Shown here in pieces: positions 1 through 64,000 of a DNA stretch of 64,000 nt (positions are counted from its first letter, which is position 1; each line of letters begins with the position of its first letter). This DNA comes from Salinibacter ruber DSM 13855. GTDB lineage: Bacteria > Bacteroidota > Rhodothermia > Rhodothermales > Salinibacteraceae. The notes beneath the pieces were generated by a model. It saw only the letters and a program-made list of their open reading frames with translations. It ran no database searches and was not told the origin of the DNA. The translations under genes were made by a program, and so were the position numbers. The DNA lies in assembly GCF_000013045.1 (NCBI RefSeq), contig NC_007677.1:2542001-2606000 (forward strand), read 5' to 3'.

Positions 1-618
1 CATGAGATTGCGGAGGCGATCGCGCTGGTCGACCCGGTCCATCGCCGCGAAGCCAACCCCGTAGCGCGCCAGCCGCTCGGCCACGAGGCGTAGGATCGTC
101 GGGTTCAACAGCTTCAGGATGGGGCGCAGCGTCTCGTTCTGGAACTGCTCGACGGGCCGCGACTCGGCGGTGTCGAGGTCCAGCACGGGCCGCACCCGCC
201 GCAGCCGCTCGGCCCGGGCGGTGGTGCTCCAGAGCGTGCTGCTCACCAGCTCCACGCTGTTGCCGGCCGGGTCGCGGACGTAGAGGGACCGCTGCCCGTC
301 GCCCCACTGCGTCGTGTCCTCCACTGCCACGTCGTGCCGGTTGAAGTGGCGGCGCCACGCGGCCAGCTGGTCGGTCGGCACCCCGAACGCGACGTGCACC
401 GGCCCCTCCGCGCCGTGGGCCGGCAGCGACGTCCGGTCCCGGCTGGCGGCCGGATCAAAGACGTGGACCACGCCCGGGCCGCACCGAAAGGTGATGTGGT
501 TGCCCTCCGTGCGAAGCATCACGTCCAGCCCCAGCACGTCGCCGTAAAACTGCTCGGCGGCCGCCAGGTCGTCGGCGTAGAGGCTCGTTTCGAGGGCGAG
601 GCGGGGCGGGGTCGGCAT
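1..618 (-). CDS. VOC (glyoxalase-like) protein with C-terminal extension, 3' end outside window
   Basis: Reading leftwards from the ATG at 618, the frame stays open to the window edge (206 codons), so the C terminus is missing. Residues 5-125 look like a vicinal-oxygen-chelate (glyoxalase/dioxygenase) domain: a beta-alpha start with YADDLAAAEQFYGDVLGL and the family-typical end YVRDPAGNSVELV. Residues from about 145 form a second segment (EQFQNETLRPILKLLNP) that is not part of a usual 130-residue VOC domain. I believe similar segments occur in Bacteroidota proteins, but that is from memory. Metal-dependent lyase or dioxygenase activity is the family expectation; the substrate cannot be told. 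It lies 86 nt downstream of the iron-uptake gene on the same strand and may be co-transcribed with it. Confidence 0.7.
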   Translation of the reverse strand, partial: MPTPPRLALETSLYADDLAAAEQFYGDVLGLDVMLRTEGNHITFRCGPGVVHVFDPAASRDRTSLPAHGAEGPVHVAFGVPTDQLAAWRRHFNRHDVAVEDTTQWGDGQRSLYVRDPAGNSVELVSSTLWSTTARAERLRRVRPVLDLDTAESRPVEQFQNETLRPILKLLNPTILRLVAERLARYGVGFAAMDRVDQRDRLRNLM

Positions 619-704
619 CGCGTATCGACGGCGTGGGGCTGGGGATGGGCACGGAGGCGCGGCGCCCGCATTTTCGAGCGCCGACCTCCCAAACGCCCGC
701 CGGC

Positions 705-1262
705 CTAGCGCGTTGCCCGCACAATCTCTTCGAGTTGGAGATTGTTGTACGTTACCGTTGCGGGGGCAAAGAGCTGGGTGCCGTAGGCCGTGCGCCAGTC
801 GCTATGGGTGGCCAGCTCGAGCGTCTGCGGGGGGTGTACCTCGAAGGCCACCCTGTAGGGGTCGTCGGGCGCGCCGGGAAGGGCGATGTTGCGGGCGTAG
901 TGGAAGTTGTCCGTCTGGTTCACGTGGGGCACCAGCGTCGCCTTCTTCACCTGGCCCGTCTCCTCGTTCGTGACGGTCGCGAAGAGGCGGAGGTACGGCA
1001 CGAAGCCGCCCGCGGGCGCCCCCACCTCGTCGCTCGCCGCCTCGGTCCAGCCCGACAGCACCTCCAGGTGCAGGTCCGAGCGCGACTCCGAGAGGTTCTG
1101 GGCCGCCGGCTCCACGTCCCCGGCCGGCGCGACCAGGAAGGTCATCTTCACCCCGGGACCGAGCACCTCTTCGCCAAAGACCTGTTCCTGGGCCTGGGCG
1201 GGGGAGGCCTGCAGCAGCAGGCCCGCGACAACGAGCGACAGCAGGACACGAAGGGACGTCAT
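705..1262 (-). CDS. P19/Tp34-type periplasmic iron transport protein
   Basis: A 185-residue exported protein. The start at 1262 is chosen because it gives a clean signal peptide (residues 1-24, ending SPAQA); an upstream in-frame Met would put 23 polar residues before it. The mature part matches the Fe2+-uptake P19/Tp34 pattern: an acidic DLHLEV strand near residue 65, FVPYLRLFATV near 87-97, a conserved VPHVN segment near 111 with His113, then HYARNIALPG and a YRVAFEVHPP strand. In known systems P19 works beside an FTR1-type permease, which is not seen in this window. A 19-bp palindrome 69 nt upstream of the start could be an iron-responsive operator. The family assignment is fairly safe; the bound metal (Fe or Cu) is inferred. 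Confidence 0.75.
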   Translation of the reverse strand: MTSLRVLLSLVVAGLLLQASPAQAQEQVFGEEVLGPGVKMTFLVAPAGDVEPAAQNLSESRSDLHLEVLSGWTEAASDEVGAPAGGFVPYLRLFATVTNEETGQVKKATLVPHVNQTDNFHYARNIALPGAPDDPYRVAFEVHPPQTLELATHSDWRTAYGTQLFAPATVTYNNLQLEEIVRATR

Positions 1263-1330
1263 GGCAGAACAAATGGGTTGGTGGCGTGGGCTCGATGCAG
1301 TCGGCGAACCGTCGGTGGAGGCGGCCTCCA

Positions 1331-1349
1331 ATTTAGAACGGTTCTAAAT
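1331..1349 (-). promoter_or_regulatory. 19-bp palindrome upstream of the iron-uptake gene (possible DtxR/IdeR-type box)
   Basis: The sequence ATTTAGAAC-G-GTTCTAAAT is a perfect 9+1+9 inverted repeat, AT-rich in a GC-rich genome. It lies 69 nt before the start of the P19-type gene, with no gene on the other strand to share it. Size and shape resemble the 19-bp interrupted palindromes bound by DtxR/IdeR/MntR regulators, although the base sequence is not the mycobacterial consensus. The regulator is inferred. Confidence 0.5.
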
Positions 1350-1445
1350 AGTAGAGGCAGGGTACCTCACAGTCCGCCCTGTATCAAGGGCCGGCGGGCG
1401 AAGATCGGTCAAAAGTGGTCCCTCCGACATCCGGACCGGACGCGC

Positions 1446-1802
1446 TCAGTCCTCCTGCTGGAATTTGTCGAGCCGGACGACCTGGGTGTCGGAGACAAAC
1501 ATCACGCCCGAGCTCTTCTCGAAGAGGGGCGTGAGGCCGTCCACGATGGTTTGAATCGCCTCCTCCTGGCCGACGGCAAAGAACATGACCAGCCCGTCCC
1601 GGTCGTTGAAGAGCAGGCGGCCTTCGTGGAAGCCGTGCTCGCCGCGGCCGGTCACGTTGTGGTGGATCGTGTACCCGCTCACCGTCGACTCGTCGAGGAG
1701 GTCTTTCACGAAGGGCTCTTTCTCCCCCCGCACGATGATTTCGATTTTTTTGAGGGGGTGCAGCGTATGCTGCGTGTCCGCGTGGTTCGTGTCGTCGCTC
1801 AT
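1446..1802 (-). CDS. PII-like signalling protein of the DAB operon
   Basis: A 118-residue protein with the beta-alpha-beta layout of PII/CutA-like trimers: LKKIEIIVRGEKEPFVKDLL at residues 17-36, a flexible GRGEHGFHEGR segment near 52-62 where PII proteins have the T-loop, a second FFAVGQEEAIQTIVDGLTP unit and a C-terminal FVSDTQVVRL strand. The ATG at 1802 is preferred to an in-frame TTG six codons upstream. It follows dabA by 51 nt on the same strand. PII-like partners (SbtB, CPII) are known beside bicarbonate uptake systems, so a role in sensing adenylates or bicarbonate and gating DabAB is a reasonable inference. The lack of a glnK-like tyrosine T-loop argues against nitrogen control. Confidence 0.7.
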   Translation of the reverse strand: MSDDTNHADTQHTLHPLKKIEIIVRGEKEPFVKDLLDESTVSGYTIHHNVTGRGEHGFHEGRLLFNDRDGLVMFFAVGQEEAIQTIVDGLTPLFEKSSGVMFVSDTQVVRLDKFQQED

Positions 1803-1853
1803 GGGACTGTGCGGTCTCAATTCGACTCTGGGTGCGATGTGCGTCTCCTGGGC

Positions 1854-4307
1854 TCAGGACGGCACCCCGGCGGACGCCGGCGCCTTCGTTGCCGTTGACG
1901 CGTCGGGGGCGGGCCGTGCGTGCCAGCCCCCGCCGGGCTTGTAGCGCACAAACGCGTCGTCCTGCTCCGGGTCCATCACCGTGAGGTGCATCCACTCGTG
2001 ATCGAAGAGGTGGGCCACGGCGGCGTGGCGGTCGAGGATGGCCTCCACCCGGTCCGTGGGCGCCTGGATGAGGGCCATGAGGCGGAGCGGCCGGTGGTGG
2101 ACGTGCTCGTCGTCGGCCTTCAACGACTGCAGGGGCAGGCCGCTCATGAGGTCGCCCCCGTTGCCCTGCACCACCCCCAGCTTGCCCACTACGTTCTGGG
2201 TTACCTTCGACCCGCTGCCGTAGGCGGCGTTGTCGACCGTGGAGAAGTAGTACTGCGTATTGATCCACTCTCCCACCACCAGCGGGCCGGTCATGATGTT
2301 TTCCAACGCCGTGCCGTCGTCGTCCGTCGCCCAGTCGTAGGAGTGTAGGAAGCACCGCCCGTCGAGGTCGAGCCCGCGCGTCAGCGCGCGGGGGCCTACG
2401 ATGAAGGCGGCGTTGCCGGCCAGGCCCCACTCCGGCCGGGTCTCCGCCCAGTCGGCCGCCCGGCGCTCCGTCTCCCGCACGGCCGCCGCCGGGCGGCCCT
2501 CGTCGACGGACGTGTTCAGGGTGCGGACCCGCTCGGTGGCCGCGTCGGCCTGGGCCGCGTGCAGGTCGCGCCGCAGGCGATCGAGCGCGTCGGGGGCGAC
2601 GGGGGGATCGTCCTCGTCCACGAAAAGGGCAATCTCGTCGGTCGTCGTGTTGTGCTGTCCGGCGAGAAAAACGGTGTCGTCCGGAATCGCGATCCCGCGC
2701 TCCCGCAGGGCCTCCTGCACGGCGTCCTCGTTGCAGATCGCGGCGAGCACGCGGGCGTTGGGCCCGCCCGGATTGCCCGCGCACGCCCCGCAATCGAGAC
2801 TGGCCTTGTACGGGTTGTTGGGGGTTTGGCTGCCGTGCCCGGTGAATACGACGACCGGCGCGAAAGTGTCCGTCCAGCCCATCAGGCGGAAGGCGGCCTC
2901 GGCGTAGAGCACCTTTGCCTCGTCGGCGAGGCCCACAGGCAGGCCGTCCTCCGCGTCCGCGTCGGCGGGGGGCGCCCGGTCCACGGTCGGCTCGCAGAAG
3001 GACGCCGGGCCCGGCAGCCAATCGTCCAGGGCCTCATCGAGGCGAGACAGCCCGGACGGGGCGAGCGTCCGCGCCGCCATGGCCGCCCCGAAGAAGCCGC
3101 CACTCCCCTCCACGAAGCCGAACACCGCCGCGACGTTCTTCTTGAGCGTCTTCAGGAGCGCGGCCCCCGCCTTCTGCAGCCGGGCCCACCAGTCGTAGCG
3201 TTCGGCCTGGGCTCGATGCGGCTCGGCGGGCCGCTCCATAATTCGGTGCTTCGGGTCCACGATCGGCGGGCAGGACTTCACCCGCTCCTCCGTGCCGTAG
3301 GGCTGATGCTGCATGGGCACCCCAAAGAACCCCGCGTAGCCGTGCGTCTCGTAGGGGCCCTGCTGCTCGATGTGGCGCCGAATAACCTCCGACCGCGTGT
3401 CGATGCAGAACACCAGCTGGGCGTCCGGGCGGCCCGCGTCCGACCCCGACGGGGTCGTCTGCTGCGTCTGCCGCAGGTCGTCCAGCAGGCGCGTGCGGTA
3501 GCTCTCCTCCCAGGCCCGCAGCCAGATGCGGGGCAGGACGGGCTGGTCGGTGCCGTTCGCCGGCAGCTCGTCGGTCCGATCCGGCGCGATGGCCGCCCCC
3601 ATCCGATCGGCGAGGGTGAGGCGCACCGCCAGGTACTCGGTCAGGGAGATGGGGTGGGCCGCCTGCCACGCCGTGTCGGCGCGGCGCGACCGCCACTTGA
3701 TGAAGCCCGTCCACCCCGGCAGCGCCGTCAGGTGGTGCACGAAGATCGGCTCCCAGCGTGCCTCCGGGTAGCTTTCCAGGACCGCCTCGAACGCCTCGAC
3801 CACAGTGCCGGGCAGGTCCGACGGGCGGCCGACGCCGGGGATGTCGCCGTCATACGGGGCCACCGTCCGCCAGGCCGCGTAGAAGCCGTCCTCCCGGTTC
3901 GGCATGGGCCAGGCGGCCTGCCCCTGATCCAGGAAGGCCGCGAGCCACTTCGTCAGCACGCGGTCGAGGGGCTGGTCGGCGGGCGCCGCGTCGCGGCCCG
4001 CAGCGTCGGCGTCCATCCGGTCCAGCAGGACCTCGGGGCGCTCCGTGATGCCGTGCTCGGCGAGGTGGCGGGTCAGCACGTCGGCGTCGATCTCGCCGTT
4101 CTCCCACGCCTGCCGGAACACCGTCGGGCCCGGATACCCACGCCCCCCGAAGAGCTGGCCGGCCTTCTGGACCGCCCGGTCGAAGGGCTGGTCCTCGAAG
4201 CCCAGGAGCGGATTGGCCGCGTTGAAGGTCCGTAGGGGCCAGAGCGGACCCACGTATTCGGCGGCGTTCTCGATGCGGGCCCGCACGACCGATCGGTCAA
4301 TGGGCAT
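1854..4307 (-). CDS. dabA: DabA, inorganic carbon uptake subunit (DUF2309, zinc beta-carbonic-anhydrase-like)
   Basis: An 817-residue DUF2309 protein. Four zinc-site residues reported for Halothiobacillus DabA have counterparts with the same spacing: Cys301 and Asp303 in FCIDTRSE, and His491 and Cys506 in TGHGSQTPNNPY...LDCGAC (15 residues apart). The family hydrates CO2 to bicarbonate on the cytoplasmic side of a membrane complex, coupled to ion flow through DabB. Its start overlaps the end of dabB by 11 nt, showing tight co-expression. Length fits the family (about 800-1000). Identification is strong; whether it supports anaplerotic carboxylation in a heterotroph or something else is inference. 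Confidence 0.92.
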   Translation of the reverse strand: MPIDRSVVRARIENAAEYVGPLWPLRTFNAANPLLGFEDQPFDRAVQKAGQLFGGRGYPGPTVFRQAWENGEIDADVLTRHLAEHGITERPEVLLDRMDADAAGRDAAPADQPLDRVLTKWLAAFLDQGQAAWPMPNREDGFYAAWRTVAPYDGDIPGVGRPSDLPGTVVEAFEAVLESYPEARWEPIFVHHLTALPGWTGFIKWRSRRADTAWQAAHPISLTEYLAVRLTLADRMGAAIAPDRTDELPANGTDQPVLPRIWLRAWEESYRTRLLDDLRQTQQTTPSGSDAGRPDAQLVFCIDTRSEVIRRHIEQQGPYETHGYAGFFGVPMQHQPYGTEERVKSCPPIVDPKHRIMERPAEPHRAQAERYDWWARLQKAGAALLKTLKKNVAAVFGFVEGSGGFFGAAMAARTLAPSGLSRLDEALDDWLPGPASFCEPTVDRAPPADADAEDGLPVGLADEAKVLYAEAAFRLMGWTDTFAPVVVFTGHGSQTPNNPYKASLDCGACAGNPGGPNARVLAAICNEDAVQEALRERGIAIPDDTVFLAGQHNTTTDEIALFVDEDDPPVAPDALDRLRRDLHAAQADAATERVRTLNTSVDEGRPAAAVRETERRAADWAETRPEWGLAGNAAFIVGPRALTRGLDLDGRCFLHSYDWATDDDGTALENIMTGPLVVGEWINTQYYFSTVDNAAYGSGSKVTQNVVGKLGVVQGNGGDLMSGLPLQSLKADDEHVHHRPLRLMALIQAPTDRVEAILDRHAAVAHLFDHEWMHLTVMDPEQDDAFVRYKPGGGWHARPAPDASTATKAPASAGVPS

Positions 4308-5736
4308 TGTACTGGTCGCGGTTGTTGAGAAGCGTGGTCGACAGGGGCTGGGCGGTGTTGCGGAGCGTCACGTAGAGGCGCGTGCTGGCCCGGTGCCACC
4401 CGCGGTCCACGGCGATATAGGCCCCGACAAAGACGGCCAGAAGCGCGCCGTGCAGCGGCGTGAGCGCCGTCGGGGCCACGGCGGAGGGCATGTCCGCGAA
4501 GAGCGCCCCCACGCCCTTGTAGACGCCGGCATACAGCACGAGGGTGGGCAGCAGGACGGCCGGGACGAGCGCGGTGCGCACGGCTGGGGAGAGCGACGTG
4601 CGCCGCACGAGCGTGCGGGTGGCGTGCAGGACCGACAGCACCACGAAGAGCGTGAGGACGGTCCCGCTGTTGAGAGCGGTCAGCGACTTGCCCGTAAGGA
4701 CGGCGAACAGGGCGCCCCCGCCAACCGCCGCGGCCGCCGTGACGAGTCCCCCGAGCGCCCCCGTTCCCGAGGCCTCGGGCCGCCCCGGCGTCGTGTGCTC
4801 CACCGCCGACCCGGCCGCAAGGAAGAGGTAGGCCTTGTAGAACCCGTGCAGGATCAGGTGGGCGATGGCGGCGGGCACGAAGCCCAGCCCGCACTGCAGC
4901 ACCATAAACCCCATCTGGGCCACCGTGGAGGCCCCCAGTTGCCGCTTCACGTCGGTCTGCACGAGCATCCAGGCCTGCCCCAGCAGCGCACTGACGCCCC
5001 CGGCGAGGACGATGGCCCACATCACGGCGGGGGCCTCGAACACGACGGGCGCAAACCGCGCGAGGAGCACGCCGCCCGCGTTTACGAGGCCCGCGTGCAT
5101 GAACCCGGAGACCGGGGTCGGGGCCGTCATCGAGGAGAGCAGCCACCGGTGGAACGGCACCAGGGCCGACTGCACCATCGCGGCGAGGAGCAGCAGGCCG
5201 GCGGCCCCCGCCACGACGAGCGTCGGGAGGGCCTCCGCGGCCGCCAGCACGCCGCTGATGGTCCACGCCCCCGCGCTGCCCCCCAGCAGCCCAAGCGCGC
5301 CCGCCAACAGGGCACTGCCCCCCAGGAAATGCTGTCGGGCGTACCGGGCGGCCGCCCGGGCCTGCGGCCAGCCCCGGACGTGCCCGATCAGGTCGGCCAG
5401 CACCCAGCCCATCGCCGCCCACGCCCCCGCAAACAGAACGAGATGGTTGGCCGCCGTCAGCACCAGCACGATCAGCGTCAGCCCGAAGAGGCGGCCGTAG
5501 AACGCGTTCAGGCGCTTCGCCCCCGCCATGTAGCGGCGCGAGAAGCTGTGCACGATGCCGCTCACGAACGTCGTCACGAGCGCCATCGCACGCGTGAGCC
5601 CATCGGCCCGCAGGAGCCCATCGCCGGCCCATTCCGGATCCGGGGCCCAGACGAGCAGGCCCAGGCTCAGGGCAAAGAGGCCCCACGTGAGGCGCGTGTA
5701 CACGAGCGGCAGGCGCGAGGGGGTAGATCGGGACAT
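4297..5736 (-). CDS. dabB: DabB, proton-conducting membrane subunit (NuoL/MrpA-like)
   Basis: About 479 residues, almost entirely hydrophobic, with 12 or more predicted membrane segments. Segments such as FVSGIVHSFSRRYMAG, SSMTAPTPVSGFMHAGLVNAGG and a Lys/His-containing ILHGFYKAYLF helix are those of NADH-quinone oxidoreductase subunit L / Mrp antiporters. The ATG at 5736 is preferred because it directly precedes the first membrane helix; the upstream 22 in-frame residues are not membrane-like and overlap the leader. No other complex I genes are near and dabA follows with an 11-nt overlap, which fixes the assignment as DabB. It would supply the cation gradient coupling that drives DabA. Confidence 0.9.
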   Translation of the reverse strand: MSRSTPSRLPLVYTRLTWGLFALSLGLLVWAPDPEWAGDGLLRADGLTRAMALVTTFVSGIVHSFSRRYMAGAKRLNAFYGRLFGLTLIVLVLTAANHLVLFAGAWAAMGWVLADLIGHVRGWPQARAAARYARQHFLGGSALLAGALGLLGGSAGAWTISGVLAAAEALPTLVVAGAAGLLLLAAMVQSALVPFHRWLLSSMTAPTPVSGFMHAGLVNAGGVLLARFAPVVFEAPAVMWAIVLAGGVSALLGQAWMLVQTDVKRQLGASTVAQMGFMVLQCGLGFVPAAIAHLILHGFYKAYLFLAAGSAVEHTTPGRPEASGTGALGGLVTAAAAVGGGALFAVLTGKSLTALNSGTVLTLFVVLSVLHATRTLVRRTSLSPAVRTALVPAVLLPTLVLYAGVYKGVGALFADMPSAVAPTALTPLHGALLAVFVGAYIAVDRGWHRASTRLYVTLRNTAQPLSTTLLNNRDQYNAH

Positions 5737-5802
5737 CCAGGGTCGACGGTCAATGCACACAATGTCGTTCGGGGACTGCTCCGTGCGCCCGGGGCGCCCC
5801 AC

Positions 5803-5849
5803 AAAGAAAAAAGACCGACACGCAGCGCCATCAGGGCGCTGAATGTCGG
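5803..5849 (-). terminator. Intrinsic terminator in the dabB leader (candidate attenuator)
   Basis: On the minus strand a hairpin of 6 bp, a 2x2 internal loop, 7 bp and a 5-nt loop (5815-5849) is followed directly by TCTTTTTTCTTT (5814-5803). It lies downstream of the promoter at 5966-5996 and 67 nt before the dabB start, so transcripts of the DAB operon must pass it. It could instead be the end of read-through from DUF2294 at 6037, but the promoter lies between them. Confidence 0.7.
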
Positions 5850-5965
5850 CCTACAGTCGTTGCACCCGCCCGGGACGAGCGTGTGCGCGGCTTGCATGCC
5901 GGAGCAGAGTCACGGGGCTGAGGAGCCGGCCCGCCCCGCGGGCGTTCCGTCTCGTCAGCCGAACG

Positions 5966-5996
5966 CAAACATAGGACCCGTCTGTGAACGGAGCAA
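5966..5996 (-). promoter_or_regulatory. Bacteroidota-type promoter for dabBA
   Basis: Read on the minus strand, TTG (5996-5994) is followed by exactly 20 nt and then TATGTTTG (5973-5966), a full match to the Bacteroidota -7 consensus TAnnTTTG with its -33 TTTG-like element. The predicted start near 5959 gives a leader of about 220 nt before dabB. No other gene-free sequence in the 5737-6036 gap was recognisable beyond this promoter and the terminator hairpin. Confidence 0.6.
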
Positions 5997-6036
5997 GGAG
6001 GCCCCCCCACTCTCACCGAAACTTTACGGGGGGTTC

Positions 6037-6429
6037 TTATCGGTTTTGCAGGGCCGCCTCCAGGTCCGCGTCGAGGCTGAACACAAAAACGCGCTCGCCG
6101 GTCCGGGCGCTGATGTCGGTGTGCATGCTCACGACGTCGATTCCGGTCTCGTCCGTCACGAGGCCGGACAGGTCCTCGCTGGAGCTCTCAATCAGGCGGG
6201 TGCGCATCTTCTTGATGAGCTCGACCCCTCCGTTCTCGTGGCTCAACTGGCGCTCCGCGGGACTCAGAATGCCCTGCAGCTTGACGACGACCAGGTTCTC
6301 GACGACAAAGGACTTCGCCTGCTTCGGCCCTCGGCCCAGATAATCCCGCTCGAACTGCGTAATGGCCTCGGTGACCGCGGCCTCGATCTGGCCTTTCGTT
6401 TTGTCGGACGGAACGGACGAGTGCGCCAT
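6037..6429 (-). CDS. DUF2294 family protein
   Basis: A 130-residue soluble protein. It begins with a helical QIEAAVTEAITQFERDYLGRGPKQAKSFVVENLVVVKLQGILSPAERQL-type layout: the GRGPKQAKSFVVENLVVV stretch near residues 32-49 and the TDISARTGERVFVFSLD end are what I recognise as DUF2294. The ATG at 6429 is taken because the conserved part starts at once; an in-frame Met 14 codons earlier is possible. The biochemical role of the family is not established to my knowledge. It lies upstream of the DAB operon on the same strand, 111 nt after the DnaJ-like gene, but a promoter separates it from dabB. Confidence 0.7.
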   Translation of the reverse strand: MAHSSVPSDKTKGQIEAAVTEAITQFERDYLGRGPKQAKSFVVENLVVVKLQGILSPAERQLSHENGGVELIKKMRTRLIESSSEDLSGLVTDETGIDVVSMHTDISARTGERVFVFSLDADLEAALQNR

Positions 6430-6539
6430 CGGACCGGGCGCCAGCGATGAAACGGAGCACAACGGCATTCTACCGAAAGGATACGGGCTGCCCGTGAGTT
6501 TGTCCAGCCTGGGCGCGTTCCGGATGCCCTCGGGGCGGT

Positions 6540-7310
6540 CTATTCGTCCGGCGGGGACGCCGGAATCGGCTCGGTGGCCCGCAAAAACGAGATGAGAACA
6601 GGCTGCGGCACGTCGGTTTCCGATAGGTCGAATCGAAGCAGCGCGCTGTCGCGGCGGTCGTCGACGGCCGTGAGCACGGGCGGCACCGGGTGCAGCCCCT
6701 GGGCGGCGGCCGGATCCACCCACATCACCATCTGCCCCCCGTTCCGGACCTCCACCCGGTCCACGCGGCCCCACCCCACGCGGAGGACAGTCCGGCCGTC
6801 GGCCCGCATCCGGAAGCGCTGGGCGTCGAGGCGAAAGGAGATGTCCGTGGCCTCGTCCGGGAAGTGGCGGGCCACGAGGGCCGTGACGAGGCCCGCCACG
6901 AGCGCCCCGCCGCCCACGGCCAACGAGAGGGTCCACACGTCAGCGGCCCACACGCCCAGGGCCTCGAGCACGAAGAACACCCCGACCGCGGCGAGGCCGG
7001 CGAAGACCCGCCAGAGGTACCCCCCACAGCCCGCCGGGGCCTGCTGCGTGATCCGGAGCACCTCCGGCACCTGTGGCGATTTCCGGGCGCGGTCGTAGGA
7101 CTTGCGACGCTCCGGGTCGCCCAGCACCTGATACGCCTCCTTGATCGTGCGGAACCGCTCGGCGGCCTTCGGGTCGTCCGGGTTCTGGTCCGGATGCGTC
7201 TCCTGCGCCTTTTTCCGGTACGCCGCACGAATCTCGTCGGCCGAGGCCGAGGGCCGCACCCCAAGCCGCGCGTAGTGGTCGGGCGGCGATGCGTCGTCGG
7301 AGCGGGGCAT
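6540..7310 (-). CDS. J-domain membrane protein
   Basis: 256 residues. A J domain spans about residues 10-76, with the HPD signature intact at 39-41 (THPDQNPDD) and the helix III segment [21 protein letters not shown]. Two hydrophobic segments (about 97-118 and 122-145) anchor it, followed by a beta-rich tail of about 100 residues that resembles a PH-like or DUF-type membrane-associated fold ([12 protein letters not shown]). There are no zinc-finger or C-terminal DnaJ client domains, so it is a J-protein that would recruit DnaK at the membrane, not a general DnaJ. The gene starts 9 nt after crtI and is likely co-transcribed with it. Confidence 0.75.
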
Positions 7311-7319
7311 GGGACCACG

Positions 7320-8930
7320 TTACGCGACCGGCTCCGGGTGTGCTCCGGCGCCGTTCTGCGGAACGGACACGTCGAACGCGTCCGGGGCCGGCACGATCGT
7401 GTCCAGCACGCGGGCCGACGAGAGCACGCCCGGCAGGCCGGCCCCCGGATGGGTGCCGGCGCCGGCGAAGTAGAGGTGGTCCACGTCCTCGCTCTGGTTG
7501 TGGGGCCGGAACCAGGCACTCTGGGTGAGCTTCGGCTCCACGCTAAACGCCGCCCCCTTGAGCGACTTGTAGTCCGTCTTAAATTCGCGGGGCGTGAGCA
7601 TGCGACTCGTGACGAGGTGCTCCCCGAGGTCCGGCAGCACCGTGTCGGCGAGGTACTCCTCCACGGCCTGCCGGTACGGCTCGGCCTGCTGGCGCCAGTC
7701 CACCCCGCTTTCCAGGTGCGGCACCGGCGAAAGGACGTAGAACGCGTCGTGGCCGTCGGGCGCCATCGACGGGTCCGTCTTCGTGGGGCGATGCAGGTAG
7801 AGACTGAAGTCGTCGGCCAGCTCCTTGTGGTCGAAAATGTCGTCGAGCAGCCCTTTGTACCGCGGCCCCAGCAGGATGGAGTGGTGCTCCACGTCCTCGT
7901 AGGTGCGGTCCGTCCCGAAGTACCAGACGAACAGGCTCATCGAGTAGTCCATGTCCTCCACCTTGCGGTCCGTCCACGTGTCGCGGTGCTCGGGCGCCAC
8001 GAGGTGCCGGTAGGTCCAGCCCACGTCGGCGTTGGAGACCACGAGGTCGGCGGGGATTCCCTCGCCCGAGGAGAGGCGCACCCCGCTGGCCGTCTCGTCC
8101 TCCACGAGAATCTGATCGACCTCCGCACCGTAGCGCTGCGTGACGTCGAGGTCCGCAAGGAGGTCCGACAGGCCCTGCACGAGCGAGCCGGTGCCGCCCA
8201 TGGCGTACCACACGCCCCACTTGCGCTCCAGATGTGCGATGAGCGTGTAGATGGAGGTCGTGCTGAACGGGTTCCCCCCCACCAACAGCGGGTGGAAGGA
8301 CAGCACCTTCCGGATCTTGGGGTGGGAGATGTACTTGGAGACGAGGCTGTGCACCGTGCGGTGGCTCTCCAGCTTCATCATCGCCGGCACGATGCGGAGC
8401 ATGTCCGTCACGTTGTCGAACGGCACGTGGCCGAGCTCCTCGAAGCCGACCTCGAAGATCTCTTCGCTCTTTTCCAGGAAGCGCCGGTACCCGTCCACGT
8501 CCTCCGGCGCGAAGCGGCGGATTTCCTCCACCATTTCGTCGGTGTCGCCCGTGTAGTTGAAGGCGGTCCCGTCGTCGAAGCGGATGCGGTAGAAGGGGTC
8601 GACGGGCACGAGCTCCACGTCGTCCTCAAGGTCGCGCCCGCAGAGGGACCAGAGCTCCTCGAACAGAAACGGCGCGGTGATGACGGTGGGCCCGGCGTCG
8701 AACGTAAAGCCGTCCTGCTCGAAGACGCGCGCCCGGCCGCCGGGCTGGTCGAGGCGGTCGAGAAGCGTCACCCGAAAGCCACGCGCCCGCAATCGGACGG
8801 CGGACGCGAGCCCGCCCATTCCGGCCCCAACGACGACGGCGTGGGGCGCGTCGGGCCCGGCCGGTGCCGGTTCGGTGCGCGTGTTGAGGGTGGCGTCGTC
8901 GCGGTGGGCGAGGCGGGTGAGCCAACTCAT
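7320..8930 (-). CDS. crtI: Phytoene desaturase / CrtI-type carotenoid dehydrogenase
   Basis: 536 residues. The N-terminal dinucleotide-binding motif VVGAGMGGLASAVRLRARG (residues 33-51) is followed by LLDRLDQPGGRARVFEQDGF, the classical CrtI FAD segment. The C terminus carries YFAGAGTHPGAGLPGVLSS, the bacterial-type desaturase signature. The ATG at 8930 is preferred over one 17 codons upstream as it leaves a normal short leader. It introduces double bonds into phytoene (or related substrate) at the membrane surface, an early step to the acyclic carotenoids that colour these halophiles. No crtB or other carotenoid genes lie beside it, so the exact member of the family (CrtI, CrtN or CrtD) is inferred. 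Confidence 0.85.
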   Translation of the reverse strand: MSWLTRLAHRDDATLNTRTEPAPAGPDAPHAVVVGAGMGGLASAVRLRARGFRVTLLDRLDQPGGRARVFEQDGFTFDAGPTVITAPFLFEELWSLCGRDLEDDVELVPVDPFYRIRFDDGTAFNYTGDTDEMVEEIRRFAPEDVDGYRRFLEKSEEIFEVGFEELGHVPFDNVTDMLRIVPAMMKLESHRTVHSLVSKYISHPKIRKVLSFHPLLVGGNPFSTTSIYTLIAHLERKWGVWYAMGGTGSLVQGLSDLLADLDVTQRYGAEVDQILVEDETASGVRLSSGEGIPADLVVSNADVGWTYRHLVAPEHRDTWTDRKVEDMDYSMSLFVWYFGTDRTYEDVEHHSILLGPRYKGLLDDIFDHKELADDFSLYLHRPTKTDPSMAPDGHDAFYVLSPVPHLESGVDWRQQAEPYRQAVEEYLADTVLPDLGEHLVTSRMLTPREFKTDYKSLKGAAFSVEPKLTQSAWFRPHNQSEDVDHLYFAGAGTHPGAGLPGVLSSARVLDTIVPAPDAFDVSVPQNGAGAHPEPVA

Positions 8931-9025
8931 GCGTCTGGATTGGCGGGGTGATGAAAGTACGGATGGACAGAACGGCGCCATGGCAGCGGGAGTTCGCCGG
9001 CCATCACCACGGTTTGGTTACGTGT

Positions 9026-9043
9026 GCGTCGCCATGGCGACGC
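9026..9043. repeat. 18-bp perfect palindrome upstream of crtI
   Basis: GCGTCGCC-AT-GGCGACGC reads the same on both strands. It lies in the 138-nt gap between the T9SS-type protein and crtI, 96 nt before the crtI start and 26 nt after the end of the preceding gene. It could be the stem of a terminator without a T-run or an operator for crtI. Confidence 0.45.
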
Positions 9044-9068
9044 CGGCACAACGGGGGCGGGGCCGCGA

Positions 9069-9872
9069 CTACCGCACGACGGTAATGCGACGCGTCCGGG
9101 TGTCGCCCTCCGACCGCAGCCGCAGGAAATAGGCCCCGCTGGCCAGCCCCGACAGATCGGCCTGGACTTCGTGGCGGCCTTTGACCCTTCCGCCCCCGAA
9201 GGTCCAGACGACCCGCCCCAACATGTCGTACAGCTTCAATTTGACTGTTTGGCGCTCGGGCGTCGCGAAGCGGATGCGCACCGCGTCCCGCACCGGATTG
9301 GGGGATGGCGCCGCGAGGCGAAGGGCCTGCACGCGAGGCGCCTCGTTCGGCGACGGGGGGCCGAGGCGCAGCGTGCGCAGGACATAGATCGCGTCGTCCT
9401 CGTAGCGCCCGTCGTCGCGGCAAAAGGCCCGGAGCGCCTTTCCGACCCGCGTGCACGCCACGAACGTTGCGGTTCCGTCCCGGTGCTGCTCCCCACGAGC
9501 GCCGTACAGCCGGAAGCGAAACGAACTCTCGTCGCTCAACCCCTCCCCCTCGAAGGGCCCCCGTCCCGCCACCGCCATCGCCGTCTGCTGGGCCTGTCGC
9601 CACGACTCGGCCCCGACGCACGTATCGTCCGGCGAGAGAGCGGCGAGGGAGTCGGGACTAAAGAAGGGCGAGGCGTCCCCCTCAACGGACACGGTATCGG
9701 GAATGAGAACGGTCGCATTGTCGATCGCCGTGACGCAGGAGACGGGTTGCGCCCGGCCCCGCCCGCACGCGGGCAGAAGCAGGCCCACCGCGAGGACAAT
9801 GAGAACGATGCCCGTGTTTGAGGCACGCCGACGCGCCGAGGGCAGACTAGCAGACGGGGGGCTCGGGGTCAT
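9069..9872 (-). CDS. Exported protein with T9SS type A C-terminal sorting domain
   Basis: 267 residues. A hydrophobic segment at about 20-36 ends in LLLPAC, which reads as a signal peptide with a possible lipobox Cys36. The middle (40-185) is not recognised and holds six more cysteines. The last ~80 residues are a Por secretion (type IX) sorting domain: AAPSPNPVRDAVRIRF, then KLKLYDMLGRVVWTF and LASGAYFLRLRSEG with a basic end. Such proteins cross the outer membrane through the T9SS and stay on the surface or are released. Having both a lipobox-like site and a sorting domain is unusual. Function of the passenger part is unknown. Confidence 0.7.
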   Translation of the reverse strand: MTPSPPSASLPSARRRASNTGIVLIVLAVGLLLPACGRGRAQPVSCVTAIDNATVLIPDTVSVEGDASPFFSPDSLAALSPDDTCVGAESWRQAQQTAMAVAGRGPFEGEGLSDESSFRFRLYGARGEQHRDGTATFVACTRVGKALRAFCRDDGRYEDDAIYVLRTLRLGPPSPNEAPRVQALRLAAPSPNPVRDAVRIRFATPERQTVKLKLYDMLGRVVWTFGGGRVKGRHEVQADLSGLASGAYFLRLRSEGDTRTRRITVVR

Positions 9873-10101
9873 CTAAATGCCCTGATCGGGGGGTCTGGAG
9901 ACATCCCCCTCGGCGAAAATACGCGGAGGGGTTGGGGGGCGGTCGGTGTTGGTAGGCGCAGTGCGCCCGTTAAACGGACGCTTGAGGAGTCGGCCTGCGG
10001 ATCCTTGGGGCTTGTGCGTTGGCAGTCCCCCCGCCTTGGTGGGTCGGAGATGGTAAAATCCGGTCGGCTCCTCCTCGTCGAGTCGGCACGCATTATTCGT
10101 G

Positions 10102-12927
10102 TCACGCCGCGGCTTCCTCGGTGGTGTGGAGGGCCTCCTGCAGGGCGGCTTCGAGCTTCTCCGCGGTGAAAGGCTTGGCGAGAAAGGTCTGTGCCCCGGC
10201 GTCGAGGGCTTCTTCGGTCCGCCCGTCGGCCACCCCGCTCGCGGCCACGATGGGCAGGTCCGGATGTCGCTCCTGGAGGCGCCGGATCAGGTCCAGCCCG
10301 CTCATCTCCGGCATGCGGAGGTCCGTGATGACGAGGTCAATCGCCTCCTTCTCCATCACCCGCAGGGCCGCCGCCGCGTCGAGGGCGGTCCGGACCTCGT
10401 ACCCGGCCGCCTCCAGCGTCTGCTGGGCCGACTCCAGCACGAACTCCTCGTCGTCCACCACCAGCACCTGCGTTCCCTCCCCGTCGAACGACGGGCGCTC
10501 GTGCTCCGCCTCCCCGTTGGTCGGGGACTGGGCCTCCACGGTCGCCTCCTCGTCGGCGGCGGGCAGATAGATCCAGAAGGTCGTGCCCACCCCCTCTTCG
10601 CTCTCCACGTCCATGAACCCGTCGTGGCTCTGGATGATGCTGTAGGCGGTGGACAGGCCCAGCCCGGTGCCCTCCCCCTCCTCCTTCGTCGTAAAGAAGG
10701 GTTCGAAGATCTTGTCGGCCACGTCGTCGGGCATGCCGGTGCCGGTGTCGCGCACCTCAATGCAGACGTAGCCGCCCGGCTCCGCCTCGATGTTGCGGCG
10801 GGCCTCTCGTTCGGTGAAGTCGACGTTGCGGGCCTCGACGGTGAGCGTGCCGCCGTCGGGCATCGCGTCCCGCGCGTTGACGCACAGGTTCATGAGCACC
10901 TGCTGGATCTGCGTCGCGTCCCCCACGACCGGGCGCAGGTCCGCGTCGGTCCGGATGTGCACCTCCACGTCCTCCGGGAAGGTCTCCGTCGTCATTTCCT
11001 CCACCTCCTCGACGATCAATTCCGGCTGGAGGGCCACCCGCTCGCCCTCCACCCCGCGGGCAAAGGCCAGCACCTGCTCCACCATGTCGGAGCCGCGCTC
11101 GGCACTCTTCTGAATCATTGAGAGCGTCTGGTCCACCTTATCGTCGGTGTCGTCCACGCGGCGCTTGAGCACCTTCACGCCGAGGGTGATGGGCACCAGC
11201 AGGTTGCCCAGGTCGTGCGCGATTCCGCCCACGAGCCGCCCGAGGCTTTCCATGCGCTGGGACCGGAGGAACTGCGACTCCAGGCGCTTCCGCTCGGTGA
11301 TGTCGGTATTGATGACGAGCACGTGCTTCGGCTCCCCCGTGCTGTCGCGCACGAGGGACCACCGGCTCTCGACGATGCGCTCCTCGTCGTCCTTCGTGCG
11401 CATGTGAAGCTCGCCCGTCCACTCGCCCTCCGCCATCATCGTCTCGTGGCACTGCTGGAGCGTGCCCTCCTCGTTGGGGGCGTAGAGGCAGTCGTGCGCC
11501 TGCGCGCCCAGGACCTCCTCCTTCGACCAGCCGGTGAGGCGCTCGGCGCTCTTGTTCCAGTAGACGATCCGTCCGTCCAGGTCGTGGGCCAGAATCGCGT
11601 CGCGGGCCTTGTCGAGGAGCTGGGCCTGTTCGCGGATTTGCCGTTCGGCCTCCTTCCGGTCGGTGATGTCGCGGTAGGTGACGGCCACGCCGTTTTCCAC
11701 CTTGACGGCCATCACCTGAAACCAGACGTCCTGCCCGTCGGTGTCGTAGTGGACTTCCATCTCGGCCGGCTCGCCGGTCTCGACGACCTCGCGGTACGCC
11801 TCGAACAGGCCCTTTTCCTCCTGCCGGGGCATGTCCTCCCGCAATCGCATGCCGACAATGTCCTCGGCCGTGCTCTCGAAGAGCTTCTCCGCCTGCGGGT
11901 TGACCAGTACGCACTCGAAGTCGGCGATGGTGTCGCCCGCGCTCCGGATGGCCGAGAAGACGATGATCCCGTCGAGCGAGCTGCTGAGGACGCTCGACAG
12001 AAGGTCGCGCGAGGTTTGGAGGGCCTCCTCCTTCAGCCGCTCGTCGGTGATGTCGTCGAACGAAACGAGAACGGCGTACGGGGCCTCCTGACCGCTCCGG
12101 AACAGCGGCTGGGCGTTGACCCGAATCCATCGCGGCGGCGCATCGGGGGGGTACACGCCCATCACCTCCTCCTGGACCGGCTCCCGCTCGACGTAGGCGC
12201 GCCAGAACGGAAACTCGACGTTGGGGAGCGGGCTGCCGTCCTCCCGCAGGCCGTTCCAGATGTCGTCGTCGAACCGACTGCCGATGATCTCGTCGAGGGA
12301 GCGGCCCAGGATGTTCTGGGCGGCCTCGTTCCCGTCCCGGAACACCCCGGTATCGTCCATGAGGAGCACCCCCTCACTGATCGTGCCGACGAGCTTGTCG
12401 AAGCGGTGGTCCACCTGGCGCCGCAGGCCCTTGGCGTGCCGCTCCTCGGTGCGGTCGATGACGGAGAGGAGCACGCCCCGCTCTGACCCGTTTTTGGTCT
12501 GCCACGGCCGCACCTCCCAGTCCACCTGATACGTGGGCCCGTCCGGCTGGGAGAGCCGCTGCCCGTAGCCGCGCCGGCTGCCCTTCTCCTCAAGGCTGCG
12601 CAGAAACGCGGTCCGCCACTCGTCGTCCGGGTCGGCAAACACCTCGAAGAACGTCCGCTGGTCCGTCGGGGCGGGAAGGGCCTCGCGGGCGGACAGCGCC
12701 TGGCCGGTGGACTCGATGCGGTCGAGGGCGATGGGGTTGCGGGTTTCGTCGCCCTCGTTCTGGAAGACCTCCAGCCACGCCCGGCTGTGCGTGACGATGC
12801 GCCAGTCGTCGTCGAGCATGGCGACCGGGGCCGGCGTCGCCTCCACGAATTCCTTCAGCGCACCGGGCCGCTCAACAAGGGGACCTGTGGAGCACTGCTC
12901 CACGTCGGACGGGGAATCAGGGGGCAT
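10102..12927 (-). CDS. Multi-PAS hybrid sensor histidine kinase with receiver domain
   Basis: 941 residues, no clear membrane segments, so probably cytoplasmic. About four PAS/PAC units are stacked at roughly 25-160, 170-300, 305-425 and 430-550, each ending in a D(I)T(D/E)R-type linker. The dimerisation box GGIAHDLGNLLVPI gives phospho-acceptor His571. The ATP-binding domain follows (N box LMNLCVNARDAM near 678-689, G boxes RDTGTGMPDD and GTGLGLST). A CheY-like receiver occupies 819-935 with acidic DDEE, phospho-acceptor Asp869 in VITDLRMPEMSG and Lys918. A hybrid kinase like this passes phosphate to its own receiver; signal and partner are unknown. Neighbours give no hint. Confidence 0.9.
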   Translation of the reverse strand: MPPDSPSDVEQCSTGPLVERPGALKEFVEATPAPVAMLDDDWRIVTHSRAWLEVFQNEGDETRNPIALDRIESTGQALSAREALPAPTDQRTFFEVFADPDDEWRTAFLRSLEEKGSRRGYGQRLSQPDGPTYQVDWEVRPWQTKNGSERGVLLSVIDRTEERHAKGLRRQVDHRFDKLVGTISEGVLLMDDTGVFRDGNEAAQNILGRSLDEIIGSRFDDDIWNGLREDGSPLPNVEFPFWRAYVEREPVQEEVMGVYPPDAPPRWIRVNAQPLFRSGQEAPYAVLVSFDDITDERLKEEALQTSRDLLSSVLSSSLDGIIVFSAIRSAGDTIADFECVLVNPQAEKLFESTAEDIVGMRLREDMPRQEEKGLFEAYREVVETGEPAEMEVHYDTDGQDVWFQVMAVKVENGVAVTYRDITDRKEAERQIREQAQLLDKARDAILAHDLDGRIVYWNKSAERLTGWSKEEVLGAQAHDCLYAPNEEGTLQQCHETMMAEGEWTGELHMRTKDDEERIVESRWSLVRDSTGEPKHVLVINTDITERKRLESQFLRSQRMESLGRLVGGIAHDLGNLLVPITLGVKVLKRRVDDTDDKVDQTLSMIQKSAERGSDMVEQVLAFARGVEGERVALQPELIVEEVEEMTTETFPEDVEVHIRTDADLRPVVGDATQIQQVLMNLCVNARDAMPDGGTLTVEARNVDFTEREARRNIEAEPGGYVCIEVRDTGTGMPDDVADKIFEPFFTTKEEGEGTGLGLSTAYSIIQSHDGFMDVESEEGVGTTFWIYLPAADEEATVEAQSPTNGEAEHERPSFDGEGTQVLVVDDEEFVLESAQQTLEAAGYEVRTALDAAAALRVMEKEAIDLVITDLRMPEMSGLDLIRRLQERHPDLPIVAASGVADGRTEEALDAGAQTFLAKPFTAEKLEAALQEALHTTEEAAA

Positions 12928-13035
12928 GGGCGACCGTATCTCGCAATGTCTGCGTCTTGGTGGGCGGTTCTCTACTCACTCACGTGATTCGGTGTTCGGC
13001 CGCATCGCCGCAGGCGGGCCGTCCACGGCCCGGTT

Positions 13036-14250
13036 CTACTCGTTCGGGGCGGCGCGGTCGGCCTCGACGTGGCGCCGGATCGCGGGCACGGAGTCGCCCC
13101 CGTACTTCCGCAGGAACGCGTTGGCCACGGTGTAGGCGACGGTGGCCTCGGCCACGGTGGACGCGGCCGGCACGCTCGTGATGTCGCTCCGCTCGTAGCG
13201 GGTCGGCTCGGGCTCGCCCGTCGCCGTGTCGACCGAGTCGAGCGGCTTGATGAGGGTGGGGATCGGTTTCATGTAGCCCCGCACGACGAGCGGCATGCCG
13301 GTGGTTGTGCCCCCTTCCGTGCCGCCCGCGTGATTGGTGCGGCGCGGGTAGGCCTGCGCGCCGTCCTCGCGGGGCTCGATGGGATCGTGCACCTGCGAGC
13401 CGGGACGGTGGGCGTTGAAGAAGCCGTCGCCGACCTCGGCGGCCTTCTGGGCCTGAATCGAGCAGATCGCCTGCACGAGCTGGCCGTCGAGGCGCCGGTC
13501 CCAGTGGACGTACGACCCGAGGCCGGGCGGCACGCCGGTCACGACCACCTCGTAGACCCCCCCGAGCGAGTCGCGATCCTTCTTCGTCTGATCGATGTGC
13601 TCCACGCAGCGCTCCGTCATGCCGTCGTCGATCATGCGCGTGGCGCTCTCGTCGGCCGTCTCGTAGAGGGCACTCGCCCCGCCGCCCTCTTCGATGAGCG
13701 CGTTGCGGCGATCGGCCCACTCCTCGGGCTCGTCGAACCCCACGTCTCCGATGCGCACCACGTGGCTGCCCACCTCGATGCCGAACTCGTTCAGCAGGCG
13801 CCGCGCCACCGAGCAGCAGGCCACCCGCATGGCCGTCTCGCGGGCGCTCGACCGGTCGATGACGGGCCGCATGTCGTCGTGCTCGTACTTCTGCTTGCCC
13901 GCCAGGTCAGCGTGGCCGGGCCGCGGCATCGTCACCTTCTCCATGTCCTCCGGCGGCTCGCCCTCGATGGCCATCTTCTCGGGCCAGCCGGCCTTGTCCT
14001 TCTCGTAGGCCCCGTTGTCGATGCGGAAGGAGATGGGACTCCCGAGCGTCTTGCCGAAGCGCACGCCCGAGTAGATGTGCACCGTGTCGTTTTCAATTTT
14101 CGACCGCCCCCCGCGCCCGTAGCCGAGCCAGCGCCGGGCCAGGTGCTCGTTGATGTCGTCGGGCGTAAGCGGCAGTTGGGCCGGGGCGCCCTCGAGAACG
14201 CCGATGATGGCCTCGCCGTGCGACTCGCCGGCGGTCAGGTATCGGAGCAT
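13036..14250 (-). CDS. aroC: Chorismate synthase
   Basis: 404 residues from the ATG at 14250, which starts with MLRYLTAGESHGEAI, the normal chorismate synthase N terminus; ATGs 6 and 25 codons upstream are in frame but unlikely. Other signatures are the RWLGYGRGGRSKIE segment, FGKTLGSPISFRI, a PRPGHADLAGKQKY motif, SSARETAMRVA and the GGTEGGTTTGMPLVVRGYMKPIPT block near the end. The enzyme uses reduced FMN to convert EPSP to chorismate, the last step of the shikimate pathway. It is a single gene here, 105 nt after the start of the hybrid kinase upstream and 80 nt before the htrA end. Confidence 0.95.
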   Translation of the reverse strand: MLRYLTAGESHGEAIIGVLEGAPAQLPLTPDDINEHLARRWLGYGRGGRSKIENDTVHIYSGVRFGKTLGSPISFRIDNGAYEKDKAGWPEKMAIEGEPPEDMEKVTMPRPGHADLAGKQKYEHDDMRPVIDRSSARETAMRVACCSVARRLLNEFGIEVGSHVVRIGDVGFDEPEEWADRRNALIEEGGGASALYETADESATRMIDDGMTERCVEHIDQTKKDRDSLGGVYEVVVTGVPPGLGSYVHWDRRLDGQLVQAICSIQAQKAAEVGDGFFNAHRPGSQVHDPIEPREDGAQAYPRRTNHAGGTEGGTTTGMPLVVRGYMKPIPTLIKPLDSVDTATGEPEPTRYERSDITSVPAASTVAEATVAYTVANAFLRKYGGDSVPAIRRHVEADRAAPNE

Positions 14251-14330
14251 ACTGTGGTCGTTAAACATCGGAATGAGAATAGGGGACAGAACGAAAACAC
14301 GCCCGTCTGAGGGAGGGCGCTTCAAAAGTG

Positions 14331-15875
<1,545 letters not shown>

Positions 15876-16087
15876 GGGGGAGGCACACAGAGTGAAGAAG
15901 ATCGGGATGAAAAGCCCACCTTGCGTGGGCAAAATTGTTTCCCCTCACTCGCCGGAATGCCCCCTACACGCCGTCTCAATGCCACTTCGCGTGTAAAGCG
16001 ACTGCGACGATTTCCGCATCGCTCCCATCGACGGCCCTCCTCGTCCCGACGGGTGCGGATCCCACTGCGCCCGGATCCCGCTGCCCC

Positions 16088-19000
16088 CTACCCTTCCGCG
16101 CCGGCCTCCGCCGGCTCCGACGACCGCGGGAACTCCACCCGAAACCGGCTGCCCTTGTGCTTCTCCGTCTCGACCCGGATGGCCCCGTCCATCTGGTCCG
16201 CCAAGCGCGCCGAGATGGCGAGGCCGAGGCCGTTTCCCTCGTAGGTGCGCGACCGCCCTCGCGACTCCTGCTTGAACTCCTCGAAGAGGTCCGGCAGGAA
16301 CGCCTCGTCAATGCCGATGCCCGTGTCCTCCACCTCCGCGTAGACGCGCCCCTCGGCGGTGCCCGTCGACACGGCCACGACGCCCTCGTCGGTGTACTTG
16401 ATGGCGTTCTCGATCAGATTCCGGAGGATCTGTTCCAGGTACTGCTCGTCGAGATCGGCCCACATGGGGGCCCCCGAGAGGTCCACGCGGAACGAGAGGC
16501 CCTTCTCTTCCGCGTCCGCCCGAAGGTCCGACGCCACACGTTCCACGCACTCATCCAGGGACGTCGGCGTCAGCTCCACGTCCTCCTCCCCAGAGCGCAA
16601 CATCGACAGGTCGAGAAGGGCGTTCAGGGTCCGCTTGAGGCGCTTGCCATTCTCCTCGATCATGTCCAGAAACTCGGTCTCCTCCCCCTCCATCATGCCC
16701 CGGAGGACCTCCAGGGAGCCGAGGATGTTGGTGAGCGGCGTGCGCAGCTCGTGCGAGGTGGTGGCGAGGAAATCCTCCTTGAGGCGATTGGCCTCCCGCA
16801 GCCGGTCGTTGGCCTTCTTGAGCCGCTCCGCGACGACCCGCTCCCGCTCCAACTTCTGGACCCGACGGCGGGCCTGGCGCTTCTCTTCCTTGACGATGTA
16901 GAAGCGCCGCGCGCCGTAGGCCAGCCCCAGGAATCCGAGGCCGTACACCAGGTAGGCCCAGATCGACCGGTACCAGGGCGGAATGATTTCAAGGGGGAAG
17001 GACGTGATGCGACTCAGCTGCCCGCGTTCGTTGCGGGCCTGCACCTGGAGCCGATACGTTCCCTCCCAGAAGTCGTTGAAGCGTCGGGTCGGAGCGGAGG
17101 ACCAGTCACTCCACTCGTCGTCTCGGCCCAGGAGCCTGTAGCGGTATTCGGGGGGGGTGGTGGTGCCGTACTGCGGGGAGGCGACCCGCACCCTGAGGTC
17201 CTCGCCGTACCGGACGGGGAGCGGGGACCCGGGGTCCTCGCGATGGGGGGTGCCCCCGTACAGGAGGCGGTTGTCCTTCGGGGCAATGAGCCGGCGGATC
17301 AGCGGCGCAAAGCCGGGGGGCGCGGGATCCGGGACATCGGCCCCTGCCCGGGCCGCGTAGCGGAAGAGGCGCAGTTGGTCCCCGAGCCAGAGCGTGCCGA
17401 CGTCGTCAACGAAAACAGAGATCGCTTCTGACTTTGGAAAGTGAAGCGGTGAGATCTCACTCCAGTCGTCCACGGCGTTGCTTTGAACCGTTCCAGTGAG
17501 AACCCGATCTCCGAGCACGAGCCAGAGCCGGTCTCCTACGTTGTAGAAGGCCTTGAGTATAGGAGTTGTCTCGCCACTGGTCTCAGGAAGAAGAGACCTC
17601 TGACGCCCGAAGGTGTATTCCCCAGGCAGCCCGGAAGGATTTGCAATCTGATACAGCCCCTCGGGCGAATAAATCGTCAGGCGTCCCTCTATAAGACGCA
17701 GGCCCTTGTATCCTGTCGGCAATCCGTCCCCGATGCCATAGCTGGTTGTGTCGGTTATTCTTCGGCGGTCGGGGGACAGGGAGGCCCGAATGACCCGATC
17801 GCCGAATGTCGACGCCCAGAGTGTACCATCCTCCCTCGAAGCAACGCTTCGTATTTCGGCATCGAGGCCAGAGATTGGTGAGGCCGTCCACTGCCCATTC
17901 CGACGGGCAACTCTCTTGACCCCATCGGTCGTGGCCGCGTACAACAGGTCACCGTCTGAAGCTCTAGTAAGGCTCCAGGTGCGCTCCCACCCCCCAATTT
18001 GTCGCTTCGTACGGCCCTCCAGATGGTACAGGCCGTTCTGCTGAGTGGCCACAAGGAGGTCCCCCTCAGCAGTCTTCATATCCAGGACAACTGGAAGGTT
18101 GCCTCCCCACGATTCAAACTGAGCACTTTGCTCTCCGGGCGACTGGTCTGTGGTTGGCGTGAGGACATGGAGGCCCGTTTCGGTAGCCACGTAGGTAGTG
18201 CCCCGGTGCTTGTGGATCTCTCGGATAGTCCCTCTGAGGGACGTTCGCTCGTCGTGGACCGTGAGCGGGATACTCAAGCCAGCCTGGAACACCTGACCAT
18301 TGTTGAGGGCCATCCACAGCTGCCCTTCGCGGCCCGAGAACACGTGATTTACAACATCGACAGGGAGCCCAGACGAGTCGTCCAAGACACGAACCACCTC
18401 CCCGTTTGAGTTGACCACGACCACCCCCGCCCGAATCGTCGCCAGCGCGTAGCGACCTCCCGAAAGAGAGGTCCCGTGGTAAAGGTTATTCTGGCTGAGA
18501 AAGGGAACTAGATCGGGTGTCAGAGACCGGAATGATTCTCCTTTTTGTACGAGGAGGCCACGATCTTGAGTCGCAATGACAAGACGTCCATCCGGCCTGA
18601 CACTCATCATGTAAATCGGGGTATCAGAAAATTTTTCTCCGCCTATAATCTTCCGAAGTCTACCTCCTTCCAGACGGAGCAGACCCTGGTCAGTATCGCG
18701 AATGTAGAGATTATGACCTGCGACAAACGATGTGTGGAATTCACCTTCTGACGTCCATGTAGTGATTTTCTTTCCGTCCCATCGGAAAAGGTATTTTCTG
18801 GACTGGAAATACACATTTCCCCCAACGGTGTGAGTACTCCAAACGTCTCCGAAGCCACGCTTCTCTTTAGGGATACGATCTAGAAGGGAGTGATACCTCA
18901 AGGTCCCAACCGAATCGGGCCGGAGGTACCCAAAATCACTCCGAGCACCGACGTAGACCAGGCTATCGGCAGCCACCGAACGGGTAGGGGTATCGGAGGC

Positions 19001-19318
19001 CGTGAGTATCCGGTTCCACTGCTCCCCGTCGTACTGAAGGATGCCGTGGTTGCTCGCGACGTAGAGGAGGCCCCGCCTGTCCTGGGCGATGCTCCAGGTC
19101 TGGGTCGAGCGGTCGAGCGGCGAATGGAGTTGGCTCGGGAACGGGAAGCCACGCTCAGAAGAAACGGTCCGCGGTACGGAATCCGGAACGGACGGGGGAT
19201 CCTGTGCCGAAGAGACTCCCGACGGAGAAGTCGGCTGGGCGCCCGCGGCACAGGGAAAAGCCAAGAGGCCTACGAGGAGACCAACCAGTCCGGAAAATTT
19301 TATGGCTTGGTGATTCAT
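16088..19318 (-). CDS. Large periplasmic beta-propeller sensor histidine kinase
   Basis: 1076 residues. Signal peptide 1-27; periplasmic beta-propeller repeats about 65-650 (recurring short blades such as GLLYVASNHGILQYDG, GTLWASTFGDRVIRA, GTLWLGDQLRLFRY); a Y_Y_Y-type beta-sandwich about 690-780 (PPEYRYRLLGRDDEWSDW, GTYRLQVQARNERG); a membrane segment about 785-805; a coiled linker; then HisKA with His856 in ATTSHELRTPLTN and an HATPase domain to about 1065 (N box NLIENAIKYTDEG, G box DTGIGIDEAFLPDL, GNGLGLAI). Unlike the hybrid systems that control polysaccharide genes in Bacteroides it has no receiver or AraC domain. GC content is clearly lower over the propeller half (about 17400-19300) than over the kinase half. 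A small lipoprotein gene diverges from it. Confidence 0.88.
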   Translation of the reverse strand: MNHQAIKFSGLVGLLVGLLAFPCAAGAQPTSPSGVSSAQDPPSVPDSVPRTVSSERGFPFPSQLHSPLDRSTQTWSIAQDRRGLLYVASNHGILQYDGEQWNRILTASDTPTRSVAADSLVYVGARSDFGYLRPDSVGTLRYHSLLDRIPKEKRGFGDVWSTHTVGGNVYFQSRKYLFRWDGKKITTWTSEGEFHTSFVAGHNLYIRDTDQGLLRLEGGRLRKIIGGEKFSDTPIYMMSVRPDGRLVIATQDRGLLVQKGESFRSLTPDLVPFLSQNNLYHGTSLSGGRYALATIRAGVVVVNSNGEVVRVLDDSSGLPVDVVNHVFSGREGQLWMALNNGQVFQAGLSIPLTVHDERTSLRGTIREIHKHRGTTYVATETGLHVLTPTTDQSPGEQSAQFESWGGNLPVVLDMKTAEGDLLVATQQNGLYHLEGRTKRQIGGWERTWSLTRASDGDLLYAATTDGVKRVARRNGQWTASPISGLDAEIRSVASREDGTLWASTFGDRVIRASLSPDRRRITDTTSYGIGDGLPTGYKGLRLIEGRLTIYSPEGLYQIANPSGLPGEYTFGRQRSLLPETSGETTPILKAFYNVGDRLWLVLGDRVLTGTVQSNAVDDWSEISPLHFPKSEAISVFVDDVGTLWLGDQLRLFRYAARAGADVPDPAPPGFAPLIRRLIAPKDNRLLYGGTPHREDPGSPLPVRYGEDLRVRVASPQYGTTTPPEYRYRLLGRDDEWSDWSSAPTRRFNDFWEGTYRLQVQARNERGQLSRITSFPLEIIPPWYRSIWAYLVYGLGFLGLAYGARRFYIVKEEKRQARRRVQKLERERVVAERLKKANDRLREANRLKEDFLATTSHELRTPLTNILGSLEVLRGMMEGEETEFLDMIEENGKRLKRTLNALLDLSMLRSGEEDVELTPTSLDECVERVASDLRADAEEKGLSFRVDLSGAPMWADLDEQYLEQILRNLIENAIKYTDEGVVAVSTGTAEGRVYAEVEDTGIGIDEAFLPDLFEEFKQESRGRSRTYEGNGLGLAISARLADQMDGAIRVETEKHKGSRFRVEFPRSSEPAEAGAEG

Positions 19319-19344
19319 AATAACCGAAACCGGCAGAATTGTGT

Positions 19345-19371
19345 TTGCAATTTACCCAACAGGTGTATAAT
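19345..19371 (+). promoter_or_regulatory. Possible promoter for the small lipoprotein gene
   Basis: TTG (19345-19347), 18 nt, then TATAAT (19366-19371) in the 103-nt AT-rich gap between the divergent kinase and lipoprotein genes. The spacing is not the 20 nt seen at other sites here, so support is weak. Confidence 0.25.
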
Positions 19372-19421
19372 GTAAACGACGCAGCTTCTTAGCTAGAATC
19401 ATGCCAACATACCCTGTAACC

Positions 19422-19646
19422 ATGAAGCGTTCCCTCTACACGACCGTCACGTCGTATCTTGCCCTCTTTGCTTTTGTCGGGGTCTTCCTTCTCGGCGGGT
19501 GCACCAATACCGTAAGCGGGCCTCAGGTATCCGAGGAGAAGCCTGTTGAAGTTCGGCAGGGACAAAATCATAATACGATGAATCCCGACGGTGGTGGCGG
19601 GACGACCAATCCGAAGGAGCCGCACAACACCGCACCGGACGAGTAG
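19422..19646 (+). CDS. Small lipoprotein of unknown function
   Basis: 74 residues from the ATG at 19422 (seven codons inside a longer frame beginning at 19401), chosen because it puts the basic MKRSLY end right before the hydrophobic segment. A lipoprotein signal ends in the lipobox LLGGC (Cys near residue 27), leaving a mature peptide of under 50 residues rich in Asn, Gly, Pro and acidic residues with a GGGGTTNP stretch. It resembles no family I know. It diverges from the beta-propeller kinase with only 103 nt between the two starts, which suggests common regulation or a sensor/ligand partnership, but this is inference. Confidence 0.6.
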   Translation: MKRSLYTTVTSYLALFAFVGVFLLGGCTNTVSGPQVSEEKPVEVRQGQNHNTMNPDGGGGTTNPKEPHNTAPDE

Positions 19647-20002
19647 GGGCAGTCTCAGGATGCATCCTGGCGAATATTTGGTGATGCTGTCGATGGCCAC
19701 AGACCGGTCCCCCTCTTTCACCCTTGCTCCGTTTATGAGCACTGGTCTATGTAGGGAGACCTAGTCTCAGAGGTACCCTGCTATTTACTTGTAGGTAGCT
19801 GTATTTTGAAAGAGCCTCCCAGGAGAGGCTGGTTGTAAATGAAACGCCAGGACGGCCGGACGGCCCTCCTGGCGTTTCTATATGTGCCCTGCTTTTCATT
19901 TTTCTCCGAGAAAGGGTCGGACCCTGATTTCGCCCCTTTGCGTACGGCGCATCGTTCGTTTCGTGTGCCATTCTTCTCTTGGGCCGTAGGCTTCTAGACT
20001 CA
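19647..20002. other. 356-nt gene-free stretch between the small lipoprotein and the deacetylase gene
   Basis: No coding frame with support is visible. It holds a 14-bp palindrome CAGGATG-CATCCTG (19656-19669) just after the lipoprotein stop, a 6-bp stem AGCCTC/GAGGCT (19813-19830) and the strong hairpin at 19841-19878. Base composition is more AT-rich than the surrounding genes, matching the neighbouring sensor half of the kinase. Confidence 0.6.
19841..19878 (+). terminator. Strong hairpin, probable terminator
   Basis: GAAACGCCAGGA pairs with TCCTGGCGTTTC (12 bp), then one C-C mismatch, then GGCC/GGCC around a GGAC loop. It is followed by a moderately T-rich tail (TATATGTGCC...TTTTCATTTTTC) rather than a clean T-run. 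It lies about 200 nt after the lipoprotein stop and 125 nt before the deacetylase start. Confidence 0.6.
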
Positions 20003-20926
20003 ATGCGCGTCAGTTACTGCGACGGCTACTATGTCCCCCTGCCGGAGGGGCATCCGTTTCCGATGGCCAAGTTCCCCGCCCTCCACCAGCGGCTTCTGGA
20101 CGAGGACCTCATTCGTCCGACGGACGTGGTGGCGCCCCGACAGGCCGACTGGACGGACCTGCGACGCGTCCATACCGCCGACTACCTGACGCACCTTGCC
20201 GAGGGCAGCCTGTCCGATCACGCCGAGCGACGCATGGGCCTCCCGTGGTCGGAGCGCCTCGTGTACCGGTCCCGGCTGGCCGTACAGGGCACCATTAACG
20301 CGGCCCTCATGGCGCTCACGGACGGCGTCGCGGCCAACCTGGCGGGCGGCACCCACCACGCCTTTCCCGGTCACGGCGAGGGCTTCTGCGTACTCAACGA
20401 CGTGGCCGTCGCCATTCGCGTGCTGCAGGCCGCATGCTGGGCCCAGCGCGTCCTCATCGTGGACCTGGACGTGCACCAGGGCAACGCCAACGCGGCCGTC
20501 TTTGCGGACGACGCCTCGGTCTTTACCTTCTCGATGCACGGGGCGAAGAACTACCCGTTCGAAAAGCCCCCGTCTTCCCTCGACGTGCCCCTCGACGATG
20601 CAACCGGCGACCAGTCGTATCTCGACACGCTGCGGTCGTATCTCCCTCAGACCCTGGACGCCGTCCAGCCGGACCTGGTGTTCTACCTCGGGGGCATCGA
20701 CGTCGCGACGGACGACCGGTTTGGGCGCCTCTCCCTGACCCGCGAAGGCCTTCACGCCCGCGACCGGTACGTGCTGGAGCAGATTCAGGCCCACAACCAT
20801 CCGGTGGCACTCCTTCTCTCGGGGGGATACGCCGACACCCCCGAGACCACCGCCGACCTCCACGCCATCATGTACCGGGAGGCCGCCCGCGTTTTCGAGA
20901 CGCCCCGCTCCTCCACGGTCAACTAG
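20003..20926 (+). CDS. Histone deacetylase / acetoin-utilisation (AcuC-like) family protein
   Basis: 307 residues from the ATG at 20003, where the family-typical [10 protein letters not shown] begins. Active-site motifs of the arginase-fold deacetylases are present: [19 protein letters not shown] with the two His and general acid/base region, the metal-binding [12 protein letters not shown] with the Asp-x-His pair, [10 protein letters not shown], and LSGGYAD near the C terminus. Such enzymes remove acetyl groups from lysine side chains or small amines using zinc. The substrate in bacteria without histones is unknown. It converges on prmC with an 8-nt overlap of the two 3' ends. Confidence 0.88.
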
Positions 20927-21830
20927 CCGTTGCCCGCTCGGTCCGCCCCCACACGATGCGCGGCCGCCCGCTCAGGTCCTCCTCGGTGTGCACCGCCCCC
21001 ACGCCCTCTTCTCCGCGGAACAGCCGCTCCACCTCGGCGGCGTGCTCGGCGTGCACTTCCAAAACGAACGAGCCCCCGGGCACACAACACGCCGACACCC
21101 AACGGACGAGGGCGCGGTAGAAACGAAGCGGATCGCGGCCGGCGAAAAGCGAACGATCGGGGTCGTACTCCCGCACGACGGGCGGCAACGACTCGGCCTC
21201 CGCGTCGGGAATGTAGGGCGGGTTGGAGACCAAAAGATCCACGTCTCGCGGCGTCGCGGCCGGCACCTCGGCACACAGGTCGCCCTCGAAAAACCGAACG
21301 TCGAGGCCCAAGTCTTGGGCATTGGCCCGGGCCACCGCAAGGGCGTCCGTACTGACGTCGCAGGCATGCACCTCCGCGTCGGGCCGTTCATGCTTGAGGG
21401 CGAGGGCAATGCACCCGCTTCCCGTGCCGGCGTCGAGCACCCGGGGCCTCGACACCTCCTCGATGCAAGTGAGCGCCCGGTCGACGACCGTCTCCGTCTC
21501 GGGGCGCGGCACCATCACGTCCGGGGACACCCGCAGTCGCAGCCCGTAAAAAGAGGCGTACCCGAGGATGTGCTGCAGCGGCTCCCCCTGCACGCGGCGC
21601 CCCACCATCCTGTGGAACTGCTCTGCCGCCGCCGCGGCGACCGTCCGGTCGGGGTGGGCGTACAGGTGCGCCCGGTCGCAGTCCAGCAGCTCTGCCAGCA
21701 GCCACTCCGCCGTTCGACGCGGGGCCGATCGGTCCGCCGCCCCCAGCCGCCGGGCCGCGCGGTCGATCAGTTCAAGTCGCGTCGGGGACGCCTCGGCGGT
21801 CTCCGCGTCCGACCCTGGTGGATGCTCCAT
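20919..21830 (-). CDS. prmC: Release factor glutamine N5-methyltransferase
   Basis: 303 residues. An N-terminal helical domain (about 20-95, [20 protein letters not shown]) is followed by a Rossmann methyltransferase: [16 protein letters not shown] is the SAM loop and [15 protein letters not shown] gives the NPPY motif that holds the substrate glutamine. The [13 protein letters not shown] stretch between them is typical of PrmC/HemK. It methylates the GGQ glutamine of RF1/RF2. No prfA gene lies next to it here. It precedes the end of the acylphosphatase gene by 38 nt on the same strand. Confidence 0.93.
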
Positions 21831-21868
21831 AGCGGTCCCTCCTGATGGATTCGTGGCCGTCCATTGGC

Positions 21869-22156
21869 TCAGCGACGCACCCGAAACCCCTCAAACGCGT
21901 CGGCGGCGTCGGACCAGTCCACGTCGACCGTCTCTACACGCGCCGTCCGCGGGCCCTCGTGCACGGCCTCAATGAGCGATTCGAGCGCATCTGTGGGCCC
22001 CTCGGCCTCCAACCGCACCGACCCGTCGGATTCGTTGCGCACCCAGCCGGTGACGTCCAGCCGCCGGGCCCGCCGCCGTGTAAAGTTGCGAAACCCAACG
22101 CCCTGCACGCGCCCTGTAATTCGTGCGGACACCCGCTTTTCCGTCCCTGTCTCCAT
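21869..22156 (-). CDS. acyP: Acylphosphatase
   Basis: 95 residues, the usual family length. The signature [11 protein letters not shown] carries the phosphate-binding Arg23, and [11 protein letters not shown] carries the catalytic Asn41. The remainder follows the acylphosphatase fold ([22 protein letters not shown]). The enzyme hydrolyses carboxyl-phosphate bonds in small metabolites. It lies on the same strand as prmC and probably forms a two-gene unit with it; a terminator separates it from the phenylalanine hydroxylase gene upstream. Confidence 0.93.
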
Positions 22157-22250
22157 GAAAACTCGTGAGAGGCTGATCCGAGATCGTGACTCATGCCTTC
22201 AACCGGCGCCCCCCCAATGGTTTCCGTCGGGGCCGGTCCCAACACGGAAA

Positions 22251-22284
22251 CGCCCCGCCGCCGGTCGTCCGGCAGGGCGGGGCG
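22251..22284 (-). terminator. Intrinsic terminator of the phenylalanine hydroxylase gene
   Basis: CGCCCCGCC pairs with GGCGGGGCG (9 bp), then a small internal loop and CCGG/CCGG around TCGT. On the minus strand it is followed by TTTCCGTGTT. It lies 37 nt after the stop at 22321 and before the acylphosphatase start. Confidence 0.65.
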
Positions 22285-22320
22285 CAGCGCTAGCGTCTCA
22301 ACCGGCCGCAGACGAGACGG

Positions 22321-23157
22321 CTACAGCAACCCGTTCTTCGAGGTCCAGTCGCGGAAGCCGTCCACGAGCTGCTCGAAGGAGTCGAGGACGAAGAGCTCCT
22401 CCTGCAGGTTGTAGACCTCGTAGTCGTCTTTCTCGACGATGTGCTCGGGATCGAAGGGGTGGAGCGTCACCTCTTCGGAGAGGGCGTGCGTCACCTCCTC
22501 GTTGGACGACACGATGCCCGCCCCGAAGATGCGCTTCTCCCCCTGTTCCTGAATCAGCCCAAACTCCACCGTGAACCAGTGAAACCGCTCCAGGCGGGGA
22601 CGGTCGGCCCCCTCCGCGTTCTGGGCCGCCTGGCCGTAGAGCTGGTAGAAGTCCGCAAACTCCGGCTGCGTGAGCATCGGCATGTGCCCGAAGATGTCGT
22701 GGAAGCAGTCCGGAGCCGGGGTGTAGTCGAGCTCCTCCCGCCCACGGACGTAGTTGGTGGAGGGAAACTTGCGCTGCGACAGCAGCGAGAAGAAATTCTT
22801 TTCGTGGATGAGACCCGGCACGTTGGCCACCTCCCATCCGGTCTCCTCGTTGAGGCGCCGGCTCAGGTCGGCCAGGTCCGGAATTCGATCCCCCTCCAGC
22901 CCCAGCACGTCCTGCCCTCGCATGTACGCCTCGCAGGCCCGGCCCGGAAGCTGCTCCATCTGGCGCTCCACGAGAATCTGCCACGTCTCGTGGTCCTCGT
23001 CCGGGTAGTCCGGATACTCGATCTCGTCCCCCACCGGGGGTGGCTCCTCCAACGTCTGCGGAATGGTGCGCGGATCGACGTCCTCCTGCTCCTCCTGGGC
23101 CGTTTCGAAGGCCGATCGCTCTTCGTCCGGGGTGCTCTCGACGGTGTCGCTACTCAT
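22321..23157 (-). CDS. phhA: Phenylalanine 4-monooxygenase
   Basis: 278 residues, the size of bacterial single-domain aromatic amino-acid hydroxylases, with no regulatory ACT domain. The iron ligands are visible as His153 and His158 in PDCFHDIFGHMPML and Glu198 in HWFTVEFGLI. The first 45 residues are strongly acidic (EEQEDVDPR), as expected in a halophile. It makes tyrosine from phenylalanine with a pterin cofactor. No pterin-carbinolamine dehydratase gene is beside it; it stands alone between terminator and an uncharacterised small membrane protein. Confidence 0.93.
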   Translation of the reverse strand: MSSDTVESTPDEERSAFETAQEEQEDVDPRTIPQTLEEPPPVGDEIEYPDYPDEDHETWQILVERQMEQLPGRACEAYMRGQDVLGLEGDRIPDLADLSRRLNEETGWEVANVPGLIHEKNFFSLLSQRKFPSTNYVRGREELDYTPAPDCFHDIFGHMPMLTQPEFADFYQLYGQAAQNAEGADRPRLERFHWFTVEFGLIQEQGEKRIFGAGIVSSNEEVTHALSEEVTLHPFDPEHIVEKDDYEVYNLQEELFVLDSFEQLVDGFRDWTSKNGLL

Positions 23158-23340
23158 GGTACCACCTCAGGGGTTGAATGCGTGGGGATGACGGCTTGGG
23201 GACGTGCCCCGTGAAGCCCGGAACCGCTCCCAAGTCTGGAGAAAGTAGAACTGATTTGGATCACGTCCGACGCGGACCTAACGAAACATCTCCCACTCGT
23301 GATTCTCGTCTTCCCAGGGGCAGCCGCCGCGCAAGCGACC

Positions 23341-23553
23341 CTACGGGCGGGCGTCGTCGCGGCGGATCAGCCAGGCGATCCCGATGTACCCGAGGAACGC
23401 CGCCGCACTTACCGTGAGGCCCGCCCGCGTGACTCGCGCCCCCTCCCCAATCACCGCTTCGGCCATCACCATCACGACGAGGAAGAGAAGGGCGATGCCA
23501 CAGGCCCCAGCGACGACGTGTGTCCAGGTCCGGAATGCGCGTCCGCGGAACAT
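23341..23553 (-). CDS. Small membrane protein of unknown function
   Basis: 70 residues with two predicted membrane segments (about 10-33 and 45-63) joined by a short acidic-basic loop, a basic N terminus (FRGRAFR) and a polar RRDDARP tail. I recognise no family. Coding is supported by the clean hydrophobic/loop pattern and by its fit in the gap between the hydroxylase and the thioredoxin-like gene; there is no other evidence. Confidence 0.45.
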   Translation of the reverse strand: MFRGRAFRTWTHVVAGACGIALLFLVVMVMAEAVIGEGARVTRAGLTVSAAAFLGYIGIAWLIRRDDARP

Positions 23554-23632
23554 GGCCGTTGGGCAATCGCACGGGGGATGTGGAAGGCCCCTCGCGCCCG
23601 TAGTGGCGGGGCCTCACGCTTCGGCACACGCC

Positions 23633-24232
23633 TCATTGCGCCGCGTGGGCCGGGGTCGAGTTGGGCTTCCACTTGATGTTGCACCCCATGGAGGGGGCCT
23701 GCTCCATCGTCACCGCGCCGTCGGCGAGAAGCTCGTCGAGGGCCTGGCGGAGGTCGTCCCCGTGTGCCTCGTCCCCGTCGGGGCGCGTATCGTCGAAGCG
23801 CCCCCGGTAGGCGAGCGCACGATCGTCGTCGAAGACGTAAATGTCCGGCGTGCAGGCCGCCTTGTAGGCCGTGGCGACCTCCTGCGTCTCATCCTGGAGG
23901 TACGGAAACGGGTAGCCCTTTTCGCGGGCCCGCTCGGCCATGTTGTCGAACGAGTCGTCCGGGTAACGCTCCGGGTCGTTCGAGCAAATGCCAACAAACT
24001 GCACGCCTCGGTCCTGATACTCCTGCGCCACGTCAATCAGGGCCCCCTCGATGTGCTGCACGTACGGGCAGTGGTTGCACATGAACACGACGACGAGGGC
24101 GTCGGCCTCGTCGTAGTCTGCGAGCGAGCGCTGTGCGTCGCCCCGATCGTCAACCTCGGGATTGGCCACGGGCAACGAGAAGTCGGGGGCCGATTGGCCC
24201 AGGTCCATCATTGTCGATTCGGTAAGCGCCAT
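23633..24232 (-). CDS. Thioredoxin-fold (AhpC/TSA-like) protein
   Basis: 199 residues from the ATG at 24232 (an upstream frame adds only a basic unstructured stretch). It has the peroxiredoxin-like start DLGQSAPDFSLPVANPEVDD, a redox site VVFMCNHCPYVQHI with a CxxC pair, then FVGICSNDPERYPDDSF and a CTPDIYVFDDDRALAYRG strand near the cis-proline. This is the widespread 'NHCPY' thioredoxin-like family, likely cytoplasmic as there is no signal peptide. A peroxidase or disulfide reductase role is plausible; partners are not visible. Confidence 0.8.
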   Translation of the reverse strand: MALTESTMMDLGQSAPDFSLPVANPEVDDRGDAQRSLADYDEADALVVVFMCNHCPYVQHIEGALIDVAQEYQDRGVQFVGICSNDPERYPDDSFDNMAERAREKGYPFPYLQDETQEVATAYKAACTPDIYVFDDDRALAYRGRFDDTRPDGDEAHGDDLRQALDELLADGAVTMEQAPSMGCNIKWKPNSTPAHAAQ

Positions 24233-24375
24233 GGGCGTCGGGGAATCGTGTCGGAGAACGTGACGGCATCCCGCCCGGGCACGCAGGGCCATGCCGAATT
24301 GGGACGGGATAACGATGCCGGACCACGCAAAGTTCAGGCGCCGACGCGACGGCCGTAGACGTGTGCCCCCGCCCG

Positions 24376-24963
24376 TCAGTCCGTCGGGCGGTAGAGATCA
24401 TGCGTGTCGATGTAGGCGCGTACCGCCTCCGGCACCAGATACCGGATGGACCGGCCGGCCCGGCGGCGGGCGCGGACCTCGGTCCCCGAGATCTCCATGA
24501 CGGGCGCAGCCGCGTACCGGACGTCGTTCACAAAACGGGGGTCGGCAACCGACTCGATGGCCCCTGGGCGCTTGTACACGATGAACGGCACGCGCTCGGC
24601 AATCTCGTCGGGCCGGTGCCAATCGGCAAAGTGGTCGAGACTGTCACTGCCGAGGATGAGAGCAAAGTCCGTGTCGGGATGCTGGTCCTGCAGGACACGG
24701 AGTGTCTCGACCGTGTACGACACGCCGTCCCGTTCCACCTCCACGCCACACACGCGGAACGCCGGGTTGCCCTCCACCGTGCGCTCGGTCATCGCCAGTC
24801 GATGCTGTACGGCCGCCAGCTCGTCGTTTGGCTTGTGGGGCGGGGTCGCGTTGGGAATCCACCACACCTCGTCGAGCCCGAACTGATCGCGGACGACCTC
24901 CGCGACGACGAGGTGGGCGACGTGGGGCGGGTTGAAGGACCCCCCAAAAAGACCAACAGTCAT
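24376..24963 (-). CDS. nadD: Nicotinate-nucleotide adenylyltransferase
   Basis: 195 residues from the ATG at 24963, giving the normal start MTVGLFGGSFNPPHVAHL with the nucleotidyltransferase (T/H)xGH-type PPHVAH site. Further signatures are WWIPNATPPHKP, LILGSDSLDHFADW and the C-terminal ISGTEVRARRRAGRSIRYLVPE. It adenylates nicotinate mononucleotide in NAD synthesis. It directly follows bamD on the same strand (29 nt), so the two are probably co-transcribed. Confidence 0.94.
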   Translation of the reverse strand: MTVGLFGGSFNPPHVAHLVVAEVVRDQFGLDEVWWIPNATPPHKPNDELAAVQHRLAMTERTVEGNPAFRVCGVEVERDGVSYTVETLRVLQDQHPDTDFALILGSDSLDHFADWHRPDEIAERVPFIVYKRPGAIESVADPRFVNDVRYAAAPVMEISGTEVRARRRAGRSIRYLVPEAVRAYIDTHDLYRPTD

Positions 24964-24992
24964 GGGCACGATGGGCCTACAAAATCCCTCCG

Positions 24993-25847
24993 TCAATTGG
25001 AGCCGCTCGACGCATCTTCCTGCGCCAGCGACTGCTCCCCCTGCTGCGCCTGGGCGCGGTCGAGCTTCTCACGGGCCTCGCTGTAGAGGTCTTCCGCCCG
25101 TCCGAGGAGGGTGCTCTCGGGGAAGAGCTGCGTGAGCCGGTTGTAGTTCTCAATCGCTTTCTGGTAGCGCTCGGCCTGCTTGCTCTCCACGCTTCGGTCC
25201 GCGTACCGAATGTACGTCCGGACCGCGCCAAGCAACGCGTCGTCGGCCCAGGGGGTATCCGGGTACTGATCGAAGGCCCGTTCGTAGACCGTCGTGGCGG
25301 CCTGCCACATGTCCCGCTGCTCGTAGAGCCGGCCCGCCTCGTACTTCTTGCGGGCGAGCTTTGCCCGAAGCTCGTTGATTTTCTCTTCGGCCTCCGGCAC
25401 GAGTTCGTGGTTCGGATGCCGGTCAATGAAGAGACGAAAGAGGGAGATGGCCTGCTCCGAGTCCGACTGGTCGAGCCGGTACGAGGGGGACCGGAGGTAG
25501 TACGAGTTGGCCCGTTCGAACTCGGCCCGAGGGAGAAGCTCGTCGTTGCGGTAGAGCTGGGTGAAGCGCTGAAACTCGTTCGCGGCCACCAGATGCTTGT
25601 TCAGCCCACGCTGCGCCATGGCGAGCTTGAAGCGCGCGTCGGGGGCCCACTCGTTGCCCCGCCCGTACTCGAACACGGCCCGGAAGAAGCGAATGGCCTG
25701 CTGGTGATCGCCCTCCTCCATCTCGGCGACCCCCTTCTTGTACGCCTCCTCCGGCCCACTGTAGGTAAGCTCGGTGCCCCCCGAGCATCCGACGAGGGCC
25801 CCGAGAAGCGCAAACAGCAAAACGGGAACGAAAGCCGACGTACGCAT
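24993..25847 (-). CDS. bamD: Outer-membrane assembly lipoprotein BamD
   Basis: 284 residues. A lipoprotein signal ends in LVGCSGG (Cys21). The mature protein is built of TPR repeats: EEAYKKGVAEMEEGDHQQAIRFF, the ANEFQRFTQLYRNDELLPRAEF unit, the EQAISLFRLFIDRHPNHELV unit and AIENYNRLTQLFPES. This matches the BamD/YfiO family of the beta-barrel assembly machine at the inner face of the outer membrane. Length is close to the norm. Confidence 0.88.
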   Translation of the reverse strand: MRTSAFVPVLLFALLGALVGCSGGTELTYSGPEEAYKKGVAEMEEGDHQQAIRFFRAVFEYGRGNEWAPDARFKLAMAQRGLNKHLVAANEFQRFTQLYRNDELLPRAEFERANSYYLRSPSYRLDQSDSEQAISLFRLFIDRHPNHELVPEAEEKINELRAKLARKKYEAGRLYEQRDMWQAATTVYERAFDQYPDTPWADDALLGAVRTYIRYADRSVESKQAERYQKAIENYNRLTQLFPESTLLGRAEDLYSEAREKLDRAQAQQGEQSLAQEDASSGSN

Positions 25848-26014
25848 GAAGGGACCGCTACGATGAAGGCAGTCGACGAGAGGACCGCCCCTACTTTCGA
25901 TTTGGCATTTGGGGGCGAGGTGACAACGCGGAGCCGAAACGACAGGGGGGAGGGTCTGTTCCTCTCCGCGGCTTTAAGCCCGGATGGATCGCGCCCCTCC
26001 CGCGGCCTTCGTGC

Positions 26015-27709
26015 CTAGCGGAGGAGCTCCGTCCGTTGGTCGCGGTACCGGTGGATGAACAGCGCCTGGTTTGCATTTTCTCCCTGGAAGCCAATGCGCA
26101 TGCCAATCCCTTCGTACGTCGGGGCGGTCCGCAGCGCCCGGGGGGTGGGCCCGGTGCCCGACGGCGAGAGGGTGGTTAGCAAAAAGCGGGCGACGTCGTA
26201 GCCCACGTAGGCCAGGCGACGGCCACTGGTGGCGAGTTCGTCCGGGGGGCTGCCCGTGAGCAGGCGGTACCGGCGGACGAACCGCTGCACGGCCGGCCGA
26301 TCCGTCTGCACGTAGAAGCCGTTCGTGTACGTGGCGATGGCCGCACTGGCCGCCTCCTTGAAGGGAAGGTCGTGCCACTCGGCGTTGCCGAGCACCCGTT
26401 TCCCGGGGAGAATTTGGCGAAGGCCCGTGAGGGCGCCCTGAATCTTCCCCGCCGTGCCCCGGCCCGACACGGGGAGATAGAGCGCCTCCGTCTCGGCCAG
26501 CAGGGAGTCGATGGTGGCGGAGTCCCGCCGGGCCCGGCGGGCGTTGGTTTCGATGAGGGTCGAGTCTTCGATGAGGGTGGGCAGCCGCGACCAGTCCCGC
26601 GCCCCTTGTAGCGGGATGCTCAGGGGCACCGTCAGGTCCTGCCGACGGGCTTCTTCCCGGAACCCTTCGGCCATGCGCGCACTCAGGCCGTTGCCCGCCT
26701 CGTAGACGATCCCGACGCGGTCGATGAGAAGCCCATTCTTTGCGGTCCGCGCCATGATCCGCCCGCGGTCCGGGATCGTGGGGTTGGCCTGGAAGACGTA
26801 GTTTTTCCCCTCGGAGACACTCTCGTCGGTGGCCATCGGCGCCACCAGGGGCACGCGGGCGGCCTCGGCCCGCTCCCCCGCCGGCCGCGCCACGCGGCTC
26901 CGGATGGGCCCCAGAATCACGTCCACGTCGTCGAGCCGCACGAGGGAGTCGACCGCCGCCCGTGCGGTCTTGGGCCGCGGGCCCGTCCGGCGGAAGTACA
27001 TCTTGGCGACCCAGTCCGGGCGCTCGACCTGCTCCGCGACGACCCGCAACGAGTCGACCCGGACCGTATCGGCCGGCGCCGCCACGGTGGTTTCCCCGTC
27101 CGCCGCCGCGAGGCTGTCCCCCGCAAGGCGGGCCGTGTCGTAGACCTCGAAGGTGTCGGCCTCCGTCCGCAGGCCGGGCGGCCGGATGTACCGCCGTCGG
27201 AGGCCGTTGTGCTCGTCGACCGCGAGCCGAATGCCGTTGAACAGGGCCTGGGACAGGGACACCTCCGCGGCCCCCATCGGAAGCGTCACGCCAACGCGGA
27301 GGGTATCTTGGGCCTGCGTCTCTTCCTGAAGGCGACGCCGGGCCCGCTCCAGGAGCCGCTCCGCCTCGTCCCGGTATGTCGTCTCCGCATACTGGTTGAG
27401 GAGGGCCTCGAGCCGGCCGATCGCGTCCCGGTAGCGCCCCAGCTGCACGAGGGCCTTCCCATCCATGAGCAGGGCGGCCGTGGTCTTGCGGTTGAGCGCG
27501 TACTCGCTCACCAACCGGAAGCGCTCGTGCGCCGTCGCGTACTCGCCCCGCTCGAACGCTGCGACCCCTTCCTCGAACAGCAGCTCCGCATTTTCGATTT
27601 CGGAGATGGCCTCCGCCTGCTGGGCGTGCGCCGATGTCCCCGGCATGCCGATGCTTAGAAGCAGAAGGAACCCAAATACACAGACCGGTCCGGAGCGGCG
27701 AGTTGCCAT
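26015..27709 (-). CDS. TPR-containing periplasmic-binding-protein-like protein (LpoA/branched-chain-binding-like)
   Basis: 564 residues from the ATG at 27709, which starts a signal peptide ending near AHAQQ (residue 30); the longer upstream frame is not export-like. Residues 35-120 form TPR-like helices (AELLFEEGVAAFERGEYATAHERF, ALVQLGRYRDAIGRLEALLNQY). From 135 a type 1 periplasmic-binding fold follows: LRVGVTLPMG, VDVILGPIRSRVARP, PLVAPMATDESVSEGKNYVFQANP, IDRVGIVYEAGNG, and ATYTNGFYVQTDRPAVQRFVRRY near the end. It resembles penicillin-binding-protein activator LpoA and leucine-type binding proteins. No ABC permease genes are close, which favours a structural envelope role over nutrient uptake. 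Confidence 0.7.
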   Translation of the reverse strand: MATRRSGPVCVFGFLLLLSIGMPGTSAHAQQAEAISEIENAELLFEEGVAAFERGEYATAHERFRLVSEYALNRKTTAALLMDGKALVQLGRYRDAIGRLEALLNQYAETTYRDEAERLLERARRRLQEETQAQDTLRVGVTLPMGAAEVSLSQALFNGIRLAVDEHNGLRRRYIRPPGLRTEADTFEVYDTARLAGDSLAAADGETTVAAPADTVRVDSLRVVAEQVERPDWVAKMYFRRTGPRPKTARAAVDSLVRLDDVDVILGPIRSRVARPAGERAEAARVPLVAPMATDESVSEGKNYVFQANPTIPDRGRIMARTAKNGLLIDRVGIVYEAGNGLSARMAEGFREEARRQDLTVPLSIPLQGARDWSRLPTLIEDSTLIETNARRARRDSATIDSLLAETEALYLPVSGRGTAGKIQGALTGLRQILPGKRVLGNAEWHDLPFKEAASAAIATYTNGFYVQTDRPAVQRFVRRYRLLTGSPPDELATSGRRLAYVGYDVARFLLTTLSPSGTGPTPRALRTAPTYEGIGMRIGFQGENANQALFIHRYRDQRTELLR

Positions 27710-27789
27710 AGAGACGAGAGACGATGTTGAAGAATTGACGCCAGGACGCGTGCCCCTCCTCCTTCCCAACGCGCCGCCCCCTCGCAGCA

Positions 27790-29370
27790 TTATTCCCACT
27801 CGATGGTGGCCGGCGGCTTGGAGCTCACGTCGTAGACGATCCGGTTGATGCCGGGCACCTCGTTGACGATGCGATTCGAGACGTGCCCCAGAAAGTCGTG
27901 GGGGAGGTGGGCCCAGTCGGCCGTCATGCCGTCCACGCTGGTTACGGCGCGCAGGGCGCACACGTTTTCGTAGGTGCGCTCATCCCCCATCACGCCCACC
28001 GCCTGCACCGGCAGGAGGACGGCGAAGGCCTGCCAGACCTCGTCGTAGAGGTCGTTGGCGCGCAGCTCCTCGATGAAAATGGCGTCCGCCTCTCGCAGCA
28101 GGGCCAGCCGCTCCCGCGTGATTTGTCCGAGGATGCGGATGGCGAGGCCCGGCCCCGGGAAGGGATGCCGCCCCACGATTGGGTCCGGCACGTCCAGCAG
28201 GCGCCCGATCTCGCGCACCTCGTCCTTGAACAGCTCCCGGAAGGGCTCGATGAGGTCGAAGTCGAGCTCTTCGGGCAGCCCGCCGACGTTGTGGTGGGTT
28301 TTGATGGTGACGGACGGGCCCTTAAACGAGACGCTCTCGATGAGATCGGGGTAGAGCGTGCCCTGGGCGAGGTAGGTGGGCCGGTGTCCCAGGTCGGCGG
28401 CGATGGCCTCGGTCTGCTCCTCGAACACCTCGATGAACGTGTTGCCGACGATGGTTCGCTTCTCCTCCGGGTCCGTCACCCCGTCGAGCCGCTCCAGAAA
28501 GCGGTCCGTGGCGTCGGTGGTGCGCAGGTCCATCTCGAAGTGGCCGCGGAACGTATCCTGCACCTGGTTCCACTCCCCCTTCCGCAGGAGGCCGTTGTTC
28601 ACGAAGATGCAGTGGAGCTGATCGCCCAGGGCCCGCTGCAGAAGGGCGGCGGCGACCGACGAGTCCACGCCCCCGGAGAGCCCCAGGATGACGTGGCGAT
28701 CCCCCACTCGGTCCCGAATCGTCTCGGTCTGCTCTTCCACGAACGAGGCGGGGGTCCAGTCGCCGCTGCACCCGCAGATCGCGTGCGCAAAGTTCTCCAG
28801 AATCTGGCGGCCGTAGTCCGTGTGCACCACCTCCGGGTGAAACTGCACGCCGTAGTAGGGCCCGTCCGTGTCGCGCACGGCGGCCACCGGGGCGTTGTCG
28901 GTCCGGGCAATCACCTCGTAGCCGTCGGGGAGGTCGGTCAGGTGGTCGCTGTGGCTCATCCAGACGGTCGAGCCGCTCGGCACGCCTTCGAAGAGAAGCG
29001 ACTTCTCCTGCCCGTCCGGCGGCACCTGCAGCTGCGCCCGCCCAAACTCGCGCCGGTCGGCCCGGGCCACCTCGCCCCCAAACTGGTGGGCCATGGCCTG
29101 CAGGCCGTAGCAGATGCCCAGCAGCGGCACCGGGGTGCCGTCGGGGCGCTCCAGCTCAAGCAGGGCCGGGTCAAGGGCCGGCCCCGCCTCGTCGTAGACC
29201 GAACAGGGCCCCCCCGACAGAATAACGCCACTCGGGTTCAGGGCGTCGATCGCGTCCGCCTCGACGGTACAGGGGCGAATCTCCGAATACACTCCGGTCT
29301 CCCGCACCCGACGCGCGATGAGTTGCGTGTATTGCGAGCCGAAGTCCAGAACAACGATCTTATCGTGCAT
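27790..29370 (-). CDS. guaA: GMP synthase (glutamine-hydrolysing)
   Basis: 526 residues starting [21 protein letters not shown]; an in-frame GTG two codons upstream is possible. The glutamine amidotransferase half has Cys87 in [17 protein letters not shown] and the [13 protein letters not shown] His/Glu pair. The ATP-pyrophosphatase half has [16 protein letters not shown]. The dimerisation end reads [15 protein letters not shown], the canonical GuaA C terminus. It makes GMP from XMP in purine synthesis. Confidence 0.97.
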
Positions 29371-29429
29371 CGACACGGGGGTGGGGAGCGGCGAGTGTCA
29401 GCGTGCAGTTGCAATCAATCGGGCCGTGC

Positions 29430-29462
29430 GCGCCCCGTCCCCAACGAAGCGGGGCGGGGCGC
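29430..29462 (-). terminator. GC-rich hairpin after gcvH
   Basis: GCGCCCCG pairs with CGGGGCGC, then, past a one-base bulge, CCCC/GGGG around an 8-nt loop. It lies 26 nt after the gcvH stop and before guaA on the same strand. No true T-run follows, so it may pause or terminate weakly. Confidence 0.45.
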
Positions 29463-29487
29463 CACACGCGGCGTGTGCGGCGGGGAC

Positions 29488-29862
29488 TCACGTGACCTCC
29501 GCGTAGGCATCGGCCCCCATCAGCTCCTCCGCCTCGTCGGGCGCTGCGAGCTCGATCTCAATCATCCATCCGTCCCCGTACGGATCCTCGTTTACGACCT
29601 CCGGCGAGAGCTCAAGCTCCGTGTTAATCGCCGTAATGGTCCCCCCAACGGGCATGTACAGCTCCGACACCGTCTTAACCGCCTCGACGGTCCCGAAGAT
29701 GTCGTCCTGCCCGAGCTTTGTCCCCTCCGGCTCCAGCTCGACGAACACGATGTCGCCGAGCTCGCTCTGTGCGAAGTCCGTGATGCCCACGGTGGCCGTG
29801 CCGTTCTCGACGCGCAGCCATTCGTGATCGTCTGTGTAGTAAAGGTCGTCCGGCGTGTCCAT
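29488..29862 (-). CDS. gcvH: Glycine cleavage system H protein
   Basis: 124 residues, the usual length. It starts with YYTDDHEWLRVENGTATVGITDFAQSELGDI, as in all H proteins. The lipoyl-lysine is Lys63 in TVEAVKTVSELY. The C-terminal NEDPYGDGWMIEIEL segment is also standard. It shuttles the aminomethyl group between the P, T and L proteins. The other gcv genes are not in the window. Confidence 0.96.
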   Translation of the reverse strand: MDTPDDLYYTDDHEWLRVENGTATVGITDFAQSELGDIVFVELEPEGTKLGQDDIFGTVEAVKTVSELYMPVGGTITAINTELELSPEVVNEDPYGDGWMIEIELAAPDEAEELMGADAYAEVT

Positions 29863-30022
29863 TCGTCACGTAGGGGTAAGTGAGAGGTGTGTGCTTGGGT
29901 GAAGGTACGGGACGCAGCGGCAAATCAAAAGACCGCGCGTCCGGCCGTGCACGGCACGTCCACCGGATGCATGCGGGAGGCGTGACGAACACCGTCGGCC
30001 GCGGGACGGGGGCCCGGCGCCG

Positions 30023-30517
30023 TTACGACCGGGCCGGCACGCCCTTCTGCTCCAGCGCCTCCACGACCGGGGGCGGCACGAATTTCGAGACGTCTCCGTC
30101 CCACCGATGGGCGTCCCGCACCATCGAGGAGCTAATGAGGGCGTACTCCTCGGAGGTCATGAAGAACACGGTCTCCAGCTCCGGGGCCAGCTTCCGATTG
30201 GCGAAGGCCATGCGGAACTCCGCGTCGAAGTCGCTCACCTGGCGGAGCCCCCGCACCAGGGCCACCGCCCCGACCTTCTGCGCCCGATCCACGATGAGCC
30301 CCTGGTGGGCCTGCACCTCCACCCCGTCCAGGTCTTCGGTGCACCGCCGCACGAGCGCCGTGCGCTCCTGGGTCGAAAAGAGGGTTTCTTTTTCGAGATT
30401 CACGCCCACGGTCACCTCCACACGGTCGAAGACGCGGAGGGCCCGCTCTAGAACGTCCCGGTGGCCGAACGTGAAGGGATCAAACGTGCCGGGGTACAGG
30501 GCAAAGTTCGGGTCCAT
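30023..30517 (-). CDS. coaD: Phosphopantetheine adenylyltransferase
   Basis: 164 residues, family-normal. The N-terminal YPGTFDPFTFGHRDVLERAL carries the TFDPxTxGH nucleotidyltransferase motif. RGLRQVSDFDAEFRMAFANR and FFMTSEEYALISSSMVRD, with the final VPPPVVEALEQK, complete the signature. It catalyses the fourth step of CoA synthesis. It follows rsmD by 34 nt on the same strand; rsmD-coaD pairing is common in bacteria and supports both calls. Confidence 0.96.
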   Translation of the reverse strand: MDPNFALYPGTFDPFTFGHRDVLERALRVFDRVEVTVGVNLEKETLFSTQERTALVRRCTEDLDGVEVQAHQGLIVDRAQKVGAVALVRGLRQVSDFDAEFRMAFANRKLAPELETVFFMTSEEYALISSSMVRDAHRWDGDVSKFVPPPVVEALEQKGVPARS

Positions 30518-30551
30518 GCAGGGGCAGGGTGGGGGCAGCGCGTGCGGCAGG

Positions 30552-31166
30552 CTAAGACGTCGTCGGGGAGGACTCCGGGGCCGACTCTACGTCGTCCGTC
30601 GCGTCCCCCGCGGCCTCGTCCTCGGGGGGGAGCGGGGGGCGAAACAGACTCACGATGGTGCGCCCGTAGGACCGACTCGTCATCAGCCGGGGATGCTCGT
30701 CGAACCAGTCGTGCGAGCTGTGTTCGAGCGTGAAGACCCCATCGGTATCGAGGTGGGGCACCGCCAGGTCGGGCATCTCCTTCATGGCGTCCAGCTTGTA
30801 GGGCGGATCCGCCATGATGAGGTCGAGGGCCGGCCCCTGGTAGGTCCGCAGGTACTCCACGGCATCCCCCTGTATGAAGATGCATTTGTCCGCCACCCCA
30901 ATCTTCTCGGCGTTTTCGCGGGCGTAGTTGATGACCTCGCGCTTCCGCTCCACGAACGTCACGAGCTCCGCCCCCCGGCTGATGGCCTCCAGGCCGAGTG
31001 CCCCCGTGCCGCAGAAGAGGTCGAGCACCTCTGCGCCTTCGAGGTAGATGCGGGCGTCGATGAGCCCAAACAGGGCCTCGCGCGTCCGGGCCGTCGAGGG
31101 GCGCGTCTCGTGGCCGGAGGGGGTCTTGAGACCGTGGCCCCCAAACCGGCCGGCAATGAGTTTCAT
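30552..31166 (-). CDS. rsmD: 16S rRNA (guanine966-N2)-methyltransferase
   Basis: 204 residues from the ATG at 31166, starting MKLIAGRFGGHGLKTPSG, the standard RsmD N terminus with the TRPSTARTREALF segment. The SAM-binding EVLDLFCGTGALGLEAISRG and catalytic IMADPPYKL motifs are intact. The C-terminal 25 residues are an acidic tail (EDEAAGDATDDVES) not needed by the family and consistent with a halophile. It modifies G966 of small-subunit rRNA and sits directly before coaD. Confidence 0.94.
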   Translation of the reverse strand: MKLIAGRFGGHGLKTPSGHETRPSTARTREALFGLIDARIYLEGAEVLDLFCGTGALGLEAISRGAELVTFVERKREVINYARENAEKIGVADKCIFIQGDAVEYLRTYQGPALDLIMADPPYKLDAMKEMPDLAVPHLDTDGVFTLEHSSHDWFDEHPRLMTSRSYGRTIVSLFRPPLPPEDEAAGDATDDVESAPESSPTTS

Positions 31167-31314
31167 GATGGATTGGACGTGACAGGTGAGCGGATGCGGT
31201 GAGGAGGCCCTGCAGCCGACAAGCCTCGAAAATGGTAAACGGCTGTGGGGGGAAGAGATCCCCAACGGCGGTGGCGTCCGGGGCCCCGCCCCTTTCTTTC
31301 CTCGCGTCCCCCGT

Positions 31315-32253
31315 TCACTCCGCAGACAGAGCCAGGGCCCCGCCGATGCACGGCACGTACTCCCCGGGCTGCTCCGCGTCCGGCTCCCAGATGCGATGCA
31401 GCCGGCCGAACGGGTCAAGCAGAGTGGGGACGTCTCCGAACACCGACTCGAAAGGGCCGTCGGCCACGGCGTCGACCTCCGCCCCGTACGCAACGAGGGT
31501 CTCAAGCGCATCCGGCGCCACCCCAATTCGGTTGAGCATCCCCACGGCGTAATAGGCCTGATCTTCGGCCGTCGGGGCGTTTTGGGCCGCGTGGGCGTGG
31601 TGCCAGCTGCCGTTCCGCGTCAGGGCGTATTCGGTATGCCCCGCGTACTGCCCAATCGCGAGTTGATACTCGTCTGCATCGTCCGCCGACATCGTCGGCG
31701 TTCCATCCTCCTCCGATATCTCCAACAGATGGGCCGCCGCCTCCGCGCTGAGGATGCGCCCGGTGGTGTCCATCCCAGGGACCTCGGCGAACAGGGTCTC
31801 CATGCGCGCCTCCACCTGCTGCGGCACGGCCAGCACATGCACCCATTCGATCGTCTCGCCGTCCTCCACGGCCGTACGCACCGGTCTCGACACGGTATGG
31901 AGGGCGCCGGGCGACCGGGTGTTCGTGACCAGGGCCGCCTGGTACGCCACACGTCGATCGCGCTCCTCCGCCGAGAGCCCTTCGGGAAGCGGCATGAGAA
32001 AGCTGTACGCATCCACCGGATGGAGCACCAGGCCCGCCTTGGATGCGTCGGTGTCGTCAAAAATGCGGGACAGGGTGGCCGTGATCGCATCGAGGGGCTC
32101 AGGGCTGGTGTCGCCCCACAGGGCACGCGCGACGTCCACCTCGAAGGTCTCTGCCCCAAACCGCCGGAGGTCTACGTCCGACCCGTCCCGCGTCACTTCG
32201 GCGTACCGCACCGTCGGGCCCTGAATGTGAACCGCGGCCGAGATCGACTGCAT
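31315..32253 (-). CDS. DUF3822-like protein
   Basis: 312 residues from the ATG at 32253. It appears to have two related halves: an N-terminal strand-rich part (AAVHIQGPTVRYAEVTRDG, HPVDAYSFLMPLPEGLSAEERDRRVAYQAAL) and a C-terminal one (GQYAGHTEYALTRNG, QAYYAVGMLNRIG, LDPFGRLHRIWE, CIGGALALS). The pattern recalls the actin-like PilM fold, and location beside rsmD-coaD matches the DUF3822 family of Bacteroidota as I remember it. The function is not established. No phosphate-binding loop is obvious. Sharing of the strand with the small anchored protein upstream suggests a two-gene unit. Confidence 0.6.
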   Translation of the reverse strand: MQSISAAVHIQGPTVRYAEVTRDGSDVDLRRFGAETFEVDVARALWGDTSPEPLDAITATLSRIFDDTDASKAGLVLHPVDAYSFLMPLPEGLSAEERDRRVAYQAALVTNTRSPGALHTVSRPVRTAVEDGETIEWVHVLAVPQQVEARMETLFAEVPGMDTTGRILSAEAAAHLLEISEEDGTPTMSADDADEYQLAIGQYAGHTEYALTRNGSWHHAHAAQNAPTAEDQAYYAVGMLNRIGVAPDALETLVAYGAEVDAVADGPFESVFGDVPTLLDPFGRLHRIWEPDAEQPGEYVPCIGGALALSAE

Positions 32254-32325
32254 AGCTGTTCGTTCCTGCCTGCGTGCGTGCACGTCCTGCGTCCTCAGGA
32301 CCTTAGTCCGCCCCAGTCTGCGGGT

Positions 32326-32787
32326 CTACTCCCAGCTGGCCGCATTGGCCTGCGTGGGATCGCCGGTCAGGGTGCCAATCTGATCGTCGGTGTCCGGGTC
32401 TTCGAGCAGGTAGGTTTCAACCCGTCCCGTGTCGCTCACAGCGTACTGGAAGCGGTTGCCGGTCCGGGGCGAAAACAGCAGGGAGTCGAGGTTGATTGAT
32501 CGTCCGAACACACTGTCCTGTCGGGCCGCGAGCACCGAATCGCTGCGAATGTGCTGGAGCAAAATATTCAGTGAGTCCGGATACGATGCGCTGTCCCGCT
32601 CGTAGTCGACGAGCGCCGTGCGAACGTTCGTCATGCGCTGGCGGGTCTGCTCCGTCAGTCGCTGCTCCCGCTCGATGCGCTCGTAGGGCTCGGTGATCGA
32701 CTGGTACAAGAAGTAGGTAAGGCCGACAATTACGACCACCAGGAGGGCCTGAATGGCAGTCTGGATCGTTCCGCTGCTCGTAGCCAT
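32326..32787 (-). CDS. Small membrane-anchored protein of unknown function
   Basis: 153 residues from the ATG at 32787. One membrane helix (about 9-27, IQALLVVVIVGLTYFLYQS) is followed by a charged coiled region (RIEREQRLTEQTRQRMTNVRTALVDYERD) and a C-terminal domain with SPRTGNRFQYAVSDTGRVETYLLEDPDTDD. The layout is like a type II/IV pseudopilin or a GspM/PilO-type protein, but there is no prepilin peptidase site. It precedes the DUF3822/PilM-like gene by 72 nt and has a good promoter candidate upstream. The pair may work together at the inner membrane; that is inference. Confidence 0.6.
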   Translation of the reverse strand: MATSSGTIQTAIQALLVVVIVGLTYFLYQSITEPYERIEREQRLTEQTRQRMTNVRTALVDYERDSASYPDSLNILLQHIRSDSVLAARQDSVFGRSINLDSLLFSPRTGNRFQYAVSDTGRVETYLLEDPDTDDQIGTLTGDPTQANAASWE

Positions 32788-32886
32788 GAAAGCCGTTCGT
32801 TCGTGTTGGCAAAAAGATGACCGGGTGAACTTTCCGCTCTGCGCGAAATGGGGAACGCGGAAAGGCGGAAAATGTGGTGACGGATC

Positions 32887-32917
32887 CGAAAATAGGGGGC
32901 TCTTCCGCGAAATGCAA
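32887..32917 (-). promoter_or_regulatory. Bacteroidota-type promoter for the anchored protein / DUF3822 pair
   Basis: On the minus strand TTG (32917-32915), exactly 20 nt, then TATTTTCG (32894-32887). The predicted start near 32880 gives a leader of about 90 nt. The flanking gap (32788-33006) is also AT-rich. Confidence 0.5.
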
Positions 32918-33006
32918 TTCCCTGCACGCCCTTCAAAAAACAAGAGGGCCGTCTTCGGAGTTGAAGCCGTCGTATTTGCACCCTCGCAATCAGCCGTGTT
33001 TCCCTC

Positions 33007-33738
33007 GTGACGAACCTGCTCATCAACGTTGACCATGTGGGCACCCTCCGCAATGCCCGCGAGGAGACCTTCCCCGACCCTGTACACGCCGCTGCGCGCT
33101 GCGAGCAGGCCGGGGCGGACGGGATTGTTTTTCACCTCCGTGAGGACCGCCGGCACATTACGGAGCGGGACGTGCGTCTCCTGGCCGAGACCGTAAACGG
33201 CAAGCTCGACTTTGAGCTGTCCACCGAGGAGGAGGTGGTCTCCATCTGCTGCGACGTGGTGCCGGATCTGGCCACGCTGGTGCCCGAGCGGCGCGAGGAG
33301 GTCACCACGGAAGGCGGGCTCGACGTCACGGCGAGCCGCCCCCGCCTCAACGCCGTTACGGATCGCCTCTACGACGCCGGCGTGGACCAGGTCAGCCTCT
33401 TCGTTGACCCGGTCCCGGCCCAAATCGAGGCCACCGCCGCGGTGGGCGCCAACTGCGTGGAGCTTCACACCGGCGACTTTGCCGAGGCCTCCACCGAAGC
33501 CGCCCGGCGCGAGGAGGCCGAGCGGTTGGCCGCGGCCGCCGACGCCGCCCACGAGGCGGGCCTTCGGGTGCACGCCGGGCACGGGCTGGACTACAACAAC
33601 TTTTCTCTCTTCCGGGAGACGGTCCCTCACGTCGCCGAGGTGTCCATCGGCTTTGCCGTGATGGCCCGCGCCATTCTCGTGGGCATGGACCAGGCGGTTC
33701 GCGACATGCGTGCAACCGTCGCGAATGCTCAGCCGTAG
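33007..33738 (+). CDS. pdxJ: Pyridoxine 5'-phosphate synthase
   Basis: 243 residues with a GTG start, fixed by the conserved N terminus MTNLLINVDHVGTLRNARE, which leaves no room for a later start. Other signatures are GADGIVFHLREDRRHI, FELSTEEEVVSIC, PRLNAVTDRLYDAGVDQVSLFVDP and the C-terminal GHGLDYNN and EVSIGFAVMARAILVGM. It condenses 1-deoxyxylulose 5-phosphate with 3-amino-1-hydroxyacetone phosphate. Together with pdxB nearby it shows the DXP-dependent vitamin B6 route. Era follows by 37 nt. Confidence 0.95.
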   Translation: MTNLLINVDHVGTLRNAREETFPDPVHAAARCEQAGADGIVFHLREDRRHITERDVRLLAETVNGKLDFELSTEEEVVSICCDVVPDLATLVPERREEVTTEGGLDVTASRPRLNAVTDRLYDAGVDQVSLFVDPVPAQIEATAAVGANCVELHTGDFAEASTEAARREEAERLAAAADAAHEAGLRVHAGHGLDYNNFSLFRETVPHVAEVSIGFAVMARAILVGMDQAVRDMRATVANAQP

Positions 33739-33775
33739 GCGCCCTGTTTCTTGATCACCTCTTTCCCTTCTTTCC

Positions 33776-34690
33776 ATGGAGCACTCCGAGCCCCTCTTCG
33801 ACGACATCTCCGACGACCACACCAGCGGCTACGTCGCCATCGTGGGCAAGCCCAACGTGGGCAAGAGCACGTTGATGAACGCCCTGCTCGGCGAAAAGCT
33901 GTCGATCGTCACCAAAAAGCCGCAGACCACCCGGCACCGCGTCCTCGGCATCCACTCGGGGCCGGAGCACCAGGCCATCTTTCTAGACACGCCGGGCATC
34001 ATCGAGCCGCGCTACGCGCTCCACGAAACCATGATGGGGCAGGTGCAAGGGGCCATTCGGGACGCCGACCTACTGCTCTTTCTGCACGAGGCCACCCAGG
34101 ACGAGCCGGACACGCAAAGCCTGAAGAAAATTGGCGACACGCCGGCGTTTCTGGTCCTCACCAAGATGGACCTGATTCCGAAGGAGGAGACCCTCCCCCT
34201 CGTGGAGTCCTACGAGGACCGCCGCGCCTTCGACGAGGTAGTGCCGACCTCGGCCAAGGAGGGCTTCAACCTCCAGACCCTCCTCCACCTCGTGCTGGAC
34301 ACCCTGCCGGAGGGCCCGCCCTTCTACCCGAAGGATCGGATCAGCGAGCACCCGGAACGCTTCTTCGTGGCCGAGATGATCCGGGAGAAGGTGTACAAGC
34401 ACTACCACCAGGAAATCCCCTACTCCGTGCAGGTCAACGTCGTGGCCTACGAGGAACGGCCCGAGGGGACGAAGGACTATATCGACGCCGAGATCGTCGT
34501 CATGGAGGAGTCGCACAAGGGCATCCTCATCGGCGAGGGAGGCAAAGCGCTCAAGAAGGTGGGCACGACGGCCCGCGAGGACATCGAGGCGTTCGTTCAA
34601 AGCCCCGTGTACCTGAACCTGCACGTGAAGGTACAGGAGAACTGGCGCGACCGGAAGACCGTCCTCCGCTCTTACGGTTACCTGGCGTAG
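33776..34690 (+). CDS. era: GTPase Era
   Basis: 304 residues. G1 is GKPNVGKST (24-32), the switch region TKKPQTTRHRVLGI, G3 DTPG (71-74), G4 LTKMD and G5 TSAKEG. The C-terminal KH domain has the EIVVMEESHKGILIGEGGKALKKVG type II KH motif and ends in RSYGYLA. Era binds the 3' end of 16S rRNA in small-subunit assembly. The gene ends 12 nt before the convergent end of pdxB. Confidence 0.96.
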   Translation: MEHSEPLFDDISDDHTSGYVAIVGKPNVGKSTLMNALLGEKLSIVTKKPQTTRHRVLGIHSGPEHQAIFLDTPGIIEPRYALHETMMGQVQGAIRDADLLLFLHEATQDEPDTQSLKKIGDTPAFLVLTKMDLIPKEETLPLVESYEDRRAFDEVVPTSAKEGFNLQTLLHLVLDTLPEGPPFYPKDRISEHPERFFVAEMIREKVYKHYHQEIPYSVQVNVVAYEERPEGTKDYIDAEIVVMEESHKGILIGEGGKALKKVGTTAREDIEAFVQSPVYLNLHVKVQENWRDRKTVLRSYGYLA

Positions 34691-34702
34691 CCTCGCAGGA
34701 CC

Positions 34703-35881
34703 TCAGTCGAGCTTCATCTTCAGCCCCTCCGTGACGGCCTGCTCGTGCTCGGCGGGAACGGCCGTTCCCGGGACCGTGTGCTGCTGCATCTCGCGTCGGC
34801 GGCGGTAGCCGGCTCGGAGGTGCGCGAATGCTTCGCCCCGTGCATCCGGCCCCAATTTCACCAGGTCTCGGAGGGACGCGTCGTCGACCGCGGGGTCATA
34901 GGCCTGTCGCGCGAGCTCGAAGCGCCACTCTGTTGCGGACAGCCGCGGGTCCGGGGCCCGGCCCCGCAGCGCGTCCGCCGAGGCGGGACGGATGGCGTCC
35001 GTTCCCGCCCACCGCGCCTCCCCCCCCAGCGCGTCGCAGAGCGCCTCGTACAGCATTTCCGTTCCCCGCACCTTTCCGTCGTAGGCGTACCCGGCGATGT
35101 GGGGCGTCGCCAGGTCCACGGCCTCGATGAGCGCCGGGTCGGGCGACGGCTCATTCTCCCACACGTCCAGCACCGCCGCCGCCACGTCTCCCCGCCGCCG
35201 GGCCGCGAGGAGCGCATCCCCGTCCACGACCGCACCGCGCGAGGTGTTCAGGAGCCACGCCCCGTCGCCGAGCCGATCCAGGAACGCGGCGTCCACCAGA
35301 TGATGGGTCGGATCGGGCCCGGACGCCTTCAGCGGAACGTGAAGCGTCACGACATCGGCCGCCCCGAGCACCGTATCGAGGGGCACAAATCCGTGGCCCG
35401 TTCCGTCTGCGTCGGCGGCCCGCGCTCGGGGGGGATCATTTCGAAGGACCTCCATCCCCAGCGCCGAAAGCCGACGGGCGAGACGCCCTCCGATGTTGCC
35501 GCATCCCACAATGCCGACCGTTCGCTCTTCCAACGCCCCCCCACGGCGACGGGCCAGTCCGAGCAGCGCCGCCACCACGTAATCGGCAACCGAGTCGGCG
35601 TTTGAGCCCGGGGCGTGTGCGAACGGAATGCCCTGTGCTCGCAGGTAGTCCCGGTCAACGTGGTCCGTCCCGATGGTCGCCGACCCGACGAACCGGAGGG
35701 GCGTTCCGTCCAGTAGCGCCGGCCCGACGGGCGTTACGCTCCGCACGAGGAGCACGTCCGCCGCCGCGACGTCCGACGTCGTCATCTCGCGCCCCGGCAT
35801 CCGGCGCACCGTCCCAAATTGCCCGAAGGCGTCCTCGACACGAGGAATGTTGGCGTCCGCAAGAATTTGCAGGCTGGTCAC
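34703..35881 (-). CDS. pdxB: Erythronate-4-phosphate dehydrogenase
   Basis: 392 residues. The N-terminal ILADANIPRVEDAFGQFGTV and RSVTPVGPALLDGTPLRFVGSATIGTDHVD are typical of PdxB. The NAD site is VGIVGCGNIGGRLARRL; the catalytic region includes LLNTSRGAVVDGDAL and the His of TPHIAGYAYDGKVRG. A C-terminal extension characteristic of PdxB (dimerisation) is present. It oxidises 4-phosphoerythronate, the second step of the DXP-dependent pyridoxal phosphate route, in line with pdxJ 1 kb away. The start is immediately followed by conserved residues. Confidence 0.92.
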   Translation of the reverse strand: MTSLQILADANIPRVEDAFGQFGTVRRMPGREMTTSDVAAADVLLVRSVTPVGPALLDGTPLRFVGSATIGTDHVDRDYLRAQGIPFAHAPGSNADSVADYVVAALLGLARRRGGALEERTVGIVGCGNIGGRLARRLSALGMEVLRNDPPRARAADADGTGHGFVPLDTVLGAADVVTLHVPLKASGPDPTHHLVDAAFLDRLGDGAWLLNTSRGAVVDGDALLAARRRGDVAAAVLDVWENEPSPDPALIEAVDLATPHIAGYAYDGKVRGTEMLYEALCDALGGEARWAGTDAIRPASADALRGRAPDPRLSATEWRFELARQAYDPAVDDASLRDLVKLGPDARGEAFAHLRAGYRRRREMQQHTVPGTAVPAEHEQAVTEGLKMKLD

Positions 35882-36227
35882 AGGTTTGAGAACAAGGTGA
35901 GTTTACGAGTACATCGTAGGGGTCGCGCCCGCAAAAAGCGCTTTTGTTAAGAACGTACTGAGGATGGATCAAGCATAAAGGAACGGATTGTCAACGGCCG
36001 GACAACCGGGCATGAAGAAGAGACTTACCCCCACAAGTACCTGCTTTTCCAAAAGGTTACGGCGAACACCTACAGGAAACTTAGGTCGACCCCCCATGGT
36101 TTCTCATGATGCAGTCACAAAATGATTGCACGGAAACATATTTTGGCCGCGCACGCCTTTTGGTGCCCCTCGGGGCTTTGTGCCCCGGGCGCCGCCTCGA
36201 TGGCCTTCGAATAGCACACACCGGTAT
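35882..36227. other. 346-nt gene-free region between divergent pdxB and the SleB-like gene
   Basis: No coding frame with support. The part near 35920-36150 is AT-rich for this genome and probably holds promoters for both neighbours, but no TTG-N20-TAnnTTT pair was found. A GC-rich run with short inverted segments (GTGCCCCTCGGGGC, 36162-36175) lies about 50 nt before the SleB-like start. Confidence 0.5.
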
Positions 36228-36959
36228 ATGAGCAAACGTACGATTCTTCTCTGCGCATCCGTCGGCACGCTTGTCTTTTCGGCGGGGTCGGTGTCTCCGA
36301 ACTCCGACTCCGAACCCGGCATCGACGCTCCCCGGCACGCATCGGTTGCCGAGGCGAGCCCCGCCGGTGCAGGCGGCGGCACGGCCCCCGCCCTGCAGCA
36401 GCTGTCCGCCGCATACGCCCCCGCCACGCCCCGCGCCGCGGGGCCAGGCGCAGGGTCCGAGCTCGATGCCCCCCGGGAAGAATCGTCCGCATTGCTCCCT
36501 GCCCCGGCCAACCTCGAAGAGCCGACCCTGTGGCTGGCCCGGGCCATCTACTCGGAGACGAAGCTGCCCCACGAGCAGGAGCTGGTCGCCTGGGTGGTGC
36601 GCAACCGCGTGGAGACCGCCTACCGGGGCCGCCGCACCTACCGGGCGGTCGTGCTGGATCCCTACCAGTTTAGCGCCTTCAACCCCGGCGCCGCGAAGCG
36701 GGCCCGCTACCTGCGGCTCCAGCCGGAGGCCTCGCTCCCGCGGTGGCGGCAGGCCCTCTGGGTGGCCCGCTACGTGCGGCACGCCGAGGGGCGGGCCTAC
36801 CGTCCGTTTCCGGTCGAGACGCGGCATTTCTACAGCGAGCGGTCGATGCGGGGGCGGGCGGTGCCCTACTGGGCGGAGCGGGGGGGCTTTGTGGCGCCGG
36901 ACCCCGGCCGGTACGCGGTCGACGAGCGGCGCTTCCGGTTCTTTAAGCAGATCTCGTAG
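36228..36959 (+). CDS. SleB-like cell-wall hydrolase, exported
   Basis: 243 residues from the ATG at 36228, which begins a signal peptide (MSKRTILLCASVGTLVFSAG). A Pro/Ala-rich linker runs to about residue 95. The catalytic domain follows: LWLARAIYSETKLPHEQELVAWVVRNRV contains the family glutamate (Glu near 105), then DPYQFSAFNPG and a basic C terminus. This is the hydrolase 2 / SleB fold, a lytic-transglycosylase-like peptidoglycan enzyme also found outside spore formers. It acts in the periplasm or envelope. A strong hairpin follows the gene. Confidence 0.75.
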   Translation: MSKRTILLCASVGTLVFSAGSVSPNSDSEPGIDAPRHASVAEASPAGAGGGTAPALQQLSAAYAPATPRAAGPGAGSELDAPREESSALLPAPANLEEPTLWLARAIYSETKLPHEQELVAWVVRNRVETAYRGRRTYRAVVLDPYQFSAFNPGAAKRARYLRLQPEASLPRWRQALWVARYVRHAEGRAYRPFPVETRHFYSERSMRGRAVPYWAERGGFVAPDPGRYAVDERRFRFFKQIS

Positions 36960-36985
36960 GACGCGCAGACGGCCCTCGCATAGCT

Positions 36986-37018
36986 TGGCCCGCTGTCCGT
37001 GCGTCGGACAGCGGGCCA
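36986..37018. terminator. Perfect 14-bp hairpin between convergent genes
   Basis: TGGCCCGCTGTCCG and CGGACAGCGGGCCA pair perfectly around a 5-nt loop. It lies 26 nt after the SleB-like stop and 33 nt from the end of the convergent outer-membrane protein gene, so it can serve both. No T-run is present on either side. Confidence 0.6.
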
Positions 37019-37051
37019 GAGGCATCCATGCCATCGATATTCGATTTCAGC

Positions 37052-37693
37052 CTAGAAGATCACGTTCACACGCAACCCGAACGCACTGAAACTCGGGCTG
37101 TCTTGAGGCTGGAACGAGGTGTCCCCGATTTCGAAGTCGTCTTTGATGAATTTACTCGCCCCAAACTCGTAGCGGAGCTCAGGCTGAATTTTCAGGGACA
37201 CGGCAGGTAGGGAGATGTTTGCACCAACCCCTACGTTGAGGGAGTACGAAATGTCCTCCGTCGCATCGCCGAAATCACCTTCCCCCCGTGGAAACGTGGC
37301 CATCGGTCCCGCAAGAACATACGGGCTGACGAGCGGCGTGGGTAGCACCGTAAATCGAAGGTCCACGGGCACCTGCCAGGCGGACACGTCAAATTGAGTT
37401 TCTCCCTGCGGGAGAGCGTTGCGGGAAAACTCGAAGGTGCCCACCCGTCGGTAGAAGAAGCCGGGTCGGATCGTCGCGGGCCCGAGTCCCAACTCGTAGA
37501 CCAGGCCGACGTGGTATCCGGTCGAGTTGTCAAGAGTGGCATTGTCGGTCGTACTCGTCTCGATGTCGCCCGCCGACTCAAAGTTGAGCCCGCCTCCTAC
37601 TCCTAACTGGGCCTGCGCCGGAGCCGCACTGAGCCCGAGCACAAGAAGGACGAGGAGAGCGGAATACGCGGTCTGTTTCGTAGAAGCGTGCAT
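37052..37693 (-). CDS. Outer-membrane beta-barrel protein
   Basis: 213 residues with a signal peptide ending SAAPAQAQ (about 29). The mature part begins LGVGGGLNFE and shows alternating hydrophobic strands (YHVGLVYELGLGPATIRPGFFYRRVG, QVPVDLRFTVLPTPLVSPYVLAGP, YSLNVGVGANISLP, LKIQPELRYEFGASKF) and ends in VNVIF with a terminal Phe, as outer-membrane barrels do. It fits the PorT/OmpW-like small 8-strand barrels of Bacteroidota. The specific role is unknown. Confidence 0.75.
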   Translation of the reverse strand: MHASTKQTAYSALLVLLVLGLSAAPAQAQLGVGGGLNFESAGDIETSTTDNATLDNSTGYHVGLVYELGLGPATIRPGFFYRRVGTFEFSRNALPQGETQFDVSAWQVPVDLRFTVLPTPLVSPYVLAGPMATFPRGEGDFGDATEDISYSLNVGVGANISLPAVSLKIQPELRYEFGASKFIKDDFEIGDTSFQPQDSPSFSAFGLRVNVIF

Positions 37694-38062
37694 AGGGGAA
37701 TTGGTTTGACTGACAAGAATGTGCGTGCGTGTTGCAGGCCGTCAGTGTCGGGCCCTAGGGATTCTCTATCAGGAAGGGCGCGTCCTGCCTCCGAAAAGTA
37801 ACGACTCCGACGCAAAATTCCCACGCGCCTCGGGCCCTCCGTGCATCCCCGTCCAGGGGGCGGCCGGCCTCTTCTCTCTCCGACGGGACCGTACGGGGCC
37901 AGGCCGGGGCGACGCCGTGCTGTTACGATTTGCCGCAGAAACAGCCACGGGAAACTGGACCTGCAACCTCCCTCCGGAGCACGAGTAGGGACCACGGGTC
38001 GTCCCGAAGCCCCGACGTTTCCTCCCACCGTTTTGTCGAGAAAGTCCCCGCTGTAGCCTCCC
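37694..38062. other. 369-nt gene-free region between divergent barrel and bshA genes
   Basis: No supported coding frame. TACTTTTC on the minus strand (near 37790-37800) resembles a -7 element for the barrel gene but lacks a TTG at the right distance. The bshA-proximal half is GC-rich without obvious hairpins or T-runs. Confidence 0.45.
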
Positions 38063-39211
38063 ATGAAAGTTGGAATCACTTGCTACCCCACCTACGGCGG
38101 TAGTGGGGTCGTGGCCACCGAACTCGGCAAGGCCCTCGCCGAGCGCGACCACGAAATCCACTTCATCGCCTCGGATCTTCCCTTCCGGCTCTCCCATGTG
38201 GCCGGCAACATCTTCTTCCACGAGGTCAACGTTCAGAGCTACCCGCTCTTCGACTACCCGCCGTACACCCTCTCGCTCACCAGCAAGATGGTGGACATTG
38301 CCAAGCACGTGGGGCTCGACCTGCTACACGTGCACTACGCGCTGCCCCACGCGTCGAGCGCCGTGATGGCCCAGCAGATTCTGAGCTCGGAGGACCTGGA
38401 CCTTCCCATCGTGACCACCCTCCACGGCACCGACATCACACTCATTGGGCGGGACCCGTCGTTCGCCCCCGTCGTGACGTGGTCAATCAACGAGTCCGAC
38501 GGGGTGACCGCCGTCTCCGACTACCTCCGCCAGGAGACCTACGACCACTTTGAGGTCTCGGAGGACGTCGAGGTGATTCCCAACTTCATCGACACCGATC
38601 GCTTCGTGCGCCAGGACAAGGAGCACTTCAAGCAGGCGCTCTGCCCGAACGGGGAGAAGGTCATCGTGCACGTTTCCAATTTTCGCCCCGTCAAGAACAC
38701 CGACCAGGTGGTGGAGGTCTTCCACCGACTGCAGAACGGGACGTCAAACGTGAAGCTGCTGCTGGTGGGCGACGGACCGGACCGCGTGCCCACGGAACGG
38801 AAGGCACGGGAGCTTGGGGTGTACGACGACATCCGCTTCCTCGGAAAACAGGACCCGATCGAAGAGATTCTGTCGATCGCCGATGTTTTCCTGATGCCGA
38901 GCGGCTCGGAGACCTTCGGCCTGGCCGCCCTGGAGGCGATGGCCTGCGAGGTGCCCGTCGTGGCCAGCGACGTCGGCGGGCTGCCGGAGCTGGTCGTGCA
39001 CGGGGAGACCGGGTTCCTCTGCCAGCTCGATGACGTCGACGCGTTCACCGAACACACCCGGACGCTCCTCCACGACGAGGACCAGCACGCCGAGATGGCC
39101 GCGGCGGCACGGAAGCGGGCGGTCGAGACCTTTGACATCGACCGCGTGGTGCCGCTGTACGAAGACTACTACGAGCGCGTCCGGTCGGGCACCGTTCACA
39201 CCGGCGCCTAG
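38063..39211 (+). CDS. bshA: N-acetyl-alpha-D-glucosaminyl L-malate synthase
   Basis: 382 residues. The start MKVGITCYPTYGGSGVVATELGKAL is the canonical BshA N terminus. HVHYALPHASSA, TTLHGTDITLIG, VSNFRPVKNTDQVVEVF and SGSETFGLAALEAMACEVPVVASDVGGLPE are the GT-B glycosyltransferase family 4 signatures specific to this subgroup. It links UDP-GlcNAc and malate, the first step in bacillithiol synthesis, implying bacillithiol as the low-molecular thiol here. It converges on the hydrolase gene with a 10-nt gap. Confidence 0.93.
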   Translation: MKVGITCYPTYGGSGVVATELGKALAERDHEIHFIASDLPFRLSHVAGNIFFHEVNVQSYPLFDYPPYTLSLTSKMVDIAKHVGLDLLHVHYALPHASSAVMAQQILSSEDLDLPIVTTLHGTDITLIGRDPSFAPVVTWSINESDGVTAVSDYLRQETYDHFEVSEDVEVIPNFIDTDRFVRQDKEHFKQALCPNGEKVIVHVSNFRPVKNTDQVVEVFHRLQNGTSNVKLLLVGDGPDRVPTERKARELGVYDDIRFLGKQDPIEEILSIADVFLMPSGSETFGLAALEAMACEVPVVASDVGGLPELVVHGETGFLCQLDDVDAFTEHTRTLLHDEDQHAEMAAAARKRAVETFDIDRVVPLYEDYYERVRSGTVHTGA

Positions 39212-39221
39212 ACCGCGCCGA

Positions 39222-39872
39222 CTACGCCCGGAGGGCCTCCTGCACGAAGGGATTCTGCGCGCGCTCCCGGCCGATGGTCGTTGCGGGGCCGTGGCCGGGA
39301 TAAATCGTGACGTCGTCGCCGAGGGGGAGCAGCGTCTCGGTCACCGAATTTAGGAGCTGTGCACGGGACGTTTCCGGAAGGCCCTGCGTCCGGCCGATCG
39401 AGTTCTGGAACAGGACGTCTCCCGTGAGTGCCTGTCGGCCCGGGCGGTCGACGAAGGAGATGGAGTCGGGGGAATGGCCCGGCGTGTGCAACACCTCAAG
39501 GGTGACGTCGCCGAACGAGACGGTGTCTCCCTCCGCGAGATGGGCCGTGGGCACCGACGGCGGGTCGACCTCCACCCCGAACGCCGTGGCCTGCTCCTCC
39601 GCCCGCTCGATGAAGGGCACGGCGGCCTCGTGCGCCTTGAACCGTTGTCCAAACGCCTCCTCGAAGAACGTGCACCCGAAGATGTGATCCACGTGGGCGT
39701 GGGTGAGGAGCAGGTGCTGCACGTCAAGGCCCTGCTCCTCGATGACGGTCATCACCTGCTCGCATTCGGCCTCGGTCTCGCAACTCGCGTCGACGAGCAC
39801 CGCCTCGCCCTGATCGTGGCAGAGATAGGCGTTCGTCATGAAGGAGCTGAACGTAAACGGCTCAACCTGCAT
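39222..39872 (-). CDS. Metallo-beta-lactamase-fold hydrolase (glyoxalase II-like)
   Basis: 216 residues. The zinc motif is LLTHAHVDHIFG (HxHxDH), followed by the HTPGHSPDSISF second-site His and TGDVLFQNSIGRT Asp bridge and a C-terminal YPGHGPATTIGRER. This is the hydroxyacylglutathione-hydrolase-like group common in thiol metabolism. Without glutathione the substrate could be another thioester or persulfide; adjacency to bshA suggests a bacillithiol conjugate, which is inference. Confidence 0.85.
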   Translation of the reverse strand: MQVEPFTFSSFMTNAYLCHDQGEAVLVDASCETEAECEQVMTVIEEQGLDVQHLLLTHAHVDHIFGCTFFEEAFGQRFKAHEAAVPFIERAEEQATAFGVEVDPPSVPTAHLAEGDTVSFGDVTLEVLHTPGHSPDSISFVDRPGRQALTGDVLFQNSIGRTQGLPETSRAQLLNSVTETLLPLGDDVTIYPGHGPATTIGRERAQNPFVQEALRA

Positions 39873-40045
39873 CCGGATCGTGGGGGATGTTGGGAAGGAA
39901 CTAGACGAATATCCTCAATTCCTCACGCCCTTCGAAGATCCAACGGCTGCCGGCCGGGCTCCGCCGAGGCCCGCCCCGAACATGCGATTTGCACCGGGCG
40001 TTTGTACGCTCCTTCAAGCGGGGACCTCCACGACGACACGCCTGC

Positions 40046-41467
40046 ATGCTGCGCCGCCTCCACTGGATCGTACTGCGTCGGCTCCCGGGGCCCTTTTTCG
40101 GGTGGCTGGGCACACTCATGTTTCTGCTGCTGATGCAGTTTTTGATTCGGTGGCTGCCCGAGATTGCGGGAAAAGGGATTCCCGTTTCCGTAATCGTCGA
40201 GCTAATCGCCTACAACCTGGCGTATATGGTGGTGCTGGCGGTGCCGATGTCGGTGCTGCTGGCCGCCCTGATGGCGTTCGGGGAGCTGGCCGAGTCGCAG
40301 TACTATACCGTTATCAAGAGCACCGGCATCTCCTTCGGCCAGATCGTGTGGCCGGCGCTCGTGGTGGCCGCCCTCCTCATGGGGGGCATGCTCTACTTCA
40401 ACAACGTCATGCTTCCGGAGGCGAACCACCGGGCCCGCCAGCTCTGGAGCGACATTCGGGGCAAGCGGCCCGGCTTTGAGCTCCGGCCGGGCATCTTCTA
40501 CGAGGACATGGAGGACTACAGCATTCTGGTGCAGGACCGTCCGCCGGGAACCAACAAACTGATCGACGTGACCATCTACGACTATACCCAGGGGCGGGAC
40601 CGGCAGGCCGTCATCAAGGCCGAGCGCGGCGTCATTGAGTCGAGTGCAGGGGGGGCCCGCCTCACCCTCACCCTCCGGAACGGAGAGATGCATCGGCCCC
40701 TGCCCCCGGATGCGAACAACCAGTCGGAGCGGTACGAGCGGCTTACGTTCGACCGCCACCGCATTCGGTTTACCCTCTCGAACGTCGTCTTCCGGCGCTC
40801 GGAGTCGGAAGAGACTGCCCGTTCCACCCGCACCATGCGCACCCCGCGGCTGCTCGACACGCTCGATTCCCTGAAGACGGAGCGAGACGCGCGGTACCAG
40901 ACCCTCTACGAGCGGACGCAGGACGAACTGTCTCCGTCGGTCGCCGCGGACACGTCGGCCCCGGCCCCCGTCGCCCCGGCGCACCCGTCGTCCTACCTGG
41001 CCCTCGCTGATCTTGACGCCGACGCGCGCCGGTCGGTGGTGTCGCCGGCGGTTCAACGCGCACGGTCGGCACAGTCCGCCATTCAAAACATCCGGCGGGA
41101 CACGGAGTGGCAGACCCGGCGCATTCGGAGCTACCAGGTCGAGTTCTACAAAAAGTTCTCGATCGCGCTCGCCTGTCTCATCTTTATGGTTGTGGGGGCG
41201 CCGCTGGGCCTTGCACTGCGCCGGGGCGGGCTCGCCACGATCGGGGCCGTCGCGCTTGGCATCTTCATGTTGTACTGGATTACGCTCGTGCAGGGGGAGA
41301 AGCTGTCGGAACGGGGCTTCTTCCCGCCGTGGCTGGGCATGTGGATCGCCAACCTCCTCATGTCCGGCGCGGGCCTCTGGCTGATCCTGTACGTCGTCCT
41401 CGACCTGGGCGCCACCCCGCCGCTGCGCCGGCGCCTCTGGGAGTGGCTGCGCTCGCTTCGGTCGTAG
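40046..41467 (+). CDS. LptF/LptG-family lipopolysaccharide export permease
   Basis: 473 residues from the ATG at 40046 (an upstream Met adds a basic stretch lacking the permease start). N-terminal membrane segments (about 15-35, 60-85, 105-125), a large periplasmic region about 125-370 with a beta-jellyroll-like core and a Ser/Ala/Pro linker, and three C-terminal helices (375-395, 400-420, 435-460). PEANHRARQLWSDIRGKRPGFELRPG and QVEFYKKFSIALACLIFMVVGAPLGLALRRG are YjgP/YjgQ signatures. It forms half of the LptB2FG transporter. Whether it is F or G cannot be told; its partner is outside the window. Confidence 0.85.
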   Translation: MLRRLHWIVLRRLPGPFFGWLGTLMFLLLMQFLIRWLPEIAGKGIPVSVIVELIAYNLAYMVVLAVPMSVLLAALMAFGELAESQYYTVIKSTGISFGQIVWPALVVAALLMGGMLYFNNVMLPEANHRARQLWSDIRGKRPGFELRPGIFYEDMEDYSILVQDRPPGTNKLIDVTIYDYTQGRDRQAVIKAERGVIESSAGGARLTLTLRNGEMHRPLPPDANNQSERYERLTFDRHRIRFTLSNVVFRRSESEETARSTRTMRTPRLLDTLDSLKTERDARYQTLYERTQDELSPSVAADTSAPAPVAPAHPSSYLALADLDADARRSVVSPAVQRARSAQSAIQNIRRDTEWQTRRIRSYQVEFYKKFSIALACLIFMVVGAPLGLALRRGGLATIGAVALGIFMLYWITLVQGEKLSERGFFPPWLGMWIANLLMSGAGLWLILYVVLDLGATPPLRRRLWEWLRSLRS

Positions 41468-41515
41468 GCCCTCTCGGGACGCGATGCCCATCTCCTCTCT
41501 GCTCCCCCCCCGCCC

Positions 41516-42184
41516 ATGCTCTACCTGGTGCCCACCCCCATCGGCAACCTGGACGACATTACGCTGCGCGCCCTCCGGGTCCTTCGGGAGGCGGACCTGA
41601 TTGCCTGCGAGGACACCCGGACCTCCGGCCGCCTTCTGGACCACCACGACGTAGACACCCCCACCACGAGCTACCACGAACACAACGAGCGCGAAAAGAC
41701 GCCCGAACTGCTCACTCGCATGCGCGTGGGACGCGACGTCGCCCTCATCAGCGACGCCGGTTCGCCCGGCATCTCGGATCCAGGTTTCTACATCGCCCGC
41801 GCCTGCTGGGAAGAGGACATCGAGGTGCAGGCCCTCCCCGGCCCGACGGCCCTTATCCCGGCGCTCACCGCCAGCGCCCTCCCCAGCGACCGCTTCGCCT
41901 TCGAGGGCTTCCTGCCCAAAAAGCAGGGGCGCCAGACCCGCCTGACGACGCTGGCGGACGAGCCGCGCACCGTGGTCCTCTACGAGTCCCCCCACCGGCT
42001 GCTACGCACCCTCGAGGACCTCATCGAGCACTTCGGGGCCGACCGCAGGGCCGCCGTGGCCCGGGAGCTCACGAAAAAATACGAAGAAGTCGAACGAGGA
42101 ACGCTCAAAGAGGTGCGGTCGTACTTCGGGGGGTATAAGAAAGTACGGGGCGAGTGCGTTGTGGTCGTTGACGGGGCATCCTGA
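41516..42184 (+). CDS. rsmI: 16S rRNA (cytidine1402-2'-O)-methyltransferase
   Basis: 222 residues. The motif LYLVPTPIGNLDDITLRALRVLREADLIACEDTRTSG is diagnostic, followed by ALISDAGSPGISDPGF, PGPTALIPALTASALPSDRFAFEGFLP, VLYESPHRLLRTLEDLIEHFG and ELTKKYEEVERG. It lacks the extra C-terminal helical domain found in longer members (about 280). It 2'-O-methylates C1402. It starts 49 nt after the permease gene. Confidence 0.93.
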   Translation: MLYLVPTPIGNLDDITLRALRVLREADLIACEDTRTSGRLLDHHDVDTPTTSYHEHNEREKTPELLTRMRVGRDVALISDAGSPGISDPGFYIARACWEEDIEVQALPGPTALIPALTASALPSDRFAFEGFLPKKQGRQTRLTTLADEPRTVVLYESPHRLLRTLEDLIEHFGADRRAAVARELTKKYEEVERGTLKEVRSYFGGYKKVRGECVVVVDGAS

Positions 42185-42263
42185 CCCTTTGCGTCGCTCG
42201 CCCTGGGCGCCCCCGAAGCCTCCCCATTCCCAAAGCCTCCGTGCACCCGCACCGATCGTACCC

Positions 42264-42905
42264 GTGAGATCGTCTCTCCTTGCTCTTCTGAGTCTCGCCC
42301 TCATGGCAGTCGCCCCCGCCCACGCTCAGGAGGCGTCGGAAGAGTGTACGGTCGGCCAACTGGAAATGACGAGCTCGTCCTCGTCCTCAGCGTCCCCGGG
42401 CAGGCGCCCCGACTCGTCCGCCACGCTGGCCAAGCGGTCCACCGTCACCGACCCACGCCCTGCCGTGTCGGTAGCCCCCACGACGGAGGCGGAGTCCTTC
42501 GTGCAGGATCGCATTGAGGAGGACGGGCTCCACGTGGTCCACTTCTGGGCCCCCTGGTGTGCCAATTCACGGAACGAGCTGGACAACGGCTGGGCCGGCC
42601 TCGTCGCCGACAACCCGGACGTCACGTTTACGTTCGTCACCGTATGGAACGACGACGAGAGCGGGGCCGCGATGCTGAACGACTACAACCTTCCGGACCG
42701 GGTCGTGGAGGTGACCCAGCCGGACCTCGGCCCGAGCGACACAGAGGCAAATCGGCGGTACTCCTTCCTCGGGCTCCCCGTCACCTGGATTCCGTCGACC
42801 TGGATTTTTCACAGCAACGGGGAACTCGCCTTCGCCATGAACTACGGCGAGATGGAGATGCAGACTGTTCAGAGGCTCCTCGACGCGACGAGCGCAGACT
42901 GGTAG
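42264..42905 (+). CDS. Exported thioredoxin-like protein with CxxS site
   Basis: 213 residues from a GTG at 42264, which starts a clear signal peptide (SSLLALLSLALMAVAPAHA, cleavage near 22); the longer upstream frame overlaps rsmI and is not export-like. A Ser-rich linker follows and then a TlpA-like thioredoxin fold: VVHFWAPWCANSRNEL with Cys99 and Ser102 in place of the resolving cysteine, VTFTFVTVWNDDESG, and the cis-Pro segment LGLPVTWIPSTWIF. A CxxS site favours isomerase or mixed-disulfide trapping over reductase activity. Cytochrome c maturation or envelope redox work is possible. Confidence 0.75.
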   Translation: MRSSLLALLSLALMAVAPAHAQEASEECTVGQLEMTSSSSSSASPGRRPDSSATLAKRSTVTDPRPAVSVAPTTEAESFVQDRIEEDGLHVVHFWAPWCANSRNELDNGWAGLVADNPDVTFTFVTVWNDDESGAAMLNDYNLPDRVVEVTQPDLGPSDTEANRRYSFLGLPVTWIPSTWIFHSNGELAFAMNYGEMEMQTVQRLLDATSADW

Positions 42906-42987
42906 CCTTCGTCCTCGGGGCGGCCGTGCCCCGCCCCGTACCTCCCGATATTCTCGCGCTTCTCGACACCAATGCCGTTCCGTTAGG

Positions 42988-45924
42988 ATGAATCGGAAGA
43001 GGATTGACCGTCTTACCGCTGGGCTCGTCTTTCTCTGGGCGCTCGGCCTGTACGTGGCGACCGTTGCACCGACCGTCTCGTTTTGGGACCCCGGGGAGCG
43101 CATCGCAAGTGCCTACACCCTCCAGGTGATGCACCCGCCGGGGGCACCGTTCTACCTGCTGTTGGGCCGGCTCTTCGCCATGCTGGCCCCGTCGCAGGAA
43201 ACGGTCGCCCTGGCGGTCAACCTGCTCTCGGTCCTGGCCAGCGCCGGGACGGTCCTGCTCGCACACCTGGTCATCGTCCGCCTCGTGCGGCGATGGCAGG
43301 GCGATCGGAGTGAGCTCGACACGGGGCCCTACGTCATTTCCCTCGCGAGCGGGGTGGTCGGGGCCGTGGCCTTTTCGGTGAGCGACTCCTTCTGGTTCAA
43401 CGCGGGCATTGCCGAGGTCTACGCCCTCTCCACCTTCTTTACCGCGCTGGTCGTGTGGCTCGTGTTGCGGTGGAGCGACGCGGCCCGTGCGGAGGAGGCA
43501 CAACGGGGCGGCAGCCGACAGCCGTTCCAACTCAACGCCAACCGCTACCTCGTCCTCATTGCCTTTCTCTTCGGCATGGCCACCGGGGTCCACCTCCTGA
43601 GCCTGCTGGCGTTCTTCTTCGTCGCGTTCATCGTGTTCTTTACGGAGTTTGACCGCGAGCACTGGACCTCCCGCCAGCGCTGGCTCCGCATCGTCGGGGC
43701 CGGGGCCGTCGCCTCCGTCCTATTCTTCGCCATTTATCCGGGCCTCATTGTGGGGCTGCCCAGCCTTTTCGCGTCCGTCGGGGCCCCGTTTCTCACGGCA
43801 ATCGTCCTCGGCCTCGTCCTCGCCTATGGGGTCTACACGACCCACCAGCGGCGCATGCCGATGGCGAACCTGGCCTTCATGTGCGTCACGGTGATCTTTA
43901 TCGGCTACGCCTCCTACGCGCTCGTCTTCGTCCGGAGCGCGACCGACCCGCCAATCGACATGAACGACCCGGACACCATCGAGAAGTTCATCTCGTATCT
44001 GGAGCGGGAGCAGTACGGCGACACGCCGCTTCTACAGGGCGTAACCTTCAACGACGAGACCGGCCAGGTGAGCCGCCGCGACGGCGAGTCGACCCTCTTC
44101 CCCCGGCGCCACTCCGTGGACCCTCAGCACTGGAAGGTCTACGAGCGCTACGACTCCGACCTGGAGTTCTTCGTCGACTACCAGGTGGGGTACATGTACG
44201 TCCGGTACTTCCTCTGGAACTTCTCGGGGCGCGCGAGCGACGTGCAGGGGGCGCCTTGGATCACCGGCATCCCCGGACTCGACCAGCACGCCAACACCCA
44301 ATCCCTGGAGACCCCGAGCGAGAAGGAGTCGCGGAACGTGTACTTCGCCCTGCCGCTCCTCTTGGGGCTGTTCGGCGCCTTCTACCACTTCGGCCGCGAC
44401 TGGCGACGGGCCTTTAGCGTCTTCGTGCTGTTCTTTATCACGGGCATCGGCATCATCATCTACCTGAACCAGACGCCGATGCAGCCGCGCGAGCGGCACT
44501 ACTCGTACGTCGGGAGCTTCTTCGCCTTTAGCCTGTGGATCGGGATCGGGGCCGGGGGGGTGATGCAGATGGCCTACGAGTCCGTTCGCGACTCGCTGTC
44601 CGGGATCGCCCGGCTGATGCCGGCCCTCGGGGCCGGGCTGCTCGTCTTCATGGCCGTCCCCGGCTGGATGACGCTGGAGAACTACGGCGACCACGACCGG
44701 TCCGAGAACTACGTGCCCCGCGACTATGCGTACAACATGCTCACCAGCGTCGAGGAGAACGGCATTCTGTTCACCAACGGCGACAACGACACCTACCCGC
44801 TGTGGTACCTGCAGACCGTCGAGGGGGTGCGGAAGGACGTGCGCGTGGTGAACCTGTCGCTGCTGAACACGAAGTGGTACGTGCGCCAGCTCAAGAACGA
44901 GGCCGCGTACGCGTCGGAGCCCCTGCCCATCTCCCTGTCGGAGGACCGGATCGACCAACTGGGCTACCGGCGTTGGAAGCCCAAGCAGATGAAACTGCCG
45001 GTGGACACCGACGCCCTCCAGTCTGAACTTGCCGCCTACCTGCCCGACTCCTCCGCCGCCTCGCGCCTCGAAAGCCCAATGGCCTGGGAGCTGAAGGGAC
45101 GTCCGTTCCGGCAGGACACGCGCATCCTGCAGACCGCCGACGTGGTCACCTACGACATGCTGCGGACCAACGCGCAGAACGGATGGTCCCGCCCCCTGTA
45201 CTTCGCCGTCACGGTGGCTCGCTCCGGACAGCTTGGCCTCAGCAACTACTTTCAACTGGAGGGCCAGGCCTACCGCGTGCTTCCCATCAAGCACAACAGC
45301 CCCCTTGGCCGGGTCATTCCGGGCCTGACCGACGAGCGCATGGCGGACTTCCGGTTCACCAACCTGAGTGACTCGACCGTCTACTACAACGAAAATGCAC
45401 GGCGGATGATCGACGGGTATCGCCTGCACTACTCCCACGCCGCCGAGCAGCTGGGGCAGAAGGGCCACTCGGACACCGCCGAGCGCCTCCTGACCGACTT
45501 CACGGAGGCGGTGCCGTTCTCTACCATCCCGGCCGACATGCAGACGCTCTTCTTTACCGCCCGAGCCTACCAGAGCCTGGGCCGAACCGACAAGGTGGCC
45601 GGCCTCCTCGCCGACGCCGAACCCATGGTGTTCGATCGGCTCCGGTCGGCAAGCTCGCGCCGCCGGTTCAGCCGGGCCCTCCAGTACGCGGGCCGGGTCC
45701 GCTCTTCCTACCTGAAGGCCAACCAGACGGACGCCCTCGAGTCTTTCGACCAGGAACTTGAGCGGGTGCTGGCCGACGCCTCCTTCCAGGTCCCCGCCCG
45801 GGTGCGTCAGGCGTACGGCCTCGCCAGTGACTCGGCGCGGGAGCCGTCCCGGATGCCCGCCGTGCCGGGCGCTCCGCCGAGCACTCCCTCCCAACAGCCC
45901 GACCAGCCCGCCTCGAATGAGTAG
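42988..45924 (+). CDS. DUF2723 integral-membrane glycosyltransferase-like protein
   Basis: 978 residues. The N-terminal TAGLVFLWALGLYVATVAPTVSFWDPGERIASAYTLQVMHPPGAPFYLLLGRLFAML block, with the Asp-Pro-Gly-Glu (WDPGE) motif in the first periplasmic loop, is the DUF2723 signature of protein O-mannosyltransferase-like GT-C enzymes. About 11-12 membrane helices reach residue 600. A soluble C-terminal part (620-940) has the NGDNDTYPLWYLQTVEGVRKDVRVVNLSLLN segment and helical repeats. In Bacteroidota such proteins glycosylate secreted proteins or lipids; the sugar is not known. A Pro/Ser/Gln-rich tail ends the protein. Confidence 0.85.
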   Translation: MNRKRIDRLTAGLVFLWALGLYVATVAPTVSFWDPGERIASAYTLQVMHPPGAPFYLLLGRLFAMLAPSQETVALAVNLLSVLASAGTVLLAHLVIVRLVRRWQGDRSELDTGPYVISLASGVVGAVAFSVSDSFWFNAGIAEVYALSTFFTALVVWLVLRWSDAARAEEAQRGGSRQPFQLNANRYLVLIAFLFGMATGVHLLSLLAFFFVAFIVFFTEFDREHWTSRQRWLRIVGAGAVASVLFFAIYPGLIVGLPSLFASVGAPFLTAIVLGLVLAYGVYTTHQRRMPMANLAFMCVTVIFIGYASYALVFVRSATDPPIDMNDPDTIEKFISYLEREQYGDTPLLQGVTFNDETGQVSRRDGESTLFPRRHSVDPQHWKVYERYDSDLEFFVDYQVGYMYVRYFLWNFSGRASDVQGAPWITGIPGLDQHANTQSLETPSEKESRNVYFALPLLLGLFGAFYHFGRDWRRAFSVFVLFFITGIGIIIYLNQTPMQPRERHYSYVGSFFAFSLWIGIGAGGVMQMAYESVRDSLSGIARLMPALGAGLLVFMAVPGWMTLENYGDHDRSENYVPRDYAYNMLTSVEENGILFTNGDNDTYPLWYLQTVEGVRKDVRVVNLSLLNTKWYVRQLKNEAAYASEPLPISLSEDRIDQLGYRRWKPKQMKLPVDTDALQSELAAYLPDSSAASRLESPMAWELKGRPFRQDTRILQTADVVTYDMLRTNAQNGWSRPLYFAVTVARSGQLGLSNYFQLEGQAYRVLPIKHNSPLGRVIPGLTDERMADFRFTNLSDSTVYYNENARRMIDGYRLHYSHAAEQLGQKGHSDTAERLLTDFTEAVPFSTIPADMQTLFFTARAYQSLGRTDKVAGLLADAEPMVFDRLRSASSRRRFSRALQYAGRVRSSYLKANQTDALESFDQELERVLADASFQVPARVRQAYGLASDSAREPSRMPAVPGAPPSTPSQQPDQPASNE

Positions 45925-45957
45925 CCCCCGGGCCCTCGGCGTCGCTGCATCTTTTCC

Positions 45958-45988
45958 TTGACAGAGGGACCGACCCAGACTATATTTA
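45958..45988 (+). promoter_or_regulatory. Bacteroidota-type promoter for the cold-shock gene
   Basis: TTG (45958-45960), exactly 20 nt, then TATATTTA (45981-45988). The predicted start near 45995 leaves a leader of about 210 nt before the cold-shock ATG at 46205, AT-richer than its surroundings. A long structured leader is typical of cold-shock mRNAs. Nothing else is seen in the 45925-46204 gap. Confidence 0.55.
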
Positions 45989-46204
45989 GCGGCAGTTATC
46001 ACGTCGCGTCGTACCTTGCCGGTTTTGCAGGGTGCCGCGTGCGTGAGACTGCGTGTGACCGTTTCCTGATCTTTCTGGGATTCATCTCACACCACCCTAG
46101 ACATCCGCCGGGGCTTGATGCGCACTGGTATTTCTCCGCATCCCTTTCGCCCTGCGCGGACGAATCTTTCGGGACGATCCAGTCACTGTGATTGAATCGA
46201 TATT

Positions 46205-46537
46205 ATGAGGACAAGCACGGTCAAGTGGTTCGACGCCAAGAAAGGGTACGGATTTATTCATCATCCCGACGACGGCGAGGATGTCTTCGTCCACTACTCG
46301 AATATTCAGTCGGACGACGATTTCAAGACCCTGAAGAGCGACCAGCACGTCCGATTCGAGATGAACGATGGGCCGAAGGGCCTCCATGCCCTGGAGGTGG
46401 CGCCCCTGGACGACGAGGAGGCTCCTTCTGCGGACGACGACAATGAGCCGGAACTCACGCCCGCGGACGTCGACCCCACCGCCACCGTCGATCCGTCTCC
46501 GTCCGGCGACGACTCCTCGTCGGATTCGTCGTGGTAG
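46205..46537 (+). CDS. Cold-shock-domain protein with acidic C-terminal tail
   Basis: 110 residues. The cold-shock fold is residues 1-65: TVKWFDAKKGYGFIHHPDDGEDVFVHYSNI contains RNP1 (KGYGFIHH) and RNP2 (DVFVHYS), followed by LKSDQHVRFEMNDGPKGLHALEV. Residues 66-110 are almost all Asp, Glu, Ser, Pro and Thr. It binds single-stranded RNA or DNA. The acidic tail is not part of the usual 67-residue CspA and could be a salt adaptation or autoinhibitory, as suggested for acidic tails of other nucleic-acid-binding proteins. ybeY follows by 39 nt. Confidence 0.92.
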   Translation: MRTSTVKWFDAKKGYGFIHHPDDGEDVFVHYSNIQSDDDFKTLKSDQHVRFEMNDGPKGLHALEVAPLDDEEAPSADDDNEPELTPADVDPTATVDPSPSGDDSSSDSSW

Positions 46538-46576
46538 CCTTCTCGCGCACTCCCTCCAGTCTATCTGTCCTGCGCC

Positions 46577-47050
46577 GTGCCCCCCGAGTACCCGGAGCCT
46601 CTTTCGATTGAACACGACCATCCCTCCCGTGAACTCGACGCAGGGACCCTTCGGTACGTGATCCAGCATGTGGTGGACGCGGAGGGGACGTCCCTGACCC
46701 ACTTGAGCCTGGTGCTCACCGACCACGATACGGTTCGTCGCCTGAATCAGTCGTACCTCGACCACGACTACGACACGGATGTGCTCTCCTTCTCGCTCCG
46801 GGAGGGGCCCGCTCCTTCGTCTGGGGCCTCCGGAGAGGGGATCGAGGGGGAGGTGTACGTGGATCTGGACACGGCGGCCGAGCGCCACGACGAGTTCGAT
46901 ACGTCGTTCGAGCGCGAGGCCTACCGGTACGTCGTGCACGGCCTTCTGCACCTCGTCGGGTACGACGACGCACAGCCGGCGGGGCAGGACAAGATGCGGG
47001 AGAAAGAGGACCAGTACCTCAACGCCGTGCTGCCGGCCCCCTCCTCTTGA
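46577..47050 (+). CDS. ybeY: Endoribonuclease YbeY (rRNA maturation)
   Basis: 157 residues with a GTG start. LSLVLTDHDTVRRLNQSYLDHDYDTDVLSF and the zinc motif VVHGLLHLVGYDD mark the family. His121 and His125 are present, but the third ligand, His in most bacteria, is Asp131. I recall the same substitution in Bacteroidota homologues, so activity is likely retained. It trims the 3' end of 16S rRNA. It stands directly after the cold-shock gene and before the hibernation factor, a ribosome-related grouping. Confidence 0.9.
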   Translation: MPPEYPEPLSIEHDHPSRELDAGTLRYVIQHVVDAEGTSLTHLSLVLTDHDTVRRLNQSYLDHDYDTDVLSFSLREGPAPSSGASGEGIEGEVYVDLDTAAERHDEFDTSFEREAYRYVVHGLLHLVGYDDAQPAGQDKMREKEDQYLNAVLPAPSS

Positions 47051-47228
47051 CGGACGGGCTCCTGAAGAGGTCGGGCTTCGGTGTCGGCCGGAAGGCCCCT
47101 GGAATCCACCGCCGGTCGCGCCCGTGGAACCATTTCCCGTATCTTAGAATGTGAAAATGTCCCTTCGGGCGCAGAGGGGAGCGGCGGGGACTGCCTCGTC
47201 TACCCACTCACAACAGAGGGCCCGCCTT

Positions 47229-47549
47229 ATGGCTTTCCAGACCCAAGTCACGACCCGTCACGTCGACGTGAGCGATCGCGTCCACGAGTATGCCCGGGAC
47301 CGCACCGCCAAGCTGGAGCAGTTCTACGACGGGATTACCGGCGCACACGTCATTCTCGGGAAGGACAACTCCCCCGCCGAGAACAAGACTGCCTCAATTA
47401 ACATCGACGTGTACCAGAAGCGTCTCTCGGCCGAGGACGCGGCGAGCAGCCACGAGGAGGCGATCAACCTGTGCGTGGACCACCTGCGCCGGCAGCTTGA
47501 AAAATACAAGGCCAAGCTCCGCAGCAAAGACAAGGACGCCCATCGATAA
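47229..47549 (+). CDS. hpf: Ribosome hibernation promoting factor, short type
   Basis: 106 residues from the ATG at 47229 (an upstream in-frame ATG at 47151 adds a non-homologous basic stretch). TTRHVDVSDRVHEYARDRTAKLEQFYDGI and the beta-strands ASINIDVYQKRLSAEDAASSHEEAINLCVDHLRRQLEKYKAKL match the HPF/RaiA fold. It binds the 30S decoding region in non-growing cells. The lack of a C-terminal dimerisation domain makes it the short form. A T-tailed terminator follows. Confidence 0.9.
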   Translation: MAFQTQVTTRHVDVSDRVHEYARDRTAKLEQFYDGITGAHVILGKDNSPAENKTASINIDVYQKRLSAEDAASSHEEAINLCVDHLRRQLEKYKAKLRSKDKDAHR

Positions 47550-47575
47550 CGCCTGCCGATAACGACGTCCCTTTC

Positions 47576-47618
47576 GACGGGCTCGGCACCGGCGTCCCGG
47601 CCGCCGAGCCCGTCTTTT
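47576..47618 (+). terminator. Intrinsic terminator after hpf
   Basis: GACGGGCTCGGC pairs perfectly with GCCGAGCCCGTC (12 bp, 15-nt loop) and is followed by TTTT. It starts 27 nt after the hpf stop and lies 40 nt from the convergent metF end. Confidence 0.85.
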
Positions 47619-47657
47619 GTTCTGGAGGGTGGCCCCCTCCTACGCCGCCTCTTCCTT

Positions 47658-48617
47658 CTAGGCCACCTCTTCGTGCATGGGCTCCACGACCTTCTTGACC
47701 GTGTCCGCGCTCGACATGATGTAGAAGTGGATGCCCGGAACCCCCGCCTCCATCAGTTCTCGGGCCTGACGGATCGCCCAGTTGACGCCAATTCGCTCCA
47801 CGTCGTCGGGGTCAGCCGCGTCCACCTCCGCAGCGAGCTCCTCCGGAATCTCCGTGTGAAAGTACTTCGGCAGGAGCCGCAGGTGACGCTTCCGCTTCAG
47901 GATCTTTAGTCCGGGAACGATGGGGACTTCGATGCCCACCTCTCGGCACTTGTCGACGAAGTTGAAGAAGTACTCGTTGTCGAAGAACATCTGCGTCACG
48001 ATGTAGTCGGCCCCCGCATCGACCTGCTCCTTGAGCCGCATGATGTCCCAGGCGAGGTTCGGGGCTTCGAAGTGCGTTTCGGGGTATCCCCCCACGCCCA
48101 CGCAGAAGTCCGTCGGCTCGGCGTCCATGAGGTCCTCCAGGTACGTCCCCTCATTCATGTCCTGAATCTGCCGCACGAGGTCCACCGCGTATTCGTTGCG
48201 CGACCGGTTGCCCGAGATGGACTTCTCGTAGCCGTTGTCGTCCCCCCGAATGGCAAGCACGTTCTCGACCCCGAGGTAGTTAAGCTCGATGAGGGCATCC
48301 TCCGTTTCCTCGCGCGTGAATCCCTTGCAGAGGATGTGGGGAACGGTATCGATGTCGAAGCGTGCCTCGATAGCCGCGCAGAGGCCAATCGTTCCGGGGC
48401 GCTTCCGCTTTACGCAGCGCGTCCAGGTCCCGTCGTCTTTCTGCTTGTATTCCACCTCCGCCGAGTGACTGGTAACGTCGATGAACGGCGGCTCGTAAGG
48501 CATCAGCTCCTCAACCACGCCCAGAATCTGGTCCGCCGACCCGCCCCGCTTGGGGGGAATGATTTCGTACGAGATCAGGGGCTCCGATTCGCGATCAAAA
48601 TGCTCGGTAACCTTCAT
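47658..48617 (-). CDS. metF: 5,10-methylenetetrahydrofolate reductase
   Basis: 319 residues. The start KVTEHFDRESEPLISYEIIPPKRGGS carries the conserved catalytic-region Glu of MetF. IDVTSHSAEVEY, HILCKGFTREETEDALIELNYLGVENVLAIRGDD and GADYIVTQMFFDNEYFFNFVDKC follow, with VPGLKILKRKRHL and the C-terminal GVPGIHFYIMSSADTV. It reduces methylene-THF to methyl-THF with FAD for methionine synthesis. It diverges from a nucleosidase gene that may recycle S-adenosylhomocysteine, so both fit one-carbon metabolism. Confidence 0.95.
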   Translation of the reverse strand: MKVTEHFDRESEPLISYEIIPPKRGGSADQILGVVEELMPYEPPFIDVTSHSAEVEYKQKDDGTWTRCVKRKRPGTIGLCAAIEARFDIDTVPHILCKGFTREETEDALIELNYLGVENVLAIRGDDNGYEKSISGNRSRNEYAVDLVRQIQDMNEGTYLEDLMDAEPTDFCVGVGGYPETHFEAPNLAWDIMRLKEQVDAGADYIVTQMFFDNEYFFNFVDKCREVGIEVPIVPGLKILKRKRHLRLLPKYFHTEIPEELAAEVDAADPDDVERIGVNWAIRQARELMEAGVPGIHFYIMSSADTVKKVVEPMHEEVA

Positions 48618-48709
48618 GCGGTCCGTGATATTCGGTTGCGAATTTGTTTGATTGTGGCTGGGCGTTATTGTACGCCAACCGTCATACTTTCCAAAATCCG
48701 GGGTGTTCG

Positions 48710-49321
48710 ATGCTCGGCGTTATATTTTCTACACCTAATGAGGCTGCTCCCTTCATTGAACAGTACGCCGGAGACCGGCTCGGGGAGCTGGAGGAGGGAG
48801 CCCACCTGCAGACCGACGCCGTGGTCGCTACCGTAGTCGGCCCCGGCAAAATCAAGGCCACCCTCGGAACCGAGCGCCTCCTCCACGAGCACGACATCGA
48901 CACGCTCGTGCATGCGGGCGGGGCCGTCGCGCTCGCCGACGAGCTTGAGGTGGGAGCGGTCGTGGAGACGGCCTTCGTTTTGGAAGGCGACCGCGTGGAG
49001 CTAGAGGCCCCGGACTATCCTCGGATGCCGCTCGAATGCCCTTTCGACCTCGATGTGGAGGGCACGCTCGTCTCGCAGGATCACGTGCGTGGGGACGCGG
49101 ACGCGTCGAGCTACTGGGAGCGCATTGCGGACATGCGAGACGCCACCGGGTACGCCGTGGCCTACGTGGCGGCCCAGCACGGGACCTCGTGCCACATCGT
49201 GAAGGGCATCACCGGCCGGGCCGACGGGGACACCGGCACGGCCGCGGATCGGCGGGAGGCACACCGGGCCGTGGCCGCGTTCCTTCAACGGCACGTAGAC
49301 GCCGACTTCCCCGCGTCGTAG
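48710..49321 (+). CDS. Nucleosidase-like protein of the phosphorylase superfamily
   Basis: 203 residues from the ATG at 48710 (start MLGVIFSTPNEAAPFI). ATVVGPGKIKATLGTERLLHEHDIDTLVHAGGAVALADELEVGAVVE shows the purine nucleoside phosphorylase / MTA-SAH nucleosidase fold. DMRDATGYAVAYVAAQHGTSCHIVKGITGRADGDTG contains the acidic pair region near the C terminus (Glu replaced by an Asp-rich loop). The family includes MtnN and futalosine hydrolase MqnB. Divergence from metF favours a methylthioadenosine/SAH role. The usual ME-x-EAA substrate motif is not obvious, so the exact substrate is open. Confidence 0.7.
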   Translation: MLGVIFSTPNEAAPFIEQYAGDRLGELEEGAHLQTDAVVATVVGPGKIKATLGTERLLHEHDIDTLVHAGGAVALADELEVGAVVETAFVLEGDRVELEAPDYPRMPLECPFDLDVEGTLVSQDHVRGDADASSYWERIADMRDATGYAVAYVAAQHGTSCHIVKGITGRADGDTGTAADRREAHRAVAAFLQRHVDADFPAS

Positions 49322-49340
49322 CGCCTCCGGATCGCCTTCG

Positions 49341-49706
49341 TCAGTTGCGGCGGGTCCACAGGTCCTCACGCCAGGATTCCGGGATGTCCTCAGATCGGCC
49401 CCAGACGTAGTCGCGGCGGCTCTCGCCATCCCGACGCGCGCGGCGCCGATCGGCCCGAATCTCGCGCACCCCCACCGATACGTATTCCCCCTCCGCGGTA
49501 GCTTGCTCCCGCTGAACGACGGGGTGTTCGCGAAAGGGGCGCGGGTGTTCGGGATTGTAGAGCCGGTACACCATGGTGCCGGCCCACACCAGCAGCGCAA
49601 AGAACGTAACCCCGACAAGTCCAGCGAACAGAACAACCATGGGCAGCGGCAGCCCCGTGTGATCGAGACGAAACTGAAGCCTCAGCGGATCGTCATCCCC
49701 CTTCAA
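49341..49706 (-). CDS. Small membrane protein at the end of the respiratory cluster
   Basis: 121 residues. One or two membrane segments at about 18-47 (LPMVVLFAGLVGVTFFALLVWAGTMVYRLY) are followed by a long basic-acidic tail that faces the cytoplasm by the positive-inside rule (RADRRRARRDGESRRDY). I know no family. It lies 86 nt after the subunit IV gene on the same strand and has the look of a small accessory oxidase subunit. A candidate only. Confidence 0.5.
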   Translation of the reverse strand: MKGDDDPLRLQFRLDHTGLPLPMVVLFAGLVGVTFFALLVWAGTMVYRLYNPEHPRPFREHPVVQREQATAEGEYVSVGVREIRADRRRARRDGESRRDYVWGRSEDIPESWREDLWTRRN

Positions 49707-49792
49707 ATCGCTGCTTCGTAGTACCTCGATGGACCGAGAAAGTTCGTGCCCGTCGTGTCACATATCCCTCTTCGAGGCGCTCAATGCCGCGT

Positions 49793-50242
49793 CTACGAGC
49801 CGCCGTCGGACTGCATGCTCGCTCCGCGGTTTTGATTCGGGTAGTCCGACGGGGCAATCCGCAATGAGTCCGACGGAATCGCGTCTTGGCGCTGCTGAGC
49901 GCGCTCCTGCTCGGCCTGGATCTCCTCCACCGTCTGTGCGGTCACGTTCCCCAGGTCGCCCCGGAACGCCGTGTCAAGAAGCGTGATGGTGACGAACACA
50001 ACGACAAAGATCGTCCCAATCGTGAAGGTGAGGGCGTTGACCGGGTTGTCGTACTTCAGGTGCATGAAGAAGAGCACCACCAGCGTGGCCTTCATCCCCG
50101 CAATCCCGAGGGCCACGGGCACGGTGAGGGGGCCGAGGGGGACGTAGGCCACCCCGACCGTCAGGCCGGTCAGGACAATGAGCGCCCCGAACACCTTCAG
50201 CAGGGTGGACTTGGGAACGATGTGTGGGCCGTCGTGCGCCAT
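49793..50242 (-). CDS. Cytochrome c oxidase subunit IV
   Basis: 149 residues. Three membrane helices (about 15-35, 37-58, 70-92) include KVFGALIVLTGLTVGVAYVPLG and GIAGMKATLVVLFFMHLKYDNPVN, the MHLKY motif of the heme-copper oxidase subunit IV family (CoxD/CtaF/CyoD-like). A charged Gln-rich tail follows. It stabilises the oxidase. It is 66 nt downstream of the coxC gene. Confidence 0.85.
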   Translation of the reverse strand: MAHDGPHIVPKSTLLKVFGALIVLTGLTVGVAYVPLGPLTVPVALGIAGMKATLVVLFFMHLKYDNPVNALTFTIGTIFVVVFVTITLLDTAFRGDLGNVTAQTVEEIQAEQERAQQRQDAIPSDSLRIAPSDYPNQNRGASMQSDGGS

Positions 50243-50308
50243 GGGGAGAAGGCAGTCTTCAGAAACTCGATGGAATCGGAATGGCGACCGCAGGCGTAGG
50301 TCGCTCTT

Positions 50309-51028
50309 CTAGATGAGATAGAGCAGCGGGAACAGAAAAATCCAGACGATGTCGACGAGGTGCCAGTAGAGCCCCGTAAGCTCCACGGGCGTGTACCATT
50401 CGCTACTGAACGATCCGCGCCACGCCATGATCGCGAGCGCGCCAATCACGATCATGCCGATGACCACGTGGACCCCGTGGATCCCCGTCATGACGAAGTA
50501 GATGCTGAAGAATTGAGGCGCCATGGCCATTTCCGCCAGGTGTTCGTAGTGGGCCCCGTGCGGGTCGAATGCCCCACCGGGGTAGACCCCGTGCTCGAAT
50601 TTGGCCATGTACTCGAAGTACTTGACCACCATGAATCCGCCCGCCAGCCCGAGCGTGCCCAACAGGTAGTAGATGCACTGCTTCACCTTGTCCTGCTTGA
50701 TGGCGTGGATCGACAGGGCCACCGTCAGGGACGAGGTGAGAAGCACAACGGTGTTGAGCGCCCCCATCGTTTGGTTCAGCGTCCCGCTGGCCGCCGCGAA
50801 CACCTCGGGGTTCCACTGGCGGAAGACGGCGTAGGCGACGAACATGCCGCTAAAGAGAAGCACCTCGGTGATAAGAAACACCCACATCCCAAGCTTCGCC
50901 GAGTCGAACTGCTGCTCCGACGAGACGAAGTGGTGCTCCAGGTGCTCCGGGTGATGGTCGTCGTGCTCGGCCTCCGTCTCGGTGGGGGCCGGGGCTGTTT
51001 CCGTTGCCATGGGGTCGGGAGATCTCAT
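50309..51028 (-). CDS. coxC: Cytochrome c oxidase subunit III
   Basis: 239 residues from the ATG at 51028; an ATG at 51010 six codons later is an equal candidate. After an acidic N-terminal tail (TETEAEHDDHHPEH) come five membrane helices starting SAKLGMWVFLITEVLLFSGMFVAYAVFR, with LLTSSLTVALSIHAIKQDK, MTGIHGVHVVIGMIVIGAL and LYWHLVDIVWIFLFPLLYLI. These are diagnostic of CoxIII. It starts 23 nt after the coxA stop. Confidence 0.95.
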   Translation of the reverse strand: MRSPDPMATETAPAPTETEAEHDDHHPEHLEHHFVSSEQQFDSAKLGMWVFLITEVLLFSGMFVAYAVFRQWNPEVFAAASGTLNQTMGALNTVVLLTSSLTVALSIHAIKQDKVKQCIYYLLGTLGLAGGFMVVKYFEYMAKFEHGVYPGGAFDPHGAHYEHLAEMAMAPQFFSIYFVMTGIHGVHVVIGMIVIGALAIMAWRGSFSSEWYTPVELTGLYWHLVDIVWIFLFPLLYLI

Positions 51029-51051
51029 GAGACAAGGCGTGGAGCCGCTGC

Positions 51052-52797
<1,746 letters not shown>

Positions 52798-52879
52798 AGC
52801 GTCTCGATCTGATGTATGACAAGCGTGCACGGCTGAAAAACAGCAGCAGGGGCCCGAGCGTCCCCTCGGGCTCTGGCCG

Positions 52880-53827
52880 TTACTCCTCGGAGACCTCCTT
52901 GTCGCTCTGCTCCTTGATGAACTCAACGAGACCGGTCACCTCACGCTCCGAAAGGCTGGCGTACGACGGCATTACGTTCTGGTAGCCCTCCACCACCTTC
53001 GCCCCCGACTGCAGGATGGACTCTCGGAGGTAGTTCGCATCCGCCGTAACCGTCGACCCGTCGGCCATTTGGTGGTCGGTCTTGCCGTAGAGCCCCTTCC
53101 AGGTGGGCCCCACCATGTCGGAGCCATCGAGGCTGTGGCAGCCCTGACAGCCCTGTTGCGTGTAGAGCTTTTCTCCCAGCTCCGGAAGCGGAATGTCGTC
53201 CGGTGTTCCGGCGCTTTCCAGCCACTCGTCGAAGCGGGCGCGGGAAACGACCTTTACCTCCGCGTCCATCTCGGAGTGGTTCCGGCCGCAGTACTCGGTG
53301 CAAAACAAGTCGTACGTTCCTTCCTTCGTCGCCTCAAACCACACCGACGTGTAGCGGTTGGGCAGCACGTCCTGCTTCACCCGAAACGCCGGGACGTAGA
53401 AGCTGTGGATCACGTCCTGGCTGCTCATGGTGGTCTTCACCGGCTCGTCGGCCGGCACGTACAGGGTGTCCGTCGTAACGCCGTTCGGATACTCGAACGA
53501 CCACCCCCACGACCGCGCCTGAACCCGAATCTCGTATGCATTGTCCGGGATCGTCTTCTGCGCCACGAACGACTTGAACCCCCAGTTGAAGACGAGGAGA
53601 ACGAGAATCGTGGGAATCACGATCCAGGAAATCTCGAGCAGCTTGCTCTCCTTGACGGGACTGGGCCGCTCGGCGGGGTCCTGACGGCGATAGCGGTACA
53701 TAAACCAGAGCATCGCCGTAACCACGCCGACGAGGAGAATCCCGCTGACGACGTTTACGAAGGTAAAGAGACTATCAATCTTCGGCGCCATCGTAGACGC
53801 CGCTTCGGGAAGCCAAAAATCACCCAT
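52880..53827 (-). CDS. coxB: Cytochrome c oxidase subunit II with fused cytochrome c
   Basis: 315 residues. Two membrane helices at about 22-44 and 64-86, then the cupredoxin domain with CuA ligands His141, Cys176, Cys180, His184 and Met187 ([16 protein letters not shown]). A C-terminal cytochrome c with [12 protein letters not shown] (heme Cys227, Cys230, His231) and Met in VMPSYASL. The fusion makes the oxidase caa3-type and lets it take electrons directly from complex III or a soluble cytochrome. Gap of 82 nt to coxA. Confidence 0.97.
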
Positions 53828-53938
53828 GTCGTGATTGGTCGTTGGTGGAGACGAATCGCTGCCTCATGTCAAAAGGGCGGCCGATGGGGTGTCGTGCGCC
53901 GCCGTGCGGAGTGGCCCCCATACCCGCCGTCCGGATTG

Positions 53939-54682
53939 TCATTCCGGCTGCTGCCGCTGCTGGTACTCCTCCCTCGCGACGAGGTCCATGGCACGGTCAA
54001 TCGGGATCCGATAGGTGCCCTCCTCCTCGTCCACGACCTCGTACTGTTGCAGCTCCTGTGCGGCCTCCATCTCGGCCTGCTTGATGTCGCGGTACTGCAT
54101 CCGCTCGGCGGCCGCCCCCTCTGCGCTTTGGCTCACCTGTCCAAACCACCCGAACAGGATGGCGACGGCGGTCAACACGACGGCAATGATCGAGGCCGAG
54201 ATGCCCATGATCTGGCTCGCGGCCACGCCTTCGTACGCCACGCCACGCTCCTTCTCCTTCTCGATCTGATCCTCGAAATCAAAGGGTTGTGCGGTGGCTT
54301 CTTGACGGGCGGCGCGCGCAAGTTCCGTCACGGGCTCCTCATCGGCGGCCTCGGCGGGCCCCTGCTCGGCCTCCGCCTCCGTGGTCGCGACGAAGCTCTC
54401 CACAGAACTCGGATTGCCCCACTCGCCATCCCTCTCAACGAGCACCCGCCAGAAGAACGTCTGCCCGTCCGTGGGCAGCTTGTTGCCGACCGTTACCGCC
54501 GTCTGGGCCCCCACCTCGGCGTCCACGACGGGCGTGTCGAAGCGCGCCGTCTCGGCCACCTGCAGGCGGTACGCATTGCCGTCCTCGACGGAGGACCAGA
54601 CAAACGTCACCGCACTCCCGTCCGCCGAGACGGCGTCAACGGGCGTGACCAGTGAGGGCGCGAGGACGTCGTCGGAAGCCAT
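53939..54682 (-). CDS. Fibronectin-III-like membrane protein between alternative complex III and oxidase genes
   Basis: 247 residues. Residues 8-100 read as a fibronectin type III-like beta-sandwich (AVTFVWSSVEDGNAYRLQVAET, TFFWRVLVERDGEWGNPS). An Ala/Glu-rich linker follows, then one membrane helix (about 157-180, IMGISASIIAVVLTAVAILFGWF) and a C-terminal tail ending in TYRIPIDRAMDLVAREEY. The RIPIDRAM tail motif recurs, as I recall, in proteins near bacterial oxidase/ACIII clusters. No signal peptide is visible, so topology is uncertain. It could be the small extra subunit seen in ACIII or a linker of the ACIII-caa3 supercomplex. The function is inferred from position only. Confidence 0.65.
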   Translation of the reverse strand: MASDDVLAPSLVTPVDAVSADGSAVTFVWSSVEDGNAYRLQVAETARFDTPVVDAEVGAQTAVTVGNKLPTDGQTFFWRVLVERDGEWGNPSSVESFVATTEAEAEQGPAEAADEEPVTELARAARQEATAQPFDFEDQIEKEKERGVAYEGVAASQIMGISASIIAVVLTAVAILFGWFGQVSQSAEGAAAERMQYRDIKQAEMEAAQELQQYEVVDEEEGTYRIPIDRAMDLVAREEYQQRQQPE

Positions 54683-54817
54683 GTGTCGTGCGCAGGGTTG
54701 GTGCTAAAGTGTCTCTTTCTGAACGCAGGGGGGTCGGGAGAGGGTCACCGCACCGGGTGAAATCACCGGAAAAGCCCATTCGTTCCGCCCTCTCTCAGCC
54801 CGGACGCGGGGCGTTCG

Positions 54818-56080
54818 CTACATGTTTTCGAACTGGAGGGAGTCCCGCAGGGACGGATGGTTTTGGGGCACGAGGGGATGTCGACCAAGACGGTACATCA
54901 ATCCCCCAGCGAAGATTCCCGTCAACCCCAACCAGCACGTAAAGTCGAGCCAGTGGAAGCCCCCGCCCTCCCGGAGCACCGGGAGCACCACCCAGTGCAG
55001 ATCGAACCAGTGCATCCCAAGCAGCCACACAGACAGCACGGCCATCACCGTCCCGGTCCGTTTTGTCGCCTGCGGCAGCAGGATCAGGAACGGGAGGAGG
55101 AAATGGAAGATCACGAGGGCGGCGCTATGCCAGGCCCAGCCCCCCTGGAGCCGGTGTTGAAACCACACCGTCTCTTCCGGAATCCCCCCGTACCAGTACA
55201 GCATGTACTGGCTAAACGCAATGTACGCCCAGAAGACGACGAAGCCGAAGAGGTACTTGCCCAGGTCGTGGTCGTGCTCCGGCGTGATGACCCCCTCCAG
55301 CACCCCGCCGGTTCGTCGGAGCAGGAGCGAAACGAGTGCAATCGTGGCGACGGCCCCCAGGATGCCCCCCGAGAAGAAGTAGATCCCGAAGATGGTCGAG
55401 AACCAGTGCGGGTCGGTGGACATCAGGATGTCGTAGCTCGCGAAAGCGGTGGTCACCGCCAGGAGGGGGAGTCCCCAGGCACTGGTGCTCCGCAACGCCG
55501 CCGGAATCTCGGGGTCCGCATCCACGTCCTGCCGGAGGGAGAGGGTGTAGAGGCGGTACGAGATAACCGTCCACACCGCAAAGTACACCACCATCCGGAC
55601 CGACCAGAACGGCGTGTTCAGGTACGCACGCTTCCCCGCCAGGATCTCGTCGTATTGGGGGCTGCTCGGGTCGTAGAGCCCGGCGTGCGTCCAATGGTAC
55701 AGGTCATGCATCCCGAACAGCAGCGGCAGCCCCAGCACGAACAGCAGCGGAAACGCCCACACCAGGGCCTCATTGATGCGGTTTACGACCACGCTCCAGT
55801 TCGCCCGCGTGAGGTGGTTGAACACGAGGAAAAAGAGCCCCCCCAGGGCTGTGGTCAACAGAAACGACCATCCCACCAGGTAGGCGAAGAAGAAGTCGTC
55901 CGGGCTCTCCCAGAGGCCCAGGAGGCTAATGGTCAGGAGCGCGATCCCCAGCGCCATCGGCACGAGCCAGGCGCGCCGGTCCCCCACGAACCGGTAGGCT
56001 CGTTTCGCAACGTCGCTCGTCGGCTGGACCGGATCGACCAGCCACTTCAGAAAGGAACTGCGATTGATGGAGTCGGGCAT
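54818..56080 (-). CDS. actF: Alternative complex III membrane subunit ActF
   Basis: 420 residues, about ten membrane helices. The start RRAWLVPMALGIALLTISLLGLW and the segments FFAYLVGWSFLLTTALGGLFFLVFNHLTRANWSVV, LYHWTH and the C-terminal FHFLLPFLILLPQATKRTGTVM are those of the quinol:cytochrome c oxidoreductase ActF family (related to NrfD/ActC). It anchors the complex and may take part in proton transfer. It follows actE by 97 nt, and the FN3-like gene comes next. Confidence 0.88.
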   Translation of the reverse strand: MPDSINRSSFLKWLVDPVQPTSDVAKRAYRFVGDRRAWLVPMALGIALLTISLLGLWESPDDFFFAYLVGWSFLLTTALGGLFFLVFNHLTRANWSVVVNRINEALVWAFPLLFVLGLPLLFGMHDLYHWTHAGLYDPSSPQYDEILAGKRAYLNTPFWSVRMVVYFAVWTVISYRLYTLSLRQDVDADPEIPAALRSTSAWGLPLLAVTTAFASYDILMSTDPHWFSTIFGIYFFSGGILGAVATIALVSLLLRRTGGVLEGVITPEHDHDLGKYLFGFVVFWAYIAFSQYMLYWYGGIPEETVWFQHRLQGGWAWHSAALVIFHFLLPFLILLPQATKRTGTVMAVLSVWLLGMHWFDLHWVVLPVLREGGGFHWLDFTCWLGLTGIFAGGLMYRLGRHPLVPQNHPSLRDSLQFENM

Positions 56081-56177
56081 GGCGTTGAGATGTCGGTTCG
56101 GAGCCGCAAGGGCCCTGCGAGAAGTTGGTTCAGAGGTCCGCAGCAGTGAGGGGGCCGTGGAGACGGTGAAGACGGGA

Positions 56178-56828
56178 CTACTCCGTGCCGGCCTGCGCCG
56201 TCGCGCCGCCCTCGGGCGCCGCGCCCAGCTTGGCCCGCTCTCCCGGCGGCAGGTCGTCAGGCGTGGCGTTCTGGCTGCGCTGCAGGGCGCGGATGTACGC
56301 GACGATGGCCCAGCGGTCCATCACGGACACCTTCTGTCCGTAGGCCGGCATGCTACGCACGCCGTTCGCGATCACGTCGTAGAGATACCCGTCCGGCGAC
56401 TCTCGGAGCCGCCCAACATGATAGCTCGGGGCCGGGGTGTATCCGTAGTCGCCCCGCATGATGACCCCATTCCCGTCTCCGGTTTTCCCGTGGCAGACCG
56501 AGCACTGGATCTCGTATCGCTCCCGGCCTCGCTCCAGGACCTCCCGGTTGACCGCGATGGGAATCTGGTCTACGTAATCGCCGTCCGCCGTCCGCCCCTG
56601 GTAGAGGGCGGAGCTGTCTCGGAGCTCGCCCCGCGGCACCGTGCCCGAGACCGGCGCCCGCATGGCGGCGCCGTCTTCAAAGTACGGATTCGCCTCCTGC
56701 GGCCCGAACTTGGGCTGGAAGTCCATGTCCAGGTTCATGTGGAAGGGCGGATTGTCCGACTGGGTGCCCCGGCACCCCGCCAGGAGCAGGGCGACGAGCA
56801 TCAAGCCGGTAACGAACAGGCGTCGCAT
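56178..56828 (-). CDS. actE: Alternative complex III monoheme cytochrome ActE
   Basis: 216 residues from the ATG at 56828, which gives a lipoprotein signal with lipobox LLLAGC. One heme site CSVCHGKTGDG is near residue 120, with the downstream VRSMPAYGQKVSVMDRW Met region. The DMDFQPKFGPQEANPYFEDGAAMR segment typical of ActE precedes it. A membrane-bound lipocytochrome that passes electrons from ActA towards the oxidase. Preceded by actD (53-nt gap). Confidence 0.9.
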   Translation of the reverse strand: MRRLFVTGLMLVALLLAGCRGTQSDNPPFHMNLDMDFQPKFGPQEANPYFEDGAAMRAPVSGTVPRGELRDSSALYQGRTADGDYVDQIPIAVNREVLERGRERYEIQCSVCHGKTGDGNGVIMRGDYGYTPAPSYHVGRLRESPDGYLYDVIANGVRSMPAYGQKVSVMDRWAIVAYIRALQRSQNATPDDLPPGERAKLGAAPEGGATAQAGTE

Positions 56829-56881
56829 TGGTCGTGCAGGAAAATCGAGGGAGAATGCGGACGGGACCGATCGATGCGGCA

Positions 56882-57487
56882 TCACGCATCGACCGTCCCG
56901 TCATCTTTGACGAGCTCAAGGTGGTGTGCCCCGAGCCGCTGGAGCATCGCGGCGCTGTCCTCCACGTCGAACTCATCGTCGCTGGCCGCGATGTGTAGAA
57001 AAAACCGATCGTCCGTCGCCCCCTTGAAGCGATCAGAGTAAAACAAGGGGTTGTAGGGCCGCGGCAATCCGTTTAGCGCAAACATGCCCGCCACGGTGCC
57101 GAACGCCGCGAACAGGATCGTCAACTCAAACATGATGGGCACCGAGGGCTCCACGGCGAAGAACGGCTTGCCGCTGATGTTGAGCGGGTAGTCCACCGCG
57201 GCCGTCCACCACTGCAGGAGATACGCAACCACACAGCCCGTAATCCCGCCAAAAAACGTGAGCACACCGACGGCGGACGCGTTGCCCAGCCCCATCGCCT
57301 CGTCCATTCCGTGAATCGGAAACGGGCTGTGCGTGTCAAAGTGGCGGTAGCCTTCCTCCCGGACCGCCTCGGCGGCGTGCAGCAGCGCGCCCGGATCCGG
57401 GAACTCGGCGAGCAGGCCGTGGACCTGGTCGGCGTCGCTCTCAAAGATCCCTGCCTGGGCCTTCAGGTCTTGGATCAGCGTGGACAT
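56882..57487 (-). CDS. actD: Alternative complex III subunit ActD (DUF3341)
   Basis: 201 residues with two membrane helices (about 72-95 and 118-140) between soluble flanks. GLLAEFPDPGALLHAAEAVREEGYRHFDTHSPFPIHGMDEAMGL is the DUF3341 signature, and the C-terminal DRFFLHIAASDDEFD region also matches. The role within the complex is structural as far as known. It sits between actC and actE in the standard order. Confidence 0.9.
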   Translation of the reverse strand: MSTLIQDLKAQAGIFESDADQVHGLLAEFPDPGALLHAAEAVREEGYRHFDTHSPFPIHGMDEAMGLGNASAVGVLTFFGGITGCVVAYLLQWWTAAVDYPLNISGKPFFAVEPSVPIMFELTILFAAFGTVAGMFALNGLPRPYNPLFYSDRFKGATDDRFFLHIAASDDEFDVEDSAAMLQRLGAHHLELVKDDGTVDA

Positions 57488-57546
57488 GGTGTCGCGCGGT
57501 GCTCAATGGGAAACAGCGATGAGTGATGACGGCGAGGCCGCCTCGT

Positions 57547-59067
57547 CTACCCGGAGGCATCGGCCCCGTCGTTCCGGTACGCCTCGGCCAGGGCCGGCTC
57601 CGCCGGCTTGATGTAGGGCTCGCCGTCGCCCTCGGCGTGCCCGTTGCCCCCGTGGTCGTAGTGGTGCGGGTCGGCCTCCGGCATCACCCCTTTCACCTCC
57701 GCCATCGCCACCATCGGCACGAACCGAAGGAAGAGCAGGAAGAGGGTAAAGAAGAGCCCGAACGACCCCACGAACGTGCCGATGTCGACCCACGTGGCCG
57801 TGAAGTAGCCCCACGAGCTCGGCAGGAAGTCGCGGTGGAGCGACGTGATCGTAATCACGAACCGCTCGAACCACATCCCGATGTTCACCACGATCGACAG
57901 GGCAAACATGACCGGGATGGAGCGCCGAAGCCGCTTCGACCAGAAGAGCTGCGGCGTGACCAGATTACAGGTCATCATGATCCAGTACGCCCAGGCGTAC
58001 GGCCCGAAGGCGCGGTTGATGAAGGCGTACTGCTCGTACTCGACCCCCGAGTACCAGGCCATGAAGAACTCCGTGATGTAGGCGAAGCCCACGATCGACC
58101 CGGTCACCAGGATGATGATGTTCATCTTCTCCAGGTGATCGATCGTAATCAGGTTCTTCAGGCCGTAGATCTCTCGGGTAATCACCATGAGCGTGACCAC
58201 CATGGCGAAGCCGGAGAAGATGGCCCCGGCCACGAAGTAGGGCGGGAAGATCGTCGTGTGCCACCCCGGGATGACCGACACCGCAAAGTCGAACGACACG
58301 ACCGAGTGGACCGACAGCACGAGCGGCGTGGCGAGGCCTGCGAGCAGCAGGTACGCCTTTTCGTAGTTGCGCCAGTGGCGGTTCGAGCCCGTCCACCCCA
58401 GCGAAAAGAAGGCGAGAATGCGCTGCCGCCAGAAGTTTTTGGCGCGGTCGCGGAGCGTGGCGAGATCCGGAACGAGCCCCACGTACCAGAAGAGGGTCGA
58501 CACGATGAAGTAGCTCGACACCGCGAACACGTCCCACAGCAGCGGGCTCTTAAACTGCGGCCACATGGCCATCTGGTTCGGAATCGGGAGCGTCCAGTAG
58601 ATGGCCCAGACGCGCCCGACGTGGAAGGTCGGCCAGATGAGGGCACAGATCACCGCGAAGATCGTCATCGCCTCCGCGGCCCGGTTAATCGCCGTCCGCC
58701 AGTGCTGCCGGAAGAGGTAGAGAATGGCGGAAATCAGCGTCCCGGCGTGGCCGATCCCGACCCAGAACACGAAGTTGACAATCGGCCAGCCCCACCCGAC
58801 GGGCTGGTTGTTGCCCCACACCCCGATGCCGTTCCACACCACATAGGCGAGCAGCCCGATCAGCAGAAGCGCCCCGGACAGCGACACGGCAAAGGCGACG
58901 TACCACGCCAGTGGGGCCTTTTTCTCCGCGTGCCGCGACACCATCTCGGTGATGTCGTGAAACGACAGGTTGCCCTTGACGAGACGCTCCGGGTCGGCCG
59001 CGCCATCCCCTGCGGGCGACGGGGGCGACTCGGACGGGTCCGTTGGAAGCTTCTTGGATGACTCCAC
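57547..59067 (-). CDS. actC: Alternative complex III membrane subunit ActC (NrfD-like)
   Basis: 506 residues, about ten membrane helices of the NrfD/PsrC family. [67 protein letters not shown] is the quinol-side signature. Further segments are [35 protein letters not shown] and the C-terminal [16 protein letters not shown]. It holds the quinol oxidation site together with ActB. The N-terminal 35 residues are acidic/polar. Confidence 0.93.
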
Positions 59068-59116
59068 GAATGGCTCAGATCAATTCGACGAGTTCGTGCA
59101 GGGGGCGGCCCCGAGG

Positions 59117-62100
59117 CTAGGCCTCAACGGGCGCCTCCTCTTCCGCCTCGGTGTCCGAAAGGGCCTCCTCCAGGCGGGAATTCGTGTTGCGCACGCGGCC
59201 GAGGTAGGAGAGGCGGGGCTTCGTATTTAGGTAGGACAGCAGCTCGTAACGGCGCGGGTTCTTCTTCTCCTCCACCACGTCGCTCTCGGGATTGTTGAGG
59301 TCCCCGAACGTGATGGCGTCGGTGGGGCACGCCTCCTGGCAGGCCGTCTCGACCTCGTTGGGCCGTAGGTCGCGATCCTCGTTGTCGGCCTGCTGCTGGT
59401 GCTTCCGGATCCGCTGGACGCACCACGTGCACTTCTCCATGACGCCCCGGTTGCGCACGGTGACGTCGGGGTTCTGCGCCATCTGCACCTCCGTCGGCAG
59501 CGTCTTGGTCCAGTCGTAAAAGTTGAAGCGGCGGACCTTGTACGGGCAGTTGTTCTGGCAGTAGCGCGTGCCGATGCAGCGATTGTAGACCATCTGGTTC
59601 GTGCCGTCCGGCGAGTGCACCGTCGCCGCCACCGGACACACCGACTCACACGGCGCGTTTTCGCAGTGCTGGCACATCACCGGCTGCGTGAGCATCTCGG
59701 GGTTGTCGTCCCCCTCCTCCTCGCTCACGTAGTACCGATCGTTCCGAATCCAGTACATGTGCCGCCCCTTGCTCACCTCCTCCTTCCCCACCACCTGCAC
59801 GTTGTTCTCGCTCGTGCAGGCCACGACACAGGCGTTGCAGCCCGTGCACGTGTTGAGGTCCACGGTCATGCCCCACTGATTCTGGTAGTAGGGGTTGTTT
59901 TTGAAGGCCGCCTGGTCCTTCGGGTGGTTTTCCTCCCAGGCCATGGGGTACTCCTGCTGCTTCTCCACAGGGCCCGGCTCGTCGGCGCCGGCGCCGCCGT
60001 GCTGGCCGGCGCCGTCGCCCCCATGAGCGGCCTGTTCGGGCATCTCGTCCGCCCCGTGAGCATCGGCGCCCGGCCCCGCCTCCAGGCCCTGGCCCGACAC
60101 GTTGCCGGCCGCCCCGTCGCCACTGTGCCCGTCCCCGCCACCGTGGCCGCCCCCATCGCCGTGGCCGCCGTCTCCGTGGCCGCCGCTCTCGTGACCCAGA
60201 TCCGGCACGGGCGGTTGCGACTCGTTGACAAACTCCGGATTCTCTTTAAACTCGTCCAGGGTTGCCCAGCGCACAATCGGGCGCCCCTGCATGCTTCCCT
60301 CCTCCTGGGTCGTAGCGAGGAGGTACCCACTGCCAACCTGCGTAACGTTGGCCCCGGTGGCGACGCGCCCCCCGTTCGGGCGCATCGGCGCCACGTTGCC
60401 CCCCACCACGTCCACCGGCTCCCCAGACGAGTCGACCCCGCCCGCGATGGGGCTGCCGTTGTAGATGTTGGTTTGATCGCTGGTGTCCCAGAACGGCGTG
60501 CTCTCCGACTCGCGGGTGGAGGCGATGGTCCGCCCGTAGCCCATCGACACCCCAATGGAGCCGTCCGGGTAGCCCGGCTGCACCCACACGGGCAGCTTGA
60601 CGGACTGGCCGTCGAGGGTCAGCTCCACCCGGTCGGCGTAGAAGCTGCCCTCGCGGCGCTGCACCTCCACCCCCAGCTCGTCCGCCGTCGCTCGGCTCAT
60701 GACGGCAACGTTGTCCCACACAATTTTCGAGATCGGATCCGGCAGCTCCTGCATCCACGGGTTGTTGGAGAATCGCCCCGCCAGCAGCTTCGAATCCGTG
60801 CGGAAGACGACCTCAATCTCGTCCGGATCGGACGCCGGGGCGTCGATAGACGGCACGGTCGCCGTGCCCACCGACGCCGTCTCGTACCCGGATCCTTCGA
60901 GGTATCCGTCGTGCAACGCCTTGCGCCACCGCTCCTGGAACGGGGCCGGAAGCTGGGCACGCCACTGCTCGCGGACCAGGTCGTGGCCGCTGGCGTCCAC
61001 GCCCGTCGCCGCCAGGTTGAGCACCTCGATGAGCGAGTGCGCGTCGTCGTAGAGCGGCCGGATGAGCGGCTGGACGATCGACTTCGTGCCGTCGTAGGCC
61101 CGGCCGTCGCCCCACTGTTCGAGATAGTGGGTCCGGGGCAGGTGCCAGCGGGCCGCCTGGGCCGTTTCGTTCCGGAGGCGGCCCAGGTGTACCGTATCGC
61201 GTACGTTCGAGAGCGCCTCCTCGAAGCCCAGCTCAGACGGGGCGTCGTAGACGGGGTTCACGCCCAGCATGAACAAGGTGTCCACCTCGCCCGCCCGCAT
61301 CGACGCGGTCAGGTCCGCCAGGGCCTCGTCCTGCGGCTGGATCTCATCGTCTCCGGGATCGAAGAGCGTGACGGTGGTGCCGAGCCCCCCGAGCCGCTGG
61401 TTGACTGCCATGGCGAGGGCGTGCACCTCGGGCGGCTGTGCCTCCCCCGCCATTACCACGCCGTGCTCGCCCGCCGCTTGCAGGTCCCGGGCCATCTCCC
61501 GGACGTGCAGACGCTCCCGCTCGCTCCACGAGACGTCCGGCGCCTCGCCCACCCCCAGCTCCGCCGCGAGGGCCGCCGCGAGGGCGGGAATGCGCCCGGC
61601 CCGCATCGCGAGCCGATGGTCCGAGCTGCCGCCCGTGGTGGAATAACGGCTCTCCACCGTGTAGAGCCGGCTCATGGTGTCCTCCGCGTCGTCTAGGCGC
61701 CGCCCCTCCGCAAACCCCTGCGTGTGGTACCCAAAGTCGTGGGTGCGCCCGTCGAGGAAGTTGGCGTCGAGGCTTACGATGACCTCCGCCTCTCCAAGCT
61801 CGAAGCGCGGCCGGAGGGGCCGCCCGAAGGCCTGCTGCATGCCGAGCCGCCGCGGGTCGGTCCCCGTCGGGGCGTACGGCACCCACTGCAGGTTCGGAAA
61901 GCGATCCGCCATGCGCTGGCGCATCGCCTGTACGGTCGGGGACGAGGTCTTCTCCGCCAGAACCGCCACTTGGTGCTGGTCGGCCTCGTTGCCCAGCTGG
62001 CGGCAAAACGAGACGAAGTCGCTCCAGGAGGCGGCGCGCCCCTCCTGGCGGACGGATCGGGAGCGATCGGGGTCGTATAGGTTGAGCACCGAGGCCTGCT

Positions 62101-62539
62101 CGTACGGGCTGGTGCCACTCTGTCCCGACGGATGGTCACTGTTGCCCTTGATCTTGGTCGGGCGCCCTTCGTTGCTCTGGGCCACGACCGGGCGCAGCAC
62201 CCCCCGGAACGGCATGCTCGTGGCGTAGTGGTCCTCAATGCCGGGCGTCACCGTCTCCGGCTCGCGGGCATACGGCAGAATTTTCTCCTCCGGCCGCCGG
62301 CAGCCGGCCAGCCCCGCCATGGCCATGGCCGCGCCCATCAGCTGCAGGAACTGTCGCCGCGACGCGCCGCTCGGGGGCTCACTGTCTCCCGGCACGAATT
62401 CCGTGAGGTCGTCGCCGTCCTCGTCGGCGTCCGACTCGGACCAGTGGCGCCAAAAGGTCGGCTCCGACGACCCATCACGCGCACCCGATTCTTCGTCGCG
62501 GGCGGCCGTTTCCGAATCTATGACGTCTAGTTCGATCAT
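59117..62539 (-). CDS. actB: Alternative complex III iron-sulfur subunit ActB
   Basis: 1140 residues from the ATG at 62539. A twin-arginine signal ASRRQFLQLMG near residue 55 runs into a lipobox-like LAGC. Residues about 90-780 form the molybdopterin-oxidoreductase-like domain, which in ACIII lacks the cofactor. A Gly/His-rich stretch (about 785-855) separates it from the ferredoxin-like domain with four cysteine groups: CTGCNACVVAC, CQHCENAPCESVC, CIGTRYCQNNC and CQEAC. These bind three [4Fe-4S] and one [3Fe-4S] in known complexes. Electrons pass to the ActA hemes. The Gly/His stretch is the unusual part. Confidence 0.93.
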   Translation of the reverse strand: MIELDVIDSETAARDEESGARDGSSEPTFWRHWSESDADEDGDDLTEFVPGDSEPPSGASRRQFLQLMGAAMAMAGLAGCRRPEEKILPYAREPETVTPGIEDHYATSMPFRGVLRPVVAQSNEGRPTKIKGNSDHPSGQSGTSPYEQASVLNLYDPDRSRSVRQEGRAASWSDFVSFCRQLGNEADQHQVAVLAEKTSSPTVQAMRQRMADRFPNLQWVPYAPTGTDPRRLGMQQAFGRPLRPRFELGEAEVIVSLDANFLDGRTHDFGYHTQGFAEGRRLDDAEDTMSRLYTVESRYSTTGGSSDHRLAMRAGRIPALAAALAAELGVGEAPDVSWSERERLHVREMARDLQAAGEHGVVMAGEAQPPEVHALAMAVNQRLGGLGTTVTLFDPGDDEIQPQDEALADLTASMRAGEVDTLFMLGVNPVYDAPSELGFEEALSNVRDTVHLGRLRNETAQAARWHLPRTHYLEQWGDGRAYDGTKSIVQPLIRPLYDDAHSLIEVLNLAATGVDASGHDLVREQWRAQLPAPFQERWRKALHDGYLEGSGYETASVGTATVPSIDAPASDPDEIEVVFRTDSKLLAGRFSNNPWMQELPDPISKIVWDNVAVMSRATADELGVEVQRREGSFYADRVELTLDGQSVKLPVWVQPGYPDGSIGVSMGYGRTIASTRESESTPFWDTSDQTNIYNGSPIAGGVDSSGEPVDVVGGNVAPMRPNGGRVATGANVTQVGSGYLLATTQEEGSMQGRPIVRWATLDEFKENPEFVNESQPPVPDLGHESGGHGDGGHGDGGGHGGGDGHSGDGAAGNVSGQGLEAGPGADAHGADEMPEQAAHGGDGAGQHGGAGADEPGPVEKQQEYPMAWEENHPKDQAAFKNNPYYQNQWGMTVDLNTCTGCNACVVACTSENNVQVVGKEEVSKGRHMYWIRNDRYYVSEEEGDDNPEMLTQPVMCQHCENAPCESVCPVAATVHSPDGTNQMVYNRCIGTRYCQNNCPYKVRRFNFYDWTKTLPTEVQMAQNPDVTVRNRGVMEKCTWCVQRIRKHQQQADNEDRDLRPNEVETACQEACPTDAITFGDLNNPESDVVEEKKNPRRYELLSYLNTKPRLSYLGRVRNTNSRLEEALSDTEAEEEAPVEA
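60141..60183. repeat. Short tandem-like repeats coding the Gly/His-rich stretch of ActB
   Basis: CGTGGCCGCC occurs at 60141-60150, 60159-60168 and 60174-60183, spaced 18 and 15 nt apart, in phase with the codons (GGHG-type peptides on the minus strand). The repeat is in-frame and probably arose by slippage. Confidence 0.7.
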
Positions 62540-62652
62540 ACTGCGCTGTGACGTTACGGATTGAGGGATGCCCCCAGGCGCTGAGTGCCCGAGGGCCGGT
62601 GCCGCGTCCGGTTCGCCTCGCCCGGCGGGCCGTCCGGCGCGTCCCTGAACGA

Positions 62653-63306
62653 TTAGTAGTGGCAGGCCGAGCAGTTGGAGGGCGGCTGAATGCCCTCCTC
62701 TTCGATGCGCTCTAGGTTGCGCTCGACGAAGTTGGCCGGCTGGGTGTACCCCATCGTCGTGATCTGATCGTTGGGCCGGAGGTACTTCTCCGGCTGCCGG
62801 TGGCAATCCAGACACCACCCCATCGACAGGGGTTCGGCCTGGTACACGCCGTCCGCGCCCATCTGGTCGATCCGGCCGTGACACGTCTCGCACCCAACCC
62901 CCTTGTTCACGTGCGACGCGTGGCTGAAGTGGGCGTAGTCCGGCAGGTGGTGCACCTTTGTCCACTCAATGGGCTCGTTGTTTGCCCAGCTCTCACGCAC
63001 CGGCAGCAGCTTGGGGGAGTTGGTTTTTACCTGGCTGTGGCACGTCATGCAGGTCTGCGTGGAGGGCACATTGGCGTGCTTGGAGTTGGCCACGTTGGTG
63101 TGGCAGTACTGACAGTCCATCCCCAGCTTCTCAACGTGGGTCTCGTGGCTGTAGGGCACGGGCTGTTCCGGTTGGTAGCCCACCACCTTGAACTCGGGCG
63201 AGAAGTAGTACCAAACCAAAAACACCAGGAGAACGCCCCCGAGGACCGAAGCCCCTAGGGAAAGAACGGGCAGCGCATTGGCCTTCTTGGGAAAGAATTG
63301 CGGCAT
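62653..63306 (-). CDS. actA: Alternative complex III pentaheme cytochrome ActA
   Basis: 217 residues. One membrane helix at about 13-35, then five CxxCH heme sites: 65-69 (CQYCH), 86-90 (CMTCH), 139-143 (CETCH), 165-169 (CLDCH) and 212-216 (CSACH, at the very C terminus). The VPYSHETHVEKLGMDCQYCH opening is characteristic of ActA. It receives electrons from ActB clusters and passes them on to ActE or the oxidase cytochrome. It is the first gene of the respiratory cluster, 60 nt downstream of the promoter candidate. Confidence 0.95.
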   Translation of the reverse strand: MPQFFPKKANALPVLSLGASVLGGVLLVFLVWYYFSPEFKVVGYQPEQPVPYSHETHVEKLGMDCQYCHTNVANSKHANVPSTQTCMTCHSQVKTNSPKLLPVRESWANNEPIEWTKVHHLPDYAHFSHASHVNKGVGCETCHGRIDQMGADGVYQAEPLSMGWCLDCHRQPEKYLRPNDQITTMGYTQPANFVERNLERIEEEGIQPPSNCSACHY

Positions 63307-63365
63307 ACTAGCGCATCATTCGACAGTGAGCAATCGGGAACCGCTGTTCTCCCGTCCAAGCAAGA

Positions 63366-63396
63366 GAAATATACGATGTAACGATCAACAAGCCAA
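63366..63396 (-). promoter_or_regulatory. Bacteroidota-type promoter for the act-cox cluster
   Basis: On the minus strand TTG (63396-63394), exactly 20 nt, then TATATTTC (63373-63366). The predicted start near 63359 gives a leader of about 50 nt before actA. Confidence 0.5.
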
Positions 63397-64000
63397 GCCC
63401 CCCGTTGGCTTTCCACTAGATCCTACTAGATCTATGCTGAACCTTAACGTTCTTGACGGGTGAGCACTCGGTGGGACATACCGTACTTATCTCCAGGGGG
63501 TGCGATCAGAAGATGTGACTAATTTAATACGTATTCACGCCACTCTCTGTCCTGAAGACGGGCGGGTGATTGCAGAAACAACGCGAACTCGTCGAATCAC
63601 GGCTCTCTCCACGTTAGGCCCGTGCGCCGGCGGCAGGAGGCCGGGGCTGCGCCGTCCCTTCGGCAAAAGCCCTCCCGCTCCGCCCTCATGCCCCCCTTTG
63701 CCACTCTCCCGTACGCCCAGTGCCTACCGGCTACTGGCCTCCCCGCGTTCTTTCTATCTGTCTCTTCCCGGTCGTTCTCGGCACGGATTCCCTTTCGTTG
63801 ATGCCCGGGCGCCCCGGTTGATGCGGAATTCGCCTTGCTTCTCGCGGGCCGTTCGCCCGCCGCCGGGACGGCTTGAACGGATTGCGGTGCCATGTGTCGT
63901 ACACATGTCGTACACGCACCGCAACGTTACGTTCGTCGGTCGCGTCCAACGTTCTAAGCAGGCTGACGTCCGTCCTACCGGGACGCGGCCCAGGCCCGAC
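63397..64000. other. Gene-free region upstream of the respiratory cluster
   Basis: No supported coding frame on either strand to the window edge; the frames present are short and basic, lacking domain or codon signs. It holds a direct repeat (ACTAGATCCT / ACTAGATCTA, 63415-63434) just above the promoter, an AT-rich stretch 63520-63560 and the nested inverted repeat near 63882-63924. It may be regulatory for act-cox or the promoter side of a gene outside the window. Confidence 0.55.
63882..63924. repeat. Nested inverted repeat with an internal direct repeat
   Basis: An outer 9-bp perfect stem TTGCGGTGC (63882-63890) / GCACCGCAA (63916-63924) encloses an inner palindrome CATGTGT-CGT-ACACATG (63891-63907). 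TGTCGTACAC is also repeated directly (63895-63904 and 63906-63915). It looks like a protein-binding site or an RNA cruciform/terminator stem of a neighbouring transcript. Confidence 0.55.

Follow-up and report, generated by a model that had tools for sequence, protein, structure and literature searches.

On the minus strand of the window, by which we mean the whole 64,000-nucleotide stretch analysed here, the gene for MpsC is followed, in this order, by a promoter, a leader RNA, the genes dabB and dabA, and a gene for a P-II-type protein (Table 1). The leader itself consists, in series, of a hairpin (P1), a core (P2/P3) and an intrinsic terminator. CO2 and bicarbonate have to be supplied in heterotrophs as well as in autotrophs, and the locus was originally predicted to carry an attenuator-like leader in front of an inorganic-carbon uptake operon, with a full-match TTG-N20-TATGTTTG promoter, a hairpin with a T-rich tail and a dabB start 67 nt further on. 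These three elements were all confirmed. Namely, the promoter pattern is exact and occurs once in the whole 64 kb, where 0.03 matches would be expected; the terminator stem has 17 bp and a single bulged base per side (-30.5 kcal/mol, z = -6.2), and TTTTTTCTTT comes next; and the ATG of dabB lies 67 nt past the T-tract. An alternative GTG start of dabB at 5802, allowed by the list of open reading frames, was dropped because the homologues agree with the ATG. The gene upstream of the promoter, mpsC, went unnamed in the original prediction. The P-II gene 3' of dabBA has a counterpart 3' of the carbonic anhydrase and sbtA genes in another genome (G370, locus L066).

Table 1. Features of the leader and of its neighbouring genes, in window coordinates
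Feature	Position	Strand	Basis or remark
mpsC (DUF2294), constant upstream neighbour	6037..6429	-	Pfam PF10057, E 2.5e-33
Promoter, TTG-N20-TATGTTTG	5966..5996	-	-35 at 5996-5994, -10 at 5973-5966; exact match
Conserved structured leader RNA, ~155 nt	5808..5963	-	whole covariance-model match
P1, imperfect hairpin with conserved internal loop	5916..5960	-	covariation in helices 1 and 2; folds
CGGC, putative 5' strand of the antiterminator helix P2a	5898..5901	-	complementarity; truncated folds versus shuffles
P2/P3 core, CAAGCCGC-[P3]-AACGACUG, aptamer-like internal loop	5854..5894	-	near-invariant in 14 RNAs; P3 covariation
Terminator stem-loop	5812..5852	-	5850-5847 (GCCG) common to proposed P2a
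U-tract, TTTTTTCTTT	5803..5812	-	sequence
dabB, first gene past the terminator	4297..5736	-	PF00361/PF00662 (Proton_antipo_M/N); ATG start as in homologues
dabA	1854..4307	-	PF10070, E 2.1e-268
P-II-type protein gene, 3' of dabA	1446..1820	-	PF00543, E 9.6e-23

Occurrence of the leader and the genes behind it

The leader is found by blastn in 17 of the 27 genomes of the family, with the alignment limited to the core and the terminator in the distant members. A first covariance model, built from 14 sequences, matches in 19 of these 27 genomes, in 23 of the 114 genomes of the order and in 5 of 296 genomes from an evenly drawn sample of the phylum, all of them within the order Rhodothermales; a second model, built from 24 RNAs, matches in 25 of the 244 genomes of the class, all in the same order, and misses one carrier (G004). 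The leader of the window, itself part of the training set, scores 145.2 bits (E = 1.6e-36 and 1.7e-36 with the covariance models). What is more, the RNA follows mpsC with great regularity: mpsC (PF10057) is present in 26 of the 114 genomes, the RNA lies directly downstream of it in all 26, and the covariance search gave no RNA match in those of the 114 that lack mpsC. The genomes are related, and counts such as 26 of 26 are not independent events. Among the carriers are Salinibacter altiplanensis, Salinivenus iranica, Salinivenus lutea, Longimonas halophila and Roseithermus sacchariphilus.

Three of the mpsC genomes were missed by the first model and carry a diverged copy in the same place (G370, 37.9 bits; G003, 30.5 bits; G004, 18.2 bits). 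G370 and G003 are inside the training set of the second model. The match in G004 (E = 0.003) is by score no better than chance, an unrelated match in L069 reaching 18.3 bits; with the second model, whose training set does not contain G004, its contig (L083) scores 46.8 bits, and G004 is counted as a carrier because of the place of its copy and of this second score. An extra weak match in G005 (L053, 27.6 bits) disappeared under stricter filters and was taken as chance.

While mpsC is the constant upstream partner, the genes behind the terminator vary. The first of them is dabB in 15 of the 26 genomes (14 by tblastn, G006 by blastp) and a second type of dabB in one (G017). Isocitrate dehydrogenase (icd) takes this place in seven (G002, G003, G004, G023, G026, G201 and G330, with G201 and G330 assigned by reading translations), a TerB/DUF533 gene followed by icd in one (G342), and a beta-carbonic anhydrase gene followed by that of SbtA in two (G263 and G370, the latter also with a P-II protein). 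In other words, the first gene past the RNA has a role in carbon metabolism in 25 of 26 genomes, the exception being the TerB-like gene of G342, for which no such role is evident. The icd in question is of a particular type: in the family, it occurs (at least 79% identity to the icd of G026) in 6 of 27 genomes and lies directly behind the RNA in five of them, while the other icd copies are paralogues of 43-48% located elsewhere. In the sixth genome (G001), whose icd starts 95 nt from a contig end, no RNA was found. The second-type dabB of G017 seems to be frame-shifted (L059, about 7525-8900), and a copy of dabA further on is in pieces.

Of the 22 genomes with dabA among the 114 of the order, four lack an RNA match next to dab (G001, where dabA runs into the end of its contig; G003; G004, counted without its dab stretch; and G333); in G003 and G004, dabA is located elsewhere and the RNA sits before icd. 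In G006 and G021, dabA is on a different contig from the RNA, and dabB still follows the RNA. No dabA was found in 6 of the 26 RNA genomes (G009, 56% complete; G330, 83% complete; G342, G201, G263 and G370). We rejected a role of the RNA as a strict regulator of DAB, on account of these four genomes and of the icd or carbonic anhydrase/SbtA genes in 10 of 26. The original prediction is thus supported as regards an attenuator-like leader, with promoter, RNA and terminator conserved and a short gap to the next gene, and is too narrow in assigning it to the DAB operon: since the downstream genes vary and mpsC does not, the RNA belongs to a locus of mpsC plus carbon genes. An exchange of DAB for carbonic anhydrase behind one leader makes sense, as MpsAB, the DAB homologue, and carbonic anhydrase complement each other according to the available parts of PMC6689103 and PMC8552792. 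A leader that stays constant as the genes behind it are swapped between DAB, carbonic anhydrase/SbtA and icd gives an exceptionally clear hint at the signal.

Structure of the leader RNA

Single-sequence folding could not settle the structure of the leader, given that the part before the terminator hairpin has a z-score of only -1.4 in the window, with 22 of 200 shuffles equally stable; in four relatives, the corresponding values range from -0.7 to -2.9. It is the comparative evidence that shows the leader to be structured. In particular, the RNAalifold consensus of 14 sequences contains 44 pairs, 17 of them with compensatory changes. In 24 model-aligned RNAs, 94.0% of the cells are paired, as against 81.2% when shuffled and 32-39% when the structure is slid, and both sides change in 36 of the 44 pairs as against 16.8 in shuffles, although such a model-guided alignment leans towards its own structure. 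This alignment (A3) omits G004 and G013, the RNA of the latter being a near-repeat of that of G014, and a stricter cut-off removed from it the partial opposite-strand matches L032 and L029 of an earlier alignment (A2). A fairer test of covariation is provided by a sequence-only alignment of the 14 combined with a structure derived from the window alone, and here 89.6% of the cells are paired, as against 82.0% when shuffled and 34-42% when slid; changes on both sides are seen in 21 pairs, compared with 12.8 in shuffles. Covariation in related genomes, which the original prediction had named as one way to judge the leader, thus supports the structure, and the terminator hairpin, on whose conservation in relatives that prediction depended, is kept, with covariation support. 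Altogether, comparison across the order leaves P1, P3 and the terminator well supported. The local P2 hairpin (GGC..GCY) is doubtful, as it is paired in just 66% of the cells of the sequence-only alignment of 14.

Two stretches of the RNA stand out by their conserved unpaired or internal-loop sequence. The internal loop of P1 has the consensus GGAGCGCC/GGCGAGCC and reads GGAACGCC/GGCGGGCC in the window. In the core, the strands CAAGC and GAYUG flank P3 and are exact in 17 of 24 RNAs; of the seven departures, five are the most diverged RNAs (G342, G201, G263, G370 and G003), and the other two are G011 (CAUGC) and G009 (CAAGU). The P3 loop carries 34-59 extra nt in three RNAs (L027, L028 and L059) and is in this sense free to vary. 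In combining a conserved secondary structure with an unpaired core that is likewise conserved, the RNA resembles a riboswitch.

Probable read-through and a candidate antiterminator

The promoter recurs at the related loci. Namely, TTG-N18-21-TAnnnT is found at -31 to -33 relative to where the RNA begins at 16 of 23 loci, as against 0.64% of random 68-nt windows. This strict pattern is missing at the remaining seven (G011, G013, G014, G017, G201, G263 and G342); the upstream region of G011 is partly N, TTGACA and TATCAT can be made out by eye with a longer spacer in G013 and G014, and in G342 the RNA begins 3 nt past the mpsC stop. At the 23 loci measured, a co-directional start codon follows the end of the RNA after 29-84 nt. 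The sequence in this way presents what is expected of an attenuator leader, that is, a promoter upstream, an intrinsic terminator and a close co-directional gene. The shortest of the gaps leave no room for a further promoter, so that the genes downstream are expected to depend on read-through, which would be the simplest route to them. With fair though by no means complete confidence, we take as the most likely reading that the RNA acts in cis as a riboswitch-like transcription attenuator of inorganic-carbon genes and is not specific to DAB. Judged from sequence, the leader probably decides whether the carbon-uptake genes are switched on.

How might such an attenuator work? RNA polymerase would initiate in the gap between mpsC and the RNA, where the conserved promoter lies, and make a leader of ~155 nt, which covariation shows to fold into P1 and the P2/P3 core. 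It would then meet the intrinsic terminator, established by sequence and covariation alike. Were the core held together with an outer helix, P2a, in which CGGC pairs with GCCG of the terminator 5' arm, the terminator would be blocked, and transcription would run on into dabBA and the P-II gene in the window, or into icd or carbonic anhydrase-sbtA elsewhere; otherwise, it would stop. A small molecule reporting inorganic- or central-carbon status may act as the effector, as may a protein, for example MpsC. If the core is needed to hold P2a, the effector would turn the genes on, yet the core can coexist with the terminator. A leader peptide of the trp type was considered and rejected: no reading frame is constant in the 24 RNAs, and such a peptide is unlikely because the spacings between their conserved elements vary modulo 3.

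An alternative structure in the leader had been part of the original prediction, and a candidate for it was found in P2a, which is short and is absent from every full-length fold. In particular, in 17 of the 24 RNAs, the 12 nt before CAAGC can form at least 4 bp with the 5' arm of the terminator, while in 2000 shuffles the figure is 5.2 +/- 1.9 of 24, with a maximum of 12; at least 3 bp are found in all 24, as against 16.6 in shuffles. When the RNAs are truncated before the terminator 3' arm, P2a forms in 16 of 24, compared with 10.4 +/- 2.0 after shuffling the 12 nt, and one shuffle in 100 reaches 16. The full-length RNAs all fold with the terminator (24 of 24) and never with P2a (0 of 24), and a P2a switch would therefore need the help of an effector. 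P2a also competes with the local GGC..GCY hairpin and, its 3' strand being nearly invariant, shows no covariation by itself. We regard it as a candidate, with modest support, for the antiterminator of a co-transcriptional switch.

The same observations may be read in other ways. The RNA could be the product of an independent gene of ~155 nt for a trans-acting sRNA, its end being the terminator, with the downstream genes served by basal read-through or an unseen promoter. This would suit an RNA that has its own promoter and a strong terminator, that forms this terminator in all of its 24 full-length folds, that stays when the downstream gene changes, and in which the very sequence of the terminator stem is conserved; we nevertheless consider it unlikely in view of the nearby co-directional start codon at each measured locus, the carbon role of the first downstream gene in 25 of 26 and a P2a complementarity exceeding that of shuffles. 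Another possibility is an ordinary terminator whose constitutive partial read-through tunes expression, the structure of the leader serving stability. While the strength of the hairpin, its predicted success in the full-length folds and the modest single-sequence z-score of the leader part agree with this, a conserved unpaired core and covariation across families exceed what a plain terminator needs, and we hold this explanation to be very improbable.

The attenuator reading receives suggestive support from outside Rhodothermales, where its layout is repeated behind the mpsC of Firmicutes. Namely, at all eight loci taken as Firmicutes (L091, L092, L094-L097, L100 and L101, at about 4340-4446), mpsC is followed by a different, riboswitch-like RNA, in which a loop, UUAAARGG/UCRGUU, lies inside an outer helix that uses the terminator 5' arm, a mutually exclusive layout. 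The motif is exact at seven of the eight, L094 having an extra A; 22 other matches to it in these genomes, as against 16 for a reversed control pattern, look like chance, and the MAFFT alignment of the motif is poor. Rfam gave no match in the six of these loci that were scanned (all except L092 and L094). The genes downstream are carbonic-anhydrase-like (Pro_CA_2) in L096 (by Pfam) and in L100 and L101 (by resemblance), and, by reading, hydrogenase-type genes in L091, L092 and L095 and 2-oxoacid oxidoreductase genes in L097; L094 stops at a contig edge. Matches to the Rhodothermales model itself directly behind mpsC, in KSB1 (33.5 bits), at two Chloroflexi loci (26.6 and 27.6 bits) and in Bin_13 (21.5 bits), are weak: an opposite-strand match reaches 26.7 bits, and just KSB1 is clearly above it. 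In L084 and L086, a second MpsC-like protein comes after the weak RNA match, past an mpsC ending near 4360, and L084 has a carbonic anhydrase further on (translations read).

The constancy of mpsC raises the question of whether its product is itself the effector, that is, whether MpsC binds the RNA and acts as a terminator or antiterminator protein for the downstream genes. The exact co-occurrence and adjacency of the RNA and mpsC speak for such attenuation with a protein effector, as does the structured RNA with a terminator behind mpsC at the eight Firmicutes loci; moreover, the available part of PMC6689103 describes an mpsC deletion in S. aureus without a growth phenotype, which leaves room for such a role. 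Against it, the Rhodothermales and Firmicutes RNAs have no evident sequence in common, and the fold search of MpsC gave no evidence for RNA binding, with a best Foldseek E of 0.019, chains interpreted as ribosomal protein uL23 at E values of 0.03 and above, and a best VIA Z of 6.6. No solved sequence is related to MpsC at E values of up to 1, and no fold match is convincing. On balance, MpsC as the RNA-binding effector seems to us distinctly unlikely. The leader may also serve as an entry point to MpsC, a protein of unknown function. Finally, one could speculate that the RNA is the founding member of a riboswitch class sensing the status of inorganic carbon, either as bicarbonate/CO2 or through a direct metabolic proxy. 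This class would be present in Rhodothermales, KSB1 and Chloroflexi supplying weak candidates, and in Firmicutes a second class of different structure would have this task behind mpsC; we put this forward tentatively, as a rather long shot.

Known RNA families and related carbon systems

That no known riboswitch could be recognised in the leader, as the original prediction had remarked, agrees with the Rfam scan. Namely, the 4227 families gave 0 matches at the gathering threshold in the window, with no hit for 6S RNA or SRP RNA, two candidates that had been considered; at E <= 10, the 461 bases round the leader gave four matches, all far below gathering; and the sole match at 14 related loci was RNase P in L064, in another part of the contig. 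On this comparison, the conserved leader represents a new family. We know of no RNA element that controls genes for CO2/bicarbonate supply, and among the matches listed in our literature search, which largely covered open-access papers, there was neither such an element nor a description of the Rhodothermales leader. A term search of the main text of RNA-discovery papers, including PMC8632094, found neither Salinibacter nor DUF2294, and in the part available of a study of sRNAs in halite communities, Salinibacter comes up solely through an antisense RNA directed at an iron receptor.

The closest likeness is to icd and icd-II, two orphan riboswitch candidates for which citrate, 2-oxoglutarate and others have been suggested as ligand, and which are likewise structured leaders upstream of isocitrate dehydrogenase (PMC8632094, in the parts available). 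As described there, they are three-stem junctions of Proteobacteria, with icd-II probably acting on the ribosome-binding site, whereas the Rhodothermales RNA has P1 and P2/P3 in series and a terminator, and also occurs before dab and carbonic anhydrase/sbtA. With terminating riboswitches, it shares an aptamer-like conserved core and a proposed outer helix overlapping the terminator 5' arm, but no class of them in Rfam matches it. As for the genes, dab operons under LysR control occur in chemoautotrophs, where the same transporter is served by a protein regulator. G333 carries a divergent LysR-type gene beside dab (translation read), and has neither mpsC nor an RNA match.

In Rhodothermales, mpsC is linked to dab, icd or carbonic anhydrase/sbtA, which contradicts a published view confining its collocation with mpsAB to staphylococci. 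The available part of PMC6689103 reports that mpsA of S. aureus is downregulated at 5% CO2 and that a weak terminator lies between mpsB and mpsC of mpsABC. The gene families are the same in the two organisms, but in S. aureus mpsC comes after mpsAB, whereas in the window it comes before dabBA, with the conserved RNA between them.
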